Source: Acidimicrobiia bacterium (GTDB taxonomy: Bacteria > Actinomycetota > Acidimicrobiia > Spongiisociales > UBA5794). Taken from it: a stretch of DNA of 64,000 nt. Shown one piece after another: positions 1-64,000 of the stretch (the stretch's first letter is position 1; each line of letters starts with the position of its first letter). A program made the translations under genes and the position numbers. The stretch lies in contig DASWKR010000030.1 of the NCBI GenBank assembly GCA_036396535.1, positions 62,001 through 126,000 of the forward strand, in the 5' to 3' direction. A model generated the notes under the pieces. It was not told the DNA's origin. It searched no databases and was given only the letters and a program-made list of their open reading frames with translations.

Positions 1-239
1 GAGGGCACTCCGGGAGCTTCGGGTGGGAACCGATCTACCGTGACCAGTCCTGGTCGAGCGATCGCCGTTCCTGGTGGGGAGGCACAGGCGGATTCGGGGG
101 CTTCGGTGGAGGCGGTTTCTCGGGCGGTGGCGGCGGAGGGTCGTCCTGGGGCGGCGGTGGCTGGGGGGGCTCGGGGGGCTTCGGTGGCTTCGGCGGGGGC
201 GGGTTCTCCGGTGGTGGTGGCGGCGGGAGCAGCTGGTAG
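1..239 (+). CDS. Glycine-rich C-terminus of a membrane protein (5' truncated)
   Basis: The open frame beginning at base 3 runs off the left edge and stops with TAG at 237-239. It reads as a hydrophilic, Trp- and Ser-containing stretch followed by a tail of Gly, Phe and Ser that ends in GGSSW. Such tails close TPM-domain and DUF2207-type membrane proteins in many bacteria, but none of the defining domain is inside the window, so the family is a guess. The next gene starts 4 bp after its stop and may be co-transcribed. An alternative frame through the same bases is open and Ala/Gly-rich, but it only extends the downstream methyltransferase with low-complexity sequence. Confidence 0.6.
   Translation, partial: GHSGSFGWEPIYRDQSWSSDRRSWWGGTGGFGGFGGGGFSGGGGGGSSWGGGGWGGSGGFGGFGGGGFSGGGGGGSSW
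93..236 (+). repeat. Duplicated glycine-rich coding unit
   Basis: Two 19-codon copies encoding FGGFGGGGFSGGGGGGSSW lie at 93-149 and 180-236. They are identical in protein but differ at many third positions, so the duplication is old or is kept at protein level. They make up the tail of the truncated first gene. Confidence 0.7.
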
Positions 240-243
240 GCGA

Positions 244-1026
244 GTGGCCGATCGCATCACCAGCCCGTCGAACCCCCGCATCAAGTCGCTCGCCCGGCTG
301 GCGAAGCGCTCGGAACGCGACGCCACGGGCCTCTTCCTCATCGAAGGAGAGCGGGCCGTTCTGCGCGCCATCGAAGCAGGCGTCACCATCGAGCAACTCG
401 TCGTCTGCCGCGAGTTGATGCGAGGGCCGGGTGCAGTCCAGCCATCCTTGCCGGCACCCACGATCGACGTGGGTCGCGATGCCTTCGCCAAGCTGGCGTA
501 CCGGGCGCATCCGGACGGGATGCTCGCCGTGGCGAGGCAACCGGACGTCGCCATCGAGTCGCTGGCGCTGGGCGACGCTCCGCTCGTGCTCATCGCCGAG
601 GCCCTCGAGAAGCCGGGCAACCTGGGGGCGATCCTGCGGGCGGCGGACGCGGCGGGCGCCGCCGTCGTGGCCGCAGACCCGGCGACCGATCTGTTCAACC
701 CGAACGTCGTTCGAGCCTCCCAGGGAGCCCTCTTCACGGTACCGGTCGCGGTCGCATCCCCTCCGTCGGTCATCACATGGGCGGCCGGCTCCGACATCGA
801 TCTGTACGCAGCGTCGCCCGACGCGACCACCCGTCTGTGGGATGTCGACCTGACAGGCGCAACCGGCATCGTCGTCGGGAGCGAGCACCGGGGTCTGAGC
901 CCGGCCTGGGACGGCGTCGCCACCCCGGTGTCGATCCCGATGGCCGGCGACGGCGACAGCCTCAACGCGGCGACCGCGGCCGCGCTACTCCTCTACGAGG
1001 CCGTCAGGCAGCGCGTCATCGCCTGA
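244..1026 (+). CDS. TrmH/SpoU-family RNA 2'-O-ribose methyltransferase
   Basis: A 260-residue protein with an N-terminal substrate-binding domain (SNPRIKSLARL, then FLIEGERAVLRA) and a C-terminal SPOUT knot. The SpoU motifs are EKPGNLGAILRAADAAG in the middle, IVVGSEHRGLSP, and SIPMAGDGDSLNAATAAALLLYE near the end. The family transfers methyl from S-adenosylmethionine to ribose 2'-OH in tRNA or rRNA; the exact target cannot be read here. I chose the GTG at 244 because it begins just before conserved sequence and follows the previous stop by 4 bp. The frame is open further upstream, but that part is only the shadow of the Gly-rich tail. Its 3' end overlaps the convergent zinc-ribbon gene by 42 bp. 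Confidence 0.85.
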   Translation: MADRITSPSNPRIKSLARLAKRSERDATGLFLIEGERAVLRAIEAGVTIEQLVVCRELMRGPGAVQPSLPAPTIDVGRDAFAKLAYRAHPDGMLAVARQPDVAIESLALGDAPLVLIAEALEKPGNLGAILRAADAAGAAVVAADPATDLFNPNVVRASQGALFTVPVAVASPPSVITWAAGSDIDLYAASPDATTRLWDVDLTGATGIVVGSEHRGLSPAWDGVATPVSIPMAGDGDSLNAATAAALLLYEAVRQRVIA

Positions 1027-1227
1027 CACGACCGAGATCGCATCGTCCCTCTCGCACCATCGGCAAACGACCCGTTCGATGCTCGACGCCAGCGTTTCCT
1101 CGTCCTCGAACGCGACGTCTCCACCCAACGTGAAATGGGCGAACCGCCTGCGCCGCACGGCGTCGTACACGTCGAAGCGCGTCCGGTTGCCGCAGGCGTC
1201 GCAGCGGTATGCGGGCAGCGAGCTCAC
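985..1227 (-). CDS. Small zinc-ribbon protein
   Basis: An 80-residue protein with two knuckles, YRCDACGN near the N-terminus and VCRWCE towards the C-terminus, which can form one four-cysteine zinc site. Between them is a basic and aromatic stretch (RRRRFAHFTLGG). I know similar uncharacterised proteins from actinobacteria but no assigned function. The frame is open to an ATG at 1305, but that ATG lies inside the SOS box of the divergent gene. The GTG at 1227 is preceded by TACGAT at 1235-1240 with a 7-nt gap, the spacing expected of a leaderless transcript, so I use it. The 3' end overlaps the TrmH-type gene by 42 bp. Confidence 0.65.
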   Translation of the reverse strand: MSSLPAYRCDACGNRTRFDVYDAVRRRRFAHFTLGGDVAFEDEETLASSIERVVCRWCERDDAISVVSGDDALPDGLVEE

Positions 1228-1234
1228 AGTGGCG

Positions 1235-1240
1235 ATCGTA
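1235..1240 (-). promoter_or_regulatory. -10 box of the zinc-ribbon gene (leaderless spacing)
   Basis: TACGAT on the minus strand, 7 nt before the GTG at 1227. It supports that start over the ATG at 1305. No clear -35 was seen. Confidence 0.45.
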
Positions 1241-1291
1241 CCCGTGCCGCCCGAGAAGCCGGCAGACGCACCAGGGCCGAAGGCACGGTCC

Positions 1292-1321
1292 TTGCTATCG
1301 AACATATGTTCGATCTACGAT
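1292..1321 (+). promoter_or_regulatory. Promoter with LexA (SOS) box in its spacer
   Basis: A -35 TTGCTA (1292-1297) and a -10 TACGAT (1316-1321) are 18 bp apart. The spacer contains a perfect 16-bp palindrome, TCGAACATATGTTCGA (1298-1313), matching the Gram-positive LexA consensus CGAAC-N4-GTTCG. A bound repressor would cover the whole promoter. The predicted transcript start is near 1328, about 20 nt before the GTG start of the nuclease gene. This is direct sequence evidence; LexA control is inferred from the consensus. Confidence 0.85.
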
Positions 1322-1347
1322 TCCCGGCTGCTTCCCCATGGCGAACG

Positions 1348-2982
1348 GTGACGATCGGCATCCAGCGCACATTCGACGACCTGGGCGCACCACTCTTCGG
1401 CGTCCCGTTCTGTGTGCTCGACCTGGAGACGACGGGGGGATCGCCTGCCGAGTGCGAGATCACCGAGGTCGGCGCCGTGAAATACCGGGCCGGCGAGCTG
1501 GTCGGCACCTTCCACTCCCTCGTGGACCCCGGCATGCCGATCCCGCCCACGATCACAGTGCTCACCGGGATCACCCATGCGATGGTCGTCGACGCCCCCA
1601 GGATCGCCGAGGTCCTTCCTGCGCTCCTCGAGTTCATCGGCGAGTCCGTGATCGTCGGCCACAACGTCCGGTTCGACGTGTCATTCCTGAACGCCGCCGC
1701 AGAGCGACTCGGGTACGGGCGGCTCACCAACCGGACGGCGGATACCCTCGGTCTGGCGAGGCGGCTGGTGGGTGACGAGGTGCGCGGCCTCGGCCTGCAG
1801 AGCCTGGCGACGCACTTCCGCTCCCCGGTGCGCCCGGTCCACAGAGCGCTCGAGGATGCCAAGGCGACCGCCCACGTCTTCTTCGAGCTCCTGGAGCGGG
1901 CGGGGACTCTCGGGGTCACCCACCTCGAGGACCTGATGCGGCTGCCGACTGCGAGAGGGCGGCCCCACTACGACAAGATCGCCCTCACGGACGGCCTGCC
2001 TCGCCTCCCGGGGGTCTACATCTTCCGGGACAAGGACGGCGCCCCCCTGTACGTCGGGAAGGCCAAGAACCTCCGATCCCGGGTTCGGGCATACTTCTAC
2101 GGCGATCCACGGCGCTCCGTGACCCAGATGCTCCGCAACCTGGCGAAGGTCGAGCATCGCGTCTGCGAGACGGAGCTCGAGGCCGAGGTCGCCGAGCTGC
2201 GGCTCATCCACGCCCTGACACCTCGGTACAACCGGCGATCGCGACGCCCCCGGTCGACGTATTGGGTCAAGGTGACCCGCGAGAAATATCCGAGGCTCTC
2301 GATGGTGAGGACGCTGCGATCCGACGGACTCGCCCACATCGGCCCCTTCCGTTCGAAGCACACCGCCGAAGCCGTGCTCACGGCGATCTGGGACGCCGTC
2401 CCGATCCGCCGTTGCATCGGGAAGTCGGGAAAGCGATCGGCAGCGTGCCAGTTCGGCCAGCTCGGAGTGGCACTGTGCCCGTGCGACGGGAACGTCGCCG
2501 ACGACGTGTACTCCGAGGTCGTCACGACGGTCGTCGAGGGCCTCACCCGCCGGCCGGACCTCCTGCTCTCTCCGCTGGCGGAGAAGATGCTCGGCTACGC
2601 CAGGGGCGAGCGATTCGAAGAAGCGGCCGTCGTCCGGGATCGCCATCGGGCACTGGCGCACGCTCTCGACGCCAGGAGGCGCTGGCAGGCGCTCATGGAA
2701 GCGGGCAGGGTGTCTGCGGAAAGCGTCACGGGCGAAGGCGCCCACATCGAGCAGGGCAGGCTCGTGGCCGCCTGGCAGGCCCCCGATCCGCCTCCGCTGT
2801 TCACAGTGTCGGCGGACCTGCCGGCGGCCGCCGAGGTCGGCCCGTCCATCGCCGCCGCCGAGGAGGCCGCCCTGATCTGGGGCTGGCTCGACACTGCCGG
2901 AGTCCAGATGATCGACTCGACCCGTCCCCTGTCGTTGCCGAGCTCCCGTGTCGCCAGGCTCGGCGACTCCCGAGCGGGGTGA
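1348..2982 (+). CDS. DEDD exonuclease fused to UvrC-like GIY-YIG nuclease
   Basis: A 544-residue fusion. The N-terminal domain is a DnaQ-like DEDDh 3'-5' exonuclease: Exo I VLDLETTGG (D25, E27), Exo II GHNVRFDVSFL, Exo III HRALEDAKAT. From about residue 215 there is a UvrC-type GIY-YIG domain (LPGVYIFRD, then LYVGKAKNLRSRV), followed by the UvrC-like middle region with a cysteine cluster. The RNase H and helix-hairpin-helix parts of true UvrC are absent, so it resembles the Cho-like or 'DEDD exonuclease' proteins of actinobacteria. Nucleotide excision or damage processing is the likely role. The GTG at 1348 is used because the in-frame ATG at 1306 lies inside the SOS operator, upstream of the predicted transcript start. 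It should be induced by DNA damage. Confidence 0.87.
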   Translation: MTIGIQRTFDDLGAPLFGVPFCVLDLETTGGSPAECEITEVGAVKYRAGELVGTFHSLVDPGMPIPPTITVLTGITHAMVVDAPRIAEVLPALLEFIGESVIVGHNVRFDVSFLNAAAERLGYGRLTNRTADTLGLARRLVGDEVRGLGLQSLATHFRSPVRPVHRALEDAKATAHVFFELLERAGTLGVTHLEDLMRLPTARGRPHYDKIALTDGLPRLPGVYIFRDKDGAPLYVGKAKNLRSRVRAYFYGDPRRSVTQMLRNLAKVEHRVCETELEAEVAELRLIHALTPRYNRRSRRPRSTYWVKVTREKYPRLSMVRTLRSDGLAHIGPFRSKHTAEAVLTAIWDAVPIRRCIGKSGKRSAACQFGQLGVALCPCDGNVADDVYSEVVTTVVEGLTRRPDLLLSPLAEKMLGYARGERFEEAAVVRDRHRALAHALDARRRWQALMEAGRVSAESVTGEGAHIEQGRLVAAWQAPDPPPLFTVSADLPAAAEVGPSIAAAEEAALIWGWLDTAGVQMIDSTRPLSLPSSRVARLGDSRAG

Positions 2983-2996
2983 GTGAGGCTCCCGGG

Positions 2997-3002
2997 TAGC
3001 CT
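2997..3002 (+). promoter_or_regulatory. -10 box of the CDC48-like gene (leaderless)
   Basis: TAGCCT, 6 nt before the ATG at 3009, so transcription should begin at or next to the start codon. The identical hexamer at identical spacing precedes the gene at 13900. Confidence 0.5.
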
Positions 3003-3008
3003 GCCCTC

Positions 3009-5033
3009 ATGCGCTTCATCGTCCGTCAGGGCACCGACCCGATCGCACGGGCAGACGCCGCGCTGCTGACCGCCATGGGGCTTCCGGGCGGCGGCATCAT
3101 CAACTGCGGCAAGAGCCACTGCCTGGTGCGGCCGGGCGACGTTCCATCGACGAACGCCATGACCCTGGGCCCACACACACTCGGCAACTGCGGCCTCGGC
3201 CTCGGGGACACGGTCGACGCCAAACGAGCCATGCTGCCGGAGGCGCATCGAGTGACGTTGTCGCGCACGGACACGCAACTCGATGGGCGACACCTCGCCC
3301 GCTCTATCCAGGGGATCCCCGTCACCAAGGGCGACACCGTCGTCGTTCGCACCGCCTACGGCGACGACCCGGGAGCGACCGAGGTCGAGCTCGTGGTGGT
3401 CGACGTCGAGCCTGACCGGGCGGGGACCGTCGGATCGGCGACCGTGGTCCACCTCGAAGGCGAGGAACCGCCCTCGCGAGCCGAGCTGGCTGACGGACGG
3501 CCGCCTGGTGAGACGCCGACGACTGCCGAGGCTCTGCTGGCGGGGCTCGATACCGAGCTCGAGGTCCTCACCGGCTGGATCGCCCTGCTGACGTCCCCGA
3601 GCGACCTCCCGGCCGCTTGGGGTCTCCCGAAGGTGGCAGGCGTGCTCCTCGAAGGGCCGAGCGGGGGTGGGAAGTCGGAGCTCGTGGCCGCAGCCGCCGA
3701 GCGGGTAGGGACACCCGTTGTCGAGGTCTCGCTCGAACTGGTGTTCAAGCCCGACAAGCTGCTCGAGCGCCTCGAGCAGACCGTGACGGCCACGACGGGC
3801 CCGGCCGTGATCTTCCTCGATCGCCTCGACTCCGTCGCAGGTGAGGACGCCATGTTCCGCACCCAGGTGTCCGCCGTGCTCCGGTGGTTCCTCGACGCCG
3901 TCGCCGCCAAGCCGAGGGTGGCCACAGTTCTGGCGATCTCGGCCGTTTCGAAGCTCTCACCGGTCATCGCCCAGTCACAGCTCGTACCGAGGACGCTTCT
4001 CGTGCCTCCCCCCGATCTGGATCGCCGCAGGCGGCTCTTCACGGCAGCCCTGGCGAGAGTCCCCTCAGGCGAGGTCGACTTCGAACAACTCGCCTCCCGC
4101 ACCGCCGGATTCTCGGCCGCCGACATCATCGCGTGCGTCGTGCATGCCTCCGCCCTGATCGCCCCGAGCGGCGGGCGTGTGGATCAGGCGCTCCTGGAGC
4201 GCGCCATCCAGGACACGACTCCTTCCCTCGGGACGGCCTCACTCGGCGAGATCCCGAGCTACGGATTCGAGCGCGTCGCCAATCTCGACGAGGTGAAGGA
4301 GCGGCTCACCGAGTCCGTCATCTGGCAGATGACGGAGCCGGAGCGCTTCGAGCGCCTCGGCATCGAACCGTCACGGGGACTGTTGCTCCACGGCCCGCCC
4401 GGAACCGGGAAGACGTTCGTCGTGCGTGCGCTCGCCCACGAATCCGGCGCGGCGTTCTTCACGATCAAGGGCGCCGAGCTCCTCGACAAGTACGTCGGCG
4501 AGTCGGAGCGAGCCGTACGCGAGGTGTTCGCCAGAGCGCGCGCCGTCGCTCCCGCCATCCTGTTCTTCGACGAGATCGATGCCCTCGCCCCTGTCAGGGG
4601 GAGCTCGACGAACTCCGTCACCGACTCGGTCGTCGCCGCCCTCCTCACAGAGATGGACGGCGTCTCGCAGCGCGGCGACGTGTTCGTGATCGGCGCGACG
4701 AACCGCATCGATCTGGTGGACGCCGCCCTGCTCCGACCGGGGCGGCTCGAGACTCATCTCTTCCTCGGGCTCCCGGAAGCCACCGCCCGCAAGGCGTTCT
4801 TCGACATCCAGGACGTCCCGTTCGCGGAAGGCGTGGAGGTGGCTCGCCTCGTGGCGGCGTCCGAGGGGCTGTCGTTCGCCGACCTCAGCGGCCTGCTCCG
4901 CGAAGCGGCGCTCCAGGCGCTTCGTCGCGACTCGCGGGCGATGTCGGTCACCCCTGCCGATGTGGAGTTCGCGCTCGAGCGCTATGCGGGGGGAGCTGTG
5001 ACTGTCGCCGGATCGCCACCGTCGGATGGTTGA
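3009..5033 (+). CDS. CDC48-like AAA+ ATPase with degenerate first ring
   Basis: A 674-residue protein: a substrate-binding N domain (about 1-190) and two AAA modules. D1 has Walker A GPSGGGKS (about 216) but its Walker B reads FLDRLDS, with Arg where the catalytic Glu belongs, and it lacks the usual arginine-finger segment. D2 is canonical: GPPGTGKT (about 462), LFFDEIDAL (about 518), then ATNRIDLVDAALLRPGR. Such proteins, Cpa in actinobacteria, are VCP/p97 relatives thought to unfold proteins. I infer that D2 does the hydrolysis and that D1 binds nucleotide for assembly. Its last 52 bp overlap the convergent DUF4349 gene. Confidence 0.88.
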   Translation: MRFIVRQGTDPIARADAALLTAMGLPGGGIINCGKSHCLVRPGDVPSTNAMTLGPHTLGNCGLGLGDTVDAKRAMLPEAHRVTLSRTDTQLDGRHLARSIQGIPVTKGDTVVVRTAYGDDPGATEVELVVVDVEPDRAGTVGSATVVHLEGEEPPSRAELADGRPPGETPTTAEALLAGLDTELEVLTGWIALLTSPSDLPAAWGLPKVAGVLLEGPSGGGKSELVAAAAERVGTPVVEVSLELVFKPDKLLERLEQTVTATTGPAVIFLDRLDSVAGEDAMFRTQVSAVLRWFLDAVAAKPRVATVLAISAVSKLSPVIAQSQLVPRTLLVPPPDLDRRRRLFTAALARVPSGEVDFEQLASRTAGFSAADIIACVVHASALIAPSGGRVDQALLERAIQDTTPSLGTASLGEIPSYGFERVANLDEVKERLTESVIWQMTEPERFERLGIEPSRGLLLHGPPGTGKTFVVRALAHESGAAFFTIKGAELLDKYVGESERAVREVFARARAVAPAILFFDEIDALAPVRGSSTNSVTDSVVAALLTEMDGVSQRGDVFVIGATNRIDLVDAALLRPGRLETHLFLGLPEATARKAFFDIQDVPFAEGVEVARLVAASEGLSFADLSGLLREAALQALRRDSRAMSVTPADVEFALERYAGGAVTVAGSPPSDG

Positions 5034-6364
5034 GGCGTCGCCACGGCGTCGTCACCGGACGTCCCGCCTCCTTCGCGCCCTCGGCGCGCCAGGCGGAGGA
5101 TCAGCCACGCCAGCGGCACGACCCACACGAACGGGATGACCCAAGCGACTATGACGATGGCCAGGCCGACGATGCTCGCCAGCACGGTCCAACCCGCGCT
5201 GATGCCCTCACCGAAACCGGGCAGGCCGCCAGGATCGACCGCGTCGACGGTGATCGACTGGGTATTGGCGACGTCGCGACCTTCCAGGGGCTGACCGTCT
5301 TCGTCGAGAGGGGTGGCGGACACCCTCGTCTGGGACCTCATGGTGCGCTCGACCGTGACCTGATGCGCGACGACGAAGCTCTGACCGGGCTCGAGCGGAT
5401 CGTCCGGATCTCCGAAGACTGGGACGAGATCGCCGAGCTCGACGTCGAGCGCCGTGTCCCGTAGCTCGAAGCCACCCAGTGGGGTGTCACCCCTATTGAC
5501 GACCTCGAAGCAAAGGGTCGCCTCTTCCCCCTCGTCGACCGTGATCGCGCCGTTGCCCGGGCACGACTCCCCGTCGTCGCCTCCTCCCGGGTAGGCGGTG
5601 ATCTCGAGTCGGATCGACGGATTGCTGAGCGCCTGGGTGAGCCGGACGACGATGGTCGCCAATGCGACCTGGTCGCGGACGGTGCGGAGCTCTCCCCGCA
5701 GCGTCTCGAGCGTGGTCTCACGGGCCAGCAACTCGCTCTCGATCCGGGCGACTGCCTCGATGCCCTGTGCGTCCGCCAGCAGGGCCCTGAGGCGCTCGAC
5801 GCTCGTCTCGGCCGTGCTGATTCGGCTCTCGAGATCGACGATGCGCTCGGTGACGTCGTCGGCGGTCACTGTCTGGTTGCGAACTTCGCCGAGCGATCCG
5901 AGCCTCGCCAGAGTCTCCTGGAAACGCTCGGGATCGACCTTGAACGTGAGGATGCTCTCGGCCTCGGCGCCGCCCGTCGTCTCCTGGCCGAATAGGAAGC
6001 CGTCGACGGACTCGATGATGCGAACCGCCTCGAGGCCGGCCGCTGCGACGTCCGAGGTGGCGATGGTGACCGCCGCTCTGTAGATGATGACGCGGCCGAC
6101 GTCGCGAGGCTGCGATGCGAAGATGATCGACCCGTCCTCGGCCGTTTCCCCGCCGTCGCCGTCCTGGACGGCCCCACCGTCGTCGAGGGCTCCCTCATCA
6201 CTGGGGGCCTCCTCGCCGCCTCCACTCGGTGCGCTCGTGGTCGCGCTCCCTGCGACTGTGGTCACGGAGGACGAGTCGCCCCCGGAACATCCGGCGAGGA
6301 GTGCGATGGGAAGGATGAGCAGGATCCCGATTCGGATGAGGCGGCCGTTCGATGATCTCGTCAT
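4982..6364 (-). CDS. DUF4349 lipoprotein with C-terminal membrane anchor
   Basis: A 460-residue envelope protein. The N-terminus (MTRSSNGRLIRIGILLILP) ends in a lipobox, ALLAGC, followed by an acidic Ser/Gly/Glu linker. The DUF4349 domain begins near YRAAVTIAT and contains a long coiled-coil (ERIVDLESRISTAETSVERL onward). A beta-rich segment with two cysteines follows, then a hydrophobic helix (VLASIVGLAIVIVAWVIPF) and a basic, Pro-rich tail. The function of the family is not established. I start it at 6364 because AGGAGG lies 6 nt upstream; the frame is open to 6550, but that would put the signal sequence inside the protein. The stop overlaps the CDC48-like gene by 52 bp. Confidence 0.82.
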   Translation of the reverse strand: MTRSSNGRLIRIGILLILPIALLAGCSGGDSSSVTTVAGSATTSAPSGGGEEAPSDEGALDDGGAVQDGDGGETAEDGSIIFASQPRDVGRVIIYRAAVTIATSDVAAAGLEAVRIIESVDGFLFGQETTGGAEAESILTFKVDPERFQETLARLGSLGEVRNQTVTADDVTERIVDLESRISTAETSVERLRALLADAQGIEAVARIESELLARETTLETLRGELRTVRDQVALATIVVRLTQALSNPSIRLEITAYPGGGDDGESCPGNGAITVDEGEEATLCFEVVNRGDTPLGGFELRDTALDVELGDLVPVFGDPDDPLEPGQSFVVAHQVTVERTMRSQTRVSATPLDEDGQPLEGRDVANTQSITVDAVDPGGLPGFGEGISAGWTVLASIVGLAIVIVAWVIPFVWVVPLAWLILRLARRGREGGGTSGDDAVATPQPSDGGDPATVTAPPA

Positions 6365-6565
6365 GGATCCTCCTGCCATCTCAGCTGGGACGCACGCGGC
6401 TGCCGCCGTAGTTCCCGGCCCGCCGGCATCTCGGCCGATGGTCTTGGAGCCGCAGTAGATCCACCCACGCCGGTCCGTCCACGATGCGAGAAGATGGGCG
6501 AAAAGGACGCCGACAAGCACGGACGCCGCGACGTTCGATGCATGTCTCATTCTGCCATGCCCGGG

Positions 6566-7276
6566 TCAGGCTACCGCGGCCATGGCGTCTGCGAGCGTGA
6601 AGCGACCCTCGTAGAGCGCCCGGCCGACGACTGCGGCTTCGACGCCCGCGGCAGCGAGTGCTTCGAGGTCCTCGAGGCTGCCGACGCCGCCAGAGGCGAC
6701 GACGGCAAGAGCAGGAGCGAGGCGACGGACGCGCTCGAGGAGCGCCAGATCGGGGCCGCCCATGAGGCCGTCGCGCTCGATCCCCGTCACCATCATGCGG
6801 ACCACGCCCTGATCGGCGAGCCGACCGGCGATCTCGTCGGCCGGTCGCCCGTCGTCGAGCCAGCCGCCACCCTTGGCGCGGCCGTCCCGCACGTCGAGAG
6901 CTGCCACGACGGCTTCGCTCCCGACGGCCGCAACGGCCTCGTCGATGACGGCCGGGTCCCACACTGCCGCTGTTCCCATGACGACGCGCCCCGCCCCGGA
7001 TGCGACGGCGCCGGCGGCCGCCGCCGCGGTCCGAACGCCTCCGCCGAACTGGAAGGGAACCCCGGCGTGGGCAAGCGATGCGATGAGAGCGGCATCGCAG
7101 ATGCCACTGCGCGCCCCGTCGAGGTCGACGACGTGGACCATCCGGGCTCCGGCGACGGCCCAAGCCCTCATCTGGGCAGCCGGATCGTTCCCATACAAGG
7201 TGACGCCCCGGAAGTTCCCTTGCGAGAGCCGCACGACTCTGCCGTCGAGCACGTCGATGGCGGGCAGGATCTCCAT
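6566..7276 (-). CDS. hisA: ProFAR isomerase (histidine biosynthesis)
   Basis: A 236-residue (beta/alpha)8 barrel that converts ProFAR to PRFAR, the fourth step of histidine synthesis. It begins MEILPAIDVLDGRVVRL, with the catalytic Asp in AIDVLDG, and carries the second catalytic Asp in VVAALDVRDGRAK and the phosphate-binding VVASGGVGSLEDL. In some actinobacteria the same enzyme (PriA) also serves tryptophan synthesis; motifs alone do not settle that here, though trpD lies elsewhere in the window without a trpF. It is transcribed away from the rest of the his genes, and a shared palindrome in the intergenic region probably controls both arms. Confidence 0.93.
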   Translation of the reverse strand: MEILPAIDVLDGRVVRLSQGNFRGVTLYGNDPAAQMRAWAVAGARMVHVVDLDGARSGICDAALIASLAHAGVPFQFGGGVRTAAAAAGAVASGAGRVVMGTAAVWDPAVIDEAVAAVGSEAVVAALDVRDGRAKGGGWLDDGRPADEIAGRLADQGVVRMMVTGIERDGLMGGPDLALLERVRRLAPALAVVASGGVGSLEDLEALAAAGVEAAVVGRALYEGRFTLADAMAAVA

Positions 7277-7294
7277 GGACGTTCACTCGATTCT

Positions 7295-7320
7295 GTTATA
7301 TTGTGTTAACATGCTACAAC
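7295..7320. promoter_or_regulatory. 26-bp palindrome, predicted histidine operator
   Basis: The left half GTTATATTGTGTT and the right half AACATGCTACAAC are inverted repeats matching at 9 of 13 positions, centred on GTTAAC. The site is AT-rich in a GC-rich window and lies between divergent hisA (start 7276) and the TrpR-like gene (start 7355). Possible -10 elements for both directions fall within it: TATAAC on the minus strand, and TACAAC (7315-7320) on the plus strand with TTCTGT (7291-7296) 18 bp before it. The neighbouring YerC/HisR-type regulator is the obvious candidate ligand. That assignment is inference. Confidence 0.65.
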
Positions 7321-7354
7321 ACCGCGACGGCTTCAGACACGAGAGCGCAGGCCG

Positions 7355-7666
7355 ATGACGGCGTCACCCTCATCAGACGATTGGCGGAACGACGACACCG
7401 CAGCGCTGTTCGACGCCATCGTCGACCTCGCCGACCGCGACGAGGCCGCCGCCTTCTTCCGCGATCTGTGCACCCGCCGGGAGCTCGAAGAGATGAGTCA
7501 GCGCTGGGCGGTTGCCCGCCTGCTCGAGAACGGGCTCCCATACCGCGAGATCCACGAGATCACCGGCGTCTCCACGGCAACGATCACCCGCATCAACCAA
7601 TGGGTGCAGCACGGCACGGGAGGCTACAGGCGGATGCTCGAACGCGCCCGAGAGGAGAGACGGTGA
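7355..7666 (+). CDS. YerC/YecD-family TrpR-like regulator of his genes
   Basis: A 103-residue all-helical protein of the TrpR superfamily. The helix-turn-helix is clear: LENGLPYREIHEITGVSTATITRINQW (about 51-77), preceded by CTRRELEEMSQRWAVARLL. Relatives of this family next to histidine genes in Gram-positive bacteria have been proposed as histidine repressors (HisR). It is the first gene of the operon, overlaps hisG by 4 bp (GTGA) and lies next to a 26-bp palindrome, so autoregulation and control of both his arms is the simplest reading. Histidine as co-repressor is inference. Confidence 0.85.
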   Translation: MTASPSSDDWRNDDTAALFDAIVDLADRDEAAAFFRDLCTRRELEEMSQRWAVARLLENGLPYREIHEITGVSTATITRINQWVQHGTGGYRRMLERAREERR

Positions 7667-8517
7667 CGCCCATCAGGATGGCCGTTCCCAACAAAGGGAG
7701 GCTCGAGGATCCGACGGCCTCACTGCTCGCCCAGGCAGGGCTGCGGTACGAGAAGACCGACCGAGCATTGAGCGTGCCGGTGCGCGGCGCCAACGTGGAG
7801 TTGCTCTTCGTGCGCGCCGAGGACGTCTGCGAGCTCGTCGCCGACGGTGTCGCCGCACTCGGTGTCACGGGCCTCGACCTAGTCATGGAGAGCGAGCTCG
7901 GGCTCGACGTCGTATGCGAGCTCGGATACGGGAACTGCACCCTGACCGCGGCGGCTCCCAACGCCTCGGAGGTGGCAGGCGTCGAGGACTTCGCAGGACT
8001 CAGGATCGCCACCTCTCACCCCAGGTCCACCAGCCGCTTCTTCGCCGGCAAGGGAGTCGACATCACCACCGTCCCGCTGACGGGTTCCGTCGAGGTTGCG
8101 CCCAAGCTCGATGTCGCAGATGCGATCGTCGACCTCGTGTCCTCGGGGAGCACCCTGCTCGTCAACGGCCTGCGCCCGGTCGTGACGCTCCTCGAGTCCG
8201 AAGCCGTCCTCGTCGCGACCGCCGATCGCCGGGCCGACGGCGGCGACACCGCCAGGGTCGTGACGATGCTGCGCGCCGTGGTAGCGGCCCGCCGCAAGCG
8301 GTACGTGCTCATGAACGCTCCGGCGGACGCCCTCCCCCTGATCGAGGAGATCATCCCCGGCCTCGACGCTCCGTCCGTGGTCCCCCTGGCAGGGAGCGAC
8401 CACGTCGCGGTGCACTCCGTCGTCGACGCCGACCGCTTGTGGGACGTGCTCCCCCGCCTCGAGGCCGCCGGCGCCTCAGGGATCCTCGTGCTGCCGATCG
8501 AGCAGATGATCCCGTGA
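7663..8517 (+). CDS. hisG: ATP phosphoribosyltransferase, long form
   Basis: A 284-residue enzyme that commits ATP and PRPP to histidine synthesis. It opens PIRMAVPNKGRLEDP and carries the PRPP-binding stretch VDLVSSGSTLLVNGLRP. The C-terminal 75 residues (from RKRYVLMNAPADALP) are the ACT/PII-like regulatory domain of the long form, so it should be hexameric, feedback-inhibited by histidine and independent of HisZ. The start is the GTG at 7663, with AGGAGA upstream and a 4-bp overlap with the regulator's stop; an ATG at 7678 would remove conserved residues. The stop overlaps hisD, consistent with translational coupling. Confidence 0.93.
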   Translation: MTPIRMAVPNKGRLEDPTASLLAQAGLRYEKTDRALSVPVRGANVELLFVRAEDVCELVADGVAALGVTGLDLVMESELGLDVVCELGYGNCTLTAAAPNASEVAGVEDFAGLRIATSHPRSTSRFFAGKGVDITTVPLTGSVEVAPKLDVADAIVDLVSSGSTLLVNGLRPVVTLLESEAVLVATADRRADGGDTARVVTMLRAVVAARRKRYVLMNAPADALPLIEEIIPGLDAPSVVPLAGSDHVAVHSVVDADRLWDVLPRLEAAGASGILVLPIEQMIP

Positions 8518-9818
8518 CGATGGAGATCCGCCTCGTCGACCTCCGCTCGGCGACTCGCTCCGAGCTCAACGCATTCTTCAGCCGGGCCGCCGTGCCGGAC
8601 CACGCCGTCCGGGCGGCGGCTTCGAACATCGTGTCGAGCGTCAGGTTCGGCGGCGACGCCGCGGTCCTCGACGCGGCAGAGCGCTACGGAGGGGGACGCA
8701 AGGACGGTTCGATCCGGGTGCCCGACGAGGAACTGCGGGCGGCACTCGACTCGCTCGATCCCAACGTTTCCGCAGCGCTCGAGACGGCGGCTTCCAACGT
8801 CCGGGCGTGCCACCTTCCGCAGCGCCCGACCGACTCGCAGGTCCAGGTGGGTCCCGGTATCTCGATCCGGCGCGTCTGGACACCGCTGCGACGGGTCGGG
8901 GTGTACGTCCCGGGAGGAGGAGCCGCCTATCCCTCGTCGCTTCTCATGGGCGTCATTCCGGCACGAATCGCCGGTGTCGGCGAAGTGGTGGTCGCCTCGC
9001 CGGCCGACCAGGGCGGCAGGCACCCCCAGGCGGTCCTGGCGGCAGCCGCCATGCTGGAGGTCGACGAGTTCTACTCGATCGGGGGCGCCCAAGCCATCGG
9101 TGCCCTCGCATACGGAACCCAGACCGTCGCCGCGGTCGACAAGGTCGTTGGACCGGGCAGCGTCTGGGTCACCGCAGCCAAGCTGGCCATATACGGCGAG
9201 TGCGCAGTGGACCTGCCGGCAGGCCCGAGCGAGGCTCTCGTCATCGCCGACTCGACCGCCGACCCCGTCGTGGTGGCCGCCGACGTGCTGTGTCAGGCCG
9301 AGCACGGCGAGGACTCGCCCGTCGTCCTGGTCACGACGGCCCCGGCGGTCCTCGGGCGAGTGCTCGACTCGATCGAGAAGCAGCTCTCCCGGCTCGAGAG
9401 GGCCCAAATCCTGCGAACCGCCCTCTCGAAGCACGGCGCCATCGTCCTGGCGCCCGACATCGACGCTGCCGTCGAGTTCGCCAACCGATTCGCCCCCGAG
9501 CATTGCAGCGTGCACACGGCCGACGCGCCGTCCGTCGCCGAGCGGATCGTCGCCGCCGGGTCGGTGTTCGTAGGGCACTGGTCACCAGAATCTGCGGGCG
9601 ACTACGCCAGCGGGGCCAACCACATCCTCCCGACAGGAGGCCTCGCCAAGGCGCACGGTCCCCTCGGCGTCGAGGACTTCGGGTCGTGGCGCCAGATCCA
9701 GGAGCTCACCGAGCAAGGCCTGGCGTCGCTGCGCGGCACGATCGCCACCCTGGCCGCCACCGAAGGGTTGACCGCCCATCGAAACGCCGTTGAGATCCGG
9801 TTCGGAGACGGCACATGA
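8514..9818 (+). CDS. hisD: Histidinol dehydrogenase
   Basis: About 434 residues, the usual size. It oxidises L-histidinol to histidine in two NAD-dependent steps with a catalytic zinc. Recognisable blocks are YVPGGGAAYPSSLLMGVIPA, IGGAQAIGALAYGT, KVVGPGSVWVTAAK, AEHGEDSP and FAPEHCSVHT, and the zinc/substrate region GANHILPTGGLAK near the end. Two starts are possible: GTG at 8514, overlapping hisG by 4 bp, or ATG at 8520. I report the overlap start because the operon is built that way; the two differ by two residues. The stop overlaps hisC by 4 bp (ATGA). Confidence 0.94.
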   Translation: MTMEIRLVDLRSATRSELNAFFSRAAVPDHAVRAAASNIVSSVRFGGDAAVLDAAERYGGGRKDGSIRVPDEELRAALDSLDPNVSAALETAASNVRACHLPQRPTDSQVQVGPGISIRRVWTPLRRVGVYVPGGGAAYPSSLLMGVIPARIAGVGEVVVASPADQGGRHPQAVLAAAAMLEVDEFYSIGGAQAIGALAYGTQTVAAVDKVVGPGSVWVTAAKLAIYGECAVDLPAGPSEALVIADSTADPVVVAADVLCQAEHGEDSPVVLVTTAPAVLGRVLDSIEKQLSRLERAQILRTALSKHGAIVLAPDIDAAVEFANRFAPEHCSVHTADAPSVAERIVAAGSVFVGHWSPESAGDYASGANHILPTGGLAKAHGPLGVEDFGSWRQIQELTEQGLASLRGTIATLAATEGLTAHRNAVEIRFGDGT

Positions 9819-10882
9819 ACGCACCGAGATACGAGTGGCAGCCGACGTCGGAGGAGATCGCCGAGCGCGCCGGCATAGCTCCATCCGAGGTCGAGCGGAT
9901 GGACCAGAACACGTCGCCCATCCCGACCGGGTGGGCACTCGACGTCGTCGCCGCTCCGAGCAGCCGCCTCAACGAGTATCCGGCGGCCAGCTACTCGGTG
10001 ATATGCGAGGCGGTCGCCGCACTCACGGGCCTCGAGCCTGACAACGTCGTGCCGGGGGCCGGGGTCGACGAGCTCATCCTGCTGGCGGGACGGGCCTTCC
10101 TGAAGCCTGGATCGAGGGCGGTGATGGCGGCGCCGGCGTACCCGCTCTACGAGATCGCTTCGCTCCAGGTGGGCGCCACCGTCGTCGAGGTGCAAGCTGC
10201 CGGTCCGGGCTTCGACTTTCCGACGGGCGCCGTGGTCGAGGCGGCCCACCGGGCCGACGTCGTCTGGCTCTGCACCCCCTCCAACCCTCTCGGCAACCGT
10301 GTACCCGACGAGGCGGTGGACGCCGTCGTCACGGCAACCGAAGGCGTCGTCGTGCTCGACGCCGCCTACGCCGAGTTCGCCGGCGACGGGTGGGCGAGGC
10401 GGGTGCGCCGGCACGGCAACCTCCTCGTGATGCACACGCTGTCCAAGGCATACGGGCTCGCCGGGGCGCGAGTGGGGTACGCCATCGGTCATCCTGACCT
10501 GGTGGCGGCCATCGATGGTGTCCGCCCTCCGGGGAGCATCGCCAGCCTCTCGGTCGAGCTCGCCGTCGCCGCACTGCAGGACGGCAGACGTGTCACGGAG
10601 CTGGTCGGCCACGTCGAGTCCGAGCGCGAGCTGCTCACCAAGCGGCTCGAAGAGGTGGGGCTGCGGGTGCTGCCTTCCGTCACGAACTTCGTGCTGTGCG
10701 AGGTCGGCCGACGAGCGCATGACGTCGAACGCCTCCTCATGGACCGCGGCATCGTCGTCCGCAAGTTCCCGACAGGCGGGCCCCTCGCCGACTACCTGCG
10801 ATTCACGGTCCGCACGCCGGCGGCCCACGACCGGCTCGTTGCCGCGCTGACCGAGATCCTCGACGCCGGAGGCGACACATGA
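9815..10882 (+). CDS. hisC: Histidinol-phosphate aminotransferase
   Basis: A 355-residue fold-type I PLP enzyme that transaminates imidazole acetol phosphate with glutamate. The PLP lysine is in HTLSKAYGLAGARVGYAIG; the cofactor-stacking region LCTPSNPLGN and the Asp/Tyr motif VVLDAAYAEFAG are intact. It begins ATG at 9815 within hisD's ATGA and ends overlapping hisB in the same manner. Nothing is unusual in length or composition. Confidence 0.94.
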   Translation: MNAPRYEWQPTSEEIAERAGIAPSEVERMDQNTSPIPTGWALDVVAAPSSRLNEYPAASYSVICEAVAALTGLEPDNVVPGAGVDELILLAGRAFLKPGSRAVMAAPAYPLYEIASLQVGATVVEVQAAGPGFDFPTGAVVEAAHRADVVWLCTPSNPLGNRVPDEAVDAVVTATEGVVVLDAAYAEFAGDGWARRVRRHGNLLVMHTLSKAYGLAGARVGYAIGHPDLVAAIDGVRPPGSIASLSVELAVAALQDGRRVTELVGHVESERELLTKRLEEVGLRVLPSVTNFVLCEVGRRAHDVERLLMDRGIVVRKFPTGGPLADYLRFTVRTPAAHDRLVAALTEILDAGGDT

Positions 10883-11463
10883 CCCGGAGTGCCGAAGTGT
10901 CACGCAAGACTCTCGAGACAGACGTGCGCGTCCGCCTCGATCTCGATGGGACGGGTACGGCACAGGTGGCCACCGGCGTCGGGTTCTACGACCACCTGCT
11001 CGGCGCCCTGGCCCACCACGCCATGTTCGACCTGGAGGTCACGACGGCCGGCGACCTGGACGTCGACGAGCACCACACCGTCGAGGACGTTGCGCTCGTA
11101 CTCGGCCAGGCATTCGCCGAGGCGCTCGGCCAACGGGCAGGCATCGCCCGCTACGGCGATGCCACAGTGCCGATGGACGAGGCGATCGGCACCGCGGTCG
11201 TCGACGTCGGGGGGCGACCATACGCGGTGCTCGACCTCCGCTTCCACGGTGAGCGGATCGGGGCGCTCGGAACCCAGATGATCCCGCATGCGATCGAGTC
11301 GTTCACCAGGGCCGCCGGTGTGACGATCCACCTCACTGCGGACGGTGCCAACGACCACCACATCGCAGAAGCGGCGTTCAAGGCGTTGGCGAGGGCGCTT
11401 CGTGCTGCCACAGCTCTCGACCCGCGTCGCCACGGGGTCGCCTCGACCAAGGGCGCCTCGTGA
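10879..11463 (+). CDS. hisB: Imidazoleglycerol-phosphate dehydratase
   Basis: A 194-residue monofunctional dehydratase; the N-terminal histidinol-phosphatase domain of enterobacterial HisB is absent, as usual in actinobacteria. Manganese-binding repeats are visible as FYDHLLGALAHHAMFDL, DEHHTVEDVALVLGQAFAEAL and ANDHHIAEAAFKALARAL, and RYGDATVPMDEA is typical. No histidinol-phosphatase gene (hisN) is in this window, so that step is encoded elsewhere. It starts in a 4-bp overlap with hisC and ends in a GTGA overlap with hisH. Confidence 0.95.
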   Translation: MTRSAEVSRKTLETDVRVRLDLDGTGTAQVATGVGFYDHLLGALAHHAMFDLEVTTAGDLDVDEHHTVEDVALVLGQAFAEALGQRAGIARYGDATVPMDEAIGTAVVDVGGRPYAVLDLRFHGERIGALGTQMIPHAIESFTRAAGVTIHLTADGANDHHIAEAAFKALARALRAATALDPRRHGVASTKGAS

Positions 11464-12077
11464 CTCGCCTGGCAGTCGTCGATCACGGGGCAGGGAACAT
11501 CGTTTCAATCGTTCAGGGACTCCGGAGGGCGGGCGCAGACGTCGTCGTTGCCGAGCACCCGGGCGAGATCGGGGACGCCGCCGGGTTGGTCCTGCCGGGC
11601 GTCGGCCGCACCGGCGCGGCGATGGAGCGCCTCGAGCACGCCGGGTTCGTCGGAGTGTTACGAGCTTGGGAGCGTCCACTCCTCGGGATATGCGTCGGCA
11701 TGCAGCTCCTCTTCGACGCCTCCGACGAGGACGGCACCCCGTGTCTCGGCATCGCACCCGGCGAAGTGGTTCGCCTCGACGACGCTCCACTGCTCCCCCA
11801 CATCGGATGGAACGACGTCGCCCTGTCCGGCGACCGTCTGTTCACCGGGCTCGGCGAGACGGAGCCGTTCTATTTCGTGCACAGCTACGCCCCCGTGCCC
11901 ACCACCGCGGGGATGGTCATCGGCACCGCCGAGTACGGAGCCCGGTTCGCGGCGGCGATCCGTCACGAGAACGTCGCCGGGGTGCAGTTCCACCCGGAGC
12001 GGTCCGGCCGGGCGGGCCTGCTGGTTCTCCGCAACTTCGTCACCGCCGCCGAGGAGGCTGCTGCCCGTGCTGCGTAG
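11460..12077 (+). CDS. hisH: Glutamine amidotransferase subunit of IGP synthase
   Basis: A 205-residue class I glutaminase that feeds ammonia to HisF. The nucleophile is the Cys in [12 protein letters not shown], and the His/Glu pair is in [10 protein letters not shown]. The opening [22 protein letters not shown] is typical. The GTG start at 11460 overlaps the hisB stop. The 3' end overlaps the hisF start by 11 bp, so the two subunits of the complex are translationally coupled. Confidence 0.94.
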
Positions 12078-12825
12078 GAGGGTCATCCCGTGCCTCGACG
12101 TCGCCGCGGGGCGCGTCGTCAAGGGCGTCCGGTTCGTCGACCTCGTCGACGAAGGCGACCCGGTCGAGCTCGCCGCACGATATGTCGAAGAGGGTGCCGA
12201 CGAGATCTGCTTCCTCGACATCACCGCATCGAGCGAAGACCGAGCCACCATGCTCGACGTCGTGCGCAGGACGGCAGGGTCGGTGTTCGTACCGCTCACG
12301 GTCGGGGGCGGCATCCGCAGCACTGCCGACATGCGGGCCGCCCTTCGAGCCGGGGCGGACAAAGTCTCGGTCAACACCGCGGCGGCCGACCGTCCAGACC
12401 TCATCGGCGAGTGCGCCGCCGAGTTCGGTACACAATGCGTCGTGGTGGCCATCGACGCCAAACGCACGAGCGGCGGGGGCTGGGAGGTGCACACCAACGG
12501 AGGCAGGACGCCGACCGGCAAGGATGCCGTGCTGTGGGCGGCGATCGCTGCGGAGCGAGGCGCCGGTGAGATCTTGCTCACCTCGATGGACCGTGACGGC
12601 ACACACGACGGATACGACCTCGAGCTGCTCGACGCCGTCCGGTGCGCGGTCACCGTCCCCGTCATCGCCTCGGGTGGCGCCGGATCGGTGGCGCATTGCG
12701 TGGCGGCCCTGCGGTATGCAGACGCCGTCCTGGCCGCCTCGATCTTCCACAGGCGCGAGATCGGCATCGTCGAGCTGAAGCGCGGGCTCGCCGGCGCCGG
12801 AATCCCGGTGCGGGAGGTGGCATGA
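12067..12825 (+). CDS. hisF: Cyclase subunit of IGP synthase
   Basis: A 252-residue (beta/alpha)8 barrel. It starts with GTG at 12067, giving [20 protein letters not shown], the standard HisF N-terminus, with the first catalytic Asp in PCLDV. The second is in [10 protein letters not shown]. Phosphate loops read LTVGGGIRS and [13 protein letters not shown]. With HisH it makes IGP and AICAR from PRFAR and glutamine. The frame is open upstream inside hisH, but the alignment fixes the start. The stop overlaps hisIE by 4 bp. Confidence 0.95.
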
Positions 12826-13433
12826 CGAGCGAACGCATCGAGCCCGGCGCCGTGGCGCTCGTCCCGATGGTCGTCCAGGACGCCGACACCGGCACGGTGC
12901 TCATGGTCGGGTACGGCAACGACGAGAGCCTGGCGGCGAGCGTTGCCAGCGGGCAGGTCCACTTCTGGAGCCGCTCGAGAGACGAGTTGTGGCGCAAGGG
13001 GGCGACCTCCGGCAACACGCTCGAGCTCGTCGGGATGCTGCACGACTGCGACGGAGACGCCGTGCTCGTCCTCGCTCGACCGGCAGGACCGACCTGCCAC
13101 ACCGGTTCCACGAGCTGCTTCGAGTCTGACGGGCCACCATTCGCCGCCCTCGGCAGGCTCCATGCCACGATCAAGCAACGCCTCGTCGAGCAGCCCGACG
13201 ACTCGTACACGGTGGGACTCGTTGCGGGCGGCGTCGACGCCGTCGGCCGCAAGCTCATCGAGGAAGCCACGGAGGTGCTGATCGCAGCGAAGGACAACGC
13301 CGCGGGTGACTCCGATGTCGGCAGAGTGGCCGAAGAGGTCGCCGATCTCCTCTACCACCTGCTGGTGCTGATGGCCGAGCGCGCCGTCGAGCCGGGGCTC
13401 GTCGCCAACGTCCTCGACGAGCGGTCGCGTTGA
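12822..13433 (+). CDS. hisI: Bifunctional PR-AMP cyclohydrolase / PR-ATP pyrophosphatase
   Basis: A 203-residue fusion (HisIE) for steps two and three. The N-terminal cyclohydrolase has [19 protein letters not shown], the metal motif [10 protein letters not shown] and [11 protein letters not shown]. The C-terminal pyrophosphatase (from about residue 110) has the four-helix MazG-like motifs [15 protein letters not shown] and [16 protein letters not shown]. Many actinobacteria carry hisI and hisE apart, so the fusion is a small taxonomic marker. It is the last gene of the coupled operon. Confidence 0.94.
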
Positions 13434-13491
13434 GTCATCGCAGAGTCGCCTCCCGGTGGAACCGCCCGCCGTGCCGCGACGTCTGAGCGTC

Positions 13492-13881
13492 ATGCGATCC
13501 GTCGCCGCCCTCGTGGTCACCGCCGCGCTCCTCGGAGCATGCACAGTCGAGAGGACCACCGAGACGATCCCTGGCTACCCGGTGTCGGGCATGGTCTTTG
13601 CAGGTCCAACGTGCGCCGTCGAGACCGATCCGCCAGATCCCGCATGCGCGGCGCGCCCCGTGGCCGGTGCCCATCTCGTCATCATGCAAGGAGACACCGA
13701 GGTCGGCGAGGTCGTCACCGATTCAGAAGGTCGCTTCTCGCTGGACCTGCCGGAGGGTGACTACGTCGTCGTTCCTCAACCGGTGGAGGGTTTCCTCGGC
13801 ACAGCCGACCAGGTGAGCTTCACGGTCGGGGCCGGGCTGAACCCTGAGGTCCAGATCGCCTACGACACCGGCATCCGCTGA
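13492..13881 (+). CDS. Small lipoprotein with a carboxypeptidase-regulatory-like fold
   Basis: A 129-residue exported protein. [17 protein letters not shown] is a signal peptide with lipobox LLGAC. The mature part contains [21 protein letters not shown], which has two cysteines, then [21 protein letters not shown] followed by [20 protein letters not shown], the pattern of a CarboxypepD_reg/Cna-B-like beta sandwich. Function is unknown. The start at 13492 is chosen for the signal peptide; no good Shine-Dalgarno site is visible, and a GTG at 13471 is possible. It follows hisIE by 58 bp and may be read through from the operon. Confidence 0.75.
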
Positions 13882-13887
13882 CCCGCT

Positions 13888-13893
13888 TAGCCT
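13888..13893 (+). promoter_or_regulatory. -10 box of the DUF1697 gene (leaderless)
   Basis: TAGCCT, 6 nt before the ATG at 13900. Same hexamer and spacing as before the gene at 3009. Confidence 0.5.
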
Positions 13894-13899
13894 GTCGCC

Positions 13900-14436
13900 A
13901 TGTCGACCCGAACCCGATACGTGGCGCTTCTGCGCGCCGTGAACGTCGGAGGCCGCAGGGTCGCCATGGCGGACATCCCCCACCTCTTCGAGTCTCTCGG
14001 CCACGCCGACGTCACGACATATCTGCAGAGCGGCAACGTGTTCTTCACGAGCGGAGCCGACGAGGAGCCCACCCGGCGTGCGCTCGAGATCGAGCTGGCG
14101 GAACGACTCGGCTTCACGATCGATGTCGTGCTGCGCAGGGCCTCCGAGCTGGCGGCTGCCATCGCTCGGAACCCGTTTCCGGGCGCCGCGGCCGAGCCGA
14201 CGACGCTCCACGTGGCCTTCCTGGTCGCCGCCCCGACCGGAGAGGCCGTCGCCGCAGTCGAGCCCGACCGCTCCCCTCCTGATCGATTCGAGGTGCGAGG
14301 GCGGGAGATCTTTCTCAACTATCCACACGGCTCGGGTCGCTCGAAGCTCACGCTCGACTGGCTGGAGAGGCAACTCGCGGTGCGCGGCACGGCCCGCAAC
14401 TGGAACACGGTGACGGCCATCGCCGACCGTCTCTGA
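13900..14436 (+). CDS. DUF1697 protein
   Basis: A 178-residue cytoplasmic protein. The family signature is clear at the start (RYVALLRAVNVGGRRVAMADI, then LFESLGHADVTTYLQSGNVFF) and the end (SKLTLDWLERQLAVRGTARNWNTV). DUF1697 proteins are common single-gene units without an established biochemical role. It has its own leaderless-type promoter 6 nt upstream, so it is probably transcribed independently of the his operon. Downstream to 14553 there is only a short hairpin (GGGGC-TCTT-GCCCC, 14441-14454) and a second weak inverted repeat. Confidence 0.87.
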   Translation: MSTRTRYVALLRAVNVGGRRVAMADIPHLFESLGHADVTTYLQSGNVFFTSGADEEPTRRALEIELAERLGFTIDVVLRRASELAAAIARNPFPGAAAEPTTLHVAFLVAAPTGEAVAAVEPDRSPPDRFEVRGREIFLNYPHGSGRSKLTLDWLERQLAVRGTARNWNTVTAIADRL

Positions 14437-14541
14437 TCGAGGGGCTCTTGCCCCACAGCAGCGTCCTGACCTTGTCTCTCTGAAGGCAGCGGGGGCCTCC
14501 GCGTGCTGCCTCCGACCAGCGAGGTCGAGCTTGGCTCGCCG

Positions 14542-14547
14542 TACACT
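14542..14547 (+). promoter_or_regulatory. -10 box of the thioredoxin lipoprotein gene (leaderless)
   Basis: TACACT, 6 nt before the ATG at 14554. No convincing -35 was seen. Confidence 0.45.
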
Positions 14548-14553
14548 CCTCCG

Positions 14554-15033
14554 ATGCGCCGCCTCACGCTCTCTCTCGTCGTGTTGCTCGCCGCCTGCGG
14601 CGCCAGCTCACAGAGCATCGACGACATCCCCGAGCTGCCTGCCGTCTCCACTGCGGACCTGACGAGCCTCCTGGCGGGCTCCGACCTCCCGGTGATTGTG
14701 AACGTGTGGGCGTCGTGGTGCACTCCGTGCCGCTCAGAGGCCCCGTTGCTGGCGGCCGCCGCCGACGAGTACGGGCCGGAGGTGCGATTCGTCGGCCTGA
14801 ACGTCCGCGACAGCCAGACCCAGGCGAGAGAGTTCGTCGCCGAGTTCTACCGGGGAGCTGCCATCGAGAACGTCTACGACAGGGAGGGTGGCGTTCCGGT
14901 GGACCTCGGTGGCAGCCGCGCCGTGCCGTTGACCTTCTTCTTCGCCGCGGGAGGAGAACTGGTCGTCCTCCACAACGGCGTCATCGACGAACGAACGCTC
15001 GCCATCCAGATCGACGAGCTCCTCAGAGGCTGA
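14554..15033 (+). CDS. Thioredoxin-fold lipoprotein (TlpA/ResA type)
   Basis: A 159-residue exported protein. MRRLTLSLVVLLAACG is a lipoprotein signal with the cysteine at position 15. The thioredoxin domain follows, with active site VNVWASWCTPCRSEAPLL (CTPC), a middle stretch FVGLNVRDSQTQAREFV, and the cis-proline segment AVPLTFFF. It should reduce or resolve disulfides, or supply electrons, on the outer face of the membrane. It overlaps the next gene, an Lgt-like membrane protein, by 1 bp (TGATG). A second thioredoxin-fold lipoprotein in this window (29204-29743) has UGA at the equivalent of the first cysteine. Confidence 0.85.
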   Translation: MRRLTLSLVVLLAACGASSQSIDDIPELPAVSTADLTSLLAGSDLPVIVNVWASWCTPCRSEAPLLAAAADEYGPEVRFVGLNVRDSQTQAREFVAEFYRGAAIENVYDREGGVPVDLGGSRAVPLTFFFAAGGELVVLHNGVIDERTLAIQIDELLRG

Positions 15034-15749
15034 TGGAGTTCACTCTGCTCTTCGCCGCCGCGGTCGGCCCTGGTGCCGCCTGGATCGTGCTGCGCTTCGG
15101 GGAGCCCCACGACGAGGCCGAGGCTTCCCGGCGGGAGCTGTGGGACACGATGCTGACGGGGATCATCGCCGGTGTCTTGGTGGGCCGCCTGGCGGCCATG
15201 CTGACGGCAGGCGTGAACCCGATCACCCACCTCGGTGACGTCGTCGTGATTCGCGGTGGGGTCGCCACCGGATGGGCGGGGCTCGCCGGCCTCGTCACGA
15301 TCGGCGTGGCAGCATGGCGACGGCGCCGGCCGAAGCTCCCCGACGCACTCGCCCCGGCTGCGCTCACCGGTTTGGCCGGGTGGCACGCAGGTTGCGTGTT
15401 GCGGAGCGCCTGTCTGGGCACGCCGACGTCGCTCCCTGTTGGATGGGCGCAGCCGGGCAGCGAGATCGTGCGGCACCCCGTCGAGCTCTACGCGGCCGCC
15501 TTGCTTTTCTTGGCTGCGGCGCTCGTCTCGATCTGGCGCCGCCGCGCACCTCTCTTCGCCCCGGCAGGCGCGGCGCTGGCGGCCGCCGGGATGGCGCGCC
15601 TCGTCACCGAACCGCTGCGCCCCTCATTGCACGGCGGGCCCGTCGCGTGGTACGCCGGGGCGCTGGCAGCGGGAGCGCTCGTGGCAGCGGTGGCGCTCGC
15701 CCGCAGATCGGCGAAGCACGACCGCGAGCCGCCGCCACCGCGACGGTGA
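15033..15749 (+). CDS. Lgt-like membrane protein
   Basis: A 238-residue polytopic membrane protein. The segment RHPVELYAAALLFLAAALV matches the conserved C-terminal block of prolipoprotein diacylglyceryl transferase (HPxQLYE), and VVVIRGGVATGWAGLAG sits where Lgt has its Gly-rich, His-containing loop. The essential His and some Arg residues of true Lgt are not obvious, so this looks like a divergent paralogue rather than the housekeeping enzyme. AGAGG precedes the ATG. The 1-bp overlap with a lipoprotein thioredoxin suggests a joint envelope function; a specialised acyl-transfer or electron-transfer role is speculation. Confidence 0.72.
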   Translation: MEFTLLFAAAVGPGAAWIVLRFGEPHDEAEASRRELWDTMLTGIIAGVLVGRLAAMLTAGVNPITHLGDVVVIRGGVATGWAGLAGLVTIGVAAWRRRRPKLPDALAPAALTGLAGWHAGCVLRSACLGTPTSLPVGWAQPGSEIVRHPVELYAAALLFLAAALVSIWRRRAPLFAPAGAALAAAGMARLVTEPLRPSLHGGPVAWYAGALAAGALVAAVALARRSAKHDREPPPPRR

Positions 15750-15752
15750 GCG

Positions 15753-16091
15753 TCAGGGTCTCTCGGCGCGGTAGATGCGCACTTCGACGCGCTCGATGGT
15801 CACGAGGCCGTCTCCGATCATCGCCTCCAGCTCTGGAAGGATCGCCTCGATCTTGGGTGCGGTGTCGACGCACTCGATGACGATCGGCAGGTCCTCGGAC
15901 AGCCGGAGGATGTGGGCCGTGTGCAGCCTGCTCGACTTGCCGAAACCCTCGATCCCCCTGAGTACGGTGGCGCCCGCCAGCCCGGCACGACGCAACGTGG
16001 CGACGATCGCCTCGTAGAGCGGACGTCCCTCGTGGCTGTCCGATTCGCCGATGAAGATCCGGAGAAGGCGGCTGTCGGATGCGTCGTTCAC
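15753..16091 (-). CDS. DUF190 protein (PII-like), fluoride operon
   Basis: A 112-residue protein. RLLRIFIGESDSHEGRPLYEAIV, then LRRAGLAGATVLRGIEGFG, and the C-terminal TIERVEVRIYR are the DUF190 signature; the family adopts a PII-like ferredoxin fold. DUF190 genes very often accompany crcB fluoride channels, as here (14 bp after the second crcB). A regulatory or sensing role in fluoride export is plausible but unproven. It is the last gene of the riboswitch-led operon. Confidence 0.87.
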   Translation of the reverse strand: MNDASDSRLLRIFIGESDSHEGRPLYEAIVATLRRAGLAGATVLRGIEGFGKSSRLHTAHILRLSEDLPIVIECVDTAPKIEAILPELEAMIGDGLVTIERVEVRIYRAERP

Positions 16092-16104
16092 GTCGAGCTC
16101 TCTC

Positions 16105-16458
16105 TCATCGAGTCAAGTAATAGCCGAACGCGGCTGCCCCGACACCACTGACGAGCGGGACGAGCAGGTTTGCGAGTGCCGCAGGCCTCCAAACGGGGAG
16201 CGCTCCGAGGCGAACCGTCTCGACCATCCACGTCGAGAACGTGGTGAAGCCCCCGAGGAACCCTGCGACGACGACGAGCGGCAGCGAGCCGGAGTGGAGC
16301 CCGCCGGTCGCCAGTCCGATCCCGAGGGCGCCGAGTACATTGACGGCGGCGGTGCCGAGCGGGAGCGCCGACTGCGATCGTCTCTGGACCGCCCCGGTGA
16401 GGACATACCTGGACAGGGCGCCGACCGACCCGGCGACCACGGCAAGCACCGTGTTCAT
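16105..16458 (-). CDS. crcB: Fluoride channel Fluc subunit
   Basis: A 117-residue, four-helix membrane protein. It begins MNTVLAVVAGSVGALSRYVLTG and contains GTAAVNVLGALGIGLATGG (the Asn in the pore-lining helix) and GFLGGFTTFSTWMVE, the Phe-box and central sodium-binding turn. CrcB/Fluc exports fluoride as an antiparallel dimer. Two adjacent, diverged crcB genes, as here, are typical of heterodimeric channels in Gram-positive bacteria. The start codon overlaps the previous crcB by 4 bp (ATGA). Confidence 0.92.
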   Translation of the reverse strand: MNTVLAVVAGSVGALSRYVLTGAVQRRSQSALPLGTAAVNVLGALGIGLATGGLHSGSLPLVVVAGFLGGFTTFSTWMVETVRLGALPVWRPAALANLLVPLVSGVGAAAFGYYLTR

Positions 16459-16871
16459 CTCGTCGTACGCCCGATCTGCTCGCCTGCAGCAGCCATGATC
16501 AGCCCGCCGGCGGTCGAGGCGAGGACATACCCGATCCCGACTGCCGACCGCCCCGCCTCGACGAGTTGGACGACTTCGACACCGAACGCCGAGAACGTCG
16601 TGAAGGAGCCGAGTCCGCCGATCGCCCAGAACCGCAACCCCCACCGTGAGCCGGCCGCACGCTCCCGCCTCGCCAGGTACCACCCGAGCAGGAGCGATCC
16701 CGCCAGGTTGACGGCGAGCGTTGTCGTCGGGAACGCTCCCGCAGGTGTCGCGGCCAACGCGCCGGCCGCCGTCCTCGCAGCGGAGCCGACCAATCCCCCA
16801 CCGATCACTGCGAGCGGGATCGAGGCGCGCTCGAGAGTCGGTCTCCGTCTCTGCTGGTCCTCTGCTGGCAT
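16455..16871 (-). CDS. crcB: Fluoride channel Fluc subunit, second copy
   Basis: A 138-residue paralogue of the next gene with a longer basic N-terminus (MPAEDQQRRRPTLERA). It shows TTTLAVNLAGSLLLGWYLARR and the diagnostic IGGLGSFTTFSAFGVE. It probably pairs with the downstream subunit. It is the first gene of the operon, and its ATG lies about 25 nt after the fluoride riboswitch aptamer with AGAGG just before it, so control could be at translation initiation or by early termination. Confidence 0.92.
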   Translation of the reverse strand: MPAEDQQRRRPTLERASIPLAVIGGGLVGSAARTAAGALAATPAGAFPTTTLAVNLAGSLLLGWYLARRERAAGSRWGLRFWAIGGLGSFTTFSAFGVEVVQLVEAGRSAVGIGYVLASTAGGLIMAAAGEQIGRTTR

Positions 16872-16896
16872 GGCCTCTGCGAGTCGACCTGGTTCT

Positions 16897-16946
16897 TGCA
16901 GGAGCCATCAGCCGTTCGGCGGTCGAAGGCGAGCTCCATCGCCTGG
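16897..16946 (-). promoter_or_regulatory. Fluoride riboswitch (crcB motif)
   Basis: Read on the minus strand, the leader contains AGGCGATGGAGCTCGCCT (16944-16927), then a small GCC-GAAC-GGC hairpin (16920-16911), then CTGATGGCTCCTGC (16911-16898). This is the crcB-motif layout: the GGCGATG...CGCC stem, the conserved CTGATG, and a pseudoknot between GGAGC in the first loop and GCTCC at the 3' end. It leads directly into two crcB genes and DUF190, so function and context agree. It should switch the operon on when cytoplasmic fluoride rises. Confidence 0.92.
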
Positions 16947-16986
16947 CGGCGAATGATAGAGCCGTCACCCCCGGCGCGTTCCCTCG

Positions 16987-19710
16987 TCAGCCCTTCCGCT
17001 TCCTCCGGAGCAGCTTGCCGAACGTCTCCTCCTCGGGATGGACCTCGCGGTGGCGCGGTGGCGCCGGTTGGTCCGGCGGGGCCTCCCGGGAAGGCTCGTC
17101 GGTTCGGATCGCCTCGACGGGTGCCCTGCTTGTAGGCGTGAGGGTTTCCTTCCACACGGCGAAATCTCCGCTCGAGACGATGAGCCTCCTGAGCACGATG
17201 TCGGCCATGAAGAGAACGAGGGCCGCCGCCACGAGCCACGACCAGATCTCCGTGGCTGCCGCGCCGGCAGCGGGGGCGGGGTCGAACACGTCGGCGGCGG
17301 CCGGATCCACCCGCCCCTCAGTTACGTCGGTCACGTCGAGCGCCAGGCCGGGGTCCGGATCCCGGAAGGCGAACTCGTCGGCGTAACCCGCCACGACGCC
17401 GTTGCTACCCGATGCGAGGGTGCCGCTGGCGTTCTCCACCTGCACCGCCACCCAGTAGGCGCCTCCCTCGGTGACCGGAACGCGTCCCGCGAACGTCGAC
17501 TCGCCCGTGCGCTGCAATGCGATGCTCCTCACGTTCCCGGTCGAGTCGCGCACGTTGGCGATGGCGACGGCGTCGAGCGGGACGTCGGCCTCGTACGTGA
17601 TGTCGAGCCCCCCTCCCGAGAGCCGCACTTCGGGCGGGTTGTCGAGGCCCGGCGGCAGCACGTCGCTGACGACCTTTCCCCAGAAGTCGACGAACCCCTG
17701 CCACGGCAGCCAGTCGACCGACCATCGCGCCGTAGCATCCGACGTCCAGGCGGTCGCCCTGCCGAGCCCACGCTGCCAGGAGGCGAGCAGAGGGTCACCC
17801 GGACCGACTTCGAGCGGGATCGATGCCGTCGACTTGGCCCGCGTCAGGACGTATCCGAGCAGCGGCGGCGCCTCGGTCAGCCCCGCCGTGACCTGGGAGG
17901 CGGCCCCCAGCGTCGGGAGAAAGGCGCCCTCTGCGATGAGGGGCCTCGACACTCGCAGCGTCTCTTCGACGAAGATCTCGGGCACGGATTCGAGGTCGCG
18001 CCCCGGGTAGAACTGGCCGCCACCGAGCGACGCCATGCGCCTGAGCGACTCACCGGAACCCTCACCGGTGCCGAGCACGGACAGCGTGATCCCCGCCTCG
18101 GCGATCTCCTGGGCCACCGTGAGCACCTCGACGTCGTCGCCCCACCCGTCCGTGAACAGGACCATGTGCTTGATCTCCTCGGGCGCATCCCGCAACTCCT
18201 CGAGGGCAACCCGCAGTGCCTGGGCGATCTCCGTGTCACCCTCTGGTGTGAGTGTCGCCAGAGCGGACGCCACCGTGTTGGCGTCCGGCCTCGGCGCAAG
18301 CGGCAGCGCCCAACGCGTGCCCGACGTGAACGCCAGGACGCCCACCCGATCCTCCGGCTGCAGCGCCCCGATCGCCAGTCCGGCGCCCGCCTGGGCTATC
18401 GACGTCTTCGTGTAACCGAGCTGTCCGTCGGGGTTGTGACCCAGCGCAGGGTCGCCGCAGTGGCAGTCCGCCATCGACCCGGACGTGTCGATCACGAGGA
18501 CCTCGGCGATCGGCTGGCGCCTGATGAGATCGTCCGGATCGCTCGTGACGGGCAGCAGTTCCTCGAGGGCGCTGTTGTGGTAGTCGCCGAGGCCGTAAGA
18601 CTGGTCGCCGCCGACGACGACGAGGCCCCTGCCGAGCTCCTCCACGAATGCAGCGAGGTCGGCACTCTGCTCGTCGCCGGGGTTGGGGACGTTCACGAGC
18701 ACGATCCCGTCGTAGGTGAGGAGGTCCTCGGGACCTGGTATGGCGTTGAGGGTCACGGCCCGCATGCCGGACGCCTCGAGCGCTCTCGCCACGTCTCCCC
18801 CTTCGCCGATCTTGCCTTCCACCACGGCGACCCGGGCGGGCCCAAGCACCCTGACGAGCGCCTCGGCTTGGTCGTTCTCCGGGATCTCGTCTGCGGGCGT
18901 CTCGATCGACGCCCTGACGCGCAGCGGCCCGGATTCGGTCGCCGGGATCTCGACCGTGAAGCGGTTCGTACCCGGCACGAGATCGACATCGAGACGGATC
19001 GGCTCACCTCCGGCTTCCACGACGAGCACCGCCGGCCCCGCGATGGACGACTGCACGGTGATCTCGACCGGGACTTCCTCTCCCTCTCTGGCGGTGACGG
19101 GGGTGTCGACGCGGGTGATCAAGGCGTCCGAGGATCGACCGGTCTCCAGCGTCAGGATGTCGACCGCGATGCCCGACTCTGAGATCTCTCGGGCTGCCTC
19201 TCGGGCGTCGCCCGACGTCTCGACGCCGTCGGTGAGCACGACGATGCGCCGCGACCCCTCGGTCGGGAGCACTGCCGCAGCCCCCCGGAGCGCGACCCCG
19301 AGATCGGTGGCCGTGTCGTCGACGACCGTGTTGACGCCTTGGAATGCCGGGTCGCTCGAGAGCGCCTGGTCCAGGCGGATCTCCCTGCCGAAAACGGCCA
19401 CCGCGGTCCGATCCTGCGGTCCGGCGAGTGCGAGCGCTTGCCGCACGTAGACCTCCTGCGCGGCGCGGGCCTCAGCCGTGATCGACGCCGACCTGTCGAG
19501 GAGGAACAGGACAGACTTCTCTCCCGACGTCCGGACGATGAGTGGTTGCGTCAATGCGAGAACGAGCAACACCACGCCAGCGGATCGGACGAACGTCGCC
19601 ACACGGTTCTGCCTGCTCGGCACCGAGCGGCGACCGTGACGGGCGACGAGCACGACGGCCCCGAGCGCCGGGATGAGCACCAGGAGCAGCCAGGGCTGTT
19701 GGAGCCTCAT
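16987..19710 (-). CDS. Double von Willebrand A membrane protein
   Basis: A 907-residue protein, the last gene of the MoxR operon. Two hydrophobic helices open it (LLLVLIPALGAVVLVA; then AGVVLLVLALTQPLIV). VWA domain 1 has MIDAS LLDRSAS (about 70). A central beta-rich stretch and a region resembling the amidotransferase-like fold seen in such proteins follow. VWA domain 2 has VIDTSGSM (about 400), followed by an unusual ADCHCGD insertion and the third MIDAS motif MVLFTDG. Near the C-terminus a helix (IWSWLVAAALVLFMADIVL) is followed by a long basic, Pro-rich cytoplasmic tail. The start at 19710 gives a 4-bp overlap with the upstream gene; the frame is open to 19821 without support. Its role, probably assembly of or adhesion to an envelope partner, is unproven. 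Confidence 0.82.
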   Translation of the reverse strand: MRLQQPWLLLVLIPALGAVVLVARHGRRSVPSRQNRVATFVRSAGVVLLVLALTQPLIVRTSGEKSVLFLLDRSASITAEARAAQEVYVRQALALAGPQDRTAVAVFGREIRLDQALSSDPAFQGVNTVVDDTATDLGVALRGAAAVLPTEGSRRIVVLTDGVETSGDAREAAREISESGIAVDILTLETGRSSDALITRVDTPVTAREGEEVPVEITVQSSIAGPAVLVVEAGGEPIRLDVDLVPGTNRFTVEIPATESGPLRVRASIETPADEIPENDQAEALVRVLGPARVAVVEGKIGEGGDVARALEASGMRAVTLNAIPGPEDLLTYDGIVLVNVPNPGDEQSADLAAFVEELGRGLVVVGGDQSYGLGDYHNSALEELLPVTSDPDDLIRRQPIAEVLVIDTSGSMADCHCGDPALGHNPDGQLGYTKTSIAQAGAGLAIGALQPEDRVGVLAFTSGTRWALPLAPRPDANTVASALATLTPEGDTEIAQALRVALEELRDAPEEIKHMVLFTDGWGDDVEVLTVAQEIAEAGITLSVLGTGEGSGESLRRMASLGGGQFYPGRDLESVPEIFVEETLRVSRPLIAEGAFLPTLGAASQVTAGLTEAPPLLGYVLTRAKSTASIPLEVGPGDPLLASWQRGLGRATAWTSDATARWSVDWLPWQGFVDFWGKVVSDVLPPGLDNPPEVRLSGGGLDITYEADVPLDAVAIANVRDSTGNVRSIALQRTGESTFAGRVPVTEGGAYWVAVQVENASGTLASGSNGVVAGYADEFAFRDPDPGLALDVTDVTEGRVDPAAADVFDPAPAAGAAATEIWSWLVAAALVLFMADIVLRRLIVSSGDFAVWKETLTPTSRAPVEAIRTDEPSREAPPDQPAPPRHREVHPEEETFGKLLRRKRKG

Positions 19711-21527
19711 ACGGCCGCTCCCGCGCCGGAACGCCTGCGCCACGGGCTCGGCCTGCCGTAGGCGACCCACCACTCGACGAGGACGACCAGCAGCAACAGC
19801 GCCAGGATCCACGGCGCCCACTCCCGCAGCAACGTGGCGTCCTGCGCATCTGCCGTATCGTCGGCGGTCGTCGCGATCTGCCTGGCGGACCCGGGAGCCT
19901 CGGCCGCCGCGAACTGCCGGACTGCCCTCTCGTGTTCGACGAGCGCACCGGAGGCGTCGAGGTAGTCCACCTGGTACGTGCCCGGCGCCGCAGTGTCGGC
20001 GAACTCGACGACGTTCCCTTCGAGTGACACGGAGGTGCCGTCGGGCTTCGTCACAACCGTCGATCCGTCGGGAGGCGGCGCCAGGCTGAGCGGCGTGCCG
20101 GCCGTCGCCGTGGCGGCGCTGCCGAGCCGGTTGCCTCCCAGGAAGTCGAGGATCCTCGCACCGAGTATCGGGAAGGTGACGTCCACCGGGAGGTTCGATC
20201 GGACCACGTCGAAAGTGAAGTAGACGACCCGGTGCCCGTTGACCTCACCGAGCATGACGATCGGCACATCGCCTGCCGTCACCAGTCGCAGCCATCCGGG
20301 CCCGAGGTCGAGGAGTTGCACCTCGCCGATGGCGAGGCTCGTGAGGTCGACGTCCTCGAGGATCGGCTCGCCCGGACGCTGAAAGGTGATCACCGGGTTG
20401 TCGAGCCGGCCCGTGACCGTGATCCCTTCCGGCGGCGGGTCGGGGGCGATGATCCATGCCGGGCGGTCGATCTCCGCAGCCGAGCCACCGTCGATGACGA
20501 CGACGTCGGGTGGCTCGCCCACGGCCGGGTGGACGCCGGGGAGCGCCCCGAGCAGCGCATCCAGGAAGGGAGATCCTTCGCCCGTCACTGTGACCGCCAG
20601 GTCGCCGGCGCCCGAGAGGATGAGAGCAGCGCGGTCGTCGAGCGGGTTGGCGTCGTCCGCCTCGACGATCACCGCCTCGACCGTCTGGCCGATCCCGGCG
20701 TCGACGGGAACGACGCGCTGTTCCCGCTCCGCCGCCGCCAACTCGATGTCGACCGACCCGACCTCGAGGCCGTCGACCAGCATCTGGACCGAGATCGATT
20801 CGGTCCTACGGGAGAAGCTCGACACCTCGAGGAACATGTTGGCGGCACCCTCCCCGGGCACGCCAGTTCCGAAGGCGGTGATGGCGACGTTGTCGCCGAC
20901 CTGGTCGAACAGGATGTGACTGGCGTCGCTCACCGGCTCCAGGAGCGCCCCTTCGACCCCGCCGTCGCTCAGCAGGAGGATCTTCGTCGGGCGATCGGGG
21001 GTGGCGAGGCCCCGCGCCAGCCGCAGTGCTCCCTCGAGGTCCTCTCCGCCACCCCCGACAGCCAGGCCGTCGATGGCAGAGAGGACGGTTGCGGGGTCTC
21101 GGGAGAAGGCCGTCACGACACGGGGGCGCGGCCCGGCGTCGACGACGGAGATGAGCTGGGCGTCCGAGGCGTCGTCGGCCAGGCCTCTGGCCTCCGCCTG
21201 GGCCGCTGCGAAGCGGCCGGCCGTCGCCATCGATCCGGACGTGTCTATGACGAGCACGGTGTGGGGACCGAGCAGCGTTGCTTCCCTGAAGAACGGCCGG
21301 GCGAGCAGGAAGGCGAAGCCGAGCAGGGCGAGGATCTGGAGCACGAGCGCCGCGGTGACCTTGAGGCGCTGCCAAGGAAGGGAGGCGGAGACGTACTGTT
21401 CTTCGTCCTCCCACATGCGGATGCTCGGCACCTCGAGCCTCTGCCTCCTGCTCTTCAGCATGTACAGCACAACGAGCGGGATGACGAGTGACGCCAGGGC
21501 AAGAGCCAGGGGTGCGAGCAGGCTCAC
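19707..21527 (-). CDS. BatA-like VWA membrane protein
   Basis: A 606-residue protein with the BatA N-terminal domain: one helix (LAPLALALASLVIPLVVLYML), a cytoplasmic segment RRQRLEVPSIRMW, a second helix (LVLQILALLGFAFLLARPFF), then an external VWA domain with intact MIDAS VIDTSGSMATAG (about 92) and ILLLSDGG. A long extracytoplasmic part follows, and a C-terminal helix (LALLLLVVLVEWWVAYG). BatA-like proteins occur with MoxR and DUF58 and are thought to form membrane assemblies shaped by the MoxR ATPase. It overlaps both neighbours by 4 bp. Confidence 0.84.
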   Translation of the reverse strand: MSLLAPLALALASLVIPLVVLYMLKSRRQRLEVPSIRMWEDEEQYVSASLPWQRLKVTAALVLQILALLGFAFLLARPFFREATLLGPHTVLVIDTSGSMATAGRFAAAQAEARGLADDASDAQLISVVDAGPRPRVVTAFSRDPATVLSAIDGLAVGGGGEDLEGALRLARGLATPDRPTKILLLSDGGVEGALLEPVSDASHILFDQVGDNVAITAFGTGVPGEGAANMFLEVSSFSRRTESISVQMLVDGLEVGSVDIELAAAEREQRVVPVDAGIGQTVEAVIVEADDANPLDDRAALILSGAGDLAVTVTGEGSPFLDALLGALPGVHPAVGEPPDVVVIDGGSAAEIDRPAWIIAPDPPPEGITVTGRLDNPVITFQRPGEPILEDVDLTSLAIGEVQLLDLGPGWLRLVTAGDVPIVMLGEVNGHRVVYFTFDVVRSNLPVDVTFPILGARILDFLGGNRLGSAATATAGTPLSLAPPPDGSTVVTKPDGTSVSLEGNVVEFADTAAPGTYQVDYLDASGALVEHERAVRQFAAAEAPGSARQIATTADDTADAQDATLLREWAPWILALLLLVVLVEWWVAYGRPSPWRRRSGAGAAV

Positions 21528-22390
21528 GTCAGCCTCCCAGCGGCGACGAGCTCACGGAGCGCCGCGGTCAACGCTTCCGGGCCGGCGAGGACTGTTACGT
21601 AGTCCATGCCCGAGCGCCGGGCCCTCGCCGAAGCCTCTGCAACGAACGACTGCATCCGCTCGCGGTACCGCGACACGGCGGCTTCGCTGATCGAGACGGG
21701 GAGCTCTGCCTTCGTCTCGATGTCCCGCAGCGTGAGGTCGCCGCTGAAGTCCGGGTCGAGCTCTGAAGGGGAGAGCACGTGGAGGACGACACCGCCGCCG
21801 AGGCTCCCGAGGAGGTCGACGGCCGCCTCCCAGCCGGGCGCCAGGAGGTCGCTGACGAGGACGACGGGACCGCGGTGGGCGCCGGCAGCCGCCATGAGAT
21901 GAGCCGCTCCAGGGAGGTCGGTACCTCCCTCGGGGCTCAGCGATTCCAGGAATCCCTCCATCTGCGGCCAGCTCGACACGTGACGGGCCCATGGGCCGCG
22001 CAACGAAGGGCGGTCGGAAGCCGGGACGGTGACGAGGCGCACCCTCTCCCCGGCGGCCAGGCCGAGGAAGGTGATCGCAGCAGCGAGCCGCTGGGCGGTT
22101 GCGAACTTCTCGCCGAACTCCATCGACGACGACGTGTCGACGACGATCTGCAGTGGCATCTCGTCCTCGGCCTCGAAGAGGCGTACGAGCACCACGCCCA
22201 GCCTCGCCCACAGGTTGTAGTCGATGCGCCGGAAGTCGTCCCCGGGGTTGTACTCGCGGTAGTCGGCGAAGTCGAGGCTCTCGCCGAGCTGCTTCGAACG
22301 GTGTCTCCCGCTCCACATGCCACGAAGGCGCCTGCGGTTGGTGAGGCTCAGCCGCTCGAGGCGGGCACGTAGCTCGGGCTCGAGGAGCAT
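21524..22390 (-). CDS. DUF58 protein
   Basis: A 288-residue protein. The DUF58 core is unmistakable: GMWSGRHRSKQLGESLDFAD, YREYNPGDDFRRIDYNLWAR, followed by a VWA-like half with IVVDTSSSMEFG. DUF58 proteins are standard partners of MoxR ATPases and may recognise substrates; the biochemical role is not known. The start ATG overlaps the moxR stop (TGATG), and the end overlaps the BatA-like gene by 4 bp. Confidence 0.9.
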   Translation of the reverse strand: MLLEPELRARLERLSLTNRRRLRGMWSGRHRSKQLGESLDFADYREYNPGDDFRRIDYNLWARLGVVLVRLFEAEDEMPLQIVVDTSSSMEFGEKFATAQRLAAAITFLGLAAGERVRLVTVPASDRPSLRGPWARHVSSWPQMEGFLESLSPEGGTDLPGAAHLMAAAGAHRGPVVLVSDLLAPGWEAAVDLLGSLGGGVVLHVLSPSELDPDFSGDLTLRDIETKAELPVSISEAAVSRYRERMQSFVAEASARARRSGMDYVTVLAGPEALTAALRELVAAGRLT

Positions 22391-23358
22391 CAGTTCGTAG
22401 GGATCGGGGCCGGATTCGCCTCGAGGAGCTCGTCGATGATGGAGTCTGAGATGACACCGTCGGCGGCTGCCTCGTACCCGAGCACCAGCCGGTGTCGCAG
22501 CGCCAGCTTGGCGATCTCGCGGACGTCTTCGCCCGACAGGTTGAGCCGCCCGTCGATCAGCGCCCGCGCCTTCCCGCCGAGCACCACCGCCTGCGCGCCG
22601 CGCGGGCTGGCGCCGAAGCGAACGTAGCGACGGACGAGGGGGGTCGCTGAGTCGTGCCCCGGGTGGGTGGCGGTGATCAGTGTGGAGGCGTATCGCAGCA
22701 CGTGGGTGGCGGCAGGCACCTGTCGAACGAGACCGAGCATCTCCTTGAGCACCTGATCGTCTGCAAGGGCGCTCACCTCGACCGACTCGTCGGCAGTCGT
22801 CCGTTGCAGGATGCCGACCATGTCGTCCGTCGAGGGAAACGGCACGAGGATCTTGAAGAGAAACCGGTCGAGCTGCGCCTCGGGAAGCGGGTACGTTCCC
22901 TCCATCTCCAGCGGGTTCTGCGTGGCCATCACGAAGAACGGCCTCGGCAGCGGGTGGGTCGTCCCCCCGAGGGTGACGCGGCGCTCCTGCATCGCCTCGA
23001 GAAGGGCCGATTGGGTCTTCGGGGTCGCCCGGTTGACTTCGTCTGCGAGGACGACATTGGCGAAGATCGGGCCCTCGTGGAACCGGAACTCCCCCTCGCG
23101 CAGGACGTTGGTTCCGACGATGTCGGCCGGCATCAGGTCGGGTGTGAACTGGACGCGGCCGAACTCGACCGAGAGCGCCTCACCGAGCGTGCGCAGCAGC
23201 AGCGTCTTCCCGAGGCCGGGGACGCCTTCGAGCAGCACATGTCCCTCGCACAGCAGGCCGAGGAGAACGGCGCGCACCAGATCGTGCTGGCCGACGATGA
23301 CCTTGCCGATCTCGGCCTCGATCGCTTCGACGTTTTGGGCGAACGTTTCCGGGTTCAT
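22390..23358 (-). CDS. MoxR-family AAA+ ATPase
   Basis: A 322-residue ATPase. Walker A is LLEGVPGLGKTLLL (about 43-56), Walker B VVLADEVNRATPKTQSALLEAM, and the sensor region FVMATQNPLEMEGTYPLPEAQLDRF is complete. MoxR proteins act as chaperone-like ATPases that activate or assemble VWA-containing partners, which here are encoded by the next three genes. It overlaps the coiled-coil protein gene upstream by 4 bp. Confidence 0.94.
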   Translation of the reverse strand: MNPETFAQNVEAIEAEIGKVIVGQHDLVRAVLLGLLCEGHVLLEGVPGLGKTLLLRTLGEALSVEFGRVQFTPDLMPADIVGTNVLREGEFRFHEGPIFANVVLADEVNRATPKTQSALLEAMQERRVTLGGTTHPLPRPFFVMATQNPLEMEGTYPLPEAQLDRFLFKILVPFPSTDDMVGILQRTTADESVEVSALADDQVLKEMLGLVRQVPAATHVLRYASTLITATHPGHDSATPLVRRYVRFGASPRGAQAVVLGGKARALIDGRLNLSGEDVREIAKLALRHRLVLGYEAAADGVISDSIIDELLEANPAPIPTN

Positions 23359-24908
23359 TGGCCGCCTAACTCCGTGAAGTAGATCCGAACGATGTCCTGC
23401 AGGCTGCTCGGTATCGACATCCGGTCGAGAGCTCCGAGTGCCTGCTGCTGATAAGCCGTGAACCTGTCGGTGTACGGGACGAGCGGGAGGTTCTGCAGTC
23501 CTTGCCCGGAGGTGGTTCCCTCGACGTTGCCGGTCGGGTCGTTCCCGTCGAAGTCGACACGCTGCTCGTCGCCCTGCGTGAAGCCCTGGGGGTCCAGCAC
23601 GTTGGAGCGCCCGGGATCGTGGGCCGCGTCGCCGTCGCCGGCTCCGAGATCGGGATTCCCTGCCGAGCCGGTGCCCCCGCTCACCGGGTTCGGGTTGTTG
23701 ACGCCTCCCGCGCCCTGGCCTCCGCCACCTCCTTGGCCCTGACCCTGACCTTGGCCCTGGCCCTGACCCTGGCCCTGGCCCTGACCTTGACCTTGGCCCT
23801 GACCCTGCCCTTGGCCCTGACCCTCGCCCTGCTGGGCGTCCCGTGCATCGGCGAGCTGGCGCTGGCCGTCGCGCACCGATGCCTGGGCGTCGGCGGCATC
23901 GGACGCGGAGCCCACCCTGTTCTGTGCCCCCCTGAGCTGGTCGAGAGCAGCGTCGGCGGCGGCCGACGGGTCACCGTTGCCCTCGAGCGCCCTCGCCAGG
24001 TCTTCGAGGGATCCGGCGAGATCGGGAGAGGCGCCGGCCACTTGGTTGGCGAGCTCCCTGAGGCGCGCCGCCGTCGCCCTGCGCTCCTCGTCTGACATCG
24101 AGTCCGCCCGGCTCTTCACGTCCTCGAGCTGCGCCTCGGCGTCGCTGCCCTGGCCGATCGGGTTCTGCCGCAGCTGCTCGTCGAGTCCTGCCAGGGCTGT
24201 CTTGATGGGGAGCGCCTCCGGGTCGGCCGCTTCTGCGAGGTCCTGTCTGGCGTCACCGAGACGGCGGATCGCCTCGTCCAGGTCGTCGGCCTCCCGCAAC
24301 TCTTCGGCGGTCCGCCTCAGCTCGTCGGCGATCTCCTCGTCGTCGATCTCCTCGGCGGCCTCCTCCAGTTGGCGGGCGACTCCGTCGACCGCCTCGGCGA
24401 CCTCGGCCCTGCGCTCTTGCTCGGCATCAGCTGGCGACGCCGGTATCGCCAACACGAGGGCGGCGACGACGGCCAACACGGTGAGCATGACGAGGCGCCG
24501 GTTCGGGAGCACCGAACCGAACCCGGCGAGGGTCCTGGCCTCCGACCATGCCGCGCTGCGGCTGATCTGCTCCGTTTCGATGGCTGACAGCATCTGGCGG
24601 CGCGACAGCTCCAGTGCCGTGGCGAGCTGATCCTTGCCCCCGAGGCGCTGATCGGCGACGACGGCGGCGAGGTGCGTGCTCGGCGGTCTCGCCAACGTGT
24701 ATCCGGCGGCGAGCAGGACGGCGGCGCCGCCCGCGATGAAGACGGCAAGCTCGGCCCAAGGGATGACGACCCAGCGAGCGACCCCGAGGATGAGCGCCCC
24801 GCCGGCGGCGACGACGCCGATGGCCGTAACTGCGCGGCGCAACAGGCGAGCTGCTTGCAGGCGTCGCCGCGCCGCTCCGACGATGCGGTGGATCGAATCA
24901 AGCGGCAA
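23355..24908 (-). CDS. Membrane-anchored coiled-coil protein with (QG)n tract
   Basis: About 517 residues. The protein begins with a basic stretch (PLDSIHRIVGAARRRLQAARLL), has two hydrophobic pairs of helices (about 25-75, and VLAVVAALVLAIPA near 150), then a very long acidic coiled-coil rich in Glu, Ala and Asp, and a tract of alternating Gln-Gly. A conserved-looking C-terminus follows (YTDRFTAYQQQALGALDRMSI). The layout recalls DUF4175-type proteins found beside MoxR clusters; I cannot confirm that. The TTG start at 24908 has GGAGG 7 nt upstream and overlaps the permease gene by 11 bp; no better start exists nearby, since the frame continues openly inside the permease gene. Confidence 0.75.
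   Translation of the reverse strand: MPLDSIHRIVGAARRRLQAARLLRRAVTAIGVVAAGGALILGVARWVVIPWAELAVFIAGGAAVLLAAGYTLARPPSTHLAAVVADQRLGGKDQLATALELSRRQMLSAIETEQISRSAAWSEARTLAGFGSVLPNRRLVMLTVLAVVAALVLAIPASPADAEQERRAEVAEAVDGVARQLEEAAEEIDDEEIADELRRTAEELREADDLDEAIRRLGDARQDLAEAADPEALPIKTALAGLDEQLRQNPIGQGSDAEAQLEDVKSRADSMSDEERRATAARLRELANQVAGASPDLAGSLEDLARALEGNGDPSAAADAALDQLRGAQNRVGSASDAADAQASVRDGQRQLADARDAQQGEGQGQGQGQGQGQGQGQGQGQGQGQGQGQGQGGGGGQGAGGVNNPNPVSGGTGSAGNPDLGAGDGDAAHDPGRSNVLDPQGFTQGDEQRVDFDGNDPTGNVEGTTSGQGLQNLPLVPYTDRFTAYQQQALGALDRMSIPSSLQDIVRIYFTELGGQ
23733..23829 (-). repeat. Tandem 6-bp repeat coding (Gln-Gly)n
   Basis: An array of imperfect CAGGGC / CAAGGT hexamers on the minus strand encodes about 16 Gln-Gly dipeptides, starting QGEGQGQG. 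Such arrays are prone to slippage in multiples of one dipeptide, so length probably varies between strains without breaking the frame. Confidence 0.85.
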
Positions 24909-26019
24909 CTTGGGTCCTCCTTCGGCGCACGGAGCGGACACGGCCCCGCGGGACCTTGACATGACGGGTGGCGAGGTACAGAGCCCCCGCCGAGACGAGC
25001 AACTCGAAACCGAGGGTGATTGGCCAGGCTTGCACCCTGATCCGATCGGGAGTGCGTGTCGTGATGGCACCGACGCCATCCCCGCCCGGGAACGGCAAAG
25101 GCTGGAATCCGCGGCCGAAGCCGCCCTCCACCGCGACTCCACCCTCGAAGAAGCCGCCCCCGAACGGGCTGGTCAGCTCGTTGAGCTGTGAGGCTCCGAA
25201 CCCCTGTCGCTTCACGAGCACGGCCCGGAAGGGCAGATAGGGGGAGGTGACCGCCTCGGCTCGGAACTCGATCGGGTTCGACGAGGCGTCTACCAGCCCC
25301 ACGATCGGGTTCACGAGCGCCGAGTAGAGCTCGCGGCCGCCATCGCGCGGTACGCCGTTCTCGAAGCGGGTGGCGCCGAGGTCTTCCGGGGCGAGCAGGA
25401 AGAACTCGGCGACGAGGAGGAACAAGGTGCCGAACACGATGCCGACGGTCCAGATGTAGGAGCCGAGGACGGCTCCTTGGACGCTGCGGGCTCTGGCGGA
25501 CACCCACATCGAAACCGCCCCGATCATCACGGCGGTGGCGACCACCATGAGCATGCCCATCGCCACGTTCGTGAGCGTCACGCCTCCGAGCAACACCGGG
25601 ATCACGAGCAACGGCGTGGTGGCGACGAGCAGGAGGAGCACGTATGCCAGTGCCGACATGAGCTTGCCGAGCACGATCCGCCAGGCGCTCAGCTGCGACA
25701 CCTGGAGGAGCTGCAGGGTCTGACGCTCCCGCTCACCGACGATCGTCACGCCGGCCTGGCCGGGCACGACGAACACCACGGCGATGACGAGGCCGAGAAG
25801 CAAGGCGTGCAGGATGAACCTGCCCATCGAGGCCGAGGCGAAGATCGAAGACAAACCGCTGAAGCCGAAGCCCTCGAGCTGAGACTGCGAGGCGCTCCTC
25901 GCCGTGATGTACGCCAGGAACGTGAGGGCCCCGGCGGCGAGCACCCACACGCTGAGGAGTATCGGAGACCGCAGGGTCCGCCACCGCTCCTGGAGCTCTC
26001 GAATTGCCACCGGGTTCAT
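24898..26019 (-). CDS. ABC transporter permease
   Basis: A 373-residue ABC-2-like permease. It starts MNPVAIRELQERWRTLRSPI, a cytoplasmic amphipathic entry typical of the family, and has about six helices, including LHALLLGLVIAVVFVVP, KLMSALAYVLLLLVATTPLLVIP and IWTVGIVFGTLFLLVAEFFLLAP. The motif ERERQTLQLLQVSQLSAWRIVLGK matches the coupling region of CcmB/NatB-type permeases. An extended extracytoplasmic, Gly/Phe-rich loop precedes the last helix. The start at 26019 gives a 4-bp overlap with the ATPase gene. Substrate unknown. Confidence 0.85.
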   Translation of the reverse strand: MNPVAIRELQERWRTLRSPILLSVWVLAAGALTFLAYITARSASQSQLEGFGFSGLSSIFASASMGRFILHALLLGLVIAVVFVVPGQAGVTIVGERERQTLQLLQVSQLSAWRIVLGKLMSALAYVLLLLVATTPLLVIPVLLGGVTLTNVAMGMLMVVATAVMIGAVSMWVSARARSVQGAVLGSYIWTVGIVFGTLFLLVAEFFLLAPEDLGATRFENGVPRDGGRELYSALVNPIVGLVDASSNPIEFRAEAVTSPYLPFRAVLVKRQGFGASQLNELTSPFGGGFFEGGVAVEGGFGRGFQPLPFPGGDGVGAITTRTPDRIRVQAWPITLGFELLVSAGALYLATRHVKVPRGRVRSVRRRRTQVAA

Positions 26020-26996
26020 TCGATGTCTCCCTCCTCGACCGGAGCCTCGTCGGGTCGCGCAGCCCCGGCTACCGGGACGTTGGTGAGCTGCATGAACAAC
26101 TCCTCGAGCCCGGCGCTCTGGACACGCCACTCGACGACCGGGACGCCCGCTCCGACCACTTCGGAGAGAAGCGCCGCCGAAATCTCGTCTCCTCCGGAGA
26201 ACGAGAAGCTCACCTGGCCGCGCTCGACGTCGAGATCGCTGAGGTCCTCCTTGGTCCGCAGCAGCGCCTCGGTGCGCTCGACGTGCATCTCCGCCACCCT
26301 GGCGATGACGCGGCGTTGGCCGAACAGCTTGGAGCGGATCTCATCGACGCTGCCCATCGCCAGGACGCGGCCGAGGTCGACGATGGCGAGGTGCGAGCAG
26401 ATGCCCTCGAGCTCGGAGAGGATGTGCGACGAGATGACGACGGTGCGACCCATGCGGCTCAATTCGGAGATGAGCTCGCGCAACCCGACGCGCGCCCTCG
26501 GATCGAGCCCGGACGCCGGCTCGTCGAGGACCAGCAACTCGGGGTCGTGGATGAGCGCCCTGGCGAGCGACAGGCGCTGCTTCATGCCTCGCGACAGCGA
26601 GTTCACGTCTGCGTCCGCCTTGTCCTCGAGGTCGACGAGGGCCAGCAGGTCGGCGACGACGGCGGCTCTGGCGGCCGAGCGCACGTTGTGCGACGCCGCG
26701 AAGAACTCGAGGTACTCCCGCGACCGCAGCCCCTCGTACACGCCGAAGAAGTCCGGCATGTAGCCGACGTGGCGGCGGACGGCCCTCGGATCGCGCTCCG
26801 GGTCGATGCCACCGATCCTGACCTTGCCACCGTCCCGCTGCAAGAGCGAGGTCATGATGAGCATCGACGTGGTCTTGCCTGCGCCGTTCGGGCCGATCAG
26901 CCCGAGGGTGGCCCCTTCCGGCACCTCCAGGTCGGCGTCCTTGAGGGCGTGGACCTTGCCGTAGCGCTTCTCGACCGACTGGAACTCGACGATCAT
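26016..26996 (-). CDS. ABC transporter ATP-binding protein
   Basis: A 326-residue ATPase: Walker A GLIGPNGAGKTT, Q-loop region VGYMPDFFGVYEGL, signature LSRGMKQRLSLARAL, Walker B LLVLDEPASGLDP and the switch His in ISSHILSELE. The C-terminal 100 residues are a regulatory extension seen in drug or gliding-type ABC-2 systems. The ATG at 26996 is preferred to the GTG at 27008 because GGAG sits at the right distance and the ATG overlaps the upstream stop by 4 bp, as at other junctions here. It pairs with the permease immediately downstream. Confidence 0.9.
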   Translation of the reverse strand: MIVEFQSVEKRYGKVHALKDADLEVPEGATLGLIGPNGAGKTTSMLIMTSLLQRDGGKVRIGGIDPERDPRAVRRHVGYMPDFFGVYEGLRSREYLEFFAASHNVRSAARAAVVADLLALVDLEDKADADVNSLSRGMKQRLSLARALIHDPELLVLDEPASGLDPRARVGLRELISELSRMGRTVVISSHILSELEGICSHLAIVDLGRVLAMGSVDEIRSKLFGQRRVIARVAEMHVERTEALLRTKEDLSDLDVERGQVSFSFSGGDEISAALLSEVVGAGVPVVEWRVQSAGLEELFMQLTNVPVAGAARPDEAPVEEGDIE

Positions 26997-29149
26997 GCCG
27001 TGCTCCACGTGAGCTGGTAGCGGTTGAGCTGGATCGAGAAGTCCCCCTCGAACGGGTCTCTGTCCTCGGGCGCCTGCGCCCGGATCACGAGCTCTCCACC
27101 GGGCGACACGAAATGCGAGATGTCGAACGGCTCACCCCACTCGATCGTCGCGTAGTCCCCGGAGGTCCAATCGAAGGCCGACGCCCGCGGGAACTGCCCC
27201 GTCGCCGGGTTGACCGTGCCGCGGGCGGGCGCGCCGGTTGGGACCTCGTAGACGAAGTAGACCTCTTCGGCGCCGTATGCGTAGATGTCGTCGTAGTAGC
27301 CCTCGATGGACGAAGCGCCGACAACGTCGAGGAGCCTCGGTCGCACGCTCGTCTCGACGACGTCACCCACAGACACCTCGAGCCGTTCGACCATGAGGGT
27401 CGTGCCTTCGGCGGATCCCGACGACCCGTCGAGCGCCATGGTGTGCCGGGCATCGTTGGTGAACCCGTAGAAGTAGACATCGTCGAGCCTGATGCCCTTC
27501 TCGAGGTGCTCGGCGTACGCCGCCAGCGACGAGACGAGCTGGTAGCGGTTGTCGGAGAAGCCGTTGACGAAACCTGTTCGGTTCACGGCTTCGGAGATGA
27601 CGGGTTCGTAGAGGACCCGGCGGTTGGACAGCCTCACGTCGACCGAGGCCGTGGCGCCGGGCGCCAGCTCGTCCTTTCCGGAGTATCCGGCGCCGTTGAT
27701 GATGACCCCCCACGCCCAGTACGACTGGCGGCTCGTGTTCGTGACGCTGACGATCCGCTGGTTGCCCTCGCCCCCTACCGAGACCTCGAGGTCGGCGGGA
27801 TCGCCGCCGTCCCACGACGCCTGCGCAACCCCGGCGCCGAGATCCTCGAGCTCGAACTCGAAGCCGTCTCTCCCGTCGTCGCGGCGCTCCGGGACCCCGG
27901 GCAGCCCGCCGACCTGCGCGGCGGCGGGCGTCGCCTCCCAGCCCTCCGGCAACGTCAGGTCCCTCGTACCGCCCGTTGCCACCTGGACGACGAGGGCGGT
28001 CTCGCCGCGGATGGTGGATCCATCGTCGACCACGACGGAGGCGTGGGTGATCGTGAAGTCTTTGAGCTGCGAGCGCCCGATCGCCCAGAACCCGGCTACG
28101 AAGGCCACACTCAGCAACGGCACCGTCACCCAGGCCCACTCGGGCTTGCCGAAGCTGCGCAGCAACAGGAAGTTGACCGGACCGACGAGGACGACGAACA
28201 CGAGTATCCCTGCGAGCAGCCACGGGAGGGCGGGCACGGACGCCTCACGGCCGACCGCCGCCGCCGAGACCAGTGAGAACGGCGCGGCAGAGTCGGCCTC
28301 GTTCCGGACCAGCCCGAGCGGTGGCTCCGGGCGGAGCAGCACGCTCCACTCGTCTGCGGTCACCTCGGCGAGGTTCGGCGTCGCCCCGACTTCGCCCCGA
28401 CCGACCCGGGTCACCTCGACAGGAGTCCCCGGCCAAACCACGCCGGCGCCTGGTGCTGCGAAGACGTCCGCCGAGGCCGACGCGGCGATGATCCGACCGC
28501 CGTCCTCGATCCACGACTCGATCTTCGAGAGCGCCGCGCTCGACAAATCGGCTGCCGCGTCGGGACCGATCACGAGATACGAGAGCACGCCCGGTCCCGC
28601 CTCGAGGGTCGCAGCCGACAGCCTCACCGGTGTCACGGTGCGTTCGACGGTGCGGGGCTCGGCCGACCGCAGCGTGGTCGCGATGTCGTCGGCGCCGAGA
28701 AGCCCCACGAGAAGCTCCTCGCGGGGCGCAGTGACCCGAACCGTCTCTTCGAGCAGGGTCTCGTCCTCGCCGTCGTCGTTCACCCTGACGAGTGCGACGT
28801 CGACCTGGGTGCGATTGCCCGGAGCGCCCCCCTCGATGAAGTACTGCTTGACGCCGCCTGCGGGGACTTCGATGTCCGTCCTCACCGTCGTCCCACCGGA
28901 CGAGACGTCGATCCGACCGACGAGCAGTTCCTGCGACGTCAAGTCGACGGTGACGGGAAGCGTGGCCGATGGGTCGACGAAGCCTTCCATCCCGACAGAG
29001 AGCGCCATAGACCACGGGCCGGCGGGCTCCTGAGCGCCGGACACGGAGGTGGGAGCGGCGACGAAGGTGAGAGCGAGGATGAGCGACGAGAGCCTGACGA
29101 AGGTTCGCACAGGCATCAGACGCTTTGCGCCAGACGGCGGTTCCCACAT
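26993..29149 (-). CDS. Large exported membrane protein, first gene of the MoxR/ABC operon
   Basis: A 718-residue protein of unknown family. The N-terminus (KRLMPVRTFVRLSSLILALTFVAAPTSVSGA) is a signal peptide. An extracytoplasmic half of about 300 residues follows, then two hydrophobic helices (PWLLAGILVFVVLVGPVNFLLL and VTVPLLSVAFVAGFWAI), then a second beta-rich domain of about 330 residues ending RYQLTWSTA. The ATG at 29149 is 7 nt after TAGCGT on the same strand, the leaderless spacing; an internal ATG at 29116 would also leave the signal peptide. It may be the substrate or the scaffold of the ABC/MoxR machinery. I recognise no catalytic motif. Confidence 0.78.
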   Translation of the reverse strand: MWEPPSGAKRLMPVRTFVRLSSLILALTFVAAPTSVSGAQEPAGPWSMALSVGMEGFVDPSATLPVTVDLTSQELLVGRIDVSSGGTTVRTDIEVPAGGVKQYFIEGGAPGNRTQVDVALVRVNDDGEDETLLEETVRVTAPREELLVGLLGADDIATTLRSAEPRTVERTVTPVRLSAATLEAGPGVLSYLVIGPDAAADLSSAALSKIESWIEDGGRIIAASASADVFAAPGAGVVWPGTPVEVTRVGRGEVGATPNLAEVTADEWSVLLRPEPPLGLVRNEADSAAPFSLVSAAAVGREASVPALPWLLAGILVFVVLVGPVNFLLLRSFGKPEWAWVTVPLLSVAFVAGFWAIGRSQLKDFTITHASVVVDDGSTIRGETALVVQVATGGTRDLTLPEGWEATPAAAQVGGLPGVPERRDDGRDGFEFELEDLGAGVAQASWDGGDPADLEVSVGGEGNQRIVSVTNTSRQSYWAWGVIINGAGYSGKDELAPGATASVDVRLSNRRVLYEPVISEAVNRTGFVNGFSDNRYQLVSSLAAYAEHLEKGIRLDDVYFYGFTNDARHTMALDGSSGSAEGTTLMVERLEVSVGDVVETSVRPRLLDVVGASSIEGYYDDIYAYGAEEVYFVYEVPTGAPARGTVNPATGQFPRASAFDWTSGDYATIEWGEPFDISHFVSPGGELVIRAQAPEDRDPFEGDFSIQLNRYQLTWSTA

Positions 29150-29156
29150 TCGGGGA

Positions 29157-29162
29157 ACGCTA
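29157..29162 (-). promoter_or_regulatory. -10 box of the MoxR/ABC operon (leaderless)
   Basis: TAGCGT on the minus strand, 7 nt before the ATG at 29149. All eight genes to 16987 may depend on it, since no later gap is wide enough for an obvious promoter. Confidence 0.45.
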
Positions 29163-29203
29163 GCGACGCGGCCGATGCAGACTCGCCACCGTGCCGGGCC
29201 TCG

Positions 29204-29743
29204 TCAGGTCGTCGATGCGACGACTCGATCGAGCTTCTGGCGCAGTTCCTGCTCGCCGAGCGCACCGAACCACATGTCGATGATGCGACCGTCGTGGATC
29301 AGGAATGTCGTCGGCTGACCGAACACCTCGTACAGCTCCCAGATCGAGTCGTCGTAGCCCCAGGCCAGATTGTCGCTGAACCATTCGGGAGCCCGCTCTC
29401 GGCTCGCTTCCTCGGTGCTCCGCCCCGCCACTGCGACGAACTCCACGGAGTCGAGATAGTCGGCTGCTACCTCATCGACGACGGGCAACTCCCGCCTGCA
29501 GGTCGTTCACCACTCAGCCCAGAAGACCATGTAGACCGGCCTCGCCTCCCGCGCCAGGTCGAACGTCGAGCCGTCGCCGAGGACGAGGGTGAAGCTCGGT
29601 GCAACCGGTCCGTCAGGCTCGGCGTCCGTCGTCGTATCAGGGGCAGGCGCCGTCGGCGAGGTCGACGAAATCGTGGCGGGGCCCCCGCCGCACGCCGCTG
29701 CGAGCAGGGCGAACACCGCCACGATCCTGACGAAACGGCTCAT
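29204..29743 (-). CDS. Thioredoxin-fold lipoprotein, putative selenoprotein (UGA at first active-site Cys)
   Basis: A 179-residue reading frame interrupted by one in-frame UGA at 29509-29507 (codon 79). MSRFVRIVAVFALLAAAC is a lipoprotein signal. A Thr/Pro/Asp linker follows, then the thioredoxin domain: SFTLVLGDGSTFDL, VYMVFWAEW, then UGA, then TTCRRELPVVDE. Relatives read WCxxC here, so the UGA stands exactly for the first catalytic cysteine, giving U-T-T-C. The remainder is intact, including the cis-Pro segment FGQPTTFLIHDGRI. A hairpin after the UGA fits the bacterial SECIS pattern. TATGGT lies 6 nt before the ATG. The simplest alternative is a Cys-to-stop mutation or sequencing error; no sel genes are in this window to test it. 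Confidence 0.72.
29476..29509 (-). promoter_or_regulatory. Putative SECIS element downstream of UGA
   Basis: On the minus strand after UGA (29509-29507): a lower stem CGAC (29505-29502) with GTCG (29479-29476), a five-base bulge CTGCA, an upper stem GGCGGG (29496-29491) with CCCGTC (29485-29480, one G-U pair), and loop AGTTG. The loop begins 16 nt after the UGA and has G and U at its second and third positions, as in known bacterial SECIS hairpins. Identified by hand-folding only. Confidence 0.6.
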
Positions 29744-29749
29744 GCCGTG

Positions 29750-29755
29750 ACCATA
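29750..29755 (-). promoter_or_regulatory. -10 box of the putative selenoprotein gene (leaderless)
   Basis: TATGGT on the minus strand, 6 nt before the ATG at 29743. It indicates the gene has its own promoter and is not just a remnant. Confidence 0.5.
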
Positions 29756-29831
29756 GGGACGGTTCATGTGCTCGACCCGCAATACGGTCGATGTTCAGGA
29801 AAAGTTCAGCGCCGCCAGCACCTTCTTCGCC

Positions 29832-30872
29832 TCATGGGGCACCGTTGTCGCCGCCGGGCCCTTCGTATGTCAGCGCCCGTTCGAGGACGGCGGCGGCGTC
29901 CCCGCTGTCGACCGATTGGGCGGCCAGGGCCATGGCCTCCGTGAAGCCGTCCGCCAGGCCACCCGCCACGATGGCGGGCGACGCGTTCACCAGGGCGATG
30001 TCGCGGTGAGGGCCCTTGGCTCCCTCGATGACCGACCGGGTGATCTCGACGTTGCGGATGACGTCCCCGCCCCGGATCTCGTCGAGTGTCGACCTGCGAA
30101 CCCCGAAGTCCTCAGGCGTGAACTCGGCGTGCGTGATCTCGCCGTCTTTCAGCCGGTAGATGAAAGAGGGGCCGGTCGTCGTGAGCTCGTCGAGCCCGTC
30201 CTCGCCGTAGTACACGAAGGCGTACTCCAGGCCGAGATTGTCCAGCACCTGGATCATGCGCTCCGCCATCTTCGGATCGGACACGCCGATGGCGGACCGC
30301 GACGCCCGCGCCGGATTGCACATCGGCCCGAGGAAGTTGAAGACGGACCTGACGCCGAGCTCACGCCTCACAGGTCCGGCGTGACGCATCGCCGGGTGGT
30401 ACGCAGGTGCGAACAAGAAGCCGAACCCGACGTCGCGGATCATCGCGGCGGTTGTCGCCGGACCGTGGTCGAGCCGCAGACCGAGCGCCTCGAGCAGGTC
30501 GGCAGACCCGGTGTCCGAGGATGCGGCCCGGTTGCCATGCTTGGCGATCTTGACGCCTGCTCCTGCTGCGATGAAGGCGGCCGTCGTCGAGATGTTGAAC
30601 GTGCCCGCCCGGTCGCCGCCTGTGCCCACGAGGTCGACCACCGGCTCGCCGACGTCGATCGTGACGGCGGCGTCGTACATCGCCTCGACGAGTCCGGTCA
30701 TCTCGTCCGCGGTCTCACCCTTGGACCGCAGCGCGACGATGAACCCGGCGATCTGAGCGGGTGTCGCCTCGCCTGACATGATCTCGTTCATCGCGGCGCG
30801 GGCGTCATGCCTGCTGAGGCTCTCGCCAGCAATGAGTCGAGTGAGGAGATCAGGCCAGGGGAAGTCCGACAT
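29832..30872 (-). CDS. trpD: Anthranilate phosphoribosyltransferase
   Basis: A 346-residue enzyme that joins anthranilate to PRPP in tryptophan synthesis. It has VDLVGTGGDRAGTFNISTTAAF (PRPP loop), KHGNRAASSDTGSADLLEALG and the Mg-binding region FVYYGEDGLDELTTTGPS. The N-terminal helical domain LLTRLIAGESLSRHDARAAM is normal. No other trp gene is adjacent, so it is a detached single gene, common in actinobacteria. TATCTT lies 9 nt before the ATG at 30872. The frame is open far upstream, but only this start gives the conserved N-terminus. Confidence 0.94.
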   Translation of the reverse strand: MSDFPWPDLLTRLIAGESLSRHDARAAMNEIMSGEATPAQIAGFIVALRSKGETADEMTGLVEAMYDAAVTIDVGEPVVDLVGTGGDRAGTFNISTTAAFIAAGAGVKIAKHGNRAASSDTGSADLLEALGLRLDHGPATTAAMIRDVGFGFLFAPAYHPAMRHAGPVRRELGVRSVFNFLGPMCNPARASRSAIGVSDPKMAERMIQVLDNLGLEYAFVYYGEDGLDELTTTGPSFIYRLKDGEITHAEFTPEDFGVRRSTLDEIRGGDVIRNVEITRSVIEGAKGPHRDIALVNASPAIVAGGLADGFTEAMALAAQSVDSGDAAAVLERALTYEGPGGDNGAP

Positions 30873-30931
30873 GCGTCGAGCAAGATACCAAGTGCGGTCG
30901 GTCGGCGGCACGAGAGCGCCGACCCCACCAC

Positions 30932-31486
30932 TCAGTGTTGCTCGATCGGAAGCACCATGGTGAGCGCGATCGTCATCCTGACGTCGTCGACAGCCACGAA
31001 GAGAGGATCGGACGGATCGAACTCGAACTCGATCGAGCTGATCGTCTCTTCGCTGCTCTGCGTGTAGAACGTGATCTCGGTGTCGATGCCGTCGACGCAG
31101 CCCTGGCAAGACCCCTCCCCGAGTCGGGCGCGCAGCTCGTCGAAGTCGGTGGCTGCGATGGCGGCTGCCAGGCGATCGACAACCTCCACCGGGATGGTCC
31201 CCGAGATCTCGGCGGAGTCGACGGGTGGAAGTCCTGTGGTGTTGGTCTCGTCCGATCGGTGCACGGCCACCGACCCGTCGTTCCAGATCACGTAGATGGC
31301 GCAGTTGGGACCCATCTGCACGCACCCGCCGGAGTCTCTGATCACTGCAACCGGTGCGGCGGTGACGGTAGATGTCGTCGTGACCGGCGGGACGGTCGTG
31401 GTGGCCGGCGGCTGGGTGGTGGTAGGAGCGGCGCCGCCGCCGCATGCCGTGATGAGGAGGGACACAAGGGCGAGGGTTCGTCTCAT
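30932..31486 (-). CDS. Lipoprotein of unknown function
   Basis: A 184-residue protein. MRRTLALVSLLITACGGG is a lipoprotein signal (cysteine at 15), followed by a Thr/Pro-rich linker. The mature domain has two closely spaced cysteine pairs, GGCVQMGPNCAI and GSCQGCVDG, which could form disulfides, and an acidic C-terminus. The 86-residue open extension upstream overlaps whiB antisense-free sequence and has no merit. Family not recognised. Confidence 0.78.
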   Translation of the reverse strand: MRRTLALVSLLITACGGGAAPTTTQPPATTTVPPVTTTSTVTAAPVAVIRDSGGCVQMGPNCAIYVIWNDGSVAVHRSDETNTTGLPPVDSAEISGTIPVEVVDRLAAAIAATDFDELRARLGEGSCQGCVDGIDTEITFYTQSSEETISSIEFEFDPSDPLFVAVDDVRMTIALTMVLPIEQH

Positions 31487-31529
31487 GCCGTGTCGGACGG
31501 CGCCCCGGCCGGTCTGGTTCCAGGACGCC

Positions 31530-31796
31530 TCAGCGCCGCAGCCTGCTCCGGCGCTCCTTGTCGGTGAGCCCTCCCCAGATCCCGAAGCGCTCGCGCGCCT
31601 CCAAGGCGTATGCGAGACATTCGGATCTGACCGGACAGGTGAGGCAGATGGAGATCGCCACGTCGGATTCCTCCTTCGTGGCTGGGAAGAAGATGTCGGG
31701 GTCCTTGTCGCGACAGGCGGAGAACACGACCCAAGGGCGCTCATCGGTGACCGGGGCCGCCAGAATGACTGGGGGGATCTCCAGCGTGTCTGTCAT
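31530..31796 (-). CDS. WhiB-family [4Fe-4S] transcription factor
   Basis: An 88-residue Wbl protein. Four cluster-ligating cysteines are in place (FSACRDKDPDIFFP, then ICLTCPVRSECLAYAL), followed by the turn FGIWGGL and a basic DNA-binding tail, TDKERRSRLRR. WhiB proteins are confined to actinobacteria and their phages and bind RNA polymerase sigma factor; the closest general types are WhiB1/WhiB2-like, which regulate growth and division, but I cannot assign the subclass. The ATG at 31796 has a GAGG site upstream; a GTG at 31838 is possible. Confidence 0.93.
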   Translation of the reverse strand: MTDTLEIPPVILAAPVTDERPWVVFSACRDKDPDIFFPATKEESDVAISICLTCPVRSECLAYALEARERFGIWGGLTDKERRSRLRR

Positions 31797-31922
31797 CGGG
31801 GTGGCACCTCGAGGTGTCGAGACTGAAGACACAGTCACCCATTAAGACGAACTGATCGGGGCTTTGGTTCCCGCGGGCCGAGCGGAAGCCTCTCCTCACG
31901 AAACGGGCTCGCTCCGCATCGC

Positions 31923-31928
31923 TACAAT
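31923..31928 (+). promoter_or_regulatory. -10 box, gamma-glutamylcyclotransferase-like gene
   Basis: TACAAT, an almost perfect -10 hexamer, 54 nt before the proposed CTG start at 31983; the strongest -10 seen in the window. No clear -35. Confidence 0.45.
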
Positions 31929-31982
31929 GCCCTGCTCAGACGGAACATCGGCACGGTTCGAACACGTAGCTAGGAGGCGGTC

Positions 31983-32426
31983 CTGCTCTACTTCGCCTAT
32001 GACGCGCGCATCGCACCCGACCGCATGGCCGAGGTCGCCCCGGGCGCCACATTCGAGTTCATCGCCCATCTCCCGGAGTGGGGAATCGACTTCCCGATCA
32101 GAGACGCCCAGTGGGGCGGAGGGCTGCCGACGGTCCGCGCCGGGATGGGGAGCACGGTGTGGGGTGCCGTGTTCTCGGTGCCCGACCGTGAGTTCGGGGT
32201 CCTCGACCGCGTCGAGGCTACGGAGCAGCGGGTTTGCGAGACGGTCGAGGCGATGGACCGCAACGGAAAGCGCCACAAGGTGAGGGTGCACCTCCACGCC
32301 GAGACCGGAGAGCACTATTCCCCCTCGGTCGACTACCTCAAGCTCATGCTCGAGGGATCGAAGCATTGGGGGCTTCCATTCGGCTGGGTCGCCGGGCTCG
32401 AGGAGCACCTCCAGAACGGCTCCTGA
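31983..32426 (+). CDS. Gamma-glutamylcyclotransferase-like protein with CTG start
   Basis: A 147-residue protein of the GGCT/AIG2-like fold: LYFAYDARI at the N-terminus stands for the usual YFAYGSN, and WGAVFSVPDREFGVLDRVE matches the core with its conserved Asp. The domain needs the LYFAY strand, yet the first ATG is 14 codons later (32025), and a TAG at 31971 closes the frame upstream. The only codon that fits is CTG at 31983, preceded by AGGAGG (31972-31977) at 5 nt. I therefore propose a CTG start. The Glu/Gly substrate motif is altered, so the substrate is unknown. Confidence 0.7.
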   Translation: MLYFAYDARIAPDRMAEVAPGATFEFIAHLPEWGIDFPIRDAQWGGGLPTVRAGMGSTVWGAVFSVPDREFGVLDRVEATEQRVCETVEAMDRNGKRHKVRVHLHAETGEHYSPSVDYLKLMLEGSKHWGLPFGWVAGLEEHLQNGS

Positions 32427-32488
32427 GGTGTGGCGAGGCCGTTCGGCTTCATCGCCACACCCGATGCCCAGACCGATTGCTTCCGATC

Positions 32489-32890
32489 GTGACGGTTGAT
32501 CGCTCGGGCGGATTCCCGAGCCTCTCCGGCGGCGCCCTCCTGATGGGCGCCATCACCGCCTTGGGGTTCGCCTTGTGCTCCTACCTGCTCCTGGGCGTCC
32601 TCGGGCTCGTGACGAGCGAAGGCGGGCGCGGAATCCTCGTCTTCGTGCAGTACGTCTCTCAGTTGCTGGCGGGCTACGTGGCGGGGAGGCTGGCTCCGGC
32701 GTGGCGATTGTTCCACGGCGGCGTGAGCGCCCTCTGCTTGCTCGTCGTCACCGTGGCGATCAGCGTCGCCCGCGATCCCGTGGGCGCCTTTCCCTTGTTC
32801 GTCCTGCTCGGGGTCGTCGCCATGGTCATCGGCGCTGCCGGGGGCGCACTCGCCGAGTGGCGGATCGTCGATCGTGACGAGGGCGCATGA
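32489..32890 (+). CDS. Small membrane protein, four helices
   Basis: A 133-residue protein with four predicted helices (LLMGAITALGFALCSYLLLGVLGLV, FVQYVSQLLAGYVAGRLA, GVSALCLLVVTVAISVA, FVLLGVVAMVIGAAGGALAEW). The layout recalls the TIGR04086 family of uncharacterised Gram-positive membrane proteins. The GTG at 32489 is the most likely start; no good Shine-Dalgarno is present. It ends 43 bp before the RNase P RNA. Confidence 0.68.
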   Translation: MTVDRSGGFPSLSGGALLMGAITALGFALCSYLLLGVLGLVTSEGGRGILVFVQYVSQLLAGYVAGRLAPAWRLFHGGVSALCLLVVTVAISVARDPVGAFPLFVLLGVVAMVIGAAGGALAEWRIVDRDEGA

Positions 32891-32931
32891 CACCGGGCTG
32901 GAACTGGCCGTACGTGAGTATCGTTTCGACG

Positions 32932-33249
32932 GTCGAGTCCGGGAGACGGCCGCGGCCGCGAGGCCGAGGAAAGTCCGGACTCCACAGGGCACGGTGCTGG
33001 CTAACGGCCAGGCGGGGCGACCCGACGGACAGTGCAACAGAGAGCAGACCGCCGATGGGCTTCGGCCACAGGCAAGGGTGAAACGGTGGTGTAAGAGACC
33101 ACCAGCGCCTCGGGTGACCGGGACGGCTCTGTAAACCCCACCGGGAGCAAGGCCAAGCAGGGACAGGGTGGCCCGCCCGTCACGTCCCAGGTGGGCCGCT
33201 CAGATAGATGGCCGTCCTCGACAGAATCCGGCTTACACCCGGACTCGGC
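32932..33249 (+). ncRNA. rnpB: RNase P RNA, type A
   Basis: The catalytic RNA of RNase P, which trims tRNA 5' ends. The ends form a perfect 10-bp P1 helix: CGAGTCCGGG (32934-32943) with CCCGGACTCG (33238-33247). Universal blocks are present in order: GAGGAAAGTCCGGACTCC, CAACAGAGAGCAGACCGCC, AAGGGTGAAACGGTGG with GTAAGAG, AAACCCCACCGGGAGCAAGG, and CGACAGAATCCGGCTTAC. The domain layout is the ancestral A type found in actinobacteria. Exact ends are within a few bases. A strong hairpin follows. Confidence 0.96.
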
Positions 33250-33252
33250 GCC

Positions 33253-33283
33253 GTGAGCCCGGAGCTTCGAGCTTCGGGCTCAC
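33253..33283 (+). terminator. Hairpin terminator after rnpB
   Basis: GTGAGCCCG (33253-33261) pairs perfectly with CGGGCTCAC (33275-33283), with an inner AGCT-TCG-AGCT stem. There is no T-run, as is common for terminators at high GC. The regulator gene on the other strand ends 10 bp later, so it may serve both. Confidence 0.6.
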
Positions 33284-33292
33284 CGCTTCCGG

Positions 33293-34108
33293 TCAGCCTT
33301 CGCTCACACCGGCGGTCGCCATCGGAGGTGCGTCGACCGCATCGTCCGACACGTACCACAGCGCCAGGTAGCCGGCGGGGGTGACCGCCCCGTTCGTGAG
33401 AGCAGTGATCTGGACGCGCACGTCGACGACGCGGCCGGCTCCTCCATGCATCCGCACATCGACCTCACGTATCGACGTTCCGGCGCGCCGCGACAGGATG
33501 GGTTCCCACAAGTCGACGTCGTCTGCGACAGTCAGATCCGTGACCTTCTGCCCGACGAGCCCTTCGCCGTCGAGGTGCATCCACTCGGCAAGCGACGGCT
33601 CCGCCAGCCTGATCGTCCCTGCGGTGTCGAGCACGGCGAGGCCAGCCGCCGACTGGGTCACCGTCGGCTGGGTCGGTTCGGCGTCCTGTCCGAGCTCCGT
33701 TGCCTTGCGACGGATGGCGAATCGAATCGACCTGGCGAGCTGGTCTGGTGTGACGACCCCTTTGGTGAGGTAGTCCTCGGCTCCCTCGTCGACGGCAGCC
33801 AGGGCCAGCGAGTCGTCCTCGTGGGCGCTCAGCACGACGATCGGGACGTCGGGGTAGGCGCCGTGGACGGCCTTGACACTGTCCAGGTGGTCGGCGTCGG
33901 GAAGGATGAGATCGAGCAGAACGCAGTCCGGCCGCTGCTCTCCGAGCTCCCGGAGGGCGGTGTCGAGCCGCATGGCCGTACGAACGGAGTCGCCGTCCGG
34001 CCAGATCTCGGACAGCATCGACTGCACGAGGCGAATGTGCAGCGAGTTGTCCTCGACGAGCAACAGATCGGGCATCGAGTCGTTCACACGATTCGAGTTC
34101 TCCGTCAT
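33293..34108 (-). CDS. Response regulator with REC and PAS domains
   Basis: A 271-residue protein. The receiver domain has LLLVEDNSLHIRLV, phosphoacceptor in CVLLDLILPDAD, the Ser/Thr in VVLSAHEDD and Lys in YLTKG. A PAS domain follows (SAAGLAVLDTAGTIRLAEPSLAEWM). There is no DNA-binding or enzymatic output domain, so it presumably acts through a partner. The ATG at 34108 has a weak AGGTG site; GTG 34114 and ATG 34075 are alternatives. Confidence 0.84.
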   Translation of the reverse strand: MTENSNRVNDSMPDLLLVEDNSLHIRLVQSMLSEIWPDGDSVRTAMRLDTALRELGEQRPDCVLLDLILPDADHLDSVKAVHGAYPDVPIVVLSAHEDDSLALAAVDEGAEDYLTKGVVTPDQLARSIRFAIRRKATELGQDAEPTQPTVTQSAAGLAVLDTAGTIRLAEPSLAEWMHLDGEGLVGQKVTDLTVADDVDLWEPILSRRAGTSIREVDVRMHGGAGRVVDVRVQITALTNGAVTPAGYLALWYVSDDAVDAPPMATAGVSEG

Positions 34109-34205
34109 CAACACCTACTCGTTCTGCGCTCCACGGGAGCGTGGGGCGGGTTCCATTGTTTGTCGGTTGCCGTCGCCGTCAGCTTGAGGTGCGATGAGCC
34201 GGAAT

Positions 34206-34235
34206 GACGGCGGGCCCCTTCCGGGGCCCGCCGTC
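34206..34235 (-). terminator. Perfect 13-bp hairpin, terminator of the aquaporin gene
   Basis: GACGGCGGGCCCC (34206-34218) and GGGGCCCGCCGTC (34223-34235) form a perfect stem with a TTCC loop, 23 bp after the aquaporin stop and before the promoter of the REC-PAS gene. It lacks a T-run. Confidence 0.7.
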
Positions 34236-34258
34236 GATCTCGAGTGGCTCTGGTCCGC

Positions 34259-34921
34259 TCAGGTCAGTTCCCGCTCGCCGATCTCGACGGTGATCGCCTT
34301 GTACACGATCCAGCCGAGCGCTGCTCCGATGAACGGAGCCGTCACGTAGATCCAGAAGTCTCCGAACTCGCCGCCCACGAGAGCCGACCCGAGAGACCGT
34401 GCCGGATTCACGGAGGCGCCCGTGAGCGGAGCGGCCGCCAGGTGGATGGCAACCAGCGTGAGCGAGATGCCGAGGAATGCCGTGTTCCGGTTCGCCTCGC
34501 TGGCGGTCACCTTGAGGATCACGCCGACGAACAGTCCGGTGAGCAGTATCTCGAGCATGAACGCCCCTCCCACGGAGGCTGCCCCCGGCCTGGTGACAGT
34601 TCCGGCGACAGCGTCCTGACTGGACGCCCCGAGGATCGCCACCATCGCGATCGAAGCGCCCCCAGCCTGGCTGATGACGTATTGGATGAACGTGTTCGTG
34701 TCGATCCGTTTGTCGAGCAACGCCCCCAGGCTCACGGCCGGATTGAAATGACCGCCCGAAACCTCACCGAAGGCGTAAAGCCCCACCAGCAGAGCAAGTC
34801 CGAACCCGAGCGAGAGGACCGTCAGGTCCCCTTGTCCGGCGAGAATGCTGAGACCGCCGATGAACACGAGGGCAAAGGTGCCCATGACCTCGGCGATCCA
34901 CGTACGAGTGCTGTCGGACAT
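34259..34921 (-). CDS. Aquaporin / glycerol-facilitator family channel
   Basis: A 220-residue, six-helix channel with both half-helix motifs, GGHFNPAVSLGALL and GASVNPARSLGSAL. The second NPA is followed by Arg of the selectivity filter (NPARS), and the residues around it favour a water channel over a glycerol facilitator, though this is not certain. It starts at 34921 with AAGGAG 8 nt upstream; the frame is open to 35011 but the extension is hydrophilic and Arg-rich, unlike a membrane entry. Confidence 0.93.
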   Translation of the reverse strand: MSDSTRTWIAEVMGTFALVFIGGLSILAGQGDLTVLSLGFGLALLVGLYAFGEVSGGHFNPAVSLGALLDKRIDTNTFIQYVISQAGGASIAMVAILGASSQDAVAGTVTRPGAASVGGAFMLEILLTGLFVGVILKVTASEANRNTAFLGISLTLVAIHLAAAPLTGASVNPARSLGSALVGGEFGDFWIYVTAPFIGAALGWIVYKAITVEIGERELT

Positions 34922-35014
34922 GGAGTTCTCCTTCTGTCCGTCGGGAGCAGCCGACCTGCTCCGATCTTCCCTCACACGTTCGACTCTGGTCGATGACAAC
35001 TGGTTTCCCAAGGA

Positions 35015-35755
35015 TCATGCCGAGTCGACCGCCTCCTGCAACACGTCGACGGCCTCTTCGACGTCGGCGGCCGCATCCGGCTGCGACGCGACCAGCTCGA
35101 GCGAAGGGAGCACCGCATCGGCGATGACCTCGAACAGCACGGCGCGGGCCTCCTCGGTTCCGGTCAACTCGGGGAGGGTCCCGAACTGCGTGCTCAGTGC
35201 GCTCGCGAGCGTTCCGACGAGGTCGACCTGCCATTGCCCGTTCGAGGCGAGACGGGTGACAATCCTGGCGGCGCCCTGCGTCCCGGTCACATCGACGAAT
35301 GCGAAGCTCCTGCCGTCGGCAGTGATCTCCTCGAACTCACCAACCTCGACTGCAGCAAGGCTGCCTGCGTCGAACTCGTCGAACGCCTCGCGAAACGAGC
35401 GCCAGTACTGGTCGGCGAGGTCGTCGGGGAGTCCGCCGGTCGCCGCGGCTGCGAGCTGATCTGCGTCGAACCCGTTCTCGAGGGCGACGACGACGGCCTC
35501 GCCCCTCCGTTCGACGACCCGGTCGATCTCGGCGAGGTCTGCCTGCGCAACCGCCTCCAGCCAGACACGCACCGCAGCCGTCGGAAAATTGGCAGGGACT
35601 TGCGACGTCGTTGTCGGGCGCTCGGCGCCTCCGCACGCCCCGCTGGAGAGCGCCACAACGGCGACCACCGCAAGACGCCGGATCCGGCGCGTGCGAGGCA
35701 CGTCTACGTGGGGGGTGCCGCGTGCTGCGCGCTGCAGCGTGGCGCCGGCTCGCAT
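35015..35755 (-). CDS. Lipoprotein, function unknown
   Basis: A 246-residue protein. A long basic N-region leads to the hydrophobic core RRLAVVAVVALSSGACGG, whose SGAC is the lipobox. The mature part is alpha-rich and acidic, with SFAFVDVTGTQGAARIVTR, and ends in an Asp/Glu/Ala stretch. No domain recognised. The start at 35755 is supported by TACCCT (35763-35768) 7 nt upstream; the unusually long N-region leaves a GTG at 35698 as an alternative. Confidence 0.72.
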   Translation of the reverse strand: MRAGATLQRAARGTPHVDVPRTRRIRRLAVVAVVALSSGACGGAERPTTTSQVPANFPTAAVRVWLEAVAQADLAEIDRVVERRGEAVVVALENGFDADQLAAAATGGLPDDLADQYWRSFREAFDEFDAGSLAAVEVGEFEEITADGRSFAFVDVTGTQGAARIVTRLASNGQWQVDLVGTLASALSTQFGTLPELTGTEEARAVLFEVIADAVLPSLELVASQPDAAADVEEAVDVLQEAVDSA

Positions 35756-35762
35756 CGGCGCA

Positions 35763-35768
35763 AGGGTA
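35763..35768 (-). promoter_or_regulatory. -10 box of the lipoprotein gene (leaderless)
   Basis: TACCCT on the minus strand, 7 nt before the ATG at 35755. Confidence 0.4.
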
Positions 35769-35821
35769 GGAGGGTGCAGACGAACCTCCAATCGGTCGGC
35801 CTCCCGGCGTTCGAGCGCCGG

Positions 35822-36352
35822 TCATCGCCCGATAGGAACCGCGATGACGCCGTCCGCCAGGAAACGCCGCCTCACCTCACGGCCACCGAGACCTCCTCTC
35901 ACGTACAACCACGCCAGGTATGCGGCGCCGAGCAGCTCCTCGATCCAGACGATCGGGTTCGTGAGGAGGCTCCCGAGATAGGTCCCGGCTGAGGCGGCGA
36001 TGTTCGGCGAGAAGTCGAGTCCGAGCATCGGCCACCACAGCGTCTCGGGGTCGCTCCACATCCCGTCGAGGAAGAGGTGGACCAACATGCCGACGGCGAG
36101 CGGCATCCACCTCTTGCGGGGCCTCCCTCGCCTCGTCGCCATCAGCACGGCGATCATCGCTACGGTCGCCGCCAGCAAGCAGTGCGCGATGAGCCTGGTC
36201 GATCGGAGCGAGTCGAAGAAGATCAGGGCGACCGGCTTGTCGACGAGGTCGGGCAGGATGGCGCCGACGAAGAGGAGCCTGAGGTCCATTCGCTCGTCGC
36301 GGAAGGCGTATCGGACGATGGCGGTCGTGGCTCCGAGGTGCCAGAGCAGCAT
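35822..36352 (-). CDS. YdjM/DUF457-like membrane-bound metal-dependent hydrolase
   Basis: A 176-residue membrane protein. LLWHLGATTAIVRY, VGAILPDLVDKPVALIFFDSLRSTRLIAHCLL and AVGMLVHLFLDGMWSDPETLWWPMLG carry the His and Asp residues characteristic of the LexA-regulated YdjM/DUF457 group. Those are predicted zinc hydrolases of membrane substrates; no reaction is proven. It ends 35015-side of a single cluster with the zinc-ribbon and Nif3 genes (4 bp after the former), so it may be co-transcribed. Confidence 0.82.
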   Translation of the reverse strand: MLLWHLGATTAIVRYAFRDERMDLRLLFVGAILPDLVDKPVALIFFDSLRSTRLIAHCLLAATVAMIAVLMATRRGRPRKRWMPLAVGMLVHLFLDGMWSDPETLWWPMLGLDFSPNIAASAGTYLGSLLTNPIVWIEELLGAAYLAWLYVRGGLGGREVRRRFLADGVIAVPIGR

Positions 36353-36355
36353 GTG

Positions 36356-37066
36356 TCAGGGGACGAGGATCCGCCTGCAATGGATGCAGCGCGGGGGGTC
36401 GGATCGTTTCGCCTCGAGCTGCTCCGCTTCGGTGAGCACCAGGTGGCAACCGCCGCAGGTGCCCTCGGTGAGCCGGCCGACGGCGACCCCCTCCTTCGAG
36501 CCACGCAGCTCGTCGTACAGCTCGAGCAGGTCGTCGGCGATCAGCGGGATGATGTCTGCCTTCTTCGCCTCGCGGTCCGCCAGCTCGGCATCGATCACTT
36601 GCCACACCTCCGAGATGGACGCCTCGAGGCCGGCCTTGTCTGTATCGGCAGCCACCTTGTGGTCGCCGATCTCGGCGACCAGCTTCTCGCCCTGGTCGCG
36701 CTTCTCCATCAGCTCGAGGATCTCGTCCTCCATCTCACCGTTCTTGCGGACGAGCATCGCCACCTGCTGCCTCAAAAAGTCGGCATCCCGGGCGCTGAGA
36801 CCGCCTGCATACAGGCGGTTCTGCTCTGCCGCCAGCTTCGTCTCGGCAAGCTCGAGCTCTCCAGAGGTCTTGTCGAGCGCGAGCGTCGTGTCTCGGAGCG
36901 CCGCATTGGCTGCCTGGTGCTCCTCAGCGAGTGCCGCCGCCTTGGCCGCAGCGTTGCGATAGCGCTCGAGCTCTGGAAGCGAGGCACGCTCATTGAGTAG
37001 CCGGTCGATCTGGAGATCGACCTCCTGCAGTTCGAGGAGGTCGGCGAGGCTCTCCAGCTCCCGCAT
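36356..37066 (-). CDS. Coiled-coil zinc-ribbon protein (C4-type)
   Basis: A 236-residue protein. Two thirds is an antiparallel coiled-coil (ELQEVDLQIDRLLNERASL onward). The C-terminus is a zinc ribbon: GTCGGCHLVLTEAE then PPRCIHCRRI, with four cysteines. This family sits next to nif3 in many bacteria, as here (1-bp overlap, TGATG). It is thought to act in nucleic-acid or ribosome-associated processes, but the role is unsettled. The start at 37066 is favoured over 37081 by that overlap. Confidence 0.87.
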   Translation of the reverse strand: MRELESLADLLELQEVDLQIDRLLNERASLPELERYRNAAAKAAALAEEHQAANAALRDTTLALDKTSGELELAETKLAAEQNRLYAGGLSARDADFLRQQVAMLVRKNGEMEDEILELMEKRDQGEKLVAEIGDHKVAADTDKAGLEASISEVWQVIDAELADREAKKADIIPLIADDLLELYDELRGSKEGVAVGRLTEGTCGGCHLVLTEAEQLEAKRSDPPRCIHCRRILVP

Positions 37067-38100
37067 CAGGCCTGCCTCCACGGTGTCACTTCGATTCCTG
37101 TCAAGTCGACGACGTCGTCGTGCATCTCGCAGATGGCAGCGTACAACGCCGCGATGCCGGGTCTTTCTGTCTCGACGTGGCCCGGGTCGATGATCCTGAG
37201 GCCTCGATCGAGAGCGGCGCGGGCTCGGTGGTGGATGACGTCTCCCGTCACCAGGACGTCGACTCCCGGAGGCACCTGCGAGATGAGTGACGACCCGGAC
37301 CCCGGGACCACTGCGATCGTGGTCACCACGTCTGTGGGGTCTCCCGCAACGCGAATCGCACCGCCGATGCGATCGGCAACGACGGCTGCGAGATCACCGA
37401 GAGTCGCCGGGGCGCCCAGCGATCCGCACCTGCCCACGAAGGAGGCGCTCGGCTTGACATCGACGACCCGGTACGCCGGATCGGCGTCGGGGTGTGCGGC
37501 TGCCATCGCGGTGACGACTCGATCGACTGCCGGCGCCTCGACGAGCATCTCGACGTTGACGGTCGGCTCGTCACCCCCGCCGGCAGCGGCCACCGGTGCG
37601 ATGCCGAACGGGGCGGCCGGAGTCGCCCCGGCGTCTGTCATAGCCGCCTCGACGGCGGAGGCGGCGGGAACGGGGACGATCACCGTCACGGCGCACGAGT
37701 CCGCCGGCCACAGCGGCCCGAACCCGGTGACTTCCTCGAGGCTGAGAGACGCCGCCAGGGCGTCGGCGGCGCCGCCCGGAGCGACGTCGAACGCGGTGTG
37801 GACGACAGCGACGGCAACGCCGGCCCTCACGAGGCGAAACGCCCTGCCCTCAGGGCGCCGGCCTGCCACGAACGTCGCCACGTCACCGAAGAGCAGCGGG
37901 TGGTATGCGACGGCGAGGTCGACCGGATCGGACTCGAGCGCCGCCACGACGCCCTCCGTGAGCTCGTGGCAGACGGCCACCTTGGCGACCGGCGCCCCCG
38001 GGTCTCCGAGTTGAAGGCCAACGGGATCCCACCCCGCTGCCTTGTCGAACGGAACGACGCGTTTCAACGAGGCCAGCAGGTCGCCTACCGTCTGAGTCAC
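37066..38100 (-). CDS. Nif3-like dinuclear metal centre protein
   Basis: A 344-residue protein of the NIF3/YbgI (DUF34) family. The N-terminal half has WDPVGLQLGDP and VAYHPLLFGDV (metal His), and the C-terminal half LVTGDVIHHRARAALDRGLRIIDPGHVETE, with further ligands. An inserted domain of about 110 residues in the middle is usual for longer members. Substrate unknown; the fold is a GTP-cyclohydrolase-like metal site. The GTG at 38100 follows TACCAT (38108-38113) by 7 nt, so leaderless. The larger frame upstream is antisense to msrA and is spurious. Confidence 0.9.
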   Translation of the reverse strand: MTQTVGDLLASLKRVVPFDKAAGWDPVGLQLGDPGAPVAKVAVCHELTEGVVAALESDPVDLAVAYHPLLFGDVATFVAGRRPEGRAFRLVRAGVAVAVVHTAFDVAPGGAADALAASLSLEEVTGFGPLWPADSCAVTVIVPVPAASAVEAAMTDAGATPAAPFGIAPVAAAGGGDEPTVNVEMLVEAPAVDRVVTAMAAAHPDADPAYRVVDVKPSASFVGRCGSLGAPATLGDLAAVVADRIGGAIRVAGDPTDVVTTIAVVPGSGSSLISQVPPGVDVLVTGDVIHHRARAALDRGLRIIDPGHVETERPGIAALYAAICEMHDDVVDLTGIEVTPWRQA

Positions 38101-38107
38101 ACGGCCG

Positions 38108-38113
38108 ATGGTA
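38108..38113 (-). promoter_or_regulatory. -10 box of the Nif3-like gene (leaderless)
   Basis: TACCAT on the minus strand, 7 nt before the GTG at 38100. Confidence 0.5.
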
Positions 38114-38204
38114 ACGACGTCGGACGTGGCGCCGTTCACGGAACGTTCAGGAACACCGCGCCACCGGCGCCGGTTCTCGTGACCGATCACACAAGGAGCT
38201 GAAC

Positions 38205-38849
38205 ATGGTGTTTGGACGCAAGGCTGCCGAGATGCCGACGGCCGAGACCGCCCTCCCCGGTCGCCCGACCGAGATGCCCGTTCCGGATTCTCACTACGTG
38301 AACGGCAACCGCATCGTCCCCCCCTTCCCCGACGGGATGGAGATCGCCTACTTCGGGATGGGCTGCTTCTGGGGCGCCGAGCGCATCTTCTGGGAGACGG
38401 ACGGGGTCTATGCAACGGCCGCCGGCTATGCCGGCGGGTTGACCCCGAACCCGACATACGAAGAGGTCTGCTCGGGACGAACAGGGCACACGGAGGCCGT
38501 GATCGTGGTGTACGACCCCATGACGGTTGGCTACGAGGAGCTGTTGGCGGCGTTCTGGGAGAACCACGACCCGACGACCCCGAATCGCCAGGGCAACGAC
38601 GTCGGCACGCAGTACCGCTCGGCCATCTACTGGACGAACGAGCAGCAACGCAAGGAAGCGGAGTCCAGCAGGGACGCCTACCAGGACTCACTGACCGCAG
38701 CGGGCTTCGGATCGATCACGACGGAGCTCGAGCAGGCAGGACCGTTCTACTACGCCGAGACCTACCACCAGCAGTACCTGGCGAAGAACCCGAACGGCTA
38801 CTGCAACCACGGCTTCTGCCAGGTGAGATACGAGAGGGCGGAGGCCTGA
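38205..38849 (+). CDS. msrA: Peptide methionine sulfoxide reductase A
   Basis: A 214-residue enzyme that repairs methionine-S-sulfoxide in proteins. The catalytic motif [17 protein letters not shown] is intact. [13 protein letters not shown] and [23 protein letters not shown] are typical, and [16 protein letters not shown] supplies resolving cysteines, suggesting a thioredoxin-recycled type. An N-terminal extension of about 40 residues precedes the domain, with AAGGAG upstream. It is an isolated gene with its own leader; between 38850 and 38996 I see only the leader of the next gene. Confidence 0.94.
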
Positions 38850-38996
38850 TGTCGTCCGCTACGGGGGCGGAAACGCCTTAACCGCATTTCGACGGGTTCT
38901 GAACCTACCGTTAGTGTTTGTCCAGCTACTTTGGGCAGTAGCGCATCTCATGGGACGGTAGAGAAGCGCACCAGACCGTCGAGTGGGAGACGTTCG

Positions 38997-40952
38997 ATGC
39001 GCCACCAAACCCGGGCCGGGGTGTCCACCGCGACGCTCGTCCTCACGCTCAGCCTGCTCACCGGAGTCCCCGCGGCCCAGGCCGGCGCCAAGTGCGCCGG
39101 ACTCGCAGTCACCATCGCCGGTACGGCGGCCTCCGACACCATGATCGGTACGGCGGGAGCCGACGTCATCCATGGGGGCGGCGGGAACGACGTGATCGCC
39201 GGAAAGGGAGGCGACGACGTGATCTGCGGGGGCGCGGGCGACGACGAGATCTCAGGCGGCCGGGGCGACGACCTCCTCGTTGGTGGCGCCGGCGCAGACG
39301 CCATCTCGGGCGGAGACGGCGAGGACGACATCGCCGGCAGCGCCGGTCCCGACGTGTTGAACGGTGGCGGGTCGCCCGACACGATCGCCGGCGGCAAGGG
39401 CGCCGACATCGTCAACGGTGGCCGCGGCGCCGACACCGTCGCGGGCGGGTCGGGCAACGACACGCTCCGAGGTGACCGGCACAACGACGTCATCAGGGGC
39501 GGCGGCAACGCCGACAGGCTCGTCGGCAACGCCGGGTCCGACTGGCTCAATGGCGGCAACGGCATGGACAAGGCCATAGGCGGCCCGGGGGCCGACGATT
39601 GTCTCTCGGCGATCAGGCTCGACCCGTGCGAAGGCCCCGAGTACCTGAAGACGTTCGACAGCGTCGATCCGGCAGGCCCGAAACCGTTCGAGAACTCCGA
39701 GGAGTTCAGCGTCAGCATCAACTCCCGGGTCGGCTCGACTTGGGACAAGCTGGCGCCGATGCAGGCCCAGCACGGCGCCAACTGCGACCCGCCACCTGAG
39801 ACTCACAAGGTCACGAAGTACGGCGACGCGGTCTACAACTGCCGCTTCCACATGATGACCGCCGTCAGCTCCGGTAAGAAGAGCCTCCACAACTATGCGG
39901 TGGCGATGTTCTCGCCGAACCGGACGCTCGACTTCTCCGGCGGTGAGGCGACGATCCGCTTCGACGTCTCGACGTTGCGAGCATCGAAGCGCGATTGGTT
40001 CGAGATCTGGATCACGCCCTACGAGGATCTGTTGCGCATTCCCGTTCAGAAGGATCGCCCGTCCATGCAGGGCACGCCTCGCAACGGGATCATGATCGCC
40101 CTCAAGTCGTTCACCGACATCGGGTCGGTCGACGTGAAGGTCGTGAAGGACTTCCAAGTGACGGACATCGACGGGCCGGTCGAGTGGGTCGGCTACGAGA
40201 ACTTCCTGACCCCGTCGGCCACTGTTCGCTCGACGTTCGAGATCAAGCTGTCGAAGCAGCGGATCTCCGTCGGCATGCCCAACGAGAGCTTCTATTGGAT
40301 CCCCAACAAGCAGATCCCTGGAGGCCTCGGCTTCGACAAGGGCATCGTCCAGTTCGGCCACAACTCGTACGACGTCTTCGAGTGCGACGACGGGTGCTCC
40401 GTAGGGCCGAACACATGGCACTGGGACAACATCTACCTGGCGCCTTCCGAGCCCATCACGGCGCTTCCGGCCAACCGACGCCACGTCGACTCCGACACCC
40501 CGTCCTACGTCACCTTCCCGCGTAAGGCACCGGCCGGCTCGCAGCTCCAGTTCACCGGGGTCGGATTCGACCTCGAGGTGAGCTTCGACAACGGGGCGAC
40601 GTGGAAGGCGGCCAAGCTGGCCCACAACCGCAGCGCCGAGCATTGGAAGTACAAGAACTACTCCATGGGCGTCCCGAAGGGGACGAAGCGGGTGTACTTC
40701 CGGGGCGCCGACCCGTACGACGGCCATTGGCAGATCCAAGACATATCGATCCTCAACCGTGCAATCCCCCCTGGGGCTGCCGAAGCCGAGGCGCCGGTGG
40801 CAGGCGTCGATCGTCCTCCTGTGCCCGGGCTCGAGGTGGCGGCCTCCGCCGGGGCCTTCAGTGAGCTCCCGACGCCAGCAGTCACGTCACCGGCGACGGT
40901 CGATCGGCGGCGGACCGCCGTCCGCACCTGGACAGGACTGCTCAGTCCGTGA
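38997..40952 (+). CDS. Secreted RTX-repeat protein with a C-terminal beta-rich domain
   Basis: A 651-residue protein. It begins with a Sec signal peptide (VSTATLVLTLSLLTGVPAAQA) at 38997, with GGGAGA 6-7 nt upstream. The next 150 residues are calcium-binding RTX nonapeptides (GGxGxDxxx: DVIHGGGGND, AISGGDGEDD and so on). A linker with two cysteines follows, then a domain of about 430 residues with alternating strands, two Cys pairs (ECDDGCSVG) and a motif NTWHWDNIYLAP that recalls ConA-like or polysaccharide-lyase folds. I cannot name the family. RTX proteins normally leave by type I secretion; a Sec signal suggests otherwise here. The 3' end overlaps the opposite gene by 11 bp. Confidence 0.8.
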   Translation: MRHQTRAGVSTATLVLTLSLLTGVPAAQAGAKCAGLAVTIAGTAASDTMIGTAGADVIHGGGGNDVIAGKGGDDVICGGAGDDEISGGRGDDLLVGGAGADAISGGDGEDDIAGSAGPDVLNGGGSPDTIAGGKGADIVNGGRGADTVAGGSGNDTLRGDRHNDVIRGGGNADRLVGNAGSDWLNGGNGMDKAIGGPGADDCLSAIRLDPCEGPEYLKTFDSVDPAGPKPFENSEEFSVSINSRVGSTWDKLAPMQAQHGANCDPPPETHKVTKYGDAVYNCRFHMMTAVSSGKKSLHNYAVAMFSPNRTLDFSGGEATIRFDVSTLRASKRDWFEIWITPYEDLLRIPVQKDRPSMQGTPRNGIMIALKSFTDIGSVDVKVVKDFQVTDIDGPVEWVGYENFLTPSATVRSTFEIKLSKQRISVGMPNESFYWIPNKQIPGGLGFDKGIVQFGHNSYDVFECDDGCSVGPNTWHWDNIYLAPSEPITALPANRRHVDSDTPSYVTFPRKAPAGSQLQFTGVGFDLEVSFDNGATWKAAKLAHNRSAEHWKYKNYSMGVPKGTKRVYFRGADPYDGHWQIQDISILNRAIPPGAAEAEAPVAGVDRPPVPGLEVAASAGAFSELPTPAVTSPATVDRRRTAVRTWTGLLSP

Positions 40953-41934
40953 AGATGAGATCGTCGATGAGCGACTCCTCGACGTAGCCGCCCTTCGGGT
41001 GGAACCGGTAGTGGACGAAGTCCTTCTCGAACTCGAGGTTGATGCCTGCCGGGCCCGATCGGTTCTTCTCGATCGACACGACCACCTGGCGCTTGAACCC
41101 TTCGGCCCGCACCGGGTCGTACGCCGTGTGGCGCTTCGACACCGCCGCGTACTTCTCGTTGACGATGAGGATCGTGTCGGCCTCGTAGGTGAGCGCGGCC
41201 GCCGAATCGAGGTGCTGGGCTCGAACCCTGCGGTGCGCGAGCGACGCCTCAGCGCCGGCGACGACGGCGACCACGGCGACGTCGAAGTCGACTGCCATGT
41301 CCTTGAGGGCAACGGCTGCGACCGACGGGGCAACCGGGACCTTCTGCAGGTAGTCGACGAACAGCACGGCACGCTCTCGGCCGTAGGCGTCGAGGTGGGC
41401 ACGGATGTCGTCGAGGCCGGTCCGAGAACCGGAGGCAGCTTGCAGCCACATGTCCTTGGCGTACTCACGGACCCTGGCGTGAGCGGCCCTGACGAGCAGG
41501 TTGCCCGCCGCCGCCTCACCAAGCTCGATCTCTCCGTTGGCGAGTGCCCAGAGCAGCGCCCTGATGTCGCGGGTCGAGCCGCTGCCTTCGGCTGCGGCGA
41601 GATCCCCGAGCTCGGAGAGCAGCAGCCTGCCGAGCATCGTCGCCTCGTCGTGCTCGTAGCACACGTACATCGCCCCGGCGCCACCGCCGGCGACGCGGCG
41701 CGCCCATTGCATGGCAAGGATCGTCTTGCCGACGCCGGGGAGGCCACTGAGAAGCGTGAGCGTTCCGGTGCGCAGCCCGCCGCCGAGCGCCTCGTCGAGC
41801 GGCTCGAACCCGGATGGAACGACGCTCGAGCGGGTCTGCCTGGCGGGCAGCTCGAGAAGCAGGTCGTCCACGAGGACGGCCTCGCCGCGCCTGTGGAGCC
41901 CGTTCCCCGAGACGTCGCCGACGATCTCTTTCAA
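40942..41934 (-). CDS. DnaB/RecA-like ATPase coupled to the Tad locus
   Basis: A 330-residue RecA-fold ATPase. Walker A is LSGLPGVGKTILAMQWARR, Walker B AVLFVDYLQKVPV, and the C-terminal SIEKNRSGPAGINLEFEKDFVHY matches the end of replicative helicase DnaB (the KNRxGPxG motif). The N-terminal DnaB domain is missing, so it is a stand-alone core, perhaps a Rad55/KaiC-like ATPase. It begins by TTG at 41934 within the tadC stop (TTGA), with GGAGGG upstream; GTG at 41952 is the alternative. A role in pilus function is suggested only by the position. Confidence 0.8.
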   Translation of the reverse strand: MKEIVGDVSGNGLHRRGEAVLVDDLLLELPARQTRSSVVPSGFEPLDEALGGGLRTGTLTLLSGLPGVGKTILAMQWARRVAGGGAGAMYVCYEHDEATMLGRLLLSELGDLAAAEGSGSTRDIRALLWALANGEIELGEAAAGNLLVRAAHARVREYAKDMWLQAASGSRTGLDDIRAHLDAYGRERAVLFVDYLQKVPVAPSVAAVALKDMAVDFDVAVVAVVAGAEASLAHRRVRAQHLDSAAALTYEADTILIVNEKYAAVSKRHTAYDPVRAEGFKRQVVVSIEKNRSGPAGINLEFEKDFVHYRFHPKGGYVEESLIDDLIFTD

Positions 41935-42830
41935 CTGAGCACATCCCTCCACACGCGAACGGCCGCCGGTCCGAGGAGCACGATGAACAACGAGGGGAAG
42001 ATGCAGACGACGAGTGGGAAGACGATCTTGACCGGGATCTTGAGCGCCCGCTCCTCAGCGCGCTGCTTGCGTCTCATCCGCAGCTCGGAAGCCTGAATGC
42101 GCAGCACGTTGGCGATCGGCAGGCCGTATTCCTCGGACTGCACGACCGCTCCGATGAACGTGTTCAGGTCGAGCACGTCGTTGCGGGCTGCCAGGTTGCG
42201 GAGCGCCTGGGTCCGACTCGCCCCGAGCTGCATCTCCTGGAGTGCCCGTCGCAGCTCGGCCGCCATCGGTCCGCGCCCGGCGCGCGCCGTGCGGGCGATG
42301 GCTCCCTCGAACCCGACGCCTGCCTCGACACTCATCGTGATGTGATCGATGGCGTCCGGAAGCTCCCTGAGAATCTGGTCCTGACGCTTCTTGGCCGAGC
42401 CGTCGAGGGTGAAGTCCGGCAGCAGGTACGCCAGGCCGCCGGCTCCGAGAGCGAGCAACGGCCCCGCCAGGTACCACCCGGCGGTGGCGGCCGCCGCCGC
42501 GCCGAGCACCTTGACGACGAGAACCCGCTCGATCGGCCAACGGTCCTCGAGGCCGGCGAGCACGATCCGGTTCTCGAGCCTGTCGACCACTCCGGCAGGT
42601 GTGAAGGCTCTCAGGCGACCGGCCACGGCGGCGAGCGCCGGCCGCACGACTCGCTCGCCTGCGCCCTGCTCGAGGATCAGCGCACCGAGGTCGGTGACCC
42701 GCTTCTCGCCGCGACCGGCGCGGCGGGCGAAGATGCTGCTCGATTCGGCTCCCCGAGAGATCGAAACGAACAACAACGGGATGGAGAGCGCCACTGCCGC
42801 GGCTGCGATGATCACTTGGACTGGCGGCAT
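41931..42830 (-). CDS. tadC: Tad pilus inner-membrane protein TadC
   Basis: A 299-residue T2SSF-domain protein. An N-terminal helix (VIIAAAAVALSIPLLFV), then KKRQDQILRELPDAIDHITMSVEAGVGFEGAIAR (the T2SSF core), then KIPVKIVFPLVVCIFPSLFIVLLGPA at the end. With TadB it forms the inner-membrane platform driven by the TadA ATPase. AGGAGG precedes the ATG, 13 nt after the previous gene. Confidence 0.9.
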   Translation of the reverse strand: MPPVQVIIAAAAVALSIPLLFVSISRGAESSSIFARRAGRGEKRVTDLGALILEQGAGERVVRPALAAVAGRLRAFTPAGVVDRLENRIVLAGLEDRWPIERVLVVKVLGAAAAATAGWYLAGPLLALGAGGLAYLLPDFTLDGSAKKRQDQILRELPDAIDHITMSVEAGVGFEGAIARTARAGRGPMAAELRRALQEMQLGASRTQALRNLAARNDVLDLNTFIGAVVQSEEYGLPIANVLRIQASELRMRRKQRAEERALKIPVKIVFPLVVCIFPSLFIVLLGPAAVRVWRDVLS

Positions 42831-42843
42831 GGCTCCTCCTCTC

Positions 42844-44781
42844 TCAGTACACGAGCCGAATGATCCGGCGCATCCACGCGATTCCGATGAGCATCAGCCC
42901 GACGCCGCCGGCGATGAGGATCTTGCCGATGCTGGAGTCGGTGAGCTCTGCCAGGTACGTCGGCGCGATCGCGGCGGTGACCACCGCGACGAAGATGGGA
43001 AGCACCACGAGGACGATGGCCGAGATGCGCCCCTCGGCCGACAGCACTTCGATCTGGCGTCGTATCGTCTCCCTCTCCCTGATCGTGGCCGCCACCTGCT
43101 CGAGGAGTTGGGCGAGGTCGCCACCGATCTCGCGGTGGATCGTGATCGCTTCCGACGCCCACGCCAGGTCCTCGCTGCGCACCCGCTTCGCCATGGCGTC
43201 GAGCGCGTCTTCGAGGTCGCGTCCCAGTTGGACTTCGAGGCGCACCCGGTTGAACTCGGTGGACGAGGGCTCGAGGTTCTCCCTGGCGACTCCCTCGATC
43301 GCTTGCAGGAGCCCGAAACCTGCCCGCAGGCCGCCCGCCATCAGCTGGAGTGCGTCCGGAAGCTGAGCTGCGAACGCCTTGGCCCTCCGGCCGGCGGCCA
43401 CGCTGAGAAGCCCGAACATGGCCGTGACCCCGACGACGGTGACGAAGACGCCCCCGAACACCCCGGCCCACAGGTCGCCGAGCAGGTAGGAGACGAGGCC
43501 GGCCGCCACGACGAGCAGCGCGAACTCGCCGATGCGGAGGTTGAGGCCCGCTTGTTCGATCAGCCCGGTGAGCCGCGACGTGAAACCGCCGCGGCCGAGC
43601 GCCTGCTCGGCGAGGAGCGTCGCCCGGTTCGTGATGTCGGAGAGCATTCCTCCGCTGCGAGCCCGGGAGAGGCCGAGAGCCTGGATACCTGCCAGCCCTC
43701 CGGGGCGGGGCCGCACCAGGTAGGTCACTCCGAAGATCGCCAGGAACACGGCGGCTGCTCCCCCGAGGAACACGGGTGTGGACTGGAGGAACCCGATCGT
43801 CACCGGGACCCCGGGCCGCAGCGCCACGGGCAGCGTTGTCGGTGGTGCGGCGGTGACCGGAGGGCTCGGGTCCGTCGGCTCCACGACGGGCGGCGCAGCG
43901 GGGAACTGCGCAGGAACAACGGTGAGCGCCCGGAAGTCGCCGGCTCGCACCGCGATGTCGATCTCGGTGAGGCCGTGGCTCTGAGCCTGGAAGGACAGCC
44001 GGTACTGGTTGATGAGATCGGAGGCGATCTCCCCGAAGATCCCATCGAGGGCTGAGGAGTCGGTCGCCGGGACAATGATGCCGAGGGTCGAGGCCCGCAG
44101 CCTCTCCAGGGCGTCGTCGTCGTTCTCGTCTGTCTGCAGCTCGATGGCGACAAAGCGTGGCTCCACGCGCACCAGCCCGACGAGGGCCTGTTCGATCGTC
44201 GCCGTCGACACGGTGTCGCCGCCGTCCGACAGCAGGATCACCGTGCGTCGAGCCTGCGACGCGGTGTCGAAGAGCTCCGAAGCCGAGAGGAGGGCGTCGT
44301 ACAGCGCCGTCTCACCGCTAGCGGTCACTGAGTCGACGCCCGCCTTGAGCTCCTCGGGATCCTCGGTGAACGGGACGATCACCGACGTCACACCACCAAA
44401 GCCGACGAGAGCCATCTCGACCCCGGAAGGCATGCTGTCTGCGAAGTCCCGGACCGCCGCTTGGGCGCTCACGAGCGGTGCGCCCGCCATGCTCCCTGAG
44501 GTGTCGAGCACGAGGACCACTTCGAGCTCGTCACCGGCGAGCTGCTGCACCGAGATGGGTCGGGCGTCGCCGTTCTCCCCGACGAACCAGTCCGCGAGCG
44601 GGATGTCCTGACCGATGAGCTCCTGCGGCACGGTGACCGTGATGACGACGTTCGGGTAGTCCGTGGCGTCGACCGACTCCACGGGGAGGTCCACGACCGG
44701 GCCCTCCTCCTGGGCAAGTGCGCTCGCCCCGGGAGACAGCACGATCGCTGCCAGCAATGCGGCAGCGGCGCAGCGCCTCAC
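42844..44781 (-). CDS. VWA-TadB fusion protein
   Basis: A 645-residue fusion. It begins with a signal peptide (AAAALLAAIVLSPGASALAQ) and an extracytoplasmic VWA domain with MIDAS VLVLDTSGSM (about 90) and VILLSDGGD. After a Pro/Thr-rich linker and a helix (TPVFLGGAAAVFLAIFGVTYL) comes a complete TadB T2SSF domain (AFAAQLPDALQLMAGGLRAGFGLLQAI, and C-terminal helices). TadB is usually about 300 residues without a VWA. I infer that the VWA end lies outside and binds a pilus or wall partner. GTG start overlapping the cpaF stop by 4 bp (GTGA). Confidence 0.88.
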   Translation of the reverse strand: MRRCAAAALLAAIVLSPGASALAQEEGPVVDLPVESVDATDYPNVVITVTVPQELIGQDIPLADWFVGENGDARPISVQQLAGDELEVVLVLDTSGSMAGAPLVSAQAAVRDFADSMPSGVEMALVGFGGVTSVIVPFTEDPEELKAGVDSVTASGETALYDALLSASELFDTASQARRTVILLSDGGDTVSTATIEQALVGLVRVEPRFVAIELQTDENDDDALERLRASTLGIIVPATDSSALDGIFGEIASDLINQYRLSFQAQSHGLTEIDIAVRAGDFRALTVVPAQFPAAPPVVEPTDPSPPVTAAPPTTLPVALRPGVPVTIGFLQSTPVFLGGAAAVFLAIFGVTYLVRPRPGGLAGIQALGLSRARSGGMLSDITNRATLLAEQALGRGGFTSRLTGLIEQAGLNLRIGEFALLVVAAGLVSYLLGDLWAGVFGGVFVTVVGVTAMFGLLSVAAGRRAKAFAAQLPDALQLMAGGLRAGFGLLQAIEGVARENLEPSSTEFNRVRLEVQLGRDLEDALDAMAKRVRSEDLAWASEAITIHREIGGDLAQLLEQVAATIRERETIRRQIEVLSAEGRISAIVLVVLPIFVAVVTAAIAPTYLAELTDSSIGKILIAGGVGLMLIGIAWMRRIIRLVY

Positions 44782-46175
44782 CGACGGCTCCCGAGCAGGT
44801 CTCTCAGGGCGTCGTCCGGCGTCCCGAACAGGTGCGGATTGACCTTGATGCCGTAGTCGAGGAGCTTGTCCGTGAATTGCGGCCGAATCCCTGTGGGCCG
44901 CAACGTCCCGAGGTAGCGACCTTCGTCGTCGGCGCCGGCGGCGTAGTCGAACTCGAAGATGTCCTGGAGCGTGACCACGTCTCCCTCCATGCCGACGACC
45001 TCGGCGATGTGGGTGACCCGCCTCGTGCCGTCGCTGAGGCGGCTGATGTGGACGATCACGTCGATGGCAGACGAGATCTGCTCCCTGATCGCCTTGTCCG
45101 GCAGCTCGACGCCCGCCATCAGCATCATCGTCTCGAGGCGGGCGACCGCGTCGCGGGGGCTGTTGGCGTGGACCGTCGAGAGTGAGCCCTCGTGGCCCGT
45201 GTTCATCGCCTGCAGCATGTCGAGCGCTTCGCCGCCCCTGGCCTCGCCGACGACGATGCGGTCGGGCCGCATGCGGAGCGCGTTGCGGACGAGGTCACGG
45301 ATCGTCACCTCTCCCCTGCCCTCCACGTTCGGCGGCCTCGACTCGAGGCGGATCGTGTGGCGCTGCTGGAGCTGGAGCTCGACCGCATCTTCGATGGTGA
45401 TGATGCGCTGGTCGTCCGGGATGAAGCTCGAGAGCACGTTGAGCAGAGTCGTCTTGCCGGTGCCGGTCCCGCCGCTCACGATGACGTTGAGACGACCTTC
45501 GACCGAGTTGCGCATCAGCTCCATGGAGTTCGGGCTCAGCGTGCCGAGCTGCAACAAGTCGTTGGCGGTGAACGGATCCTTCGAGAAGAGACGGATCGTG
45601 AGCACGGGCCCGTCGACCGACAGCGGCGGGATCACGGCATTCACTCGTGAACCGTCAGGCAGCCTGGCGTCGACCATCGGCGAGGACTCGTCGATGCGCC
45701 TCCCGACCTGGCTGACGATCCGATCGATGACACGGCGCAGGTGTGCCTCGGACACGAACCGGACGTCGGTCTCGATGATCTTGCCGTTGCGCTCGATGTA
45801 GATCGGGTCCTGGGCGTTGACCATGATCTCGGTGATCGTCGGGTCGTTGAGGAAGAGCTGGACGGGGCCGTACCCCAACAGGTCGTCCCGCACCTGGACC
45901 GCGAGTTGCTTGCGCTCGTCCTGGGTGAGCGGCGCGCTCTCCTCGTCGATGATCCTGCTCAGCTCGTCGGCGACGAAGATGCGGAGCTCGTCGTCCGTGA
46001 TGCTCGAGTCGTTGATCCGCGAGCCCAGCTTGGCGAACAGCGCAGCCTGGGCACGGTTCTTGATGTGCGAGAGCGGGTCCGACGTACCGTGCCCCGTCCT
46101 CTCGGCACCGCGAGTCGTCAAGTCACGGTCGCCATCGAGCCCACCCGCCTTCTTGAGACGCTCGTTCAGCTTCAT
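44778..46175 (-). CDS. cpaF: Tad pilus assembly ATPase TadA/CpaF
   Basis: A 465-residue secretion ATPase of the GspE family. Walker A VSGGTGTGKTTLLN, Asp box EDAVELQLQQRHTIRLE, Walker B MRPDRIVVGEARGGEALDML, and HEGSLSTVHANSPRDAV with the conserved His. It hexamerises to power pilus extension through TadB/TadC. The start overlaps the cpaE stop by 4 bp (ATGA). Confidence 0.95.
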   Translation of the reverse strand: MKLNERLKKAGGLDGDRDLTTRGAERTGHGTSDPLSHIKNRAQAALFAKLGSRINDSSITDDELRIFVADELSRIIDEESAPLTQDERKQLAVQVRDDLLGYGPVQLFLNDPTITEIMVNAQDPIYIERNGKIIETDVRFVSEAHLRRVIDRIVSQVGRRIDESSPMVDARLPDGSRVNAVIPPLSVDGPVLTIRLFSKDPFTANDLLQLGTLSPNSMELMRNSVEGRLNVIVSGGTGTGKTTLLNVLSSFIPDDQRIITIEDAVELQLQQRHTIRLESRPPNVEGRGEVTIRDLVRNALRMRPDRIVVGEARGGEALDMLQAMNTGHEGSLSTVHANSPRDAVARLETMMLMAGVELPDKAIREQISSAIDVIVHISRLSDGTRRVTHIAEVVGMEGDVVTLQDIFEFDYAAGADDEGRYLGTLRPTGIRPQFTDKLLDYGIKVNPHLFGTPDDALRDLLGSRR

Positions 46176-47365
46176 CCTGACCTCCTACGCCTGCCGAAGC
46201 CGCCCTGCACGGACGAGTCATCCGGCCCAGTCGAGAATCGATCCACCACATCGAGAAATGCTCGGGCCACCGGTGTCTTGGCGGCGCCCTCCACCAGAGG
46301 CACGCCTTCGTTCATGGAGCGCGGCACGAGACGTGAGCTCGGGAGCCTGGCGTCGATGCGCAGGCTGAGCGTCGCCTCGACGTCGCTCAACGTCAGCCCG
46401 ACCTTGCTGTCGGCCCTGTTGATCACGAAGTGGCGCCGCCCCCTCAGCTGCAGGATGTCGAGGGCATCGATCACCTTCCTCATCCCGCGCACGGCAGACA
46501 CGGACATGTCGCAGATGAGCACCAGGTCGTCGGCCATCTCGAGAGCAGCCAGCGTCACCTCGTTGAGGCCTGCGGCTGTGTCGATGATCACGTACTCGAA
46601 CTCCTGGGAGAGGAGTTGCAGGGCCCTCGTGACGGTCGACTCTTGGATCAGGTCTCCTTCGGCGGGCGAGTCTGGAGCGCAGAGCACGTACAGGTCTCCG
46701 CCGGGTCGAGGTGTGAGGAACACCTTGAGGGTCGTCAGGTCGAGCCGTCCCGACGAGGCGGCGTCGCTGATGGTGTGCTCGGGCGTCAGCAGCAGCGCGT
46801 TGGTGACGTCGCCGAACAGCAAGTCGAGGTCGACGATGGCGACCCTGCCCGGATGACGCTCGGCGAGGCCCACTGCGAGGTTGACGGCCAGAGCCGTCTT
46901 GCCGCTGCCACCCTTCGGGGCGATGACGCTGATGATGCGTCCGGTCTTCGTCGTCGGGATGATGTCCTCGACGAGATTCGTCTTCGTCCTCGTTGCCTTG
47001 CCGGCTGCCCTGTCGAACACGGTCCGCAACTCGGACTCCGGGGCGTCCGGGGCGACGATGTCTCGCACCCCGGCACGTAGCGCCCTTTGCCAGATGTCCG
47101 GGGTCGGCTCGGCGACGACAATGACGCTGATCTCCGGCCTGTCCCTGTCGATGAGGGCCGCCAGATCCAATGCCCGATCGGTGTCGATGCCCGGCCCGAG
47201 GGCCACGACCTCGGGAGTACCCCTGGTCAGGTCGTTGACGAGGCGCTCGAGATCCCCGGTGGTGTCGCCGACCCGCGTGACCTCACCATTGACGGCGCCG
47301 CCGAGGAGGCGACGGACGCGCTGCTCGAAGCCGGAGCTGTCGCTGGCGAGAACGAAACGGCTCAT
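46172..47365 (-). CDS. cpaE: Pilus localisation ATPase CpaE/TadZ
   Basis: A 397-residue protein with an N-terminal receiver-like domain (about 1-125) that lacks a clear phosphoacceptor context, then a MinD/ParA-type ATPase: deviant Walker A APKGGSGKTALAVNLAVGLA, VAIVDLDLLFGD, and FEYVIIDTAAGLNEVTLAAL. CpaE/TadZ places the pilus machine at a cell pole. The start at 47365 overlaps the cpaB stop by 4 bp. Confidence 0.9.
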   Translation of the reverse strand: MSRFVLASDSSGFEQRVRRLLGGAVNGEVTRVGDTTGDLERLVNDLTRGTPEVVALGPGIDTDRALDLAALIDRDRPEISVIVVAEPTPDIWQRALRAGVRDIVAPDAPESELRTVFDRAAGKATRTKTNLVEDIIPTTKTGRIISVIAPKGGSGKTALAVNLAVGLAERHPGRVAIVDLDLLFGDVTNALLLTPEHTISDAASSGRLDLTTLKVFLTPRPGGDLYVLCAPDSPAEGDLIQESTVTRALQLLSQEFEYVIIDTAAGLNEVTLAALEMADDLVLICDMSVSAVRGMRKVIDALDILQLRGRRHFVINRADSKVGLTLSDVEATLSLRIDARLPSSRLVPRSMNEGVPLVEGAAKTPVARAFLDVVDRFSTGPDDSSVQGGFGRRRRSG

Positions 47366-48192
47366 CGGTAGATCGTGCCCCTTGTTTGCACTCGGGTGCC
47401 GGCCTCGCTCGCGGTCGGGCTCTCCCGTGCAAGCCACACGAATCCGAACTCGGACGTGAAGACGATCTTCTCGGCGTCGGGCGCCTGGACCGCGAGCGTC
47501 ACCAACAGGTTACCGGTTGGCGCCTGCTCGGCTGACAGGTTCTGGCCGGTGGCCGTCGCGACCGTGGCCGGCTGCGCTTCGGCGGTCTGCACCCTGGCCA
47601 CGAGGGCCTTGTGGATGACGATGTGGCTCGTGTTCGGCGTGTTCAGCACCACGGGCGGGACGCTCGGGTCCGTCGGCTGGATGAACTCGTTGAGGTCGTC
47701 TTCGCCGGGCTCGACGGCGTCGAGCGTGAAAGGGTTGAACGAGGCGATGAAGGCGACCAGGTCGCCGGCCCGGAGAGTGCCGCCGACGGCTCGCTCGACG
47801 GGGAGTGCGACCGTCACCTCGAGGAGCCCTTCCGGGACCTCCACTTGAGAGGTTCCTGCCGCGCTGAACTGGTCGACTGGGACGAAGCGTGCGCTCGTCA
47901 CCTGCTCACCGACCACGAGATCGGATGCGGCAACCAGGTCACCGAGATCTGCGAGGTCGTCGACCGCCCCGGGGACCTGGGCGAACGCCGGATACTCGGC
48001 AAGGCTCACGTTCGATGCGATCGCCGATGCGGGGGTTCCGGCGACGATGGGCTGGTCGACGCGCAAGACCCTGACGACTTCGAGGTCCTCGCGGGCCCGA
48101 TCGTCGGCACCCTGGACGTAGTTCACGATCAGGAACGTGCCTACCGCGGCGAGCAGCAGCGACACGATCACCCCTACCACACGTCTGTTCAT
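47362..48192 (-). CDS. cpaB: Flp pilus assembly protein CpaB/RcpC
   Basis: A 276-residue periplasmic or outer-face protein. It begins MNRRVVGVIVSLLLAAVGTFLIV, a signal anchor, then a SAF domain (VVRVLRVDQPIVAGTPASAI ... SARFVPVDQFSA) and the RcpC region (VTVALPVERAVGGTLRAGDLVAF). In Tad systems it stabilises the secretin or, in monoderms, the external part of the machine. It starts 25 bp after tadG. Confidence 0.9.
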   Translation of the reverse strand: MNRRVVGVIVSLLLAAVGTFLIVNYVQGADDRAREDLEVVRVLRVDQPIVAGTPASAIASNVSLAEYPAFAQVPGAVDDLADLGDLVAASDLVVGEQVTSARFVPVDQFSAAGTSQVEVPEGLLEVTVALPVERAVGGTLRAGDLVAFIASFNPFTLDAVEPGEDDLNEFIQPTDPSVPPVVLNTPNTSHIVIHKALVARVQTAEAQPATVATATGQNLSAEQAPTGNLLVTLAVQAPDAEKIVFTSEFGFVWLARESPTASEAGTRVQTRGTIYR

Positions 48193-48217
48193 CGAGCGAG
48201 CGCCCCCTTGGTCTCTG

Positions 48218-49282
48218 TCATCCAGTGAAGCCGAAGACGACCACGCCCTGGTTTGGCCCACCCGGCACGCCTTCGACCACTGCTCTGAATAGGTATCCGC
48301 CGACGCAGCGCACGCTGCCGTTGCCGCACGGCGAGTTCTCCTTGTACTGACCGCCGAAGTTGTAGCCGGTCACGAAGAAGCCCACGTAACCCTCGATGTG
48401 GTAGCGAGCATTGCTACCTCCGAGTCCGTTGACATCGTCGAACCACGGCACGAGGAGGAACTTCTGGTAGAAGTTGTCGCGGAACCAGCTGGCGGAGCAC
48501 ACGGTGTTGTTGCCGGGCACCCCCGGCGGCGAGGCGCCGGGGTCGCCATCCGCCCATCCGTCCCCGTCGGTCATGATGGCGCAATCGGGGGCCGATCCCG
48601 GGTCCGGGTCGAGCCAGCCGAACCCGCCGGGCAGCCTGCCGTCGCCGTCGGCGTCCTGTCCCGCCTGGGCATTGCAGTCGTCGGCGTTGTTGGTACCCGA
48701 ATGGAACTGGTACATCACCGGTCCGTAGCTCGGAGGGGGTGATGGGAAGAACCCGGGCCACAGGTCGAGGTTGTTGACGTCGCCGTTCATCGGCGGCCGA
48801 TTGAGCTCGCACGCCGAAATCACGAGCGGCAGTGTGTCGAGCCCTTCCGGACCGCCCCACGCCGCCGATGCCTCGGCAGTCACGGTTGCGCCGTTGAACC
48901 CGATGAACTGGGCGAAGATCGGCTGCAGGACCGTTCCGCCGCCGCTCGTCTCGGTCGACGTGATCACTCGGATCGTGCCGGCGAAGGCGTTGAGCTCCAG
49001 CTCATCGATGTCGGCAGCCCCATCGTCGGCGTTCAGGTCGGCATATGCTGCCGCCGTCGCATTGGCCGCTCCGAAGTTGCACGGCAGGCCGCGGGCGCAG
49101 TCCTCGGCGATGGCGATGACGGCGGCGTCGGCGCCGTTCTGGAGCGAGCGACGCTCCTCGTAGAGGGCCCCGGTGTCGATGGCGAAAGCGGCGAATCCGA
49201 GAAGCATCACCATGCTGAGGGCGACGAACAGGAGCGTGGCGCCGCGCTCGTCCCGCACGATCTGCGAGCTCACCCTCCGCAT
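48218..49282 (-). CDS. TadG-like pilus-associated protein
   Basis: A 354-residue protein. After a short basic head comes the classical TadG/TadE helix, GATLLFVALSMVMLLGFAAFAIDTGALYEERRSLQNGADAAVIA. The long extracytoplasmic part has many Cys, Pro, Gly and aromatic residues (e.g. WFRDNFYQKFLLVPWFDD) and a C-terminus typical of Flp pilus-assembly TadE/G-like proteins. Its ATG lies within the tadE 3' end (13-bp overlap). Confidence 0.85.
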   Translation of the reverse strand: MRRVSSQIVRDERGATLLFVALSMVMLLGFAAFAIDTGALYEERRSLQNGADAAVIAIAEDCARGLPCNFGAANATAAAYADLNADDGAADIDELELNAFAGTIRVITSTETSGGGTVLQPIFAQFIGFNGATVTAEASAAWGGPEGLDTLPLVISACELNRPPMNGDVNNLDLWPGFFPSPPPSYGPVMYQFHSGTNNADDCNAQAGQDADGDGRLPGGFGWLDPDPGSAPDCAIMTDGDGWADGDPGASPPGVPGNNTVCSASWFRDNFYQKFLLVPWFDDVNGLGGSNARYHIEGYVGFFVTGYNFGGQYKENSPCGNGSVRCVGGYLFRAVVEGVPGGPNQGVVVFGFTG

Positions 49283-49692
49283 CGCATCGACCCTTGGCTC
49301 GACATGCTGATCGTCTTCGTTCCGAACACCGGGATGTCGAACGTGAACGGATAGGTCAGCGTCACGCTCGTGGGATCTCCCGGAACACATGCCGTCGAGG
49401 AGAAGCCGAGTGACGCCGCGTCGAGCCCGGTTGCGGCTTCCTCGGCGCGTGTCTCGGCCTGGCCGGCGTCGCCGGTGATGGCGAGGACCCGGACGCTCTC
49501 GCGGGCCGCGTGGGTGACGGTGACCTTGGTGTTGTAGGCGCGGCCGAAGGCGATGATCCCGAACACGAGCATGAGAAGCAGCGGGAAGGCGATGGCCGCC
49601 TCGACGAGCGCCGCGCCGCGCTCGCTGCGGCACAATCGTCCCGGCCATCCGCGCGATCGTGCGCCTCGCCGGCGCGTCCCAATGTCTTCCAC
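49270..49692 (-). CDS. TadE-like pseudopilin
   Basis: A 140-residue protein. RSERGAALVEAAIAFPLLLMLVFGIIAFGRAYNTKVTVTHAARE is the TadE prepilin-like helix with its Glu at +5 of the helix, a feature of substrates of TadV prepilin peptidases. The rest is short and ends in a Cys. The GTG at 49692 is chosen for AGTAGG 7 nt upstream; the open frame continues to 49779 but overlaps the regulator. It is the first structural gene of the locus. Confidence 0.83.
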   Translation of the reverse strand: MEDIGTRRRGARSRGWPGRLCRSERGAALVEAAIAFPLLLMLVFGIIAFGRAYNTKVTVTHAARESVRVLAITGDAGQAETRAEEAATGLDAASLGFSSTACVPGDPTSVTLTYPFTFDIPVFGTKTISMSSQGSMRCGG

Positions 49693-49756
49693 GTTGTGCC
49701 TACTCTCCCCGCCGCCAAGCCCCTGCTGCAAGAAATCGATCCGAATGGTGACTGGA

Positions 49757-50467
49757 TCAACCCGGCCCGTCATCATCATAATTGATGATTCCCGAACTGC
49801 CGATGGGCGCGGCGACCCATCCTGCCTTACGTGCCATGGCGATCGCCTCGACCTGACTCTTGACGCCGAGCTTTGTGAGTATGGCCCGGATATGGGTCCT
49901 GACCGTTGCTACGGAGACTACCCATGCCTCGGCGATCTCGGCTGCGGACCCTCCTTCGCAGATGGCGGCGAGCACTTCCGACTCGCGTTTCGTGAGCCGT
50001 TGGAACGGAGACAGCCGGGCGGTCTCCGCCGACCTCGATTGGCGCAGCATCGCCAGCAGCTCGAAACGCTCCGGCTCGCTGACGAGTGACCTGACCTTGT
50101 CGAGCGAACGGAGGGCGCCGACCAGCTGCGGCACCGGGATGTCCTTGGACAGGAAGCCGACCGCGCCGGCCTCGATGCACTCTGCAACCGTGCGGTCGTC
50201 CTCGTGTGCGGAGAGCATGACGACCCGGGCGCCCACCTCGACACCGGTCGTGATCAGGGGAAGGGCGCTGCCGAGCGTGCCGAGGTCGAAATCGAGCAGG
50301 CAGATCTCGGGTCGCACGTCGTACATCGCGGCTCGCACCGACTCGAGCGAGTTCCCGAAGACGGCGACCGCATCGAACCCGGCGGCCCGCAACCCGTCCA
50401 CGAGCAGGCCGGCGACGAGGCCGTGGTCCTCAACGACCAGAACACTGGGCCCGCCTGCGCCTTCCAT
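49757..50467 (-). CDS. LuxR/NarL-type response regulator upstream of the Tad locus
   Basis: A 236-residue protein. The receiver domain ([19 protein letters not shown], phosphoacceptor in [34 protein letters not shown]) is followed by a LuxR helix-turn-helix ([46 protein letters not shown]). It is 64 bp upstream of tadE and on the same strand, so it may control pilus genes. No partner kinase is nearby. TACCGT at 50478-50483 favours the ATG at 50467. Confidence 0.9.
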
Positions 50468-50588
50468 GTCGCGGCACACGGTACCGGCAGGCCACCCGAC
50501 CGAGCGTGCACCGGGGCCGGACCGAGGTTCGCCCGCGGTATCGTGCGCCGCCGAGACCCGACCCAGAACCGCGAAGCCGGAGGCCGTG

Positions 50589-51599
50589 ATGGCACAGATC
50601 TACTACGAGAGCGACACCGATCCGACGAGGCTGAACGGCCGCACCGTCGCCGTCATCGGGTTCGGCAGCCAGGGCCACGCCCACTCGCTGAACCTGTGGG
50701 ACTCCGGCGTGTCGGTGGTCGTCGGGCTGCGCGCCGGCTCGGCAAACGAGCGGAGGGCCGAAGAGGCGGGCTTGCGGGTGATGTCGCCTGCGGAGGCGGC
50801 ACGTCAGGCGGACATCGTCATGATGCTCGTGCCCGACCAGCACATGGCGGCGATCTACGAGGAGTCGATCGCTCCCAATCTCGAGGCGGGCGACGCCTTG
50901 TTGTTCGCGCACGGCTTCAACATCCATTTCGGGGCGATCACTCCTCCGGACGACGTCGACGTCGCCATGGTCGCCCCGAAGGGTCCCGGGCACCTCGTCC
51001 GGCGCACGTACGAGGAAGGGTCGGGCGTCCCGTGCCTCCTGGCCGTGCACCAGGACGCCACCGGGTCGGCACACGCCCTCGGTCTGGCCTACGCCTGGGG
51101 CATCGGTGGAGCGCGGGCGGGCGTGTTGGCGACGACGTTCCAGGAGGAGACCGAGACCGACTTGTTCGGCGAGCAGGTGATCCTGTGCGGTGGGACCGCC
51201 GAGTTGATCAAGGCAGCCTTCACCACCATGGTCGAGGCGGGCTACCAGCCCGAGTCGGCGTACTTCGAGACTCTCCACGAGCTGAAGCTGATCGTCGACC
51301 TCATGTACGAGGGGGGGCTGTCGTGGATGCGTTACTCGGTGTCGGACACGGCCGAGTACGGTGACTACACCCGGGGCCCGCGCATCGTCACGGCCGAGAC
51401 GCGAGCGGCGATGCAGGAGATACTCGCCGAGATCCAGAACGGCCGGTTCGCCGAGGAGTGGCTCGCCGAGAGCCGCGCCGGTGCGCCCAACCTGCTGGCG
51501 ATGCGCAAGGCAGAGCAGGATCAGCCCATCGAGACGGTCGGCAAGGACCTGCGCAACATGATGCCGTTCCTCACCCCGAGGTTCCCCGGCCGGGAGTGA
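50589..51599 (+). CDS. ilvC: Ketol-acid reductoisomerase
   Basis: A 336-residue class I enzyme for valine, leucine and isoleucine synthesis. It opens MAQIYYESD, with the NADPH motif [19 protein letters not shown]-type specificity loop follows. Catalytic residues sit in [39 protein letters not shown] and [25 protein letters not shown] lies 5 nt upstream of the ATG. It is unlinked to ilvB or ilvN here, so a monocistronic unit ending at a strong hairpin. Confidence 0.96.
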
Positions 51600-51681
51600 T
51601 CGCCCAGTCGGGCTCTCGAACTCTGGGAGCCGCCGATCGGATCATCTCCACCTGCAGACGCCGCCGGAGCCACCAACGAGC

Positions 51682-51717
51682 CGAGGGGCTCTCGACCTGT
51701 TGGTCGGGGGCCCCTCG
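51682..51717. terminator. Bidirectional hairpin between ilvC and the VWA gene
   Basis: CGAGGGGC (51682-51689) pairs with GCCCCTCG (51710-51717), and an inner CGACC-TGTT-GGTCG stem closes the loop. It lies between two convergent genes, so it may terminate both. Confidence 0.75.
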
Positions 51718-51740
51718 TTCCAGCCGGGCTGTTCGGGTGC

Positions 51741-52796
51741 TCAGCTCGTTGGCGGAGTCTCGTCGAAGTTGTAGAAGGTGCAGGTGACGTCCTCGCCGGC
51801 CGCCGTCACGATGCCGTCGACGCTGTCGACGCCGTCGGAGGCACCGTTGTCAGTGGCTCCGGTGCACCCGGCGCCGAGGAGCGTCCACGGATTTGCCAGC
51901 GTCTCGACGAGGTCGATGGTGGCGTCGCCCGGCGTGATCGTGAAGGCGACCGTCCCGTCGGCCGCCGTGTCGCCGCTTGCCGGGTCGGAGGCGCCGCCCG
52001 TCACGTTCGGGGTGAAGGTCCAGCCCTCGCCCGGCGACTGATCGCCGGTCGTGCCGAGATCACCGTCGCCGTCGATCACCTTGTTGACGGTGATCGTGCT
52101 CGAGCAAAGCTCGCCGGCCAACTCGGCCAGGGTCTCGGCAAGGGTGTCGAAATCGGTGGTGTAGACATCGCTCGGGCTGCTGGCGATCGCCTCGAGCTTG
52201 TCGACTCGCAGACCGTCACCGATGCCGATGGCGATCAGGCGGATGCCGGCGGCCTTGGCCTTGTCGGCCTGCCTGATTGCCTTCCGGAGCGCCTTGCGGC
52301 GGTTGAACTCCTCGGTGCTGCTCACCTTGTTCGGCCGTCCGTCCGACGCGAACACCATGACGTCTGGAACGTCACCGTTGGGGAAGAGCCGCCGCGCCTT
52401 CCTGATGCCGTCCTGCCAGTTCGTCAGACCGCCTCTCGTTATGGCGTCGAGGGCGTCGCTGAGGGCAGTCGTGTCGCTCGTGAAGTCCTGCATCACTCGG
52501 CCGTCACGGTCGAAGTCGACGACGGCGAGCTCCGACGGCGTCGCCGGCAAGAAGGCGTCGATCATCGTGGTGAAGGCGTCCTTCATCGTCGCCAGCTCCG
52601 TCTGGTCGATGCTGCCTGAGCTGTCGAGCACCATTGCCAGGTCGGTCCCGCACGACCCGTCGTCCTGAGCGTTCGCGTCTGTGATCCGCAAGCCGCCATC
52701 GGCCACGATGAATATCGAGACCGCCACTGCCAAGGCCATGAGAATCAGCGCGGCGCTGCGGCCGCGCGTCGAATCTGGGCGCGCTCTGGAGTTCAT
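51741..52796 (-). CDS. Exported VWA-domain protein
   Basis: A 351-residue protein. The N-terminus has a signal helix (RSAALILMALAVAVSIFIVADGG) with a basic n-region. The VWA domain follows with MIDAS MVLDSSGSID (about 57), TMKDAFTTMIDAF and DVMVFASDGRP. A C-terminal part of about 130 residues begins SSTITVNKVIDGDGDLGTTG; it resembles a prealbumin-like or SpaA-type repeat and ends in a two-cysteine strand. It could be a wall-associated adhesin, but nothing proves it. GGAAGG is 8 nt before the ATG. Confidence 0.85.
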   Translation of the reverse strand: MNSRARPDSTRGRSAALILMALAVAVSIFIVADGGLRITDANAQDDGSCGTDLAMVLDSSGSIDQTELATMKDAFTTMIDAFLPATPSELAVVDFDRDGRVMQDFTSDTTALSDALDAITRGGLTNWQDGIRKARRLFPNGDVPDVMVFASDGRPNKVSSTEEFNRRKALRKAIRQADKAKAAGIRLIAIGIGDGLRVDKLEAIASSPSDVYTTDFDTLAETLAELAGELCSSTITVNKVIDGDGDLGTTGDQSPGEGWTFTPNVTGGASDPASGDTAADGTVAFTITPGDATIDLVETLANPWTLLGAGCTGATDNGASDGVDSVDGIVTAAGEDVTCTFYNFDETPPTS

Positions 52797-53214
52797 GTGT
52801 TGCCTTCCTAGTCCTGCCCAGCGAAGCCCTTCGCCGAGTCACCCGCACCCAAGCGGTGCTGACACTACCCAGTGTGGCGACCTATGTGCCAGGCGTGTTC
52901 CCGAAGTTTTTCCCGAATCGCTGCGGAGACTTTGTCGCTCGCAGCATCGGCGCGCCCCGAACGGGACCCCCTCGCAGCCGCGCACTCGCAGGGTTACCGT
53001 GCAGCGCGATGGCACGGCTGCGAACCGCTCACGAGCTGATCGACCCCGACGCACCGACATCGCCGATCGTCACGAGCGAGATTCGCCGCCCGACTGGAGT
53101 CCCGTCGGCCCGCCGGAGCCGCCGAGGGAGGCAGCCAACCAGGCGGCGGCGCGGCACTGAGACTTCCCTGCGCACGCGGCGCTCAACGGTGCCGCGACGG
53201 TCGAGACACGACCG
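52797..53214. other. 418-bp intergenic region between divergent genes
   Basis: This is the longest stretch without a confident gene. It must hold the promoters of the VWA gene (minus) and the UbiB-type gene (plus). A -10-like TACCGT lies at 52995-53000. From it, a 69-codon ORF (ATG 53009 to TGA 53218) would overlap the UbiB start by 4 bp (ATGA), and a different frame (GTG 53000 to TGA 53160) also looks codon-like. Both are Arg/Pro-rich and neither is convincing; I do not call a gene. No repeat or RNA motif seen. Confidence 0.5.
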
Positions 53215-55182
53215 ATGAGCGCCGCCCCAATCGTTGCCGACGCCTTCTCGGCCGGCCTGGACATCCTCGTCGCGTTCGTGGTGGCAGTCGTGGCCACCAG
53301 CCTCTCCCTGCGACTCCTCGCCATCCGCCGGGGATGGGTCTCGGCGATGCTGTCGGGCCTCATCGGTTGGGGAGTGGCCTGGTCCCTTGCTCTGTCTCTG
53401 TCCGGCTGGGATTGGGGCTCCGAGGATCTGCTGCTGCACACGATCGCCATCGGCATTCCCGCCACCATGGCGGCCGCCGTCGGCCTCGATCTCGTCGCTC
53501 GACCCGGTTCGCTCGCCGTCGGTGAGCGGGCCGCGCTCTTCGTCGTGCCCCGGCCGCTGCGGACTCTGCGCCGGAGGATCGAGGTCCTCAGGCGATACCG
53601 TGAGCTCCTCGGGCTTGCCCGCAAGGAGGGATTCGGCCCGTCTCTGTCCGGCGCCGACCGGGGACTGCCCGTCGATGCGATCGGCATCCGACTGAGGCGC
53701 GTGCTCGAAGAGGCGGGCGGGGTCTACATCAAGCTGGGACAGATCGCCGCGACCCGCGTCGACCTGATCCCGCCCGAGATCTGCGCCGAGCTGGCCGAGC
53801 TGCAGAATCGTGTCACTCCCGTCGCCGCCGAGCTGATCAAGCCGGTCCTCGAGGCAGAGCTCGGGACCGGAGTCGACGCCGTCTTCGCCGAGTTCGACTG
53901 GGAGCCGCTGGCGGCGGCGTCGATCGGCCAGACCTACCGGGCCCGCCTCCACTCCGGCGAGCACGTCGTCGTCAAGGTGCAGCGACCGGGCGTGGAAGAC
54001 GTCATGGAGCGCGATCTGGCCGCCCTCGCCCTGCTGGCGGACATGGCCCAGCGTCGCACGCTCCTCGGCCAGGGGATTCGGTCGGGCGAGGTGCTCGAGC
54101 AGTTCGCCAAGAGCCTGCGCGCCGAAGTCGACTTTCTCGGCGAGGTGGACGCCATGATCGACATGGCCATCATGCTCGGTGAGAGCTCGCCTGTGCGGAT
54201 CCCGAAGGTGTACGAGGGCCTGTGCACCCGCCGCGTGCTCGTTCAGGAGCGCTTCGAAGGCATCACACTCGCCGACACGGCGGAGCTCGACGCATCGACC
54301 ATCGACCGCGATGCGCTCGCCCACCAGTTGCTTGCGACGACGATGGATCAGATCCTGCGCATCGGCTTCTTCCACGCCGACCCACATCCCGGGAACATCT
54401 TCGTGCTCGCCGACGGCTCTCTCGGCCTCATCGACTTCGGCGCCGTCGGCCGGCTCGATCCTATCCAGCGAGAGGCTGTTCGCGACATGTTGATGGCGAT
54501 CGCCCAGAGCGACGTTCGCCTCCTGCGTGAGAGCCTCGAGCAGGTCGCCGACGTCCACGACGCCCTCTCGCCTGACCAGCTCGAGCGAGCTCTGGCTCGC
54601 CTCCTCGCCGAGACGATCCGACCGACCGGCTCGCTCGAGCCGACCGTGCTCCAAGAGCTCGTGAGGACCGTCTCGCAGTTCGGTCTGCGCCTCCCCGGCG
54701 AGCTCATCCTCATGTCGAGGGCGCTCGTGACGCTCGACGGCACGCTCCGGGTCGTCGCGCCGGGCTTCTCCCTCGGAGCGGCGGCGGCGGAGATGATGAC
54801 GACCCCAACGGCGCGCCAGTACCTCGATCCGCAGGGAATGCTCCGCGAGTGGGTGCTGTCGGCGCTGCCCCATATCGGTCATCTGCCGGCCCGCGTCGAC
54901 CGCGTCCTCAGCCTCGCCGGCCGGGGGGACCTTCGGGTCCGAAGCGTCATGGACGAGGACGGAGGCCGCCTGCTCCGAACCCTGGCCAATCGCGGGCTGC
55001 TCTCGCTGATCGGCTCGGTGTTCCTGGTGGCCGCTTCTCTGCTGCTCATCTCCGACGACCCAGGTCCGATCGTCGCTTCAGGTGTCGGGTTGTTCGACGT
55101 CTTCGGGTACGGCGGCCTCCTCGCCGGCAGCGTCCTTCTCCTCAGAGTGGTAGCGGCGGTGGTCCGCGACGGGACCACCTAG
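53215..55182 (+). CDS. UbiB/ABC1-family atypical kinase
   Basis: A 655-residue protein. Two or three N-terminal helices (AGLDILVAFVVAVVATSLSL, LIGWGVAWSLALSLSG, ATMAAAVGLDL) precede the kinase core: VYIKLGQIAATR (about 171, the family KxGQ motif), LAAASIGQTYRARL (Ala-rich loop), VVVKVQRPG (Lys), FFHADPHPGNIF (about 387) and LGLIDFGAVG. C-terminal helices follow (LLSLIGSVFLVAASLLLI). The family is atypical kinases or ATPases linked to quinone or lipid homeostasis; the actinobacterial role is not known. ATG 53215 without a clear Shine-Dalgarno. Confidence 0.92.
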   Translation: MSAAPIVADAFSAGLDILVAFVVAVVATSLSLRLLAIRRGWVSAMLSGLIGWGVAWSLALSLSGWDWGSEDLLLHTIAIGIPATMAAAVGLDLVARPGSLAVGERAALFVVPRPLRTLRRRIEVLRRYRELLGLARKEGFGPSLSGADRGLPVDAIGIRLRRVLEEAGGVYIKLGQIAATRVDLIPPEICAELAELQNRVTPVAAELIKPVLEAELGTGVDAVFAEFDWEPLAAASIGQTYRARLHSGEHVVVKVQRPGVEDVMERDLAALALLADMAQRRTLLGQGIRSGEVLEQFAKSLRAEVDFLGEVDAMIDMAIMLGESSPVRIPKVYEGLCTRRVLVQERFEGITLADTAELDASTIDRDALAHQLLATTMDQILRIGFFHADPHPGNIFVLADGSLGLIDFGAVGRLDPIQREAVRDMLMAIAQSDVRLLRESLEQVADVHDALSPDQLERALARLLAETIRPTGSLEPTVLQELVRTVSQFGLRLPGELILMSRALVTLDGTLRVVAPGFSLGAAAAEMMTTPTARQYLDPQGMLREWVLSALPHIGHLPARVDRVLSLAGRGDLRVRSVMDEDGGRLLRTLANRGLLSLIGSVFLVAASLLLISDDPGPIVASGVGLFDVFGYGGLLAGSVLLLRVVAAVVRDGTT

Positions 55183-55281
55183 TAGTCCGGTATGGCTGTC
55201 CGGTCAATCGAGGGCGCCAGCCACACGGAGCAAGAGGTGGGCCTGACAGGACAGCTCTCGAACACCTTCGCGATCCGTGAG

Positions 55282-55324
55282 GCAGTTCCGATGGAACTGC
55301 AGACGGACTCGCCCCCGGCGAGTC
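55282..55324 (-). terminator. Two tandem hairpins after the tRNA
   Basis: On the minus strand the tRNA is followed by GACTCGCC-GGG-GGCGAGTC (55324-55306) and then GCAGTTCC-ATC-GGAACTGC (55300-55282). Both stems are perfect 8-bp helices with 3-nt loops. They probably terminate the tRNA transcript and also lie after the UbiB gene stop. Confidence 0.65.
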
Positions 55325-55328
55325 TGTG

Positions 55329-55402
55329 TGGGCGTTGACGGACTCGAACCGCCGACCTCTTCCTTGTAAGGGAAGCGCTCTAGCCAGCTGAGCTAAACGC
55401 CC
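55329..55402 (-). tRNA. tRNA-Val (anticodon TAC)
   Basis: A 74-nt cloverleaf. Acceptor GGGCGTT pairs with AACGCCC; D-stem GCTC/GAGC; anticodon stem CTTCC/GGAAG with loop CTTACAA, anticodon TAC at 34-36, reading GTA valine codons; T-arm with GGTTCGAGTCC. The discriminator base is A and CCA is not encoded. It is transcribed opposite to its neighbours. Confidence 0.95.
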
Positions 55403-55513
55403 CTGGGAACGGGACATGGTACCCGGCAGCCCGTCCGTCCGTGTTCTGATCGGCCCGGCTCGGCGCGACCTGAGCGACTCCTCCGGGCGGCCCGCTGGCA
55501 TACTGGCCGACCC

Positions 55514-56971
55514 ATGCCGCCTCCCGTCGCCCGCGCCCTCGTCTTCTTCACCAGTGCTGCGGTCCTCGTTCTGGAGATCATGGCAGGACGACTCATGGCG
55601 CCGTTCCTCGGGGTGACCTTGGAGACGTTCACGGGGATCATCGGCACGGTCCTGGCAGGCATCGCCCTCGGGAGCTGGGTCGGCGGACGGGCCGCCGACC
55701 GTTACGACCCGCGGGGGCTCCTCGGACCGGTTCTCGTCGTCGGGGGGCTCGGGGCGGTGGCGGCGCCGCCGATCGTCGACGCCCTCGGGCCGGCGATGCG
55801 AGCCGGTGGGCCGATCGAGATCGTCCTGCTGACCGTGCTCGGCTTCTTCCTCCCCGCCGCGGTGCTGTCGACGGTGACGCCGATCGTCGTGAAGATCAGG
55901 TTGCACGACCTCGCCGAGACGGGCTCGGTCGTCGGGTCGTACTCGGCGACCGCCACGGCCGGCGCCATCTTCGGGACGTTCGTCACCGGGTTCCTGCTCG
56001 TGGCGACGCTGCCGAGCCGTCCCATCCTGTGGGTCGTGGGTGGCCTGCTCGTCGGAGGAGGGGTGGCGGTGACGGCCCGCCCCTCCAGGTCATCCGGACT
56101 TGTGAGGCTGCTCGTCGTCGCCGTGCCGTCGGTCGGGCTCCTCCAACTCGTTCCTTCGCCGTGTGACACGGAAACGGCCTACTACTGCGCCCGGATCACC
56201 ACCGAGCCGGACCGAGCGACGGCCCGTGTGCTCTGGCTCGACACATTGAGGCACAGCTACGTCGATCTCGCCGATCCCACATACCTCGGGTTCCGGTACG
56301 CCCGCCTCTTCGGCGACGTGTTCACGACCCGGCTGCCCCAGGGGGCCGTCGACGGCCTCTACGTTGGAGGTGGCGGGTTCACCCTCCCCCGCTACCTCGA
56401 CGCCCTCCATCCAGGGGGGCGCCACCTGGCGCTCGAGCTCGACCCGTCGCTCGTCGACCTCGCGCAGAACGAGCTCGGTCTCTCCCTCGACGGACCGATC
56501 GAAGTCGCCATCGGCGACGCCCGGCTCACCCTCGAGGACGCACCCGACGATGGCTTCGACGTCGTGATCGGCGACGCCTTTGGCGGCCCCTCCGTGCCGT
56601 GGCACCTGACGACCAGAGAGTTCGTCTCGGCCATCCGGACGAAGTTGCGCGACGGCGGCATCTACATCCTCAACATGATCGACTACCCACCGCTCGGTTT
56701 CGCCACGGCCGAGGCAGCCACCATCGCCTCCGTCTTCGACCATCTGCTGGTGCTCGCCCCACGCGAATATCTCGACGGAGAGGACGGGGGCAACTTCGTC
56801 ATCGCCGGCTCGGATGCGCCGTTCGACGCCACGGCCATCTCCGCGCTGAGCCGCGACCGCCAGGAGCCGGCCATCGCATTGACCGGCCCCGACGCGGTGG
56901 CCTGGATCGGCGGAGCCGACGTGCTCACCGACGACTTCGCTCCCGTCGACCAGCTCATCACCACGCCGTAG
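55514..56971 (+). CDS. Spermidine-synthase-like protein with membrane domain
   Basis: A 485-residue protein. The first 230 residues are seven or eight helices (e.g. ALVFFTSAAVLVLEIMAGRLMAPFLG, IIGTVLAGIALGSWVGG, AVLSTVTPIVVKIRLHDLA) of the MFS-like or fused type. The C-terminal 250 residues are a Rossmann domain of the spermidine synthase type: GLYVGGGGFTLPRYL, LALELDPSLVDLAQNELGL and IGDARLTLEDAP, then DVVIGDAFGGPSVP. Such fusions are called fused MFS/spermidine synthases; a polyamine substrate is not shown, and key acidic residues may differ. CATACT lies 9 nt upstream of the ATG. Confidence 0.87.
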   Translation: MPPPVARALVFFTSAAVLVLEIMAGRLMAPFLGVTLETFTGIIGTVLAGIALGSWVGGRAADRYDPRGLLGPVLVVGGLGAVAAPPIVDALGPAMRAGGPIEIVLLTVLGFFLPAAVLSTVTPIVVKIRLHDLAETGSVVGSYSATATAGAIFGTFVTGFLLVATLPSRPILWVVGGLLVGGGVAVTARPSRSSGLVRLLVVAVPSVGLLQLVPSPCDTETAYYCARITTEPDRATARVLWLDTLRHSYVDLADPTYLGFRYARLFGDVFTTRLPQGAVDGLYVGGGGFTLPRYLDALHPGGRHLALELDPSLVDLAQNELGLSLDGPIEVAIGDARLTLEDAPDDGFDVVIGDAFGGPSVPWHLTTREFVSAIRTKLRDGGIYILNMIDYPPLGFATAEAATIASVFDHLLVLAPREYLDGEDGGNFVIAGSDAPFDATAISALSRDRQEPAIALTGPDAVAWIGGADVLTDDFAPVDQLITTP

Positions 56972-57019
56972 CGTTCGAGCACTCCTGGGCAGTCCCTCCG
57001 TCGAGCGGGAGGAGCGTCG

Positions 57020-57706
57020 TCAGGCTCTGGCTTCTTCGATGGCGGTCCAGACAGCCTTGCCGAGGGTGAAGGGCATGCCGGCGCCCACGACCGCGGCGCC
57101 CACGGCCCTCACGCCGTCGAACAACTCGAGGACTGCGATGAGCACGGAGCCGCCCGCGATCTCGCGTACCTCGGCGGCGAGGAGCGTCGGCGGCGAGACC
57201 TCACCGATGATGCTGGCGACCGACGACACGATGGCGCCGTTGAGCGCCGACTGGCTCCCGTCGACGTGTACCTCGGCCGTTCGACCGACGCTGTCGATGG
57301 CGCGTACCGTGACACCAGTCGCCGTCTCTTCGATGGCGATCCGCTCGAGGCGGAGAGGACCGGAGGTCTCCCTGAGCGGAGTGAGGCTCTGCAGATGTGC
57401 CGGGGGCGGCGTGTCGTGAGCGTCGGGGATGAGCGTTCCGAGACCTCGGCCGAGGCCCGCCTTCTTGCCGTTGCCGGGGAGGGGGGGTGCGTCGGCAGGA
57501 TCAGGTGTCTCCAGCCCGGCGTCGACGAGGAGGCGGCGAACCTCGACCGACACGTCGTCTGCGCCGCTCGTGCCGTCGAGCCAGACTCTGATGCGGGGTG
57601 CCCGTCCGTCGCGGGCGGTCACGAGCGCCCCTGCCACGCCCGGAACGGCCTGCAGTGCGTCCCGAAGCGCGGCGGCGCCTACGGCGGTGGACTCGAAGTC
57701 GCTCAC
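57020..57706 (-). CDS. Conserved hypothetical protein with ParB-like GLGRGLG segment
   Basis: A 228-residue protein I do not recognise. The first 80 residues are an alpha/beta domain (RIRVWLDGTSGADDVSVEVRRLL) like a small ferredoxin fold. In the middle is KKAGLGRGLGTLIP, nearly identical to the N-terminal motif of ParB (KGLGRGLGALI), followed by a Pro/His linker. The C-terminal 110 residues (LRLERIAIEETATGVTVRAI onward) contain repeats of strand-turn-strand and a final helix. The GTG start at 57706 has TAGCTT 9 nt upstream. The ParB resemblance may be coincidence or a membrane or DNA tether. Confidence 0.72.
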   Translation of the reverse strand: MSDFESTAVGAAALRDALQAVPGVAGALVTARDGRAPRIRVWLDGTSGADDVSVEVRRLLVDAGLETPDPADAPPLPGNGKKAGLGRGLGTLIPDAHDTPPPAHLQSLTPLRETSGPLRLERIAIEETATGVTVRAIDSVGRTAEVHVDGSQSALNGAIVSSVASIIGEVSPPTLLAAEVREIAGGSVLIAVLELFDGVRAVGAAVVGAGMPFTLGKAVWTAIEEARA

Positions 57707-57773
57707 AGGATGTTGAAGCTACCCCAGGCATCGAGGATCCGCACGTCGGGAAAACCGTCCTTCCGTGTGCTCG

Positions 57774-58172
57774 TCACGACTCGATCAGGCGGGAGCGCAC
57801 CATGATGCAGGCGTTCGCCAGATAGTCGAAACCCTCTGTCTGCAGATATGTGAGCACGGCAGGATTCTCCGCCCCCGGCTGGACCCACGCCTTCGTGTAA
57901 CCGAGTGATCGAGCTTGTCGGAGGACGTCGAGCGTGACGGGCGGCGGGACCACGTAGTCGACGATCGTCGGGGCGGTCGGCAGATCTGCCAGGGTCGGGT
58001 AGGCGATGTCGCCGTCGACGGTGGCCCGATTCGGGTTGACCGCCAGCACCCGGAAGCCCTTTCGCTTCAGATCGCGGTAGATGGTGTGCCCGTACTTCGA
58101 CGGATCGTCCGTTGCGCCGACCACCGCCACCACGGCGTCAGGCTCATGCAGCAGCTTTGCGATGTCTTCCAT
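57774..58172 (-). CDS. CoA-binding domain protein (YccU type)
   Basis: A 132-residue Rossmann-like protein. AVVAVVGATDDPSKYGHTIYRDLKRKGFRVLAVNP is the CoA-binding signature; IVDYVVPPPVTLDVLRQA and WVQPGAENPAVLTYL complete the domain. Function is unknown; some relatives are linked to succinyl-CoA-like chemistry. The ATG at 58172 is preferred because GAGG lies 5 nt upstream and the -10-like TAGGCT (58209-58214) would start transcription inside the first codons of the longer form; the alternative start is 58205. Confidence 0.83.
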   Translation of the reverse strand: MEDIAKLLHEPDAVVAVVGATDDPSKYGHTIYRDLKRKGFRVLAVNPNRATVDGDIAYPTLADLPTAPTIVDYVVPPPVTLDVLRQARSLGYTKAWVQPGAENPAVLTYLQTEGFDYLANACIMVRSRLIES

Positions 58173-58314
58173 GGCGGCCTCAACGTCGCGAGACGACAGA
58201 ATCATCGGAGCCTAGGAGATCTAGGAGGGGTCGATCGGGGATGCTTCCTCATGCGACCGCTGCCGCCGCCCGATCATCTGTCCTGACGATGCCCATCCGT
58301 AGGATCGCAAAGAC

Positions 58315-59538
58315 ATGACCGAGCCGATCGACCCCGACCTCGTGCAAGAAGGCACAGCCGTGAGCCGCTTCGCATGGCAGTCTCTCGGCCTCGTCGTCGG
58401 CCGAGCCGCGGCCCTCGCCACCCTGTTCGTGATCGTGCGCCACCTCGGCACCGAGCGGTACGGCGTGTTCGTCGTGCTGCTCGCGATGCTGGAGGCGGCG
58501 ATCCTCCCATGGAAGCCGACGGCACAGCAGGGCGCCTCGACCGCCCTGGCGCGCGGCGGGAGCCGCCGCAGCTGGATGGCGACGATGACCACCTGGTGGT
58601 TCGTCGGCTCGGCGATCCTCGTCCCCATCGCCTGGTGGTTCGAGAGCTGGCAGGCCGCCGTCGCGCTCCTGTTCGCCTCGGCGGCCAATGCCCTCATGAC
58701 GGAGCCGACCCCCCGTCACATCCTGGCCGGCAGGCAACGCATCATCGCCTTGGCGGTCCTCGTCAGCCAGGTCGTCCGGCTCATCATCATGGTCGGCATG
58801 GTCACCGCAGGTGTGCTCACCCCGACGTGGGCGATCACCATCCATGGCCTCGGGTACATCGCGGGCGCCTTCGTGCTGCGCCTCGACTACCGGGGAGGCG
58901 GAGAGCCCGTCGGGCTGCTCGCCAAAGAGGTCGGCGTCGAGGCTCTCAGATGGATCGAGGCTCACGGGCCGATCGTCGTCGTCGCGGCGCTCCTCGGCCT
59001 CGACACGGCGGGAGGCTTCGACCTGCTCCTCAAGTCGGCGTCCGCCGCGGCGCTCGTGATCTCCGGCATCGGGATGATCATGCTGCCCGAGATGGTCCGG
59101 GCACGAGAGCCGATCGCACAGATCATCACCCGCGGCATCCGGTTGCCGACGGTGATCTCGATGGCGATCGGCGGCTTGTTCGCGGCGGCGGCCTTGCCGG
59201 TGCTCGAGCTGCTGTCCGGTGCCGATCTCGATCTCGGACCGGCACCTGCTCTGCTGGCGGTCATCATCGTTCTGGCGCCGTGGATGGGCGTGTCGGGCGC
59301 CGCCCTCGTGCCGCTCGGGGCGACGGGATGGCTGCTCCCCAGCCAAGCCGCCCTCGCCTCTGCGACGCTCATCGCCGCCTTCACGGCGTCGAGCGGCGTC
59401 TTCTGGGCGGCTGCGGCGATCGCACTCGCCAATGTCGCCGGAGCCTCCATCCGCTGGCTCGGGCTGCGGTCGCGCCACGCCGCTCCATCGCTCTCCGACC
59501 TCGTGAGAAGCCCGTCCGTCGAGAGGGCAGGTGGGTGA
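58315..59538 (+). CDS. Polysaccharide flippase-like membrane protein
   Basis: A 407-residue protein with about 12 helices, MATE/Wzx type. The N-terminal FAWQSLGLVVGRAAALATLFVIVRHLGTERYGVFVVLLAML matches lipid-linked oligosaccharide flippases. It probably moves a lipid-linked glycan of the downstream locus across the membrane. TAGGAT ends 9 nt before the ATG, so near-leaderless. It overlaps the sugar transferase by 8 bp. Confidence 0.85.
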   Translation: MTEPIDPDLVQEGTAVSRFAWQSLGLVVGRAAALATLFVIVRHLGTERYGVFVVLLAMLEAAILPWKPTAQQGASTALARGGSRRSWMATMTTWWFVGSAILVPIAWWFESWQAAVALLFASAANALMTEPTPRHILAGRQRIIALAVLVSQVVRLIIMVGMVTAGVLTPTWAITIHGLGYIAGAFVLRLDYRGGGEPVGLLAKEVGVEALRWIEAHGPIVVVAALLGLDTAGGFDLLLKSASAAALVISGIGMIMLPEMVRAREPIAQIITRGIRLPTVISMAIGGLFAAAALPVLELLSGADLDLGPAPALLAVIIVLAPWMGVSGAALVPLGATGWLLPSQAALASATLIAAFTASSGVFWAAAAIALANVAGASIRWLGLRSRHAAPSLSDLVRSPSVERAGG

Positions 59539-60184
59539 CGAGATGGGCAGGCGGGCTCAGATCGCCGTGAAACATGGCCTCGACCGGGTCGCCGCCGCTG
59601 TCCTGCTCGTCGTGCTCTCGCCGCTTCTCGGGATCGTCGCCGCCGCGGTCAAGCTCGGAGACGGCGGGCCGGTGCTCTTCCGCCACTCCCGGCCGGGCCG
59701 AGGCGCAGCTCCCTTCGAAGTCTGGAAGTTCAGGACGATGGTGGTCGACGCCGACCGCCTCCTCGACGATTCAGGCCGGGCGACCGAGAACCGGGTGACC
59801 CCGGTCGGACGCATCCTCAGGGCGACGAGCCTCGACGAGTTGCCCCAACTGGTGAACATCGTGCGCGGCGAGATGTCGTTCGTCGGCCCCCGACCGGCAA
59901 TCCAGGAGCACCTCACCCGGTACACAGACGAGCAGATGCGGCGCTTCAGGATGCGGCCCGGCATCACGGGGCTCGCCCAGATCTCGGGTCGCAACACGCT
60001 GCCGTGGTCGGAGCGGATCCGGCTCGACAACCAGTACATCGACAACTACTCGCTCGCCATGGACGCCAGGATCCTCCTGGCGACCTTGCGGGTCGTGACC
60101 ACACGCGAAGGGATCGCTCCCGATCGCAACCCCGGCGAGGTGGACGATCTCGGCCCACCCCGCCCGGCATCAGATCAGCCGTAG
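59531..60184 (+). CDS. Undecaprenyl-phosphate sugar-1-phosphate transferase
   Basis: A 217-residue monotopic enzyme of the PglC/WcaJ C-terminal type. A single membrane helix (AAAVLLVVLSPLLGIVAAAVKL) is followed by catalytic blocks VWKFRTMVVDADRLL, SLDELPQLVNIVRGEMSFVGPRPAI and MRPGITGLAQISGRNTL. It starts glycan assembly by moving sugar phosphate to undecaprenyl phosphate. The GTG at 59531 overlaps the flippase gene by 8 bp. Its 3' end overlaps the convergent sulfotransferase gene by 10 bp. Confidence 0.92.
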   Translation: MGDEMGRRAQIAVKHGLDRVAAAVLLVVLSPLLGIVAAAVKLGDGGPVLFRHSRPGRGAAPFEVWKFRTMVVDADRLLDDSGRATENRVTPVGRILRATSLDELPQLVNIVRGEMSFVGPRPAIQEHLTRYTDEQMRRFRMRPGITGLAQISGRNTLPWSERIRLDNQYIDNYSLAMDARILLATLRVVTTREGIAPDRNPGEVDDLGPPRPASDQP

Positions 60185-61119
60185 AACATGCGAAGCGCCG
60201 CCTCGAGGTCGGCGAGGTGGCGGTGGTCGCGCAGCGCAGGGACGGCAGGCTCGAACCGTTTCGGCGGAGAACCGACGGCGGTGACCTCCGCCCCATTCGC
60301 TGTGAGGAGGTCGGCGACCGAAGCGACGACGGCACCGGGCTCGGCACACATCGTCTCGTAGTCGACGCGGAGGAGATTGCCGGCGCCGATCTCGGAAGCA
60401 CCCTTCTCGATGGCCTGGTCGACGTGGAACACCTGGGCGGCCACCTGGACCCACCACGGCTCGGAAGCAAGGTCGGCGGCTGCCGCCGGCTTCATCGATA
60501 CCCAAGCGTCGAGCGAGCCACCGTAGACCTGGCGCATCATCGCGATCGAGATAGCAGTGTCGCGCGGGTCCCGCCTGGTCCACAGGTAGCAACTCAGCGG
60601 CAAGGTCGCCGACATCTCGCGCATGTGCCACGCCACGAGAAACGCCTTGAAGACGATCGGCTCGCCTGCGGCCTCGAGCATGTTCGTGAGGACGAGCCTG
60701 ACGCGAGCCCAGTCGACGACCCTGGCCGGATCCTCCTCCATCGCCTCGTAGCCGAGCAGCTCTCGCCAGAAGGCGCCGAACTCGTGAGGCTCGGCGATGC
60801 CGTCCGTCGCCCCAAAACGTGACTCGTAGGTGGATTCGACGCGCCTCCCGAGCAGCCGGCGTGAAAGCTCGAGGCCGATCGTCGGCGCCCGCCAGAAGAC
60901 GGCCGCCAGCCGGTCGATCCGGGTGACGGTGAGATGAGAGGTGACGAGCTGGGTCGCCAACGTCGTGCCGGTCCTCGGCACCCCGATCACATGGAGCGGG
61001 GGGATCCTGTCGGGCAGATCCGGGGTATACGACTCCTCGACGGCGGGGCCGAGGATGTCATTGAGGCGGCGGACCATCGACTCGAAGCCAGGCTGCCAAG
61101 CCTCGTGGGGGTTGGTCAT
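60175..61119 (-). CDS. Sulfotransferase family protein
   Basis: A 314-residue enzyme. The 5'-phosphosulfate loop is HVIGVPRTGTTLATQLV, and the 3'-phosphate site is in CYLWTRRDPRDTAISIAMMRQ. Typical of PAPS-dependent sulfotransferases. In this setting it could sulfate a glycan or lipid. It starts in a 4-bp overlap (ATGA) with the acyltransferase gene upstream and ends 10 bp inside the convergent sugar transferase. Confidence 0.87.
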   Translation of the reverse strand: MTNPHEAWQPGFESMVRRLNDILGPAVEESYTPDLPDRIPPLHVIGVPRTGTTLATQLVTSHLTVTRIDRLAAVFWRAPTIGLELSRRLLGRRVESTYESRFGATDGIAEPHEFGAFWRELLGYEAMEEDPARVVDWARVRLVLTNMLEAAGEPIVFKAFLVAWHMREMSATLPLSCYLWTRRDPRDTAISIAMMRQVYGGSLDAWVSMKPAAAADLASEPWWVQVAAQVFHVDQAIEKGASEIGAGNLLRVDYETMCAEPGAVVASVADLLTANGAEVTAVGSPPKRFEPAVPALRDHRHLADLEAALRMFYG

Positions 61120-62174
61120 CGCAGGCCTGCCGCAGCGCTGCGGTAGAGCGGGAAGAACCCGGACGTCGACGCGTCGGCAGGGTAGATGCCACTTCTCCGC
61201 AGCAGCTCTTCGTATCGGGCTTCGTCCGCGACGATGCGAAGCGTCCGGAAGGCTGCCCTGCGAGGCGAGAAGCTCGCCTTGAACTCGAACAATGAGTCGT
61301 GCTCGCCTCCGAGGCCACCTCCGAGGTGCAGCACCTTGCGACCCTCATCGGCGAAGAGCCGGCGAGCGAAGTCGATCGCCACCCGCGTCGGCGAGGCAGG
61401 CCCTCCAGACCGGATCGCTGCAGAGAGGTGGTACTGGACGATGTCGCCGTGCACGAAGAAGAGCGCCCCTGCGGTGATCTCGCCGTCCGATTCGACCACG
61501 ACGAGTCGTGCCAGGTCACCGAGGGCGTCGCGCAATCCGCTGAGATGCTCGAGCGTGAAGAAGTACTCGGATGCCGCCTCGAGGCGGTCCATGGTGGCGA
61601 CGTAGATGGCGTGGAATCGCTCCAGGGCAGCGTGCTCCTCGGCGACGCGAGCAACGTGGCCGGCGCGGCTCGTCCGCCGCAGCAGGTTGCGGGTCGTCGA
61701 CGACATCAGCTCGACCTGCTCGCCCTCCGGCAGCGTCAGGTCGAGCCACACCGTCTCACCGTGCTCGACTTCGACGACCGCCGCCCCGAGCGCACGTTCC
61801 GGAGTCAAGAGCGGATGGCCGCGGATGAAGGCGGTGCACACGTTCCGCTCCCGGAGCAACTCGACGAGGCGGCCGGCGAGCAGCGCTCGCCTTCCCGGAT
61901 CCGCACCCGATGTCGTCACCGGGCCGGGATACCCGTACGGCGAGACGGCGTCGACGACACCGTCGGAATCGGGGATCTCCCTGATCACGAGGGGAAGCAG
62001 CAGCATGGCATCGTCTGCTTCGACGAGCGCCGCCGACGGGACACCGCCCAGGCGAACCGCCTCGAGCGTCACGTAGCCGGGGAGGTGGTAGACGTCGTGG
62101 TCGACGATGTCGAGCGCCTCCTGCCAGCGCCGATCGGCCGGCGTGAGCAGCTCGGCACTCATCGCCGCGGTCAC
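61116..62174 (-). CDS. GNAT/FemAB-like acyltransferase
   Basis: A 352-residue protein with a doubled GNAT fold, BioF2/FemAB type: VYHLPGYVTLEAVRLGG, LLPLVIREIPDSDG, VDAVSPYGYPGPV in the first half and LVVVESDGEITAGALFFVHGDIVQYHL in the second. Such enzymes add amino-acyl or acyl groups to glycans or peptidoglycan precursors. It probably modifies the amino sugar made by the adjacent DegT aminotransferase. GTG at 62174 is used; ATG at 62162 is possible. Confidence 0.82.
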   Translation of the reverse strand: MTAAMSAELLTPADRRWQEALDIVDHDVYHLPGYVTLEAVRLGGVPSAALVEADDAMLLLPLVIREIPDSDGVVDAVSPYGYPGPVTTSGADPGRRALLAGRLVELLRERNVCTAFIRGHPLLTPERALGAAVVEVEHGETVWLDLTLPEGEQVELMSSTTRNLLRRTSRAGHVARVAEEHAALERFHAIYVATMDRLEAASEYFFTLEHLSGLRDALGDLARLVVVESDGEITAGALFFVHGDIVQYHLSAAIRSGGPASPTRVAIDFARRLFADEGRKVLHLGGGLGGEHDSLFEFKASFSPRRAAFRTLRIVADEARYEELLRRSGIYPADASTSGFFPLYRSAAAGLR

Positions 62175-62184
62175 CTTCGGCCCA

Positions 62185-63405
62185 TCATCCGGTGGCGTGG
62201 GCCATCACCTTGGCGACGGCCGCGGCAGCGTCGCCCATGTCGCCCTCGGTGAGGGTCGGGTGGACGAGGAACATCAGGCTCGTCTCTCCGAGCTGGCGAG
62301 CGACCGGCAATCGTCGCGGTGGGCGCAGCTCCTCGGCGAACGCCGCTTCGAGGTACACCTCGGAGCACGAGCCGACGAAGCACGGCACACCCTCTGCATT
62401 GATGGCGGCCATGATCCGGTCGCGGTCCCAACCGGATGCGAGGCGGTCGCGCCTCACGTGGGTGTAGTACTTGTAGTAGGACGGTTCCACGCCTTCGGCC
62501 GGCGCCGCCATGCGCAGCGCAGGCTGCAGCTCGACGGCGGCGTCGAGAATCGCCGCGTTGCGCCTGCGAGTCGCCACCATCGTCGCCAGCCGGCGCAGCT
62601 GGATGCGGCCGATCGCCGCCTGGCTCTCCGTGAGCCTCCCGTTCGTGCCGAACCCGGTGTGCAGCCAGCGGAAGCCCGGGGGGTGCTCGGCGTAGACCAG
62701 ATCGTGGTTCTTGCCGTGGTCCTTCAACGACCACATGGCGTCCCACAGGTCAGGGCGGCTGGTCACGACCATGCCCCCCTCGCCGGCCGTAGTGATGATC
62801 TTGTCCTGACACATCGAGAAGCAGCCGACGCTGCCGAACGTCCCGACGAGACGGCCGGCGACCTTGGCACCGTGCGCTTGGGCACAGTCCTCGATGATCT
62901 CGAGCCCCCGTTCCTCGGCAAGGGCTGCGATCGCCGGCATGTCGGCCGGCCACCCGCCGAGGTGGACGACGACGATCGCCCGTGTCTCAGGTGTCAGGGC
63001 TGCCGCGATCGTCTCGGCGGTGAGATTGCCGCCGATCGGCTCGACGTCGGCGAACACCGGTCGAGCCCCGGAACGCGCCACGGAGGAGATCGTTGCCACG
63101 AACGTCCTCGGTGGGACGATGACATCGTCGCCCGGCCCCAGCCGGAGCGCTTCGATGGCGACCTCGAGGGCGACGGTTCCATTGGAGAGCGCGATCGCGT
63201 ACGGGAGATGGTGATATGCGGCGAACTCCTCCTCGAAGGCACGCCCTTCGCCACCCGTCCAGTAGTTGACCCGCCCGGAAGCGAGGACTTCCCCCGCCGC
63301 GGCGATCTCCTCCTCGTCGTAGCTCGGCCACGGCGGCATCGCCGAAGTCCGCACCGGGGTTCCTCCGACGACGGCCAACTCGTCGAGGGCAGCGCGCCGC
63401 GTCAC
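62185..63405 (-). CDS. DegT/DnrJ/EryC1/StrS-family sugar aminotransferase
   Basis: A 406-residue PLP enzyme. SNGTVALEVAIEALRLGPGDDVIVPPRTFVAT is the family start, DCAQAHGAK the cofactor Asp region, and FSMCQDKIITTAGEGGM carries the PLP Lys (CQDK). It makes an amino sugar from a keto-sugar nucleotide; the epimerase/dehydratase gene just upstream would supply that substrate. GTG start in a 4-bp overlap (GTGA). The 46-codon upstream extension is part of the neighbour in another frame. Confidence 0.92.
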   Translation of the reverse strand: MTRRAALDELAVVGGTPVRTSAMPPWPSYDEEEIAAAGEVLASGRVNYWTGGEGRAFEEEFAAYHHLPYAIALSNGTVALEVAIEALRLGPGDDVIVPPRTFVATISSVARSGARPVFADVEPIGGNLTAETIAAALTPETRAIVVVHLGGWPADMPAIAALAEERGLEIIEDCAQAHGAKVAGRLVGTFGSVGCFSMCQDKIITTAGEGGMVVTSRPDLWDAMWSLKDHGKNHDLVYAEHPPGFRWLHTGFGTNGRLTESQAAIGRIQLRRLATMVATRRRNAAILDAAVELQPALRMAAPAEGVEPSYYKYYTHVRRDRLASGWDRDRIMAAINAEGVPCFVGSCSEVYLEAAFAEELRPPRRLPVARQLGETSLMFLVHPTLTEGDMGDAAAAVAKVMAHATG

Positions 63406-64000
63406 GACATCATCCCCGGCGTATGAGCATCGATACCCGAGGCGACGATTCGCCGAAGTGCCTCGACGACATCGTCGCCGGAGCGCGCCGTGCCCAAAGC
63501 CGACAGCTCGGACGGATCGAGCGGCGGGACCCGGTATCGCCACAGCAGCTCGTGTGGCTGGTCGAGCTTCTCGTCGTCCGCCGAGAACAGGATCTCATGG
63601 AGCTTCTCGCCGTTGCGCAGCCCGGTGTACTCGATGCTCGGCGGGATCCCGGGTGAGACCTCGGCGGCGAGCAGGTTCGCCAGCTCCACGATCCTGACCG
63701 GCTCGCCCATGTCGAGAACCATCACGTCTCCGGCCGAACCGATCGCCCCTGCCTGCACGACGAGCTGCACCGCTTCGGGGATCGTCATGAAGTAGCGGGT
63801 CACGTCCGGGTGGGTGACCGTGATCGGCTCACCATTGGCGATCTGCTCTCGGAACGTCGGGATGACCGACCCAGCGCTCCCGAGCACGTTGCCGAACCGG
63901 ACCGACATGTAGATCCCGGCACCGCCGTCTCCGTAGTGGGCGGTGAGGCGCTCGGCGACGCGCTTCGTCAGCCCGAGGACGCTCGTCGGGTCTGCCGCCT
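63402..64000 (-). CDS. CapD-like nucleotide-sugar epimerase/dehydratase (5' truncated)
   Basis: The last 199 codons of a gene that runs off the right edge. It reads DPTSVLGLTKRVAERL, then GIYMSVRFGNVLGSAGSVIPTF, then ITVTHPDVTRYFMTIPEAVQLV, the conserved core of CapD/FlmA-type 4,6-dehydratases, and GLRNGEKLHEILFS near the end. The Thr-Lys part matches the short-chain fold's catalytic region. It should make the keto-sugar used by the DegT aminotransferase, with which it overlaps by 4 bp. An ATG at 63908 is internal and not the start. Confidence 0.9.
   Translation of the reverse strand, partial: AADPTSVLGLTKRVAERLTAHYGDGGAGIYMSVRFGNVLGSAGSVIPTFREQIANGEPITVTHPDVTRYFMTIPEAVQLVVQAGAIGSAGDVMVLDMGEPVRIVELANLLAAEVSPGIPPSIEYTGLRNGEKLHEILFSADDEKLDQPHELLWRYRVPPLDPSELSALGTARSGDDVVEALRRIVASGIDAHTPGMMS

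Follow-up and report, generated by a model that had tools for sequence, protein, structure and literature searches.

Thioredoxin-like selenoproteins carrying selenocysteine (Sec) in a UxxC motif are an established kind (PMC13188914, PMC1794560). Table 1 of PMC13188914 lists UxxC selenoproteins of the Thiol-disulfide isomerase-like, Redoxin-family and Prx-like thiol:disulfide oxidoreductase types, together with a 'UGC-containing TlpA disulfide reductase'. These share with the protein described here the thioredoxin/TlpA fold, the placement of Sec first in UxxC (or UGC) and decoding through SelB and a SECIS element. Judging from their descriptions, the present subfamily is set apart from them as a short predicted lipoprotein, found in our sample in one actinobacterial order and characterized by the motif FWAEW-U-xx-C-RREL. 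Actinobacteria were counted among the selenoprotein-rich phyla in 2006 (PMC1794560), and Sec itself is hence not unusual in a phylum for which a preliminary, sequence-only reading of the locus had considered such a lipoprotein unexpected.

Among protein family models, the nearest Sec model is NCBIfam NF041054 (WAxxUGC_long, ResA-like WAxxUGC protein), which is likewise ResA-like and places Sec at the same position, but the protein studied here scores 24 bits against its cut-off of 300, presents UxxC instead of UGC and has half the length. The ResA equivalog model NF002854 was also missed (58 bits against a cut-off of 170), and the protein passed none of the NCBIfam models. ResA of Bacillus shares with it the fold (TM about 0.8), the spacing of the active-site Glu and the extracytoplasmic membrane anchoring predicted for it, but has Cys in place of Sec, is only 22-26% identical and is anchored by a transmembrane segment rather than a lipobox. 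In Streptococcus pneumoniae, two surface-exposed lipoproteins per cell, Etrx1 and Etrx2, adopt the thioredoxin fold and are reduced via CcdA (PMC3914529). Both combine lipid anchoring and fold as predicted for the present protein, and their structures (4hqs and 4hqz) are among its matches; they contain Cys, not Sec, and have a known Msr partner, whereas the present protein is likened to them from genes and a model. The titles, abstracts and passages surveyed, from mostly open-access literature, contained no description of this Sec-thioredoxin lipoprotein subfamily. Given that the UxxC kind is known, that no NCBIfam model is passed and that this body of text holds no description, we regard the subfamily as new; the evidence strongly supports a genuine, order-wide subfamily of UxxC thioredoxin-like selenoproteins within that known kind.

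Gene architecture and genomic context

The gene lies on the minus strand of a 64,000-nucleotide stretch of an Acidimicrobiia genome, hereafter the window, in which the following features were delineated:

29204-29743, minus strand: coding sequence of the predicted Sec-thioredoxin lipoprotein, 179 amino acids with the UGA read through; TGA is also the terminal stop
29690-29743, minus strand: predicted lipoprotein signal peptide MSRFVRIVAVFALLAAAC, with the lipobox Cys at 29692-29690, from the sequence and its orthologues
29507-29509, minus strand: UGA, predicted Sec codon at the first catalytic position (UxxC); TGA in 72 of 77 copies, TGC or TGT in 5
29498-29500, minus strand: TGC codon for the resolving Cys of UxxC, invariant in alignment A1
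29480-29496, minus strand: SECIS-like hairpin with a 6-bp stem and an AGUUG loop (29490-29486), from an RNAalifold consensus, covariation and codon constraint
29832-30872, minus strand: trpD (anthranilate phosphoribosyltransferase), the same-strand upstream neighbour; Pfam Glycos_transf_3, 273.8 bits
26993-29149, minus strand: downstream membrane protein of 718 residues, a neighbour in 10 of 77 loci

Between the ATG at 29743 and the terminal TGA at 29206-29204, the TGA at 29509-29507 is the sole internal stop, in agreement with the initial description of a single in-frame UGA in an otherwise intact gene. The 3' end of the extent first proposed (29204-29755) stands, but its 5' end lies upstream of the likely start codon. 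The leaderless-type promoter that had also been proposed is not supported; a sigma-70 consensus scan found none. In the readthrough product, a predicted lipoprotein signal is followed by a linker of low complexity and a thioredoxin domain, which matches Pfam Thioredoxin (PF00085, 36.5 bits) and AhpC-TSA (31.6 bits) above their cut-offs. The n-region, hydrophobic stretch and LAAAC of the signal peptide were recognized by eye, and orthologues present a similar stretch followed by Cys. The active-site context reads FWAEW-U-TTC-RRELP, with U at the first Cys of WCxxC.

In 43 of the 77 loci trpD is likewise the upstream neighbour, in the orientation of the Sec gene; this synteny supports the orthology of the Sec-thioredoxin loci and carries no suggestion as to function. 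Many relatives encode near the Sec gene a second, Cys-type thioredoxin lipoprotein (WASWCxPCRSEAP), which was convergent and downstream wherever its position was checked (L276:5594-6172, L280:8348-8848, L278:7545-8021); at the first of these loci it is followed by a gene for Lgt, the prolipoprotein diacylglyceryl transferase. In the window genome this slot is occupied by the large downstream protein, for which a Pfam search returned no family.

Elsewhere, the window holds a fluoride riboswitch (crcB motif; 16892-16952, minus strand, 48.1 bits), a class A RNase P RNA (32934-33251, plus strand, 253.8 bits), an open reading frame that contains an extended low-complexity stretch rich in (GQ)n (23355-25142) and, near 31530-31838, a WhiB-like gene; its G+C content is high. 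The latter two features suggest an actinobacterial phylum. The window was also scanned crudely, with a codon-composition filter, for other genes with an in-frame TGA, and no candidate next to a Cys emerged. The Sec-thioredoxin gene itself fails this filter, so that further such genes may be present in the window.

Conservation of the UGA codon and the Sec machinery

Orthologues with exactly one internal TGA were present in the genomes of 45 out of 60 relatives. Among 395 genomes sampled across the class, 99 returned a match at E <= 1e-24; all belong to one order, in which they are spread over eight families (f1 to f8), and nearly all have one TGA. Every one of the eight sampled families carries orthologues with a single TGA at the catalytic codon. 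The rest of the phylum returned only distant relatives, as did, among the matches listed, a scan of the genome_contigs and viral_contigs collections with Sec back-translated as a Cys codon. A codon-level reading of 77 aligned copies identified TGA in 72 and TGC or TGT in five, and by alignment L235 was additionally read as a Cys copy, and L037 and L231 as TGA copies. At the WCxxC position, the Cys orthologues have WAEWCPICRKELP, WAEWCGICEREMP or similar sequences, and the UGA thus falls exactly on the first catalytic Cys, as had been proposed. An in-frame UGA at a redox-active position that homologues fill with Cys is the arrangement expected of a bacterial selenoprotein.

In a single genome, a nonsense mutation or a base error in a former CxxC thioredoxin gene would give the same appearance of one internal stop, and Cys homologues of this gene do exist. 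Against such an origin, TGA at the identical codon in 72 of the 77 aligned copies is not a product of chance. These copies span eight families, their frames are otherwise intact, and both the protein and the codons of the hairpin are conserved. Decay or sequencing error was accordingly rejected on the conservation of TGA across the order, and we consider it next to inconceivable.

The genome holding the window (3.13 Mb, 96% complete) encodes a tRNA-Sec (72.7 bits against a 47-bit cut-off; anticodon tca according to ARAGORN), SelB (327.8 bits), SelA (418 bits), whose gene directly adjoins selB, and SelD (393.5 bits). As other tRNA genes also score some 30-51 bits with the tRNA-Sec model (RF01852), only matches of about at least 57 bits, in genomes with SelB, were counted. 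With tRNA-Sec, SelA, SelB and SelD all encoded, as in other bacteria with selenoproteins, the Sec trait is complete in this genome. SelD is itself a selenoprotein candidate, with one in-frame TGA in the context HGAG-U-ACKLGPDEL (L258, G000:C35:175508-176434), and its GAG-U-ACK corresponds to the UxxK that PMC13188914 gives as the motif of selenoprotein SelD. The sequence-only reading, which proposed a selenoprotein, had named three observations that would speak against it: absence of selB and selC, a Cys codon on re-reading, and decayed homologues. None was made; both genes are present, together with selA and selD, the codon is TGA here and across the order, and the homologues are intact.

An open frame under a code in which TGA specifies a residue would by itself also be compatible with UGA being read without SelB, through genome-wide reassignment to Trp or Cys or through plain stop-codon readthrough. 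However, TGA is also the terminal stop in 37 of the UGA copies, including the window gene, indicating that UGA has not been reassigned, and a change of genetic code was rejected on these grounds. The complete Sec machinery and the coincidence of the UGA with the catalytic Cys of the Cys forms, whose genomes mostly lack SelB, further argue against decoding without SelB, which we deem very improbable.

A SECIS-like hairpin under codon-level constraint

Constraints for bacterial SECIS elements have been formulated as a loop of 3-9 nt, a stem of 4-16 bp, a spacing of 16-37 nt from the UGA and a minimum free energy <= -7.5, with G among the first two nucleotides of the loop and, in most cases, G or U after it (PMC13188914). 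The hairpin noted at the outset, CGGG-AGUUG-CCCG, was recovered as described, with a loop that begins 16 nt past the UGA and has G at position 2 followed by U; its 5-nt loop, 6 bp, spacing and energy of about -10 kcal/mol all fall within those bounds. In the window sequence alone, this hairpin is not significant (-10 kcal/mol, z -1.2) and is less stable than in relatives, and longer stretches of the sequence fold into competing structures. Folding of a single sequence would therefore not have settled the presence of a SECIS, and the evidence is comparative.

The CGGG/CCCG stem is near invariant among UGA copies, and the codons that form the hairpin depart from the usage of the same genes elsewhere: Leu is encoded by TTR in 61 of the 72 UGA copies (12.9% elsewhere), Arg by CGG in 70 (34%) and Pro by CCC in 68 (36%). 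Positions 26 and 42 covary, with G-C in 42 copies, A-T in 17, G-T in 4 and A-C in none (p = 6e-12 in a Fisher test, which ignores phylogeny), while seven control positions gave p > 0.05. Position 26 is the second base of codon +4 (Arg/Gly versus Gln/Lys), and position 42 the third, mostly silent base of codon +9. Along supported branches of the tree only four independent contrasts exist for this pair, of which about three are as expected and none is against. One copy (L209) replaces C-G with A-U at the 28-40 pair. Four UGA copies lack the 4-bp stem in register, three of which can shift to a tetraloop. The Cys forms have AAG-GAG-CTC-CCC, CGC-GAG-ATG-CCG or comparable codons here, with which the stem does not form. 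Selection of the type expected for a SECIS is visible at the codon level in the UGA copies, with the stem lost in the Cys forms.

The same hairpin could be thought to modulate termination at a true, regulated stop, with a short lipopeptide as the main product and Sec readthrough as a minor one. Sec decoding competes with the release factor, and some truncated product is therefore likely. Yet conservation is high over the roughly 100 residues past the UGA, where positions with Cys, Glu and Gln-Pro are invariant, which argues against the lipopeptide as main product and leaves a regulated stop improbable, if slightly less so than decoding without SelB. Taken together, comparative data strongly support Sec coding, the SECIS-like hairpin, the Sec machinery, the predicted fold and the exchange of Sec for Cys in a small number of relatives. 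We hold with high confidence that the gene encodes a selenoprotein, predicted to be a lipid-anchored, extracytoplasmic thiol-disulfide oxidoreductase of the TlpA/ResA type, with Sec as the attacking residue of UxxC, decoded via SECIS and SelB. The hairpin a few codons past the catalytic UGA would act as the SECIS and recruit SelB with Sec-tRNA-Sec, so that this UGA would be decoded as Sec and the terminal UGA of the same gene read as a stop.

Putative function and Sec/Cys replacement

An AlphaFold2 model built on a 29-row alignment (pLDDT 90.4) displays a thioredoxin fold, consistent with the Pfam match and the original assignment, and locates Sec at the N-terminal end of the first helix to follow the active-site strand. 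Its closest matches among solved structures are ResA (4nmu, the best PDB match, E 1e-11), a DsbE-like protein, Etrx2 and Etrx1. The modelled fold, the CxxC-type site and the match to ResA place the protein in the TlpA/ResA-like thioredoxin superfamily. An invariant Glu is found three residues past the resolving Cys, the spacing of Cys77 and Glu80 in ResA. The window genome also encodes a CcdA-type membrane protein (33.8 bits against a cut-off of 27.1) with the motifs SPCVLPLLPGY and GWTPCLGP.

The CcdA-Etrx-MsrAB pathway (PMC3914529) suggests by analogy that the most likely role is that of an extracytoplasmic reductase, with substrate and electron donor assigned from homology. Following export and lipidation, the selenolate would attack an oxidized substrate, which may be a disulfide or an extracytoplasmic repair enzyme in its oxidized state, for instance a methionine sulfoxide reductase. 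Resolution of the intermediate by the second Cys would yield a selenenylsulfide, which the CcdA-type membrane protein would re-reduce with electrons from cytoplasmic thioredoxin. A role in peroxide or methionine repair, as first suggested, is a guess. The main rival as regards the substrate is cytochrome c maturation, in which the protein would serve as a ResA/CcmG-like reductase instead of a surface repair enzyme. ResA providing the closest solved structures and the invariant Glu at the Glu80 spacing both point in that direction, but the neighbours are trpD and the second Cys thioredoxin lipoprotein, not haem or cytochrome genes, and we regard this assignment as rather unlikely. The choice between the two concerns the substrate and leaves Sec coding unaffected.

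Other Sec-type lipoproteins were observed alongside the subfamily. In three genomes, two or three genes for Sec thioredoxin lipoproteins stand in tandem, and every gene of an array has a UGA and a hairpin of its own (L245 in G256, L246 in G276 and L256 in G191). Further UGA-containing thioredoxin-like lipoproteins of the same order (L224, L225 and L226 in G014, G049 and G042; L223 in G008) have roughly 30% identity to the window protein and read FWAPH-U-PTC-RRE and WAPW-U-TVC-QRE. In another class of the phylum, thioredoxin lipoproteins of family f61 read FWESW-U-xxC (L269, L272, L273) or, in a Cys version, FWESWCPVC (L270), and probably constitute another Sec/Cys family.

On the tree of the subfamily, many forks of which are poorly supported, the Cys copies are nested among Sec copies and call for some three to four changes. 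Of the 45 UGA genomes, 41 have a SelB that exceeds the cut-off; in one of the others (G015) it is split over contigs, and no SelB over the cut-off was detected in G021, G029 and G033, which are 72-90% complete. SelB was not above the cut-off in four of the five Cys-only genomes (G080, G266, G218 and G178). The fifth (G227) still has SelB and tRNA-Sec, and one genome with SelB (G272) holds both a Sec and a Cys copy. This pattern is what would be expected if a Sec protein drifted to Cys and the machinery was then lost; the counts are small, and they come from draft genomes. We tentatively propose, as a possibility somewhat short of even, that the order keeps Sec decoding for an extracytoplasmic network of lipid-anchored thioredoxins, and that replacement of Sec by Cys tends to bring loss of the SelB machinery. 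The network so conceived covers the Sec lipoprotein beside its convergent Cys lipoprotein, the tandem Sec copies and the further UxxC lipoprotein families.

Because standard annotation either fragments or omits this gene, a redox protein conserved across an order is easily missed. The lineage decodes Sec almost universally, and its Sec forms, nested Cys forms and SelB losses offer a natural Sec/Cys comparison that bears on what keeps the Sec trait alive, while the predicted exported Sec reductase is a candidate for extracytoplasmic redox repair.
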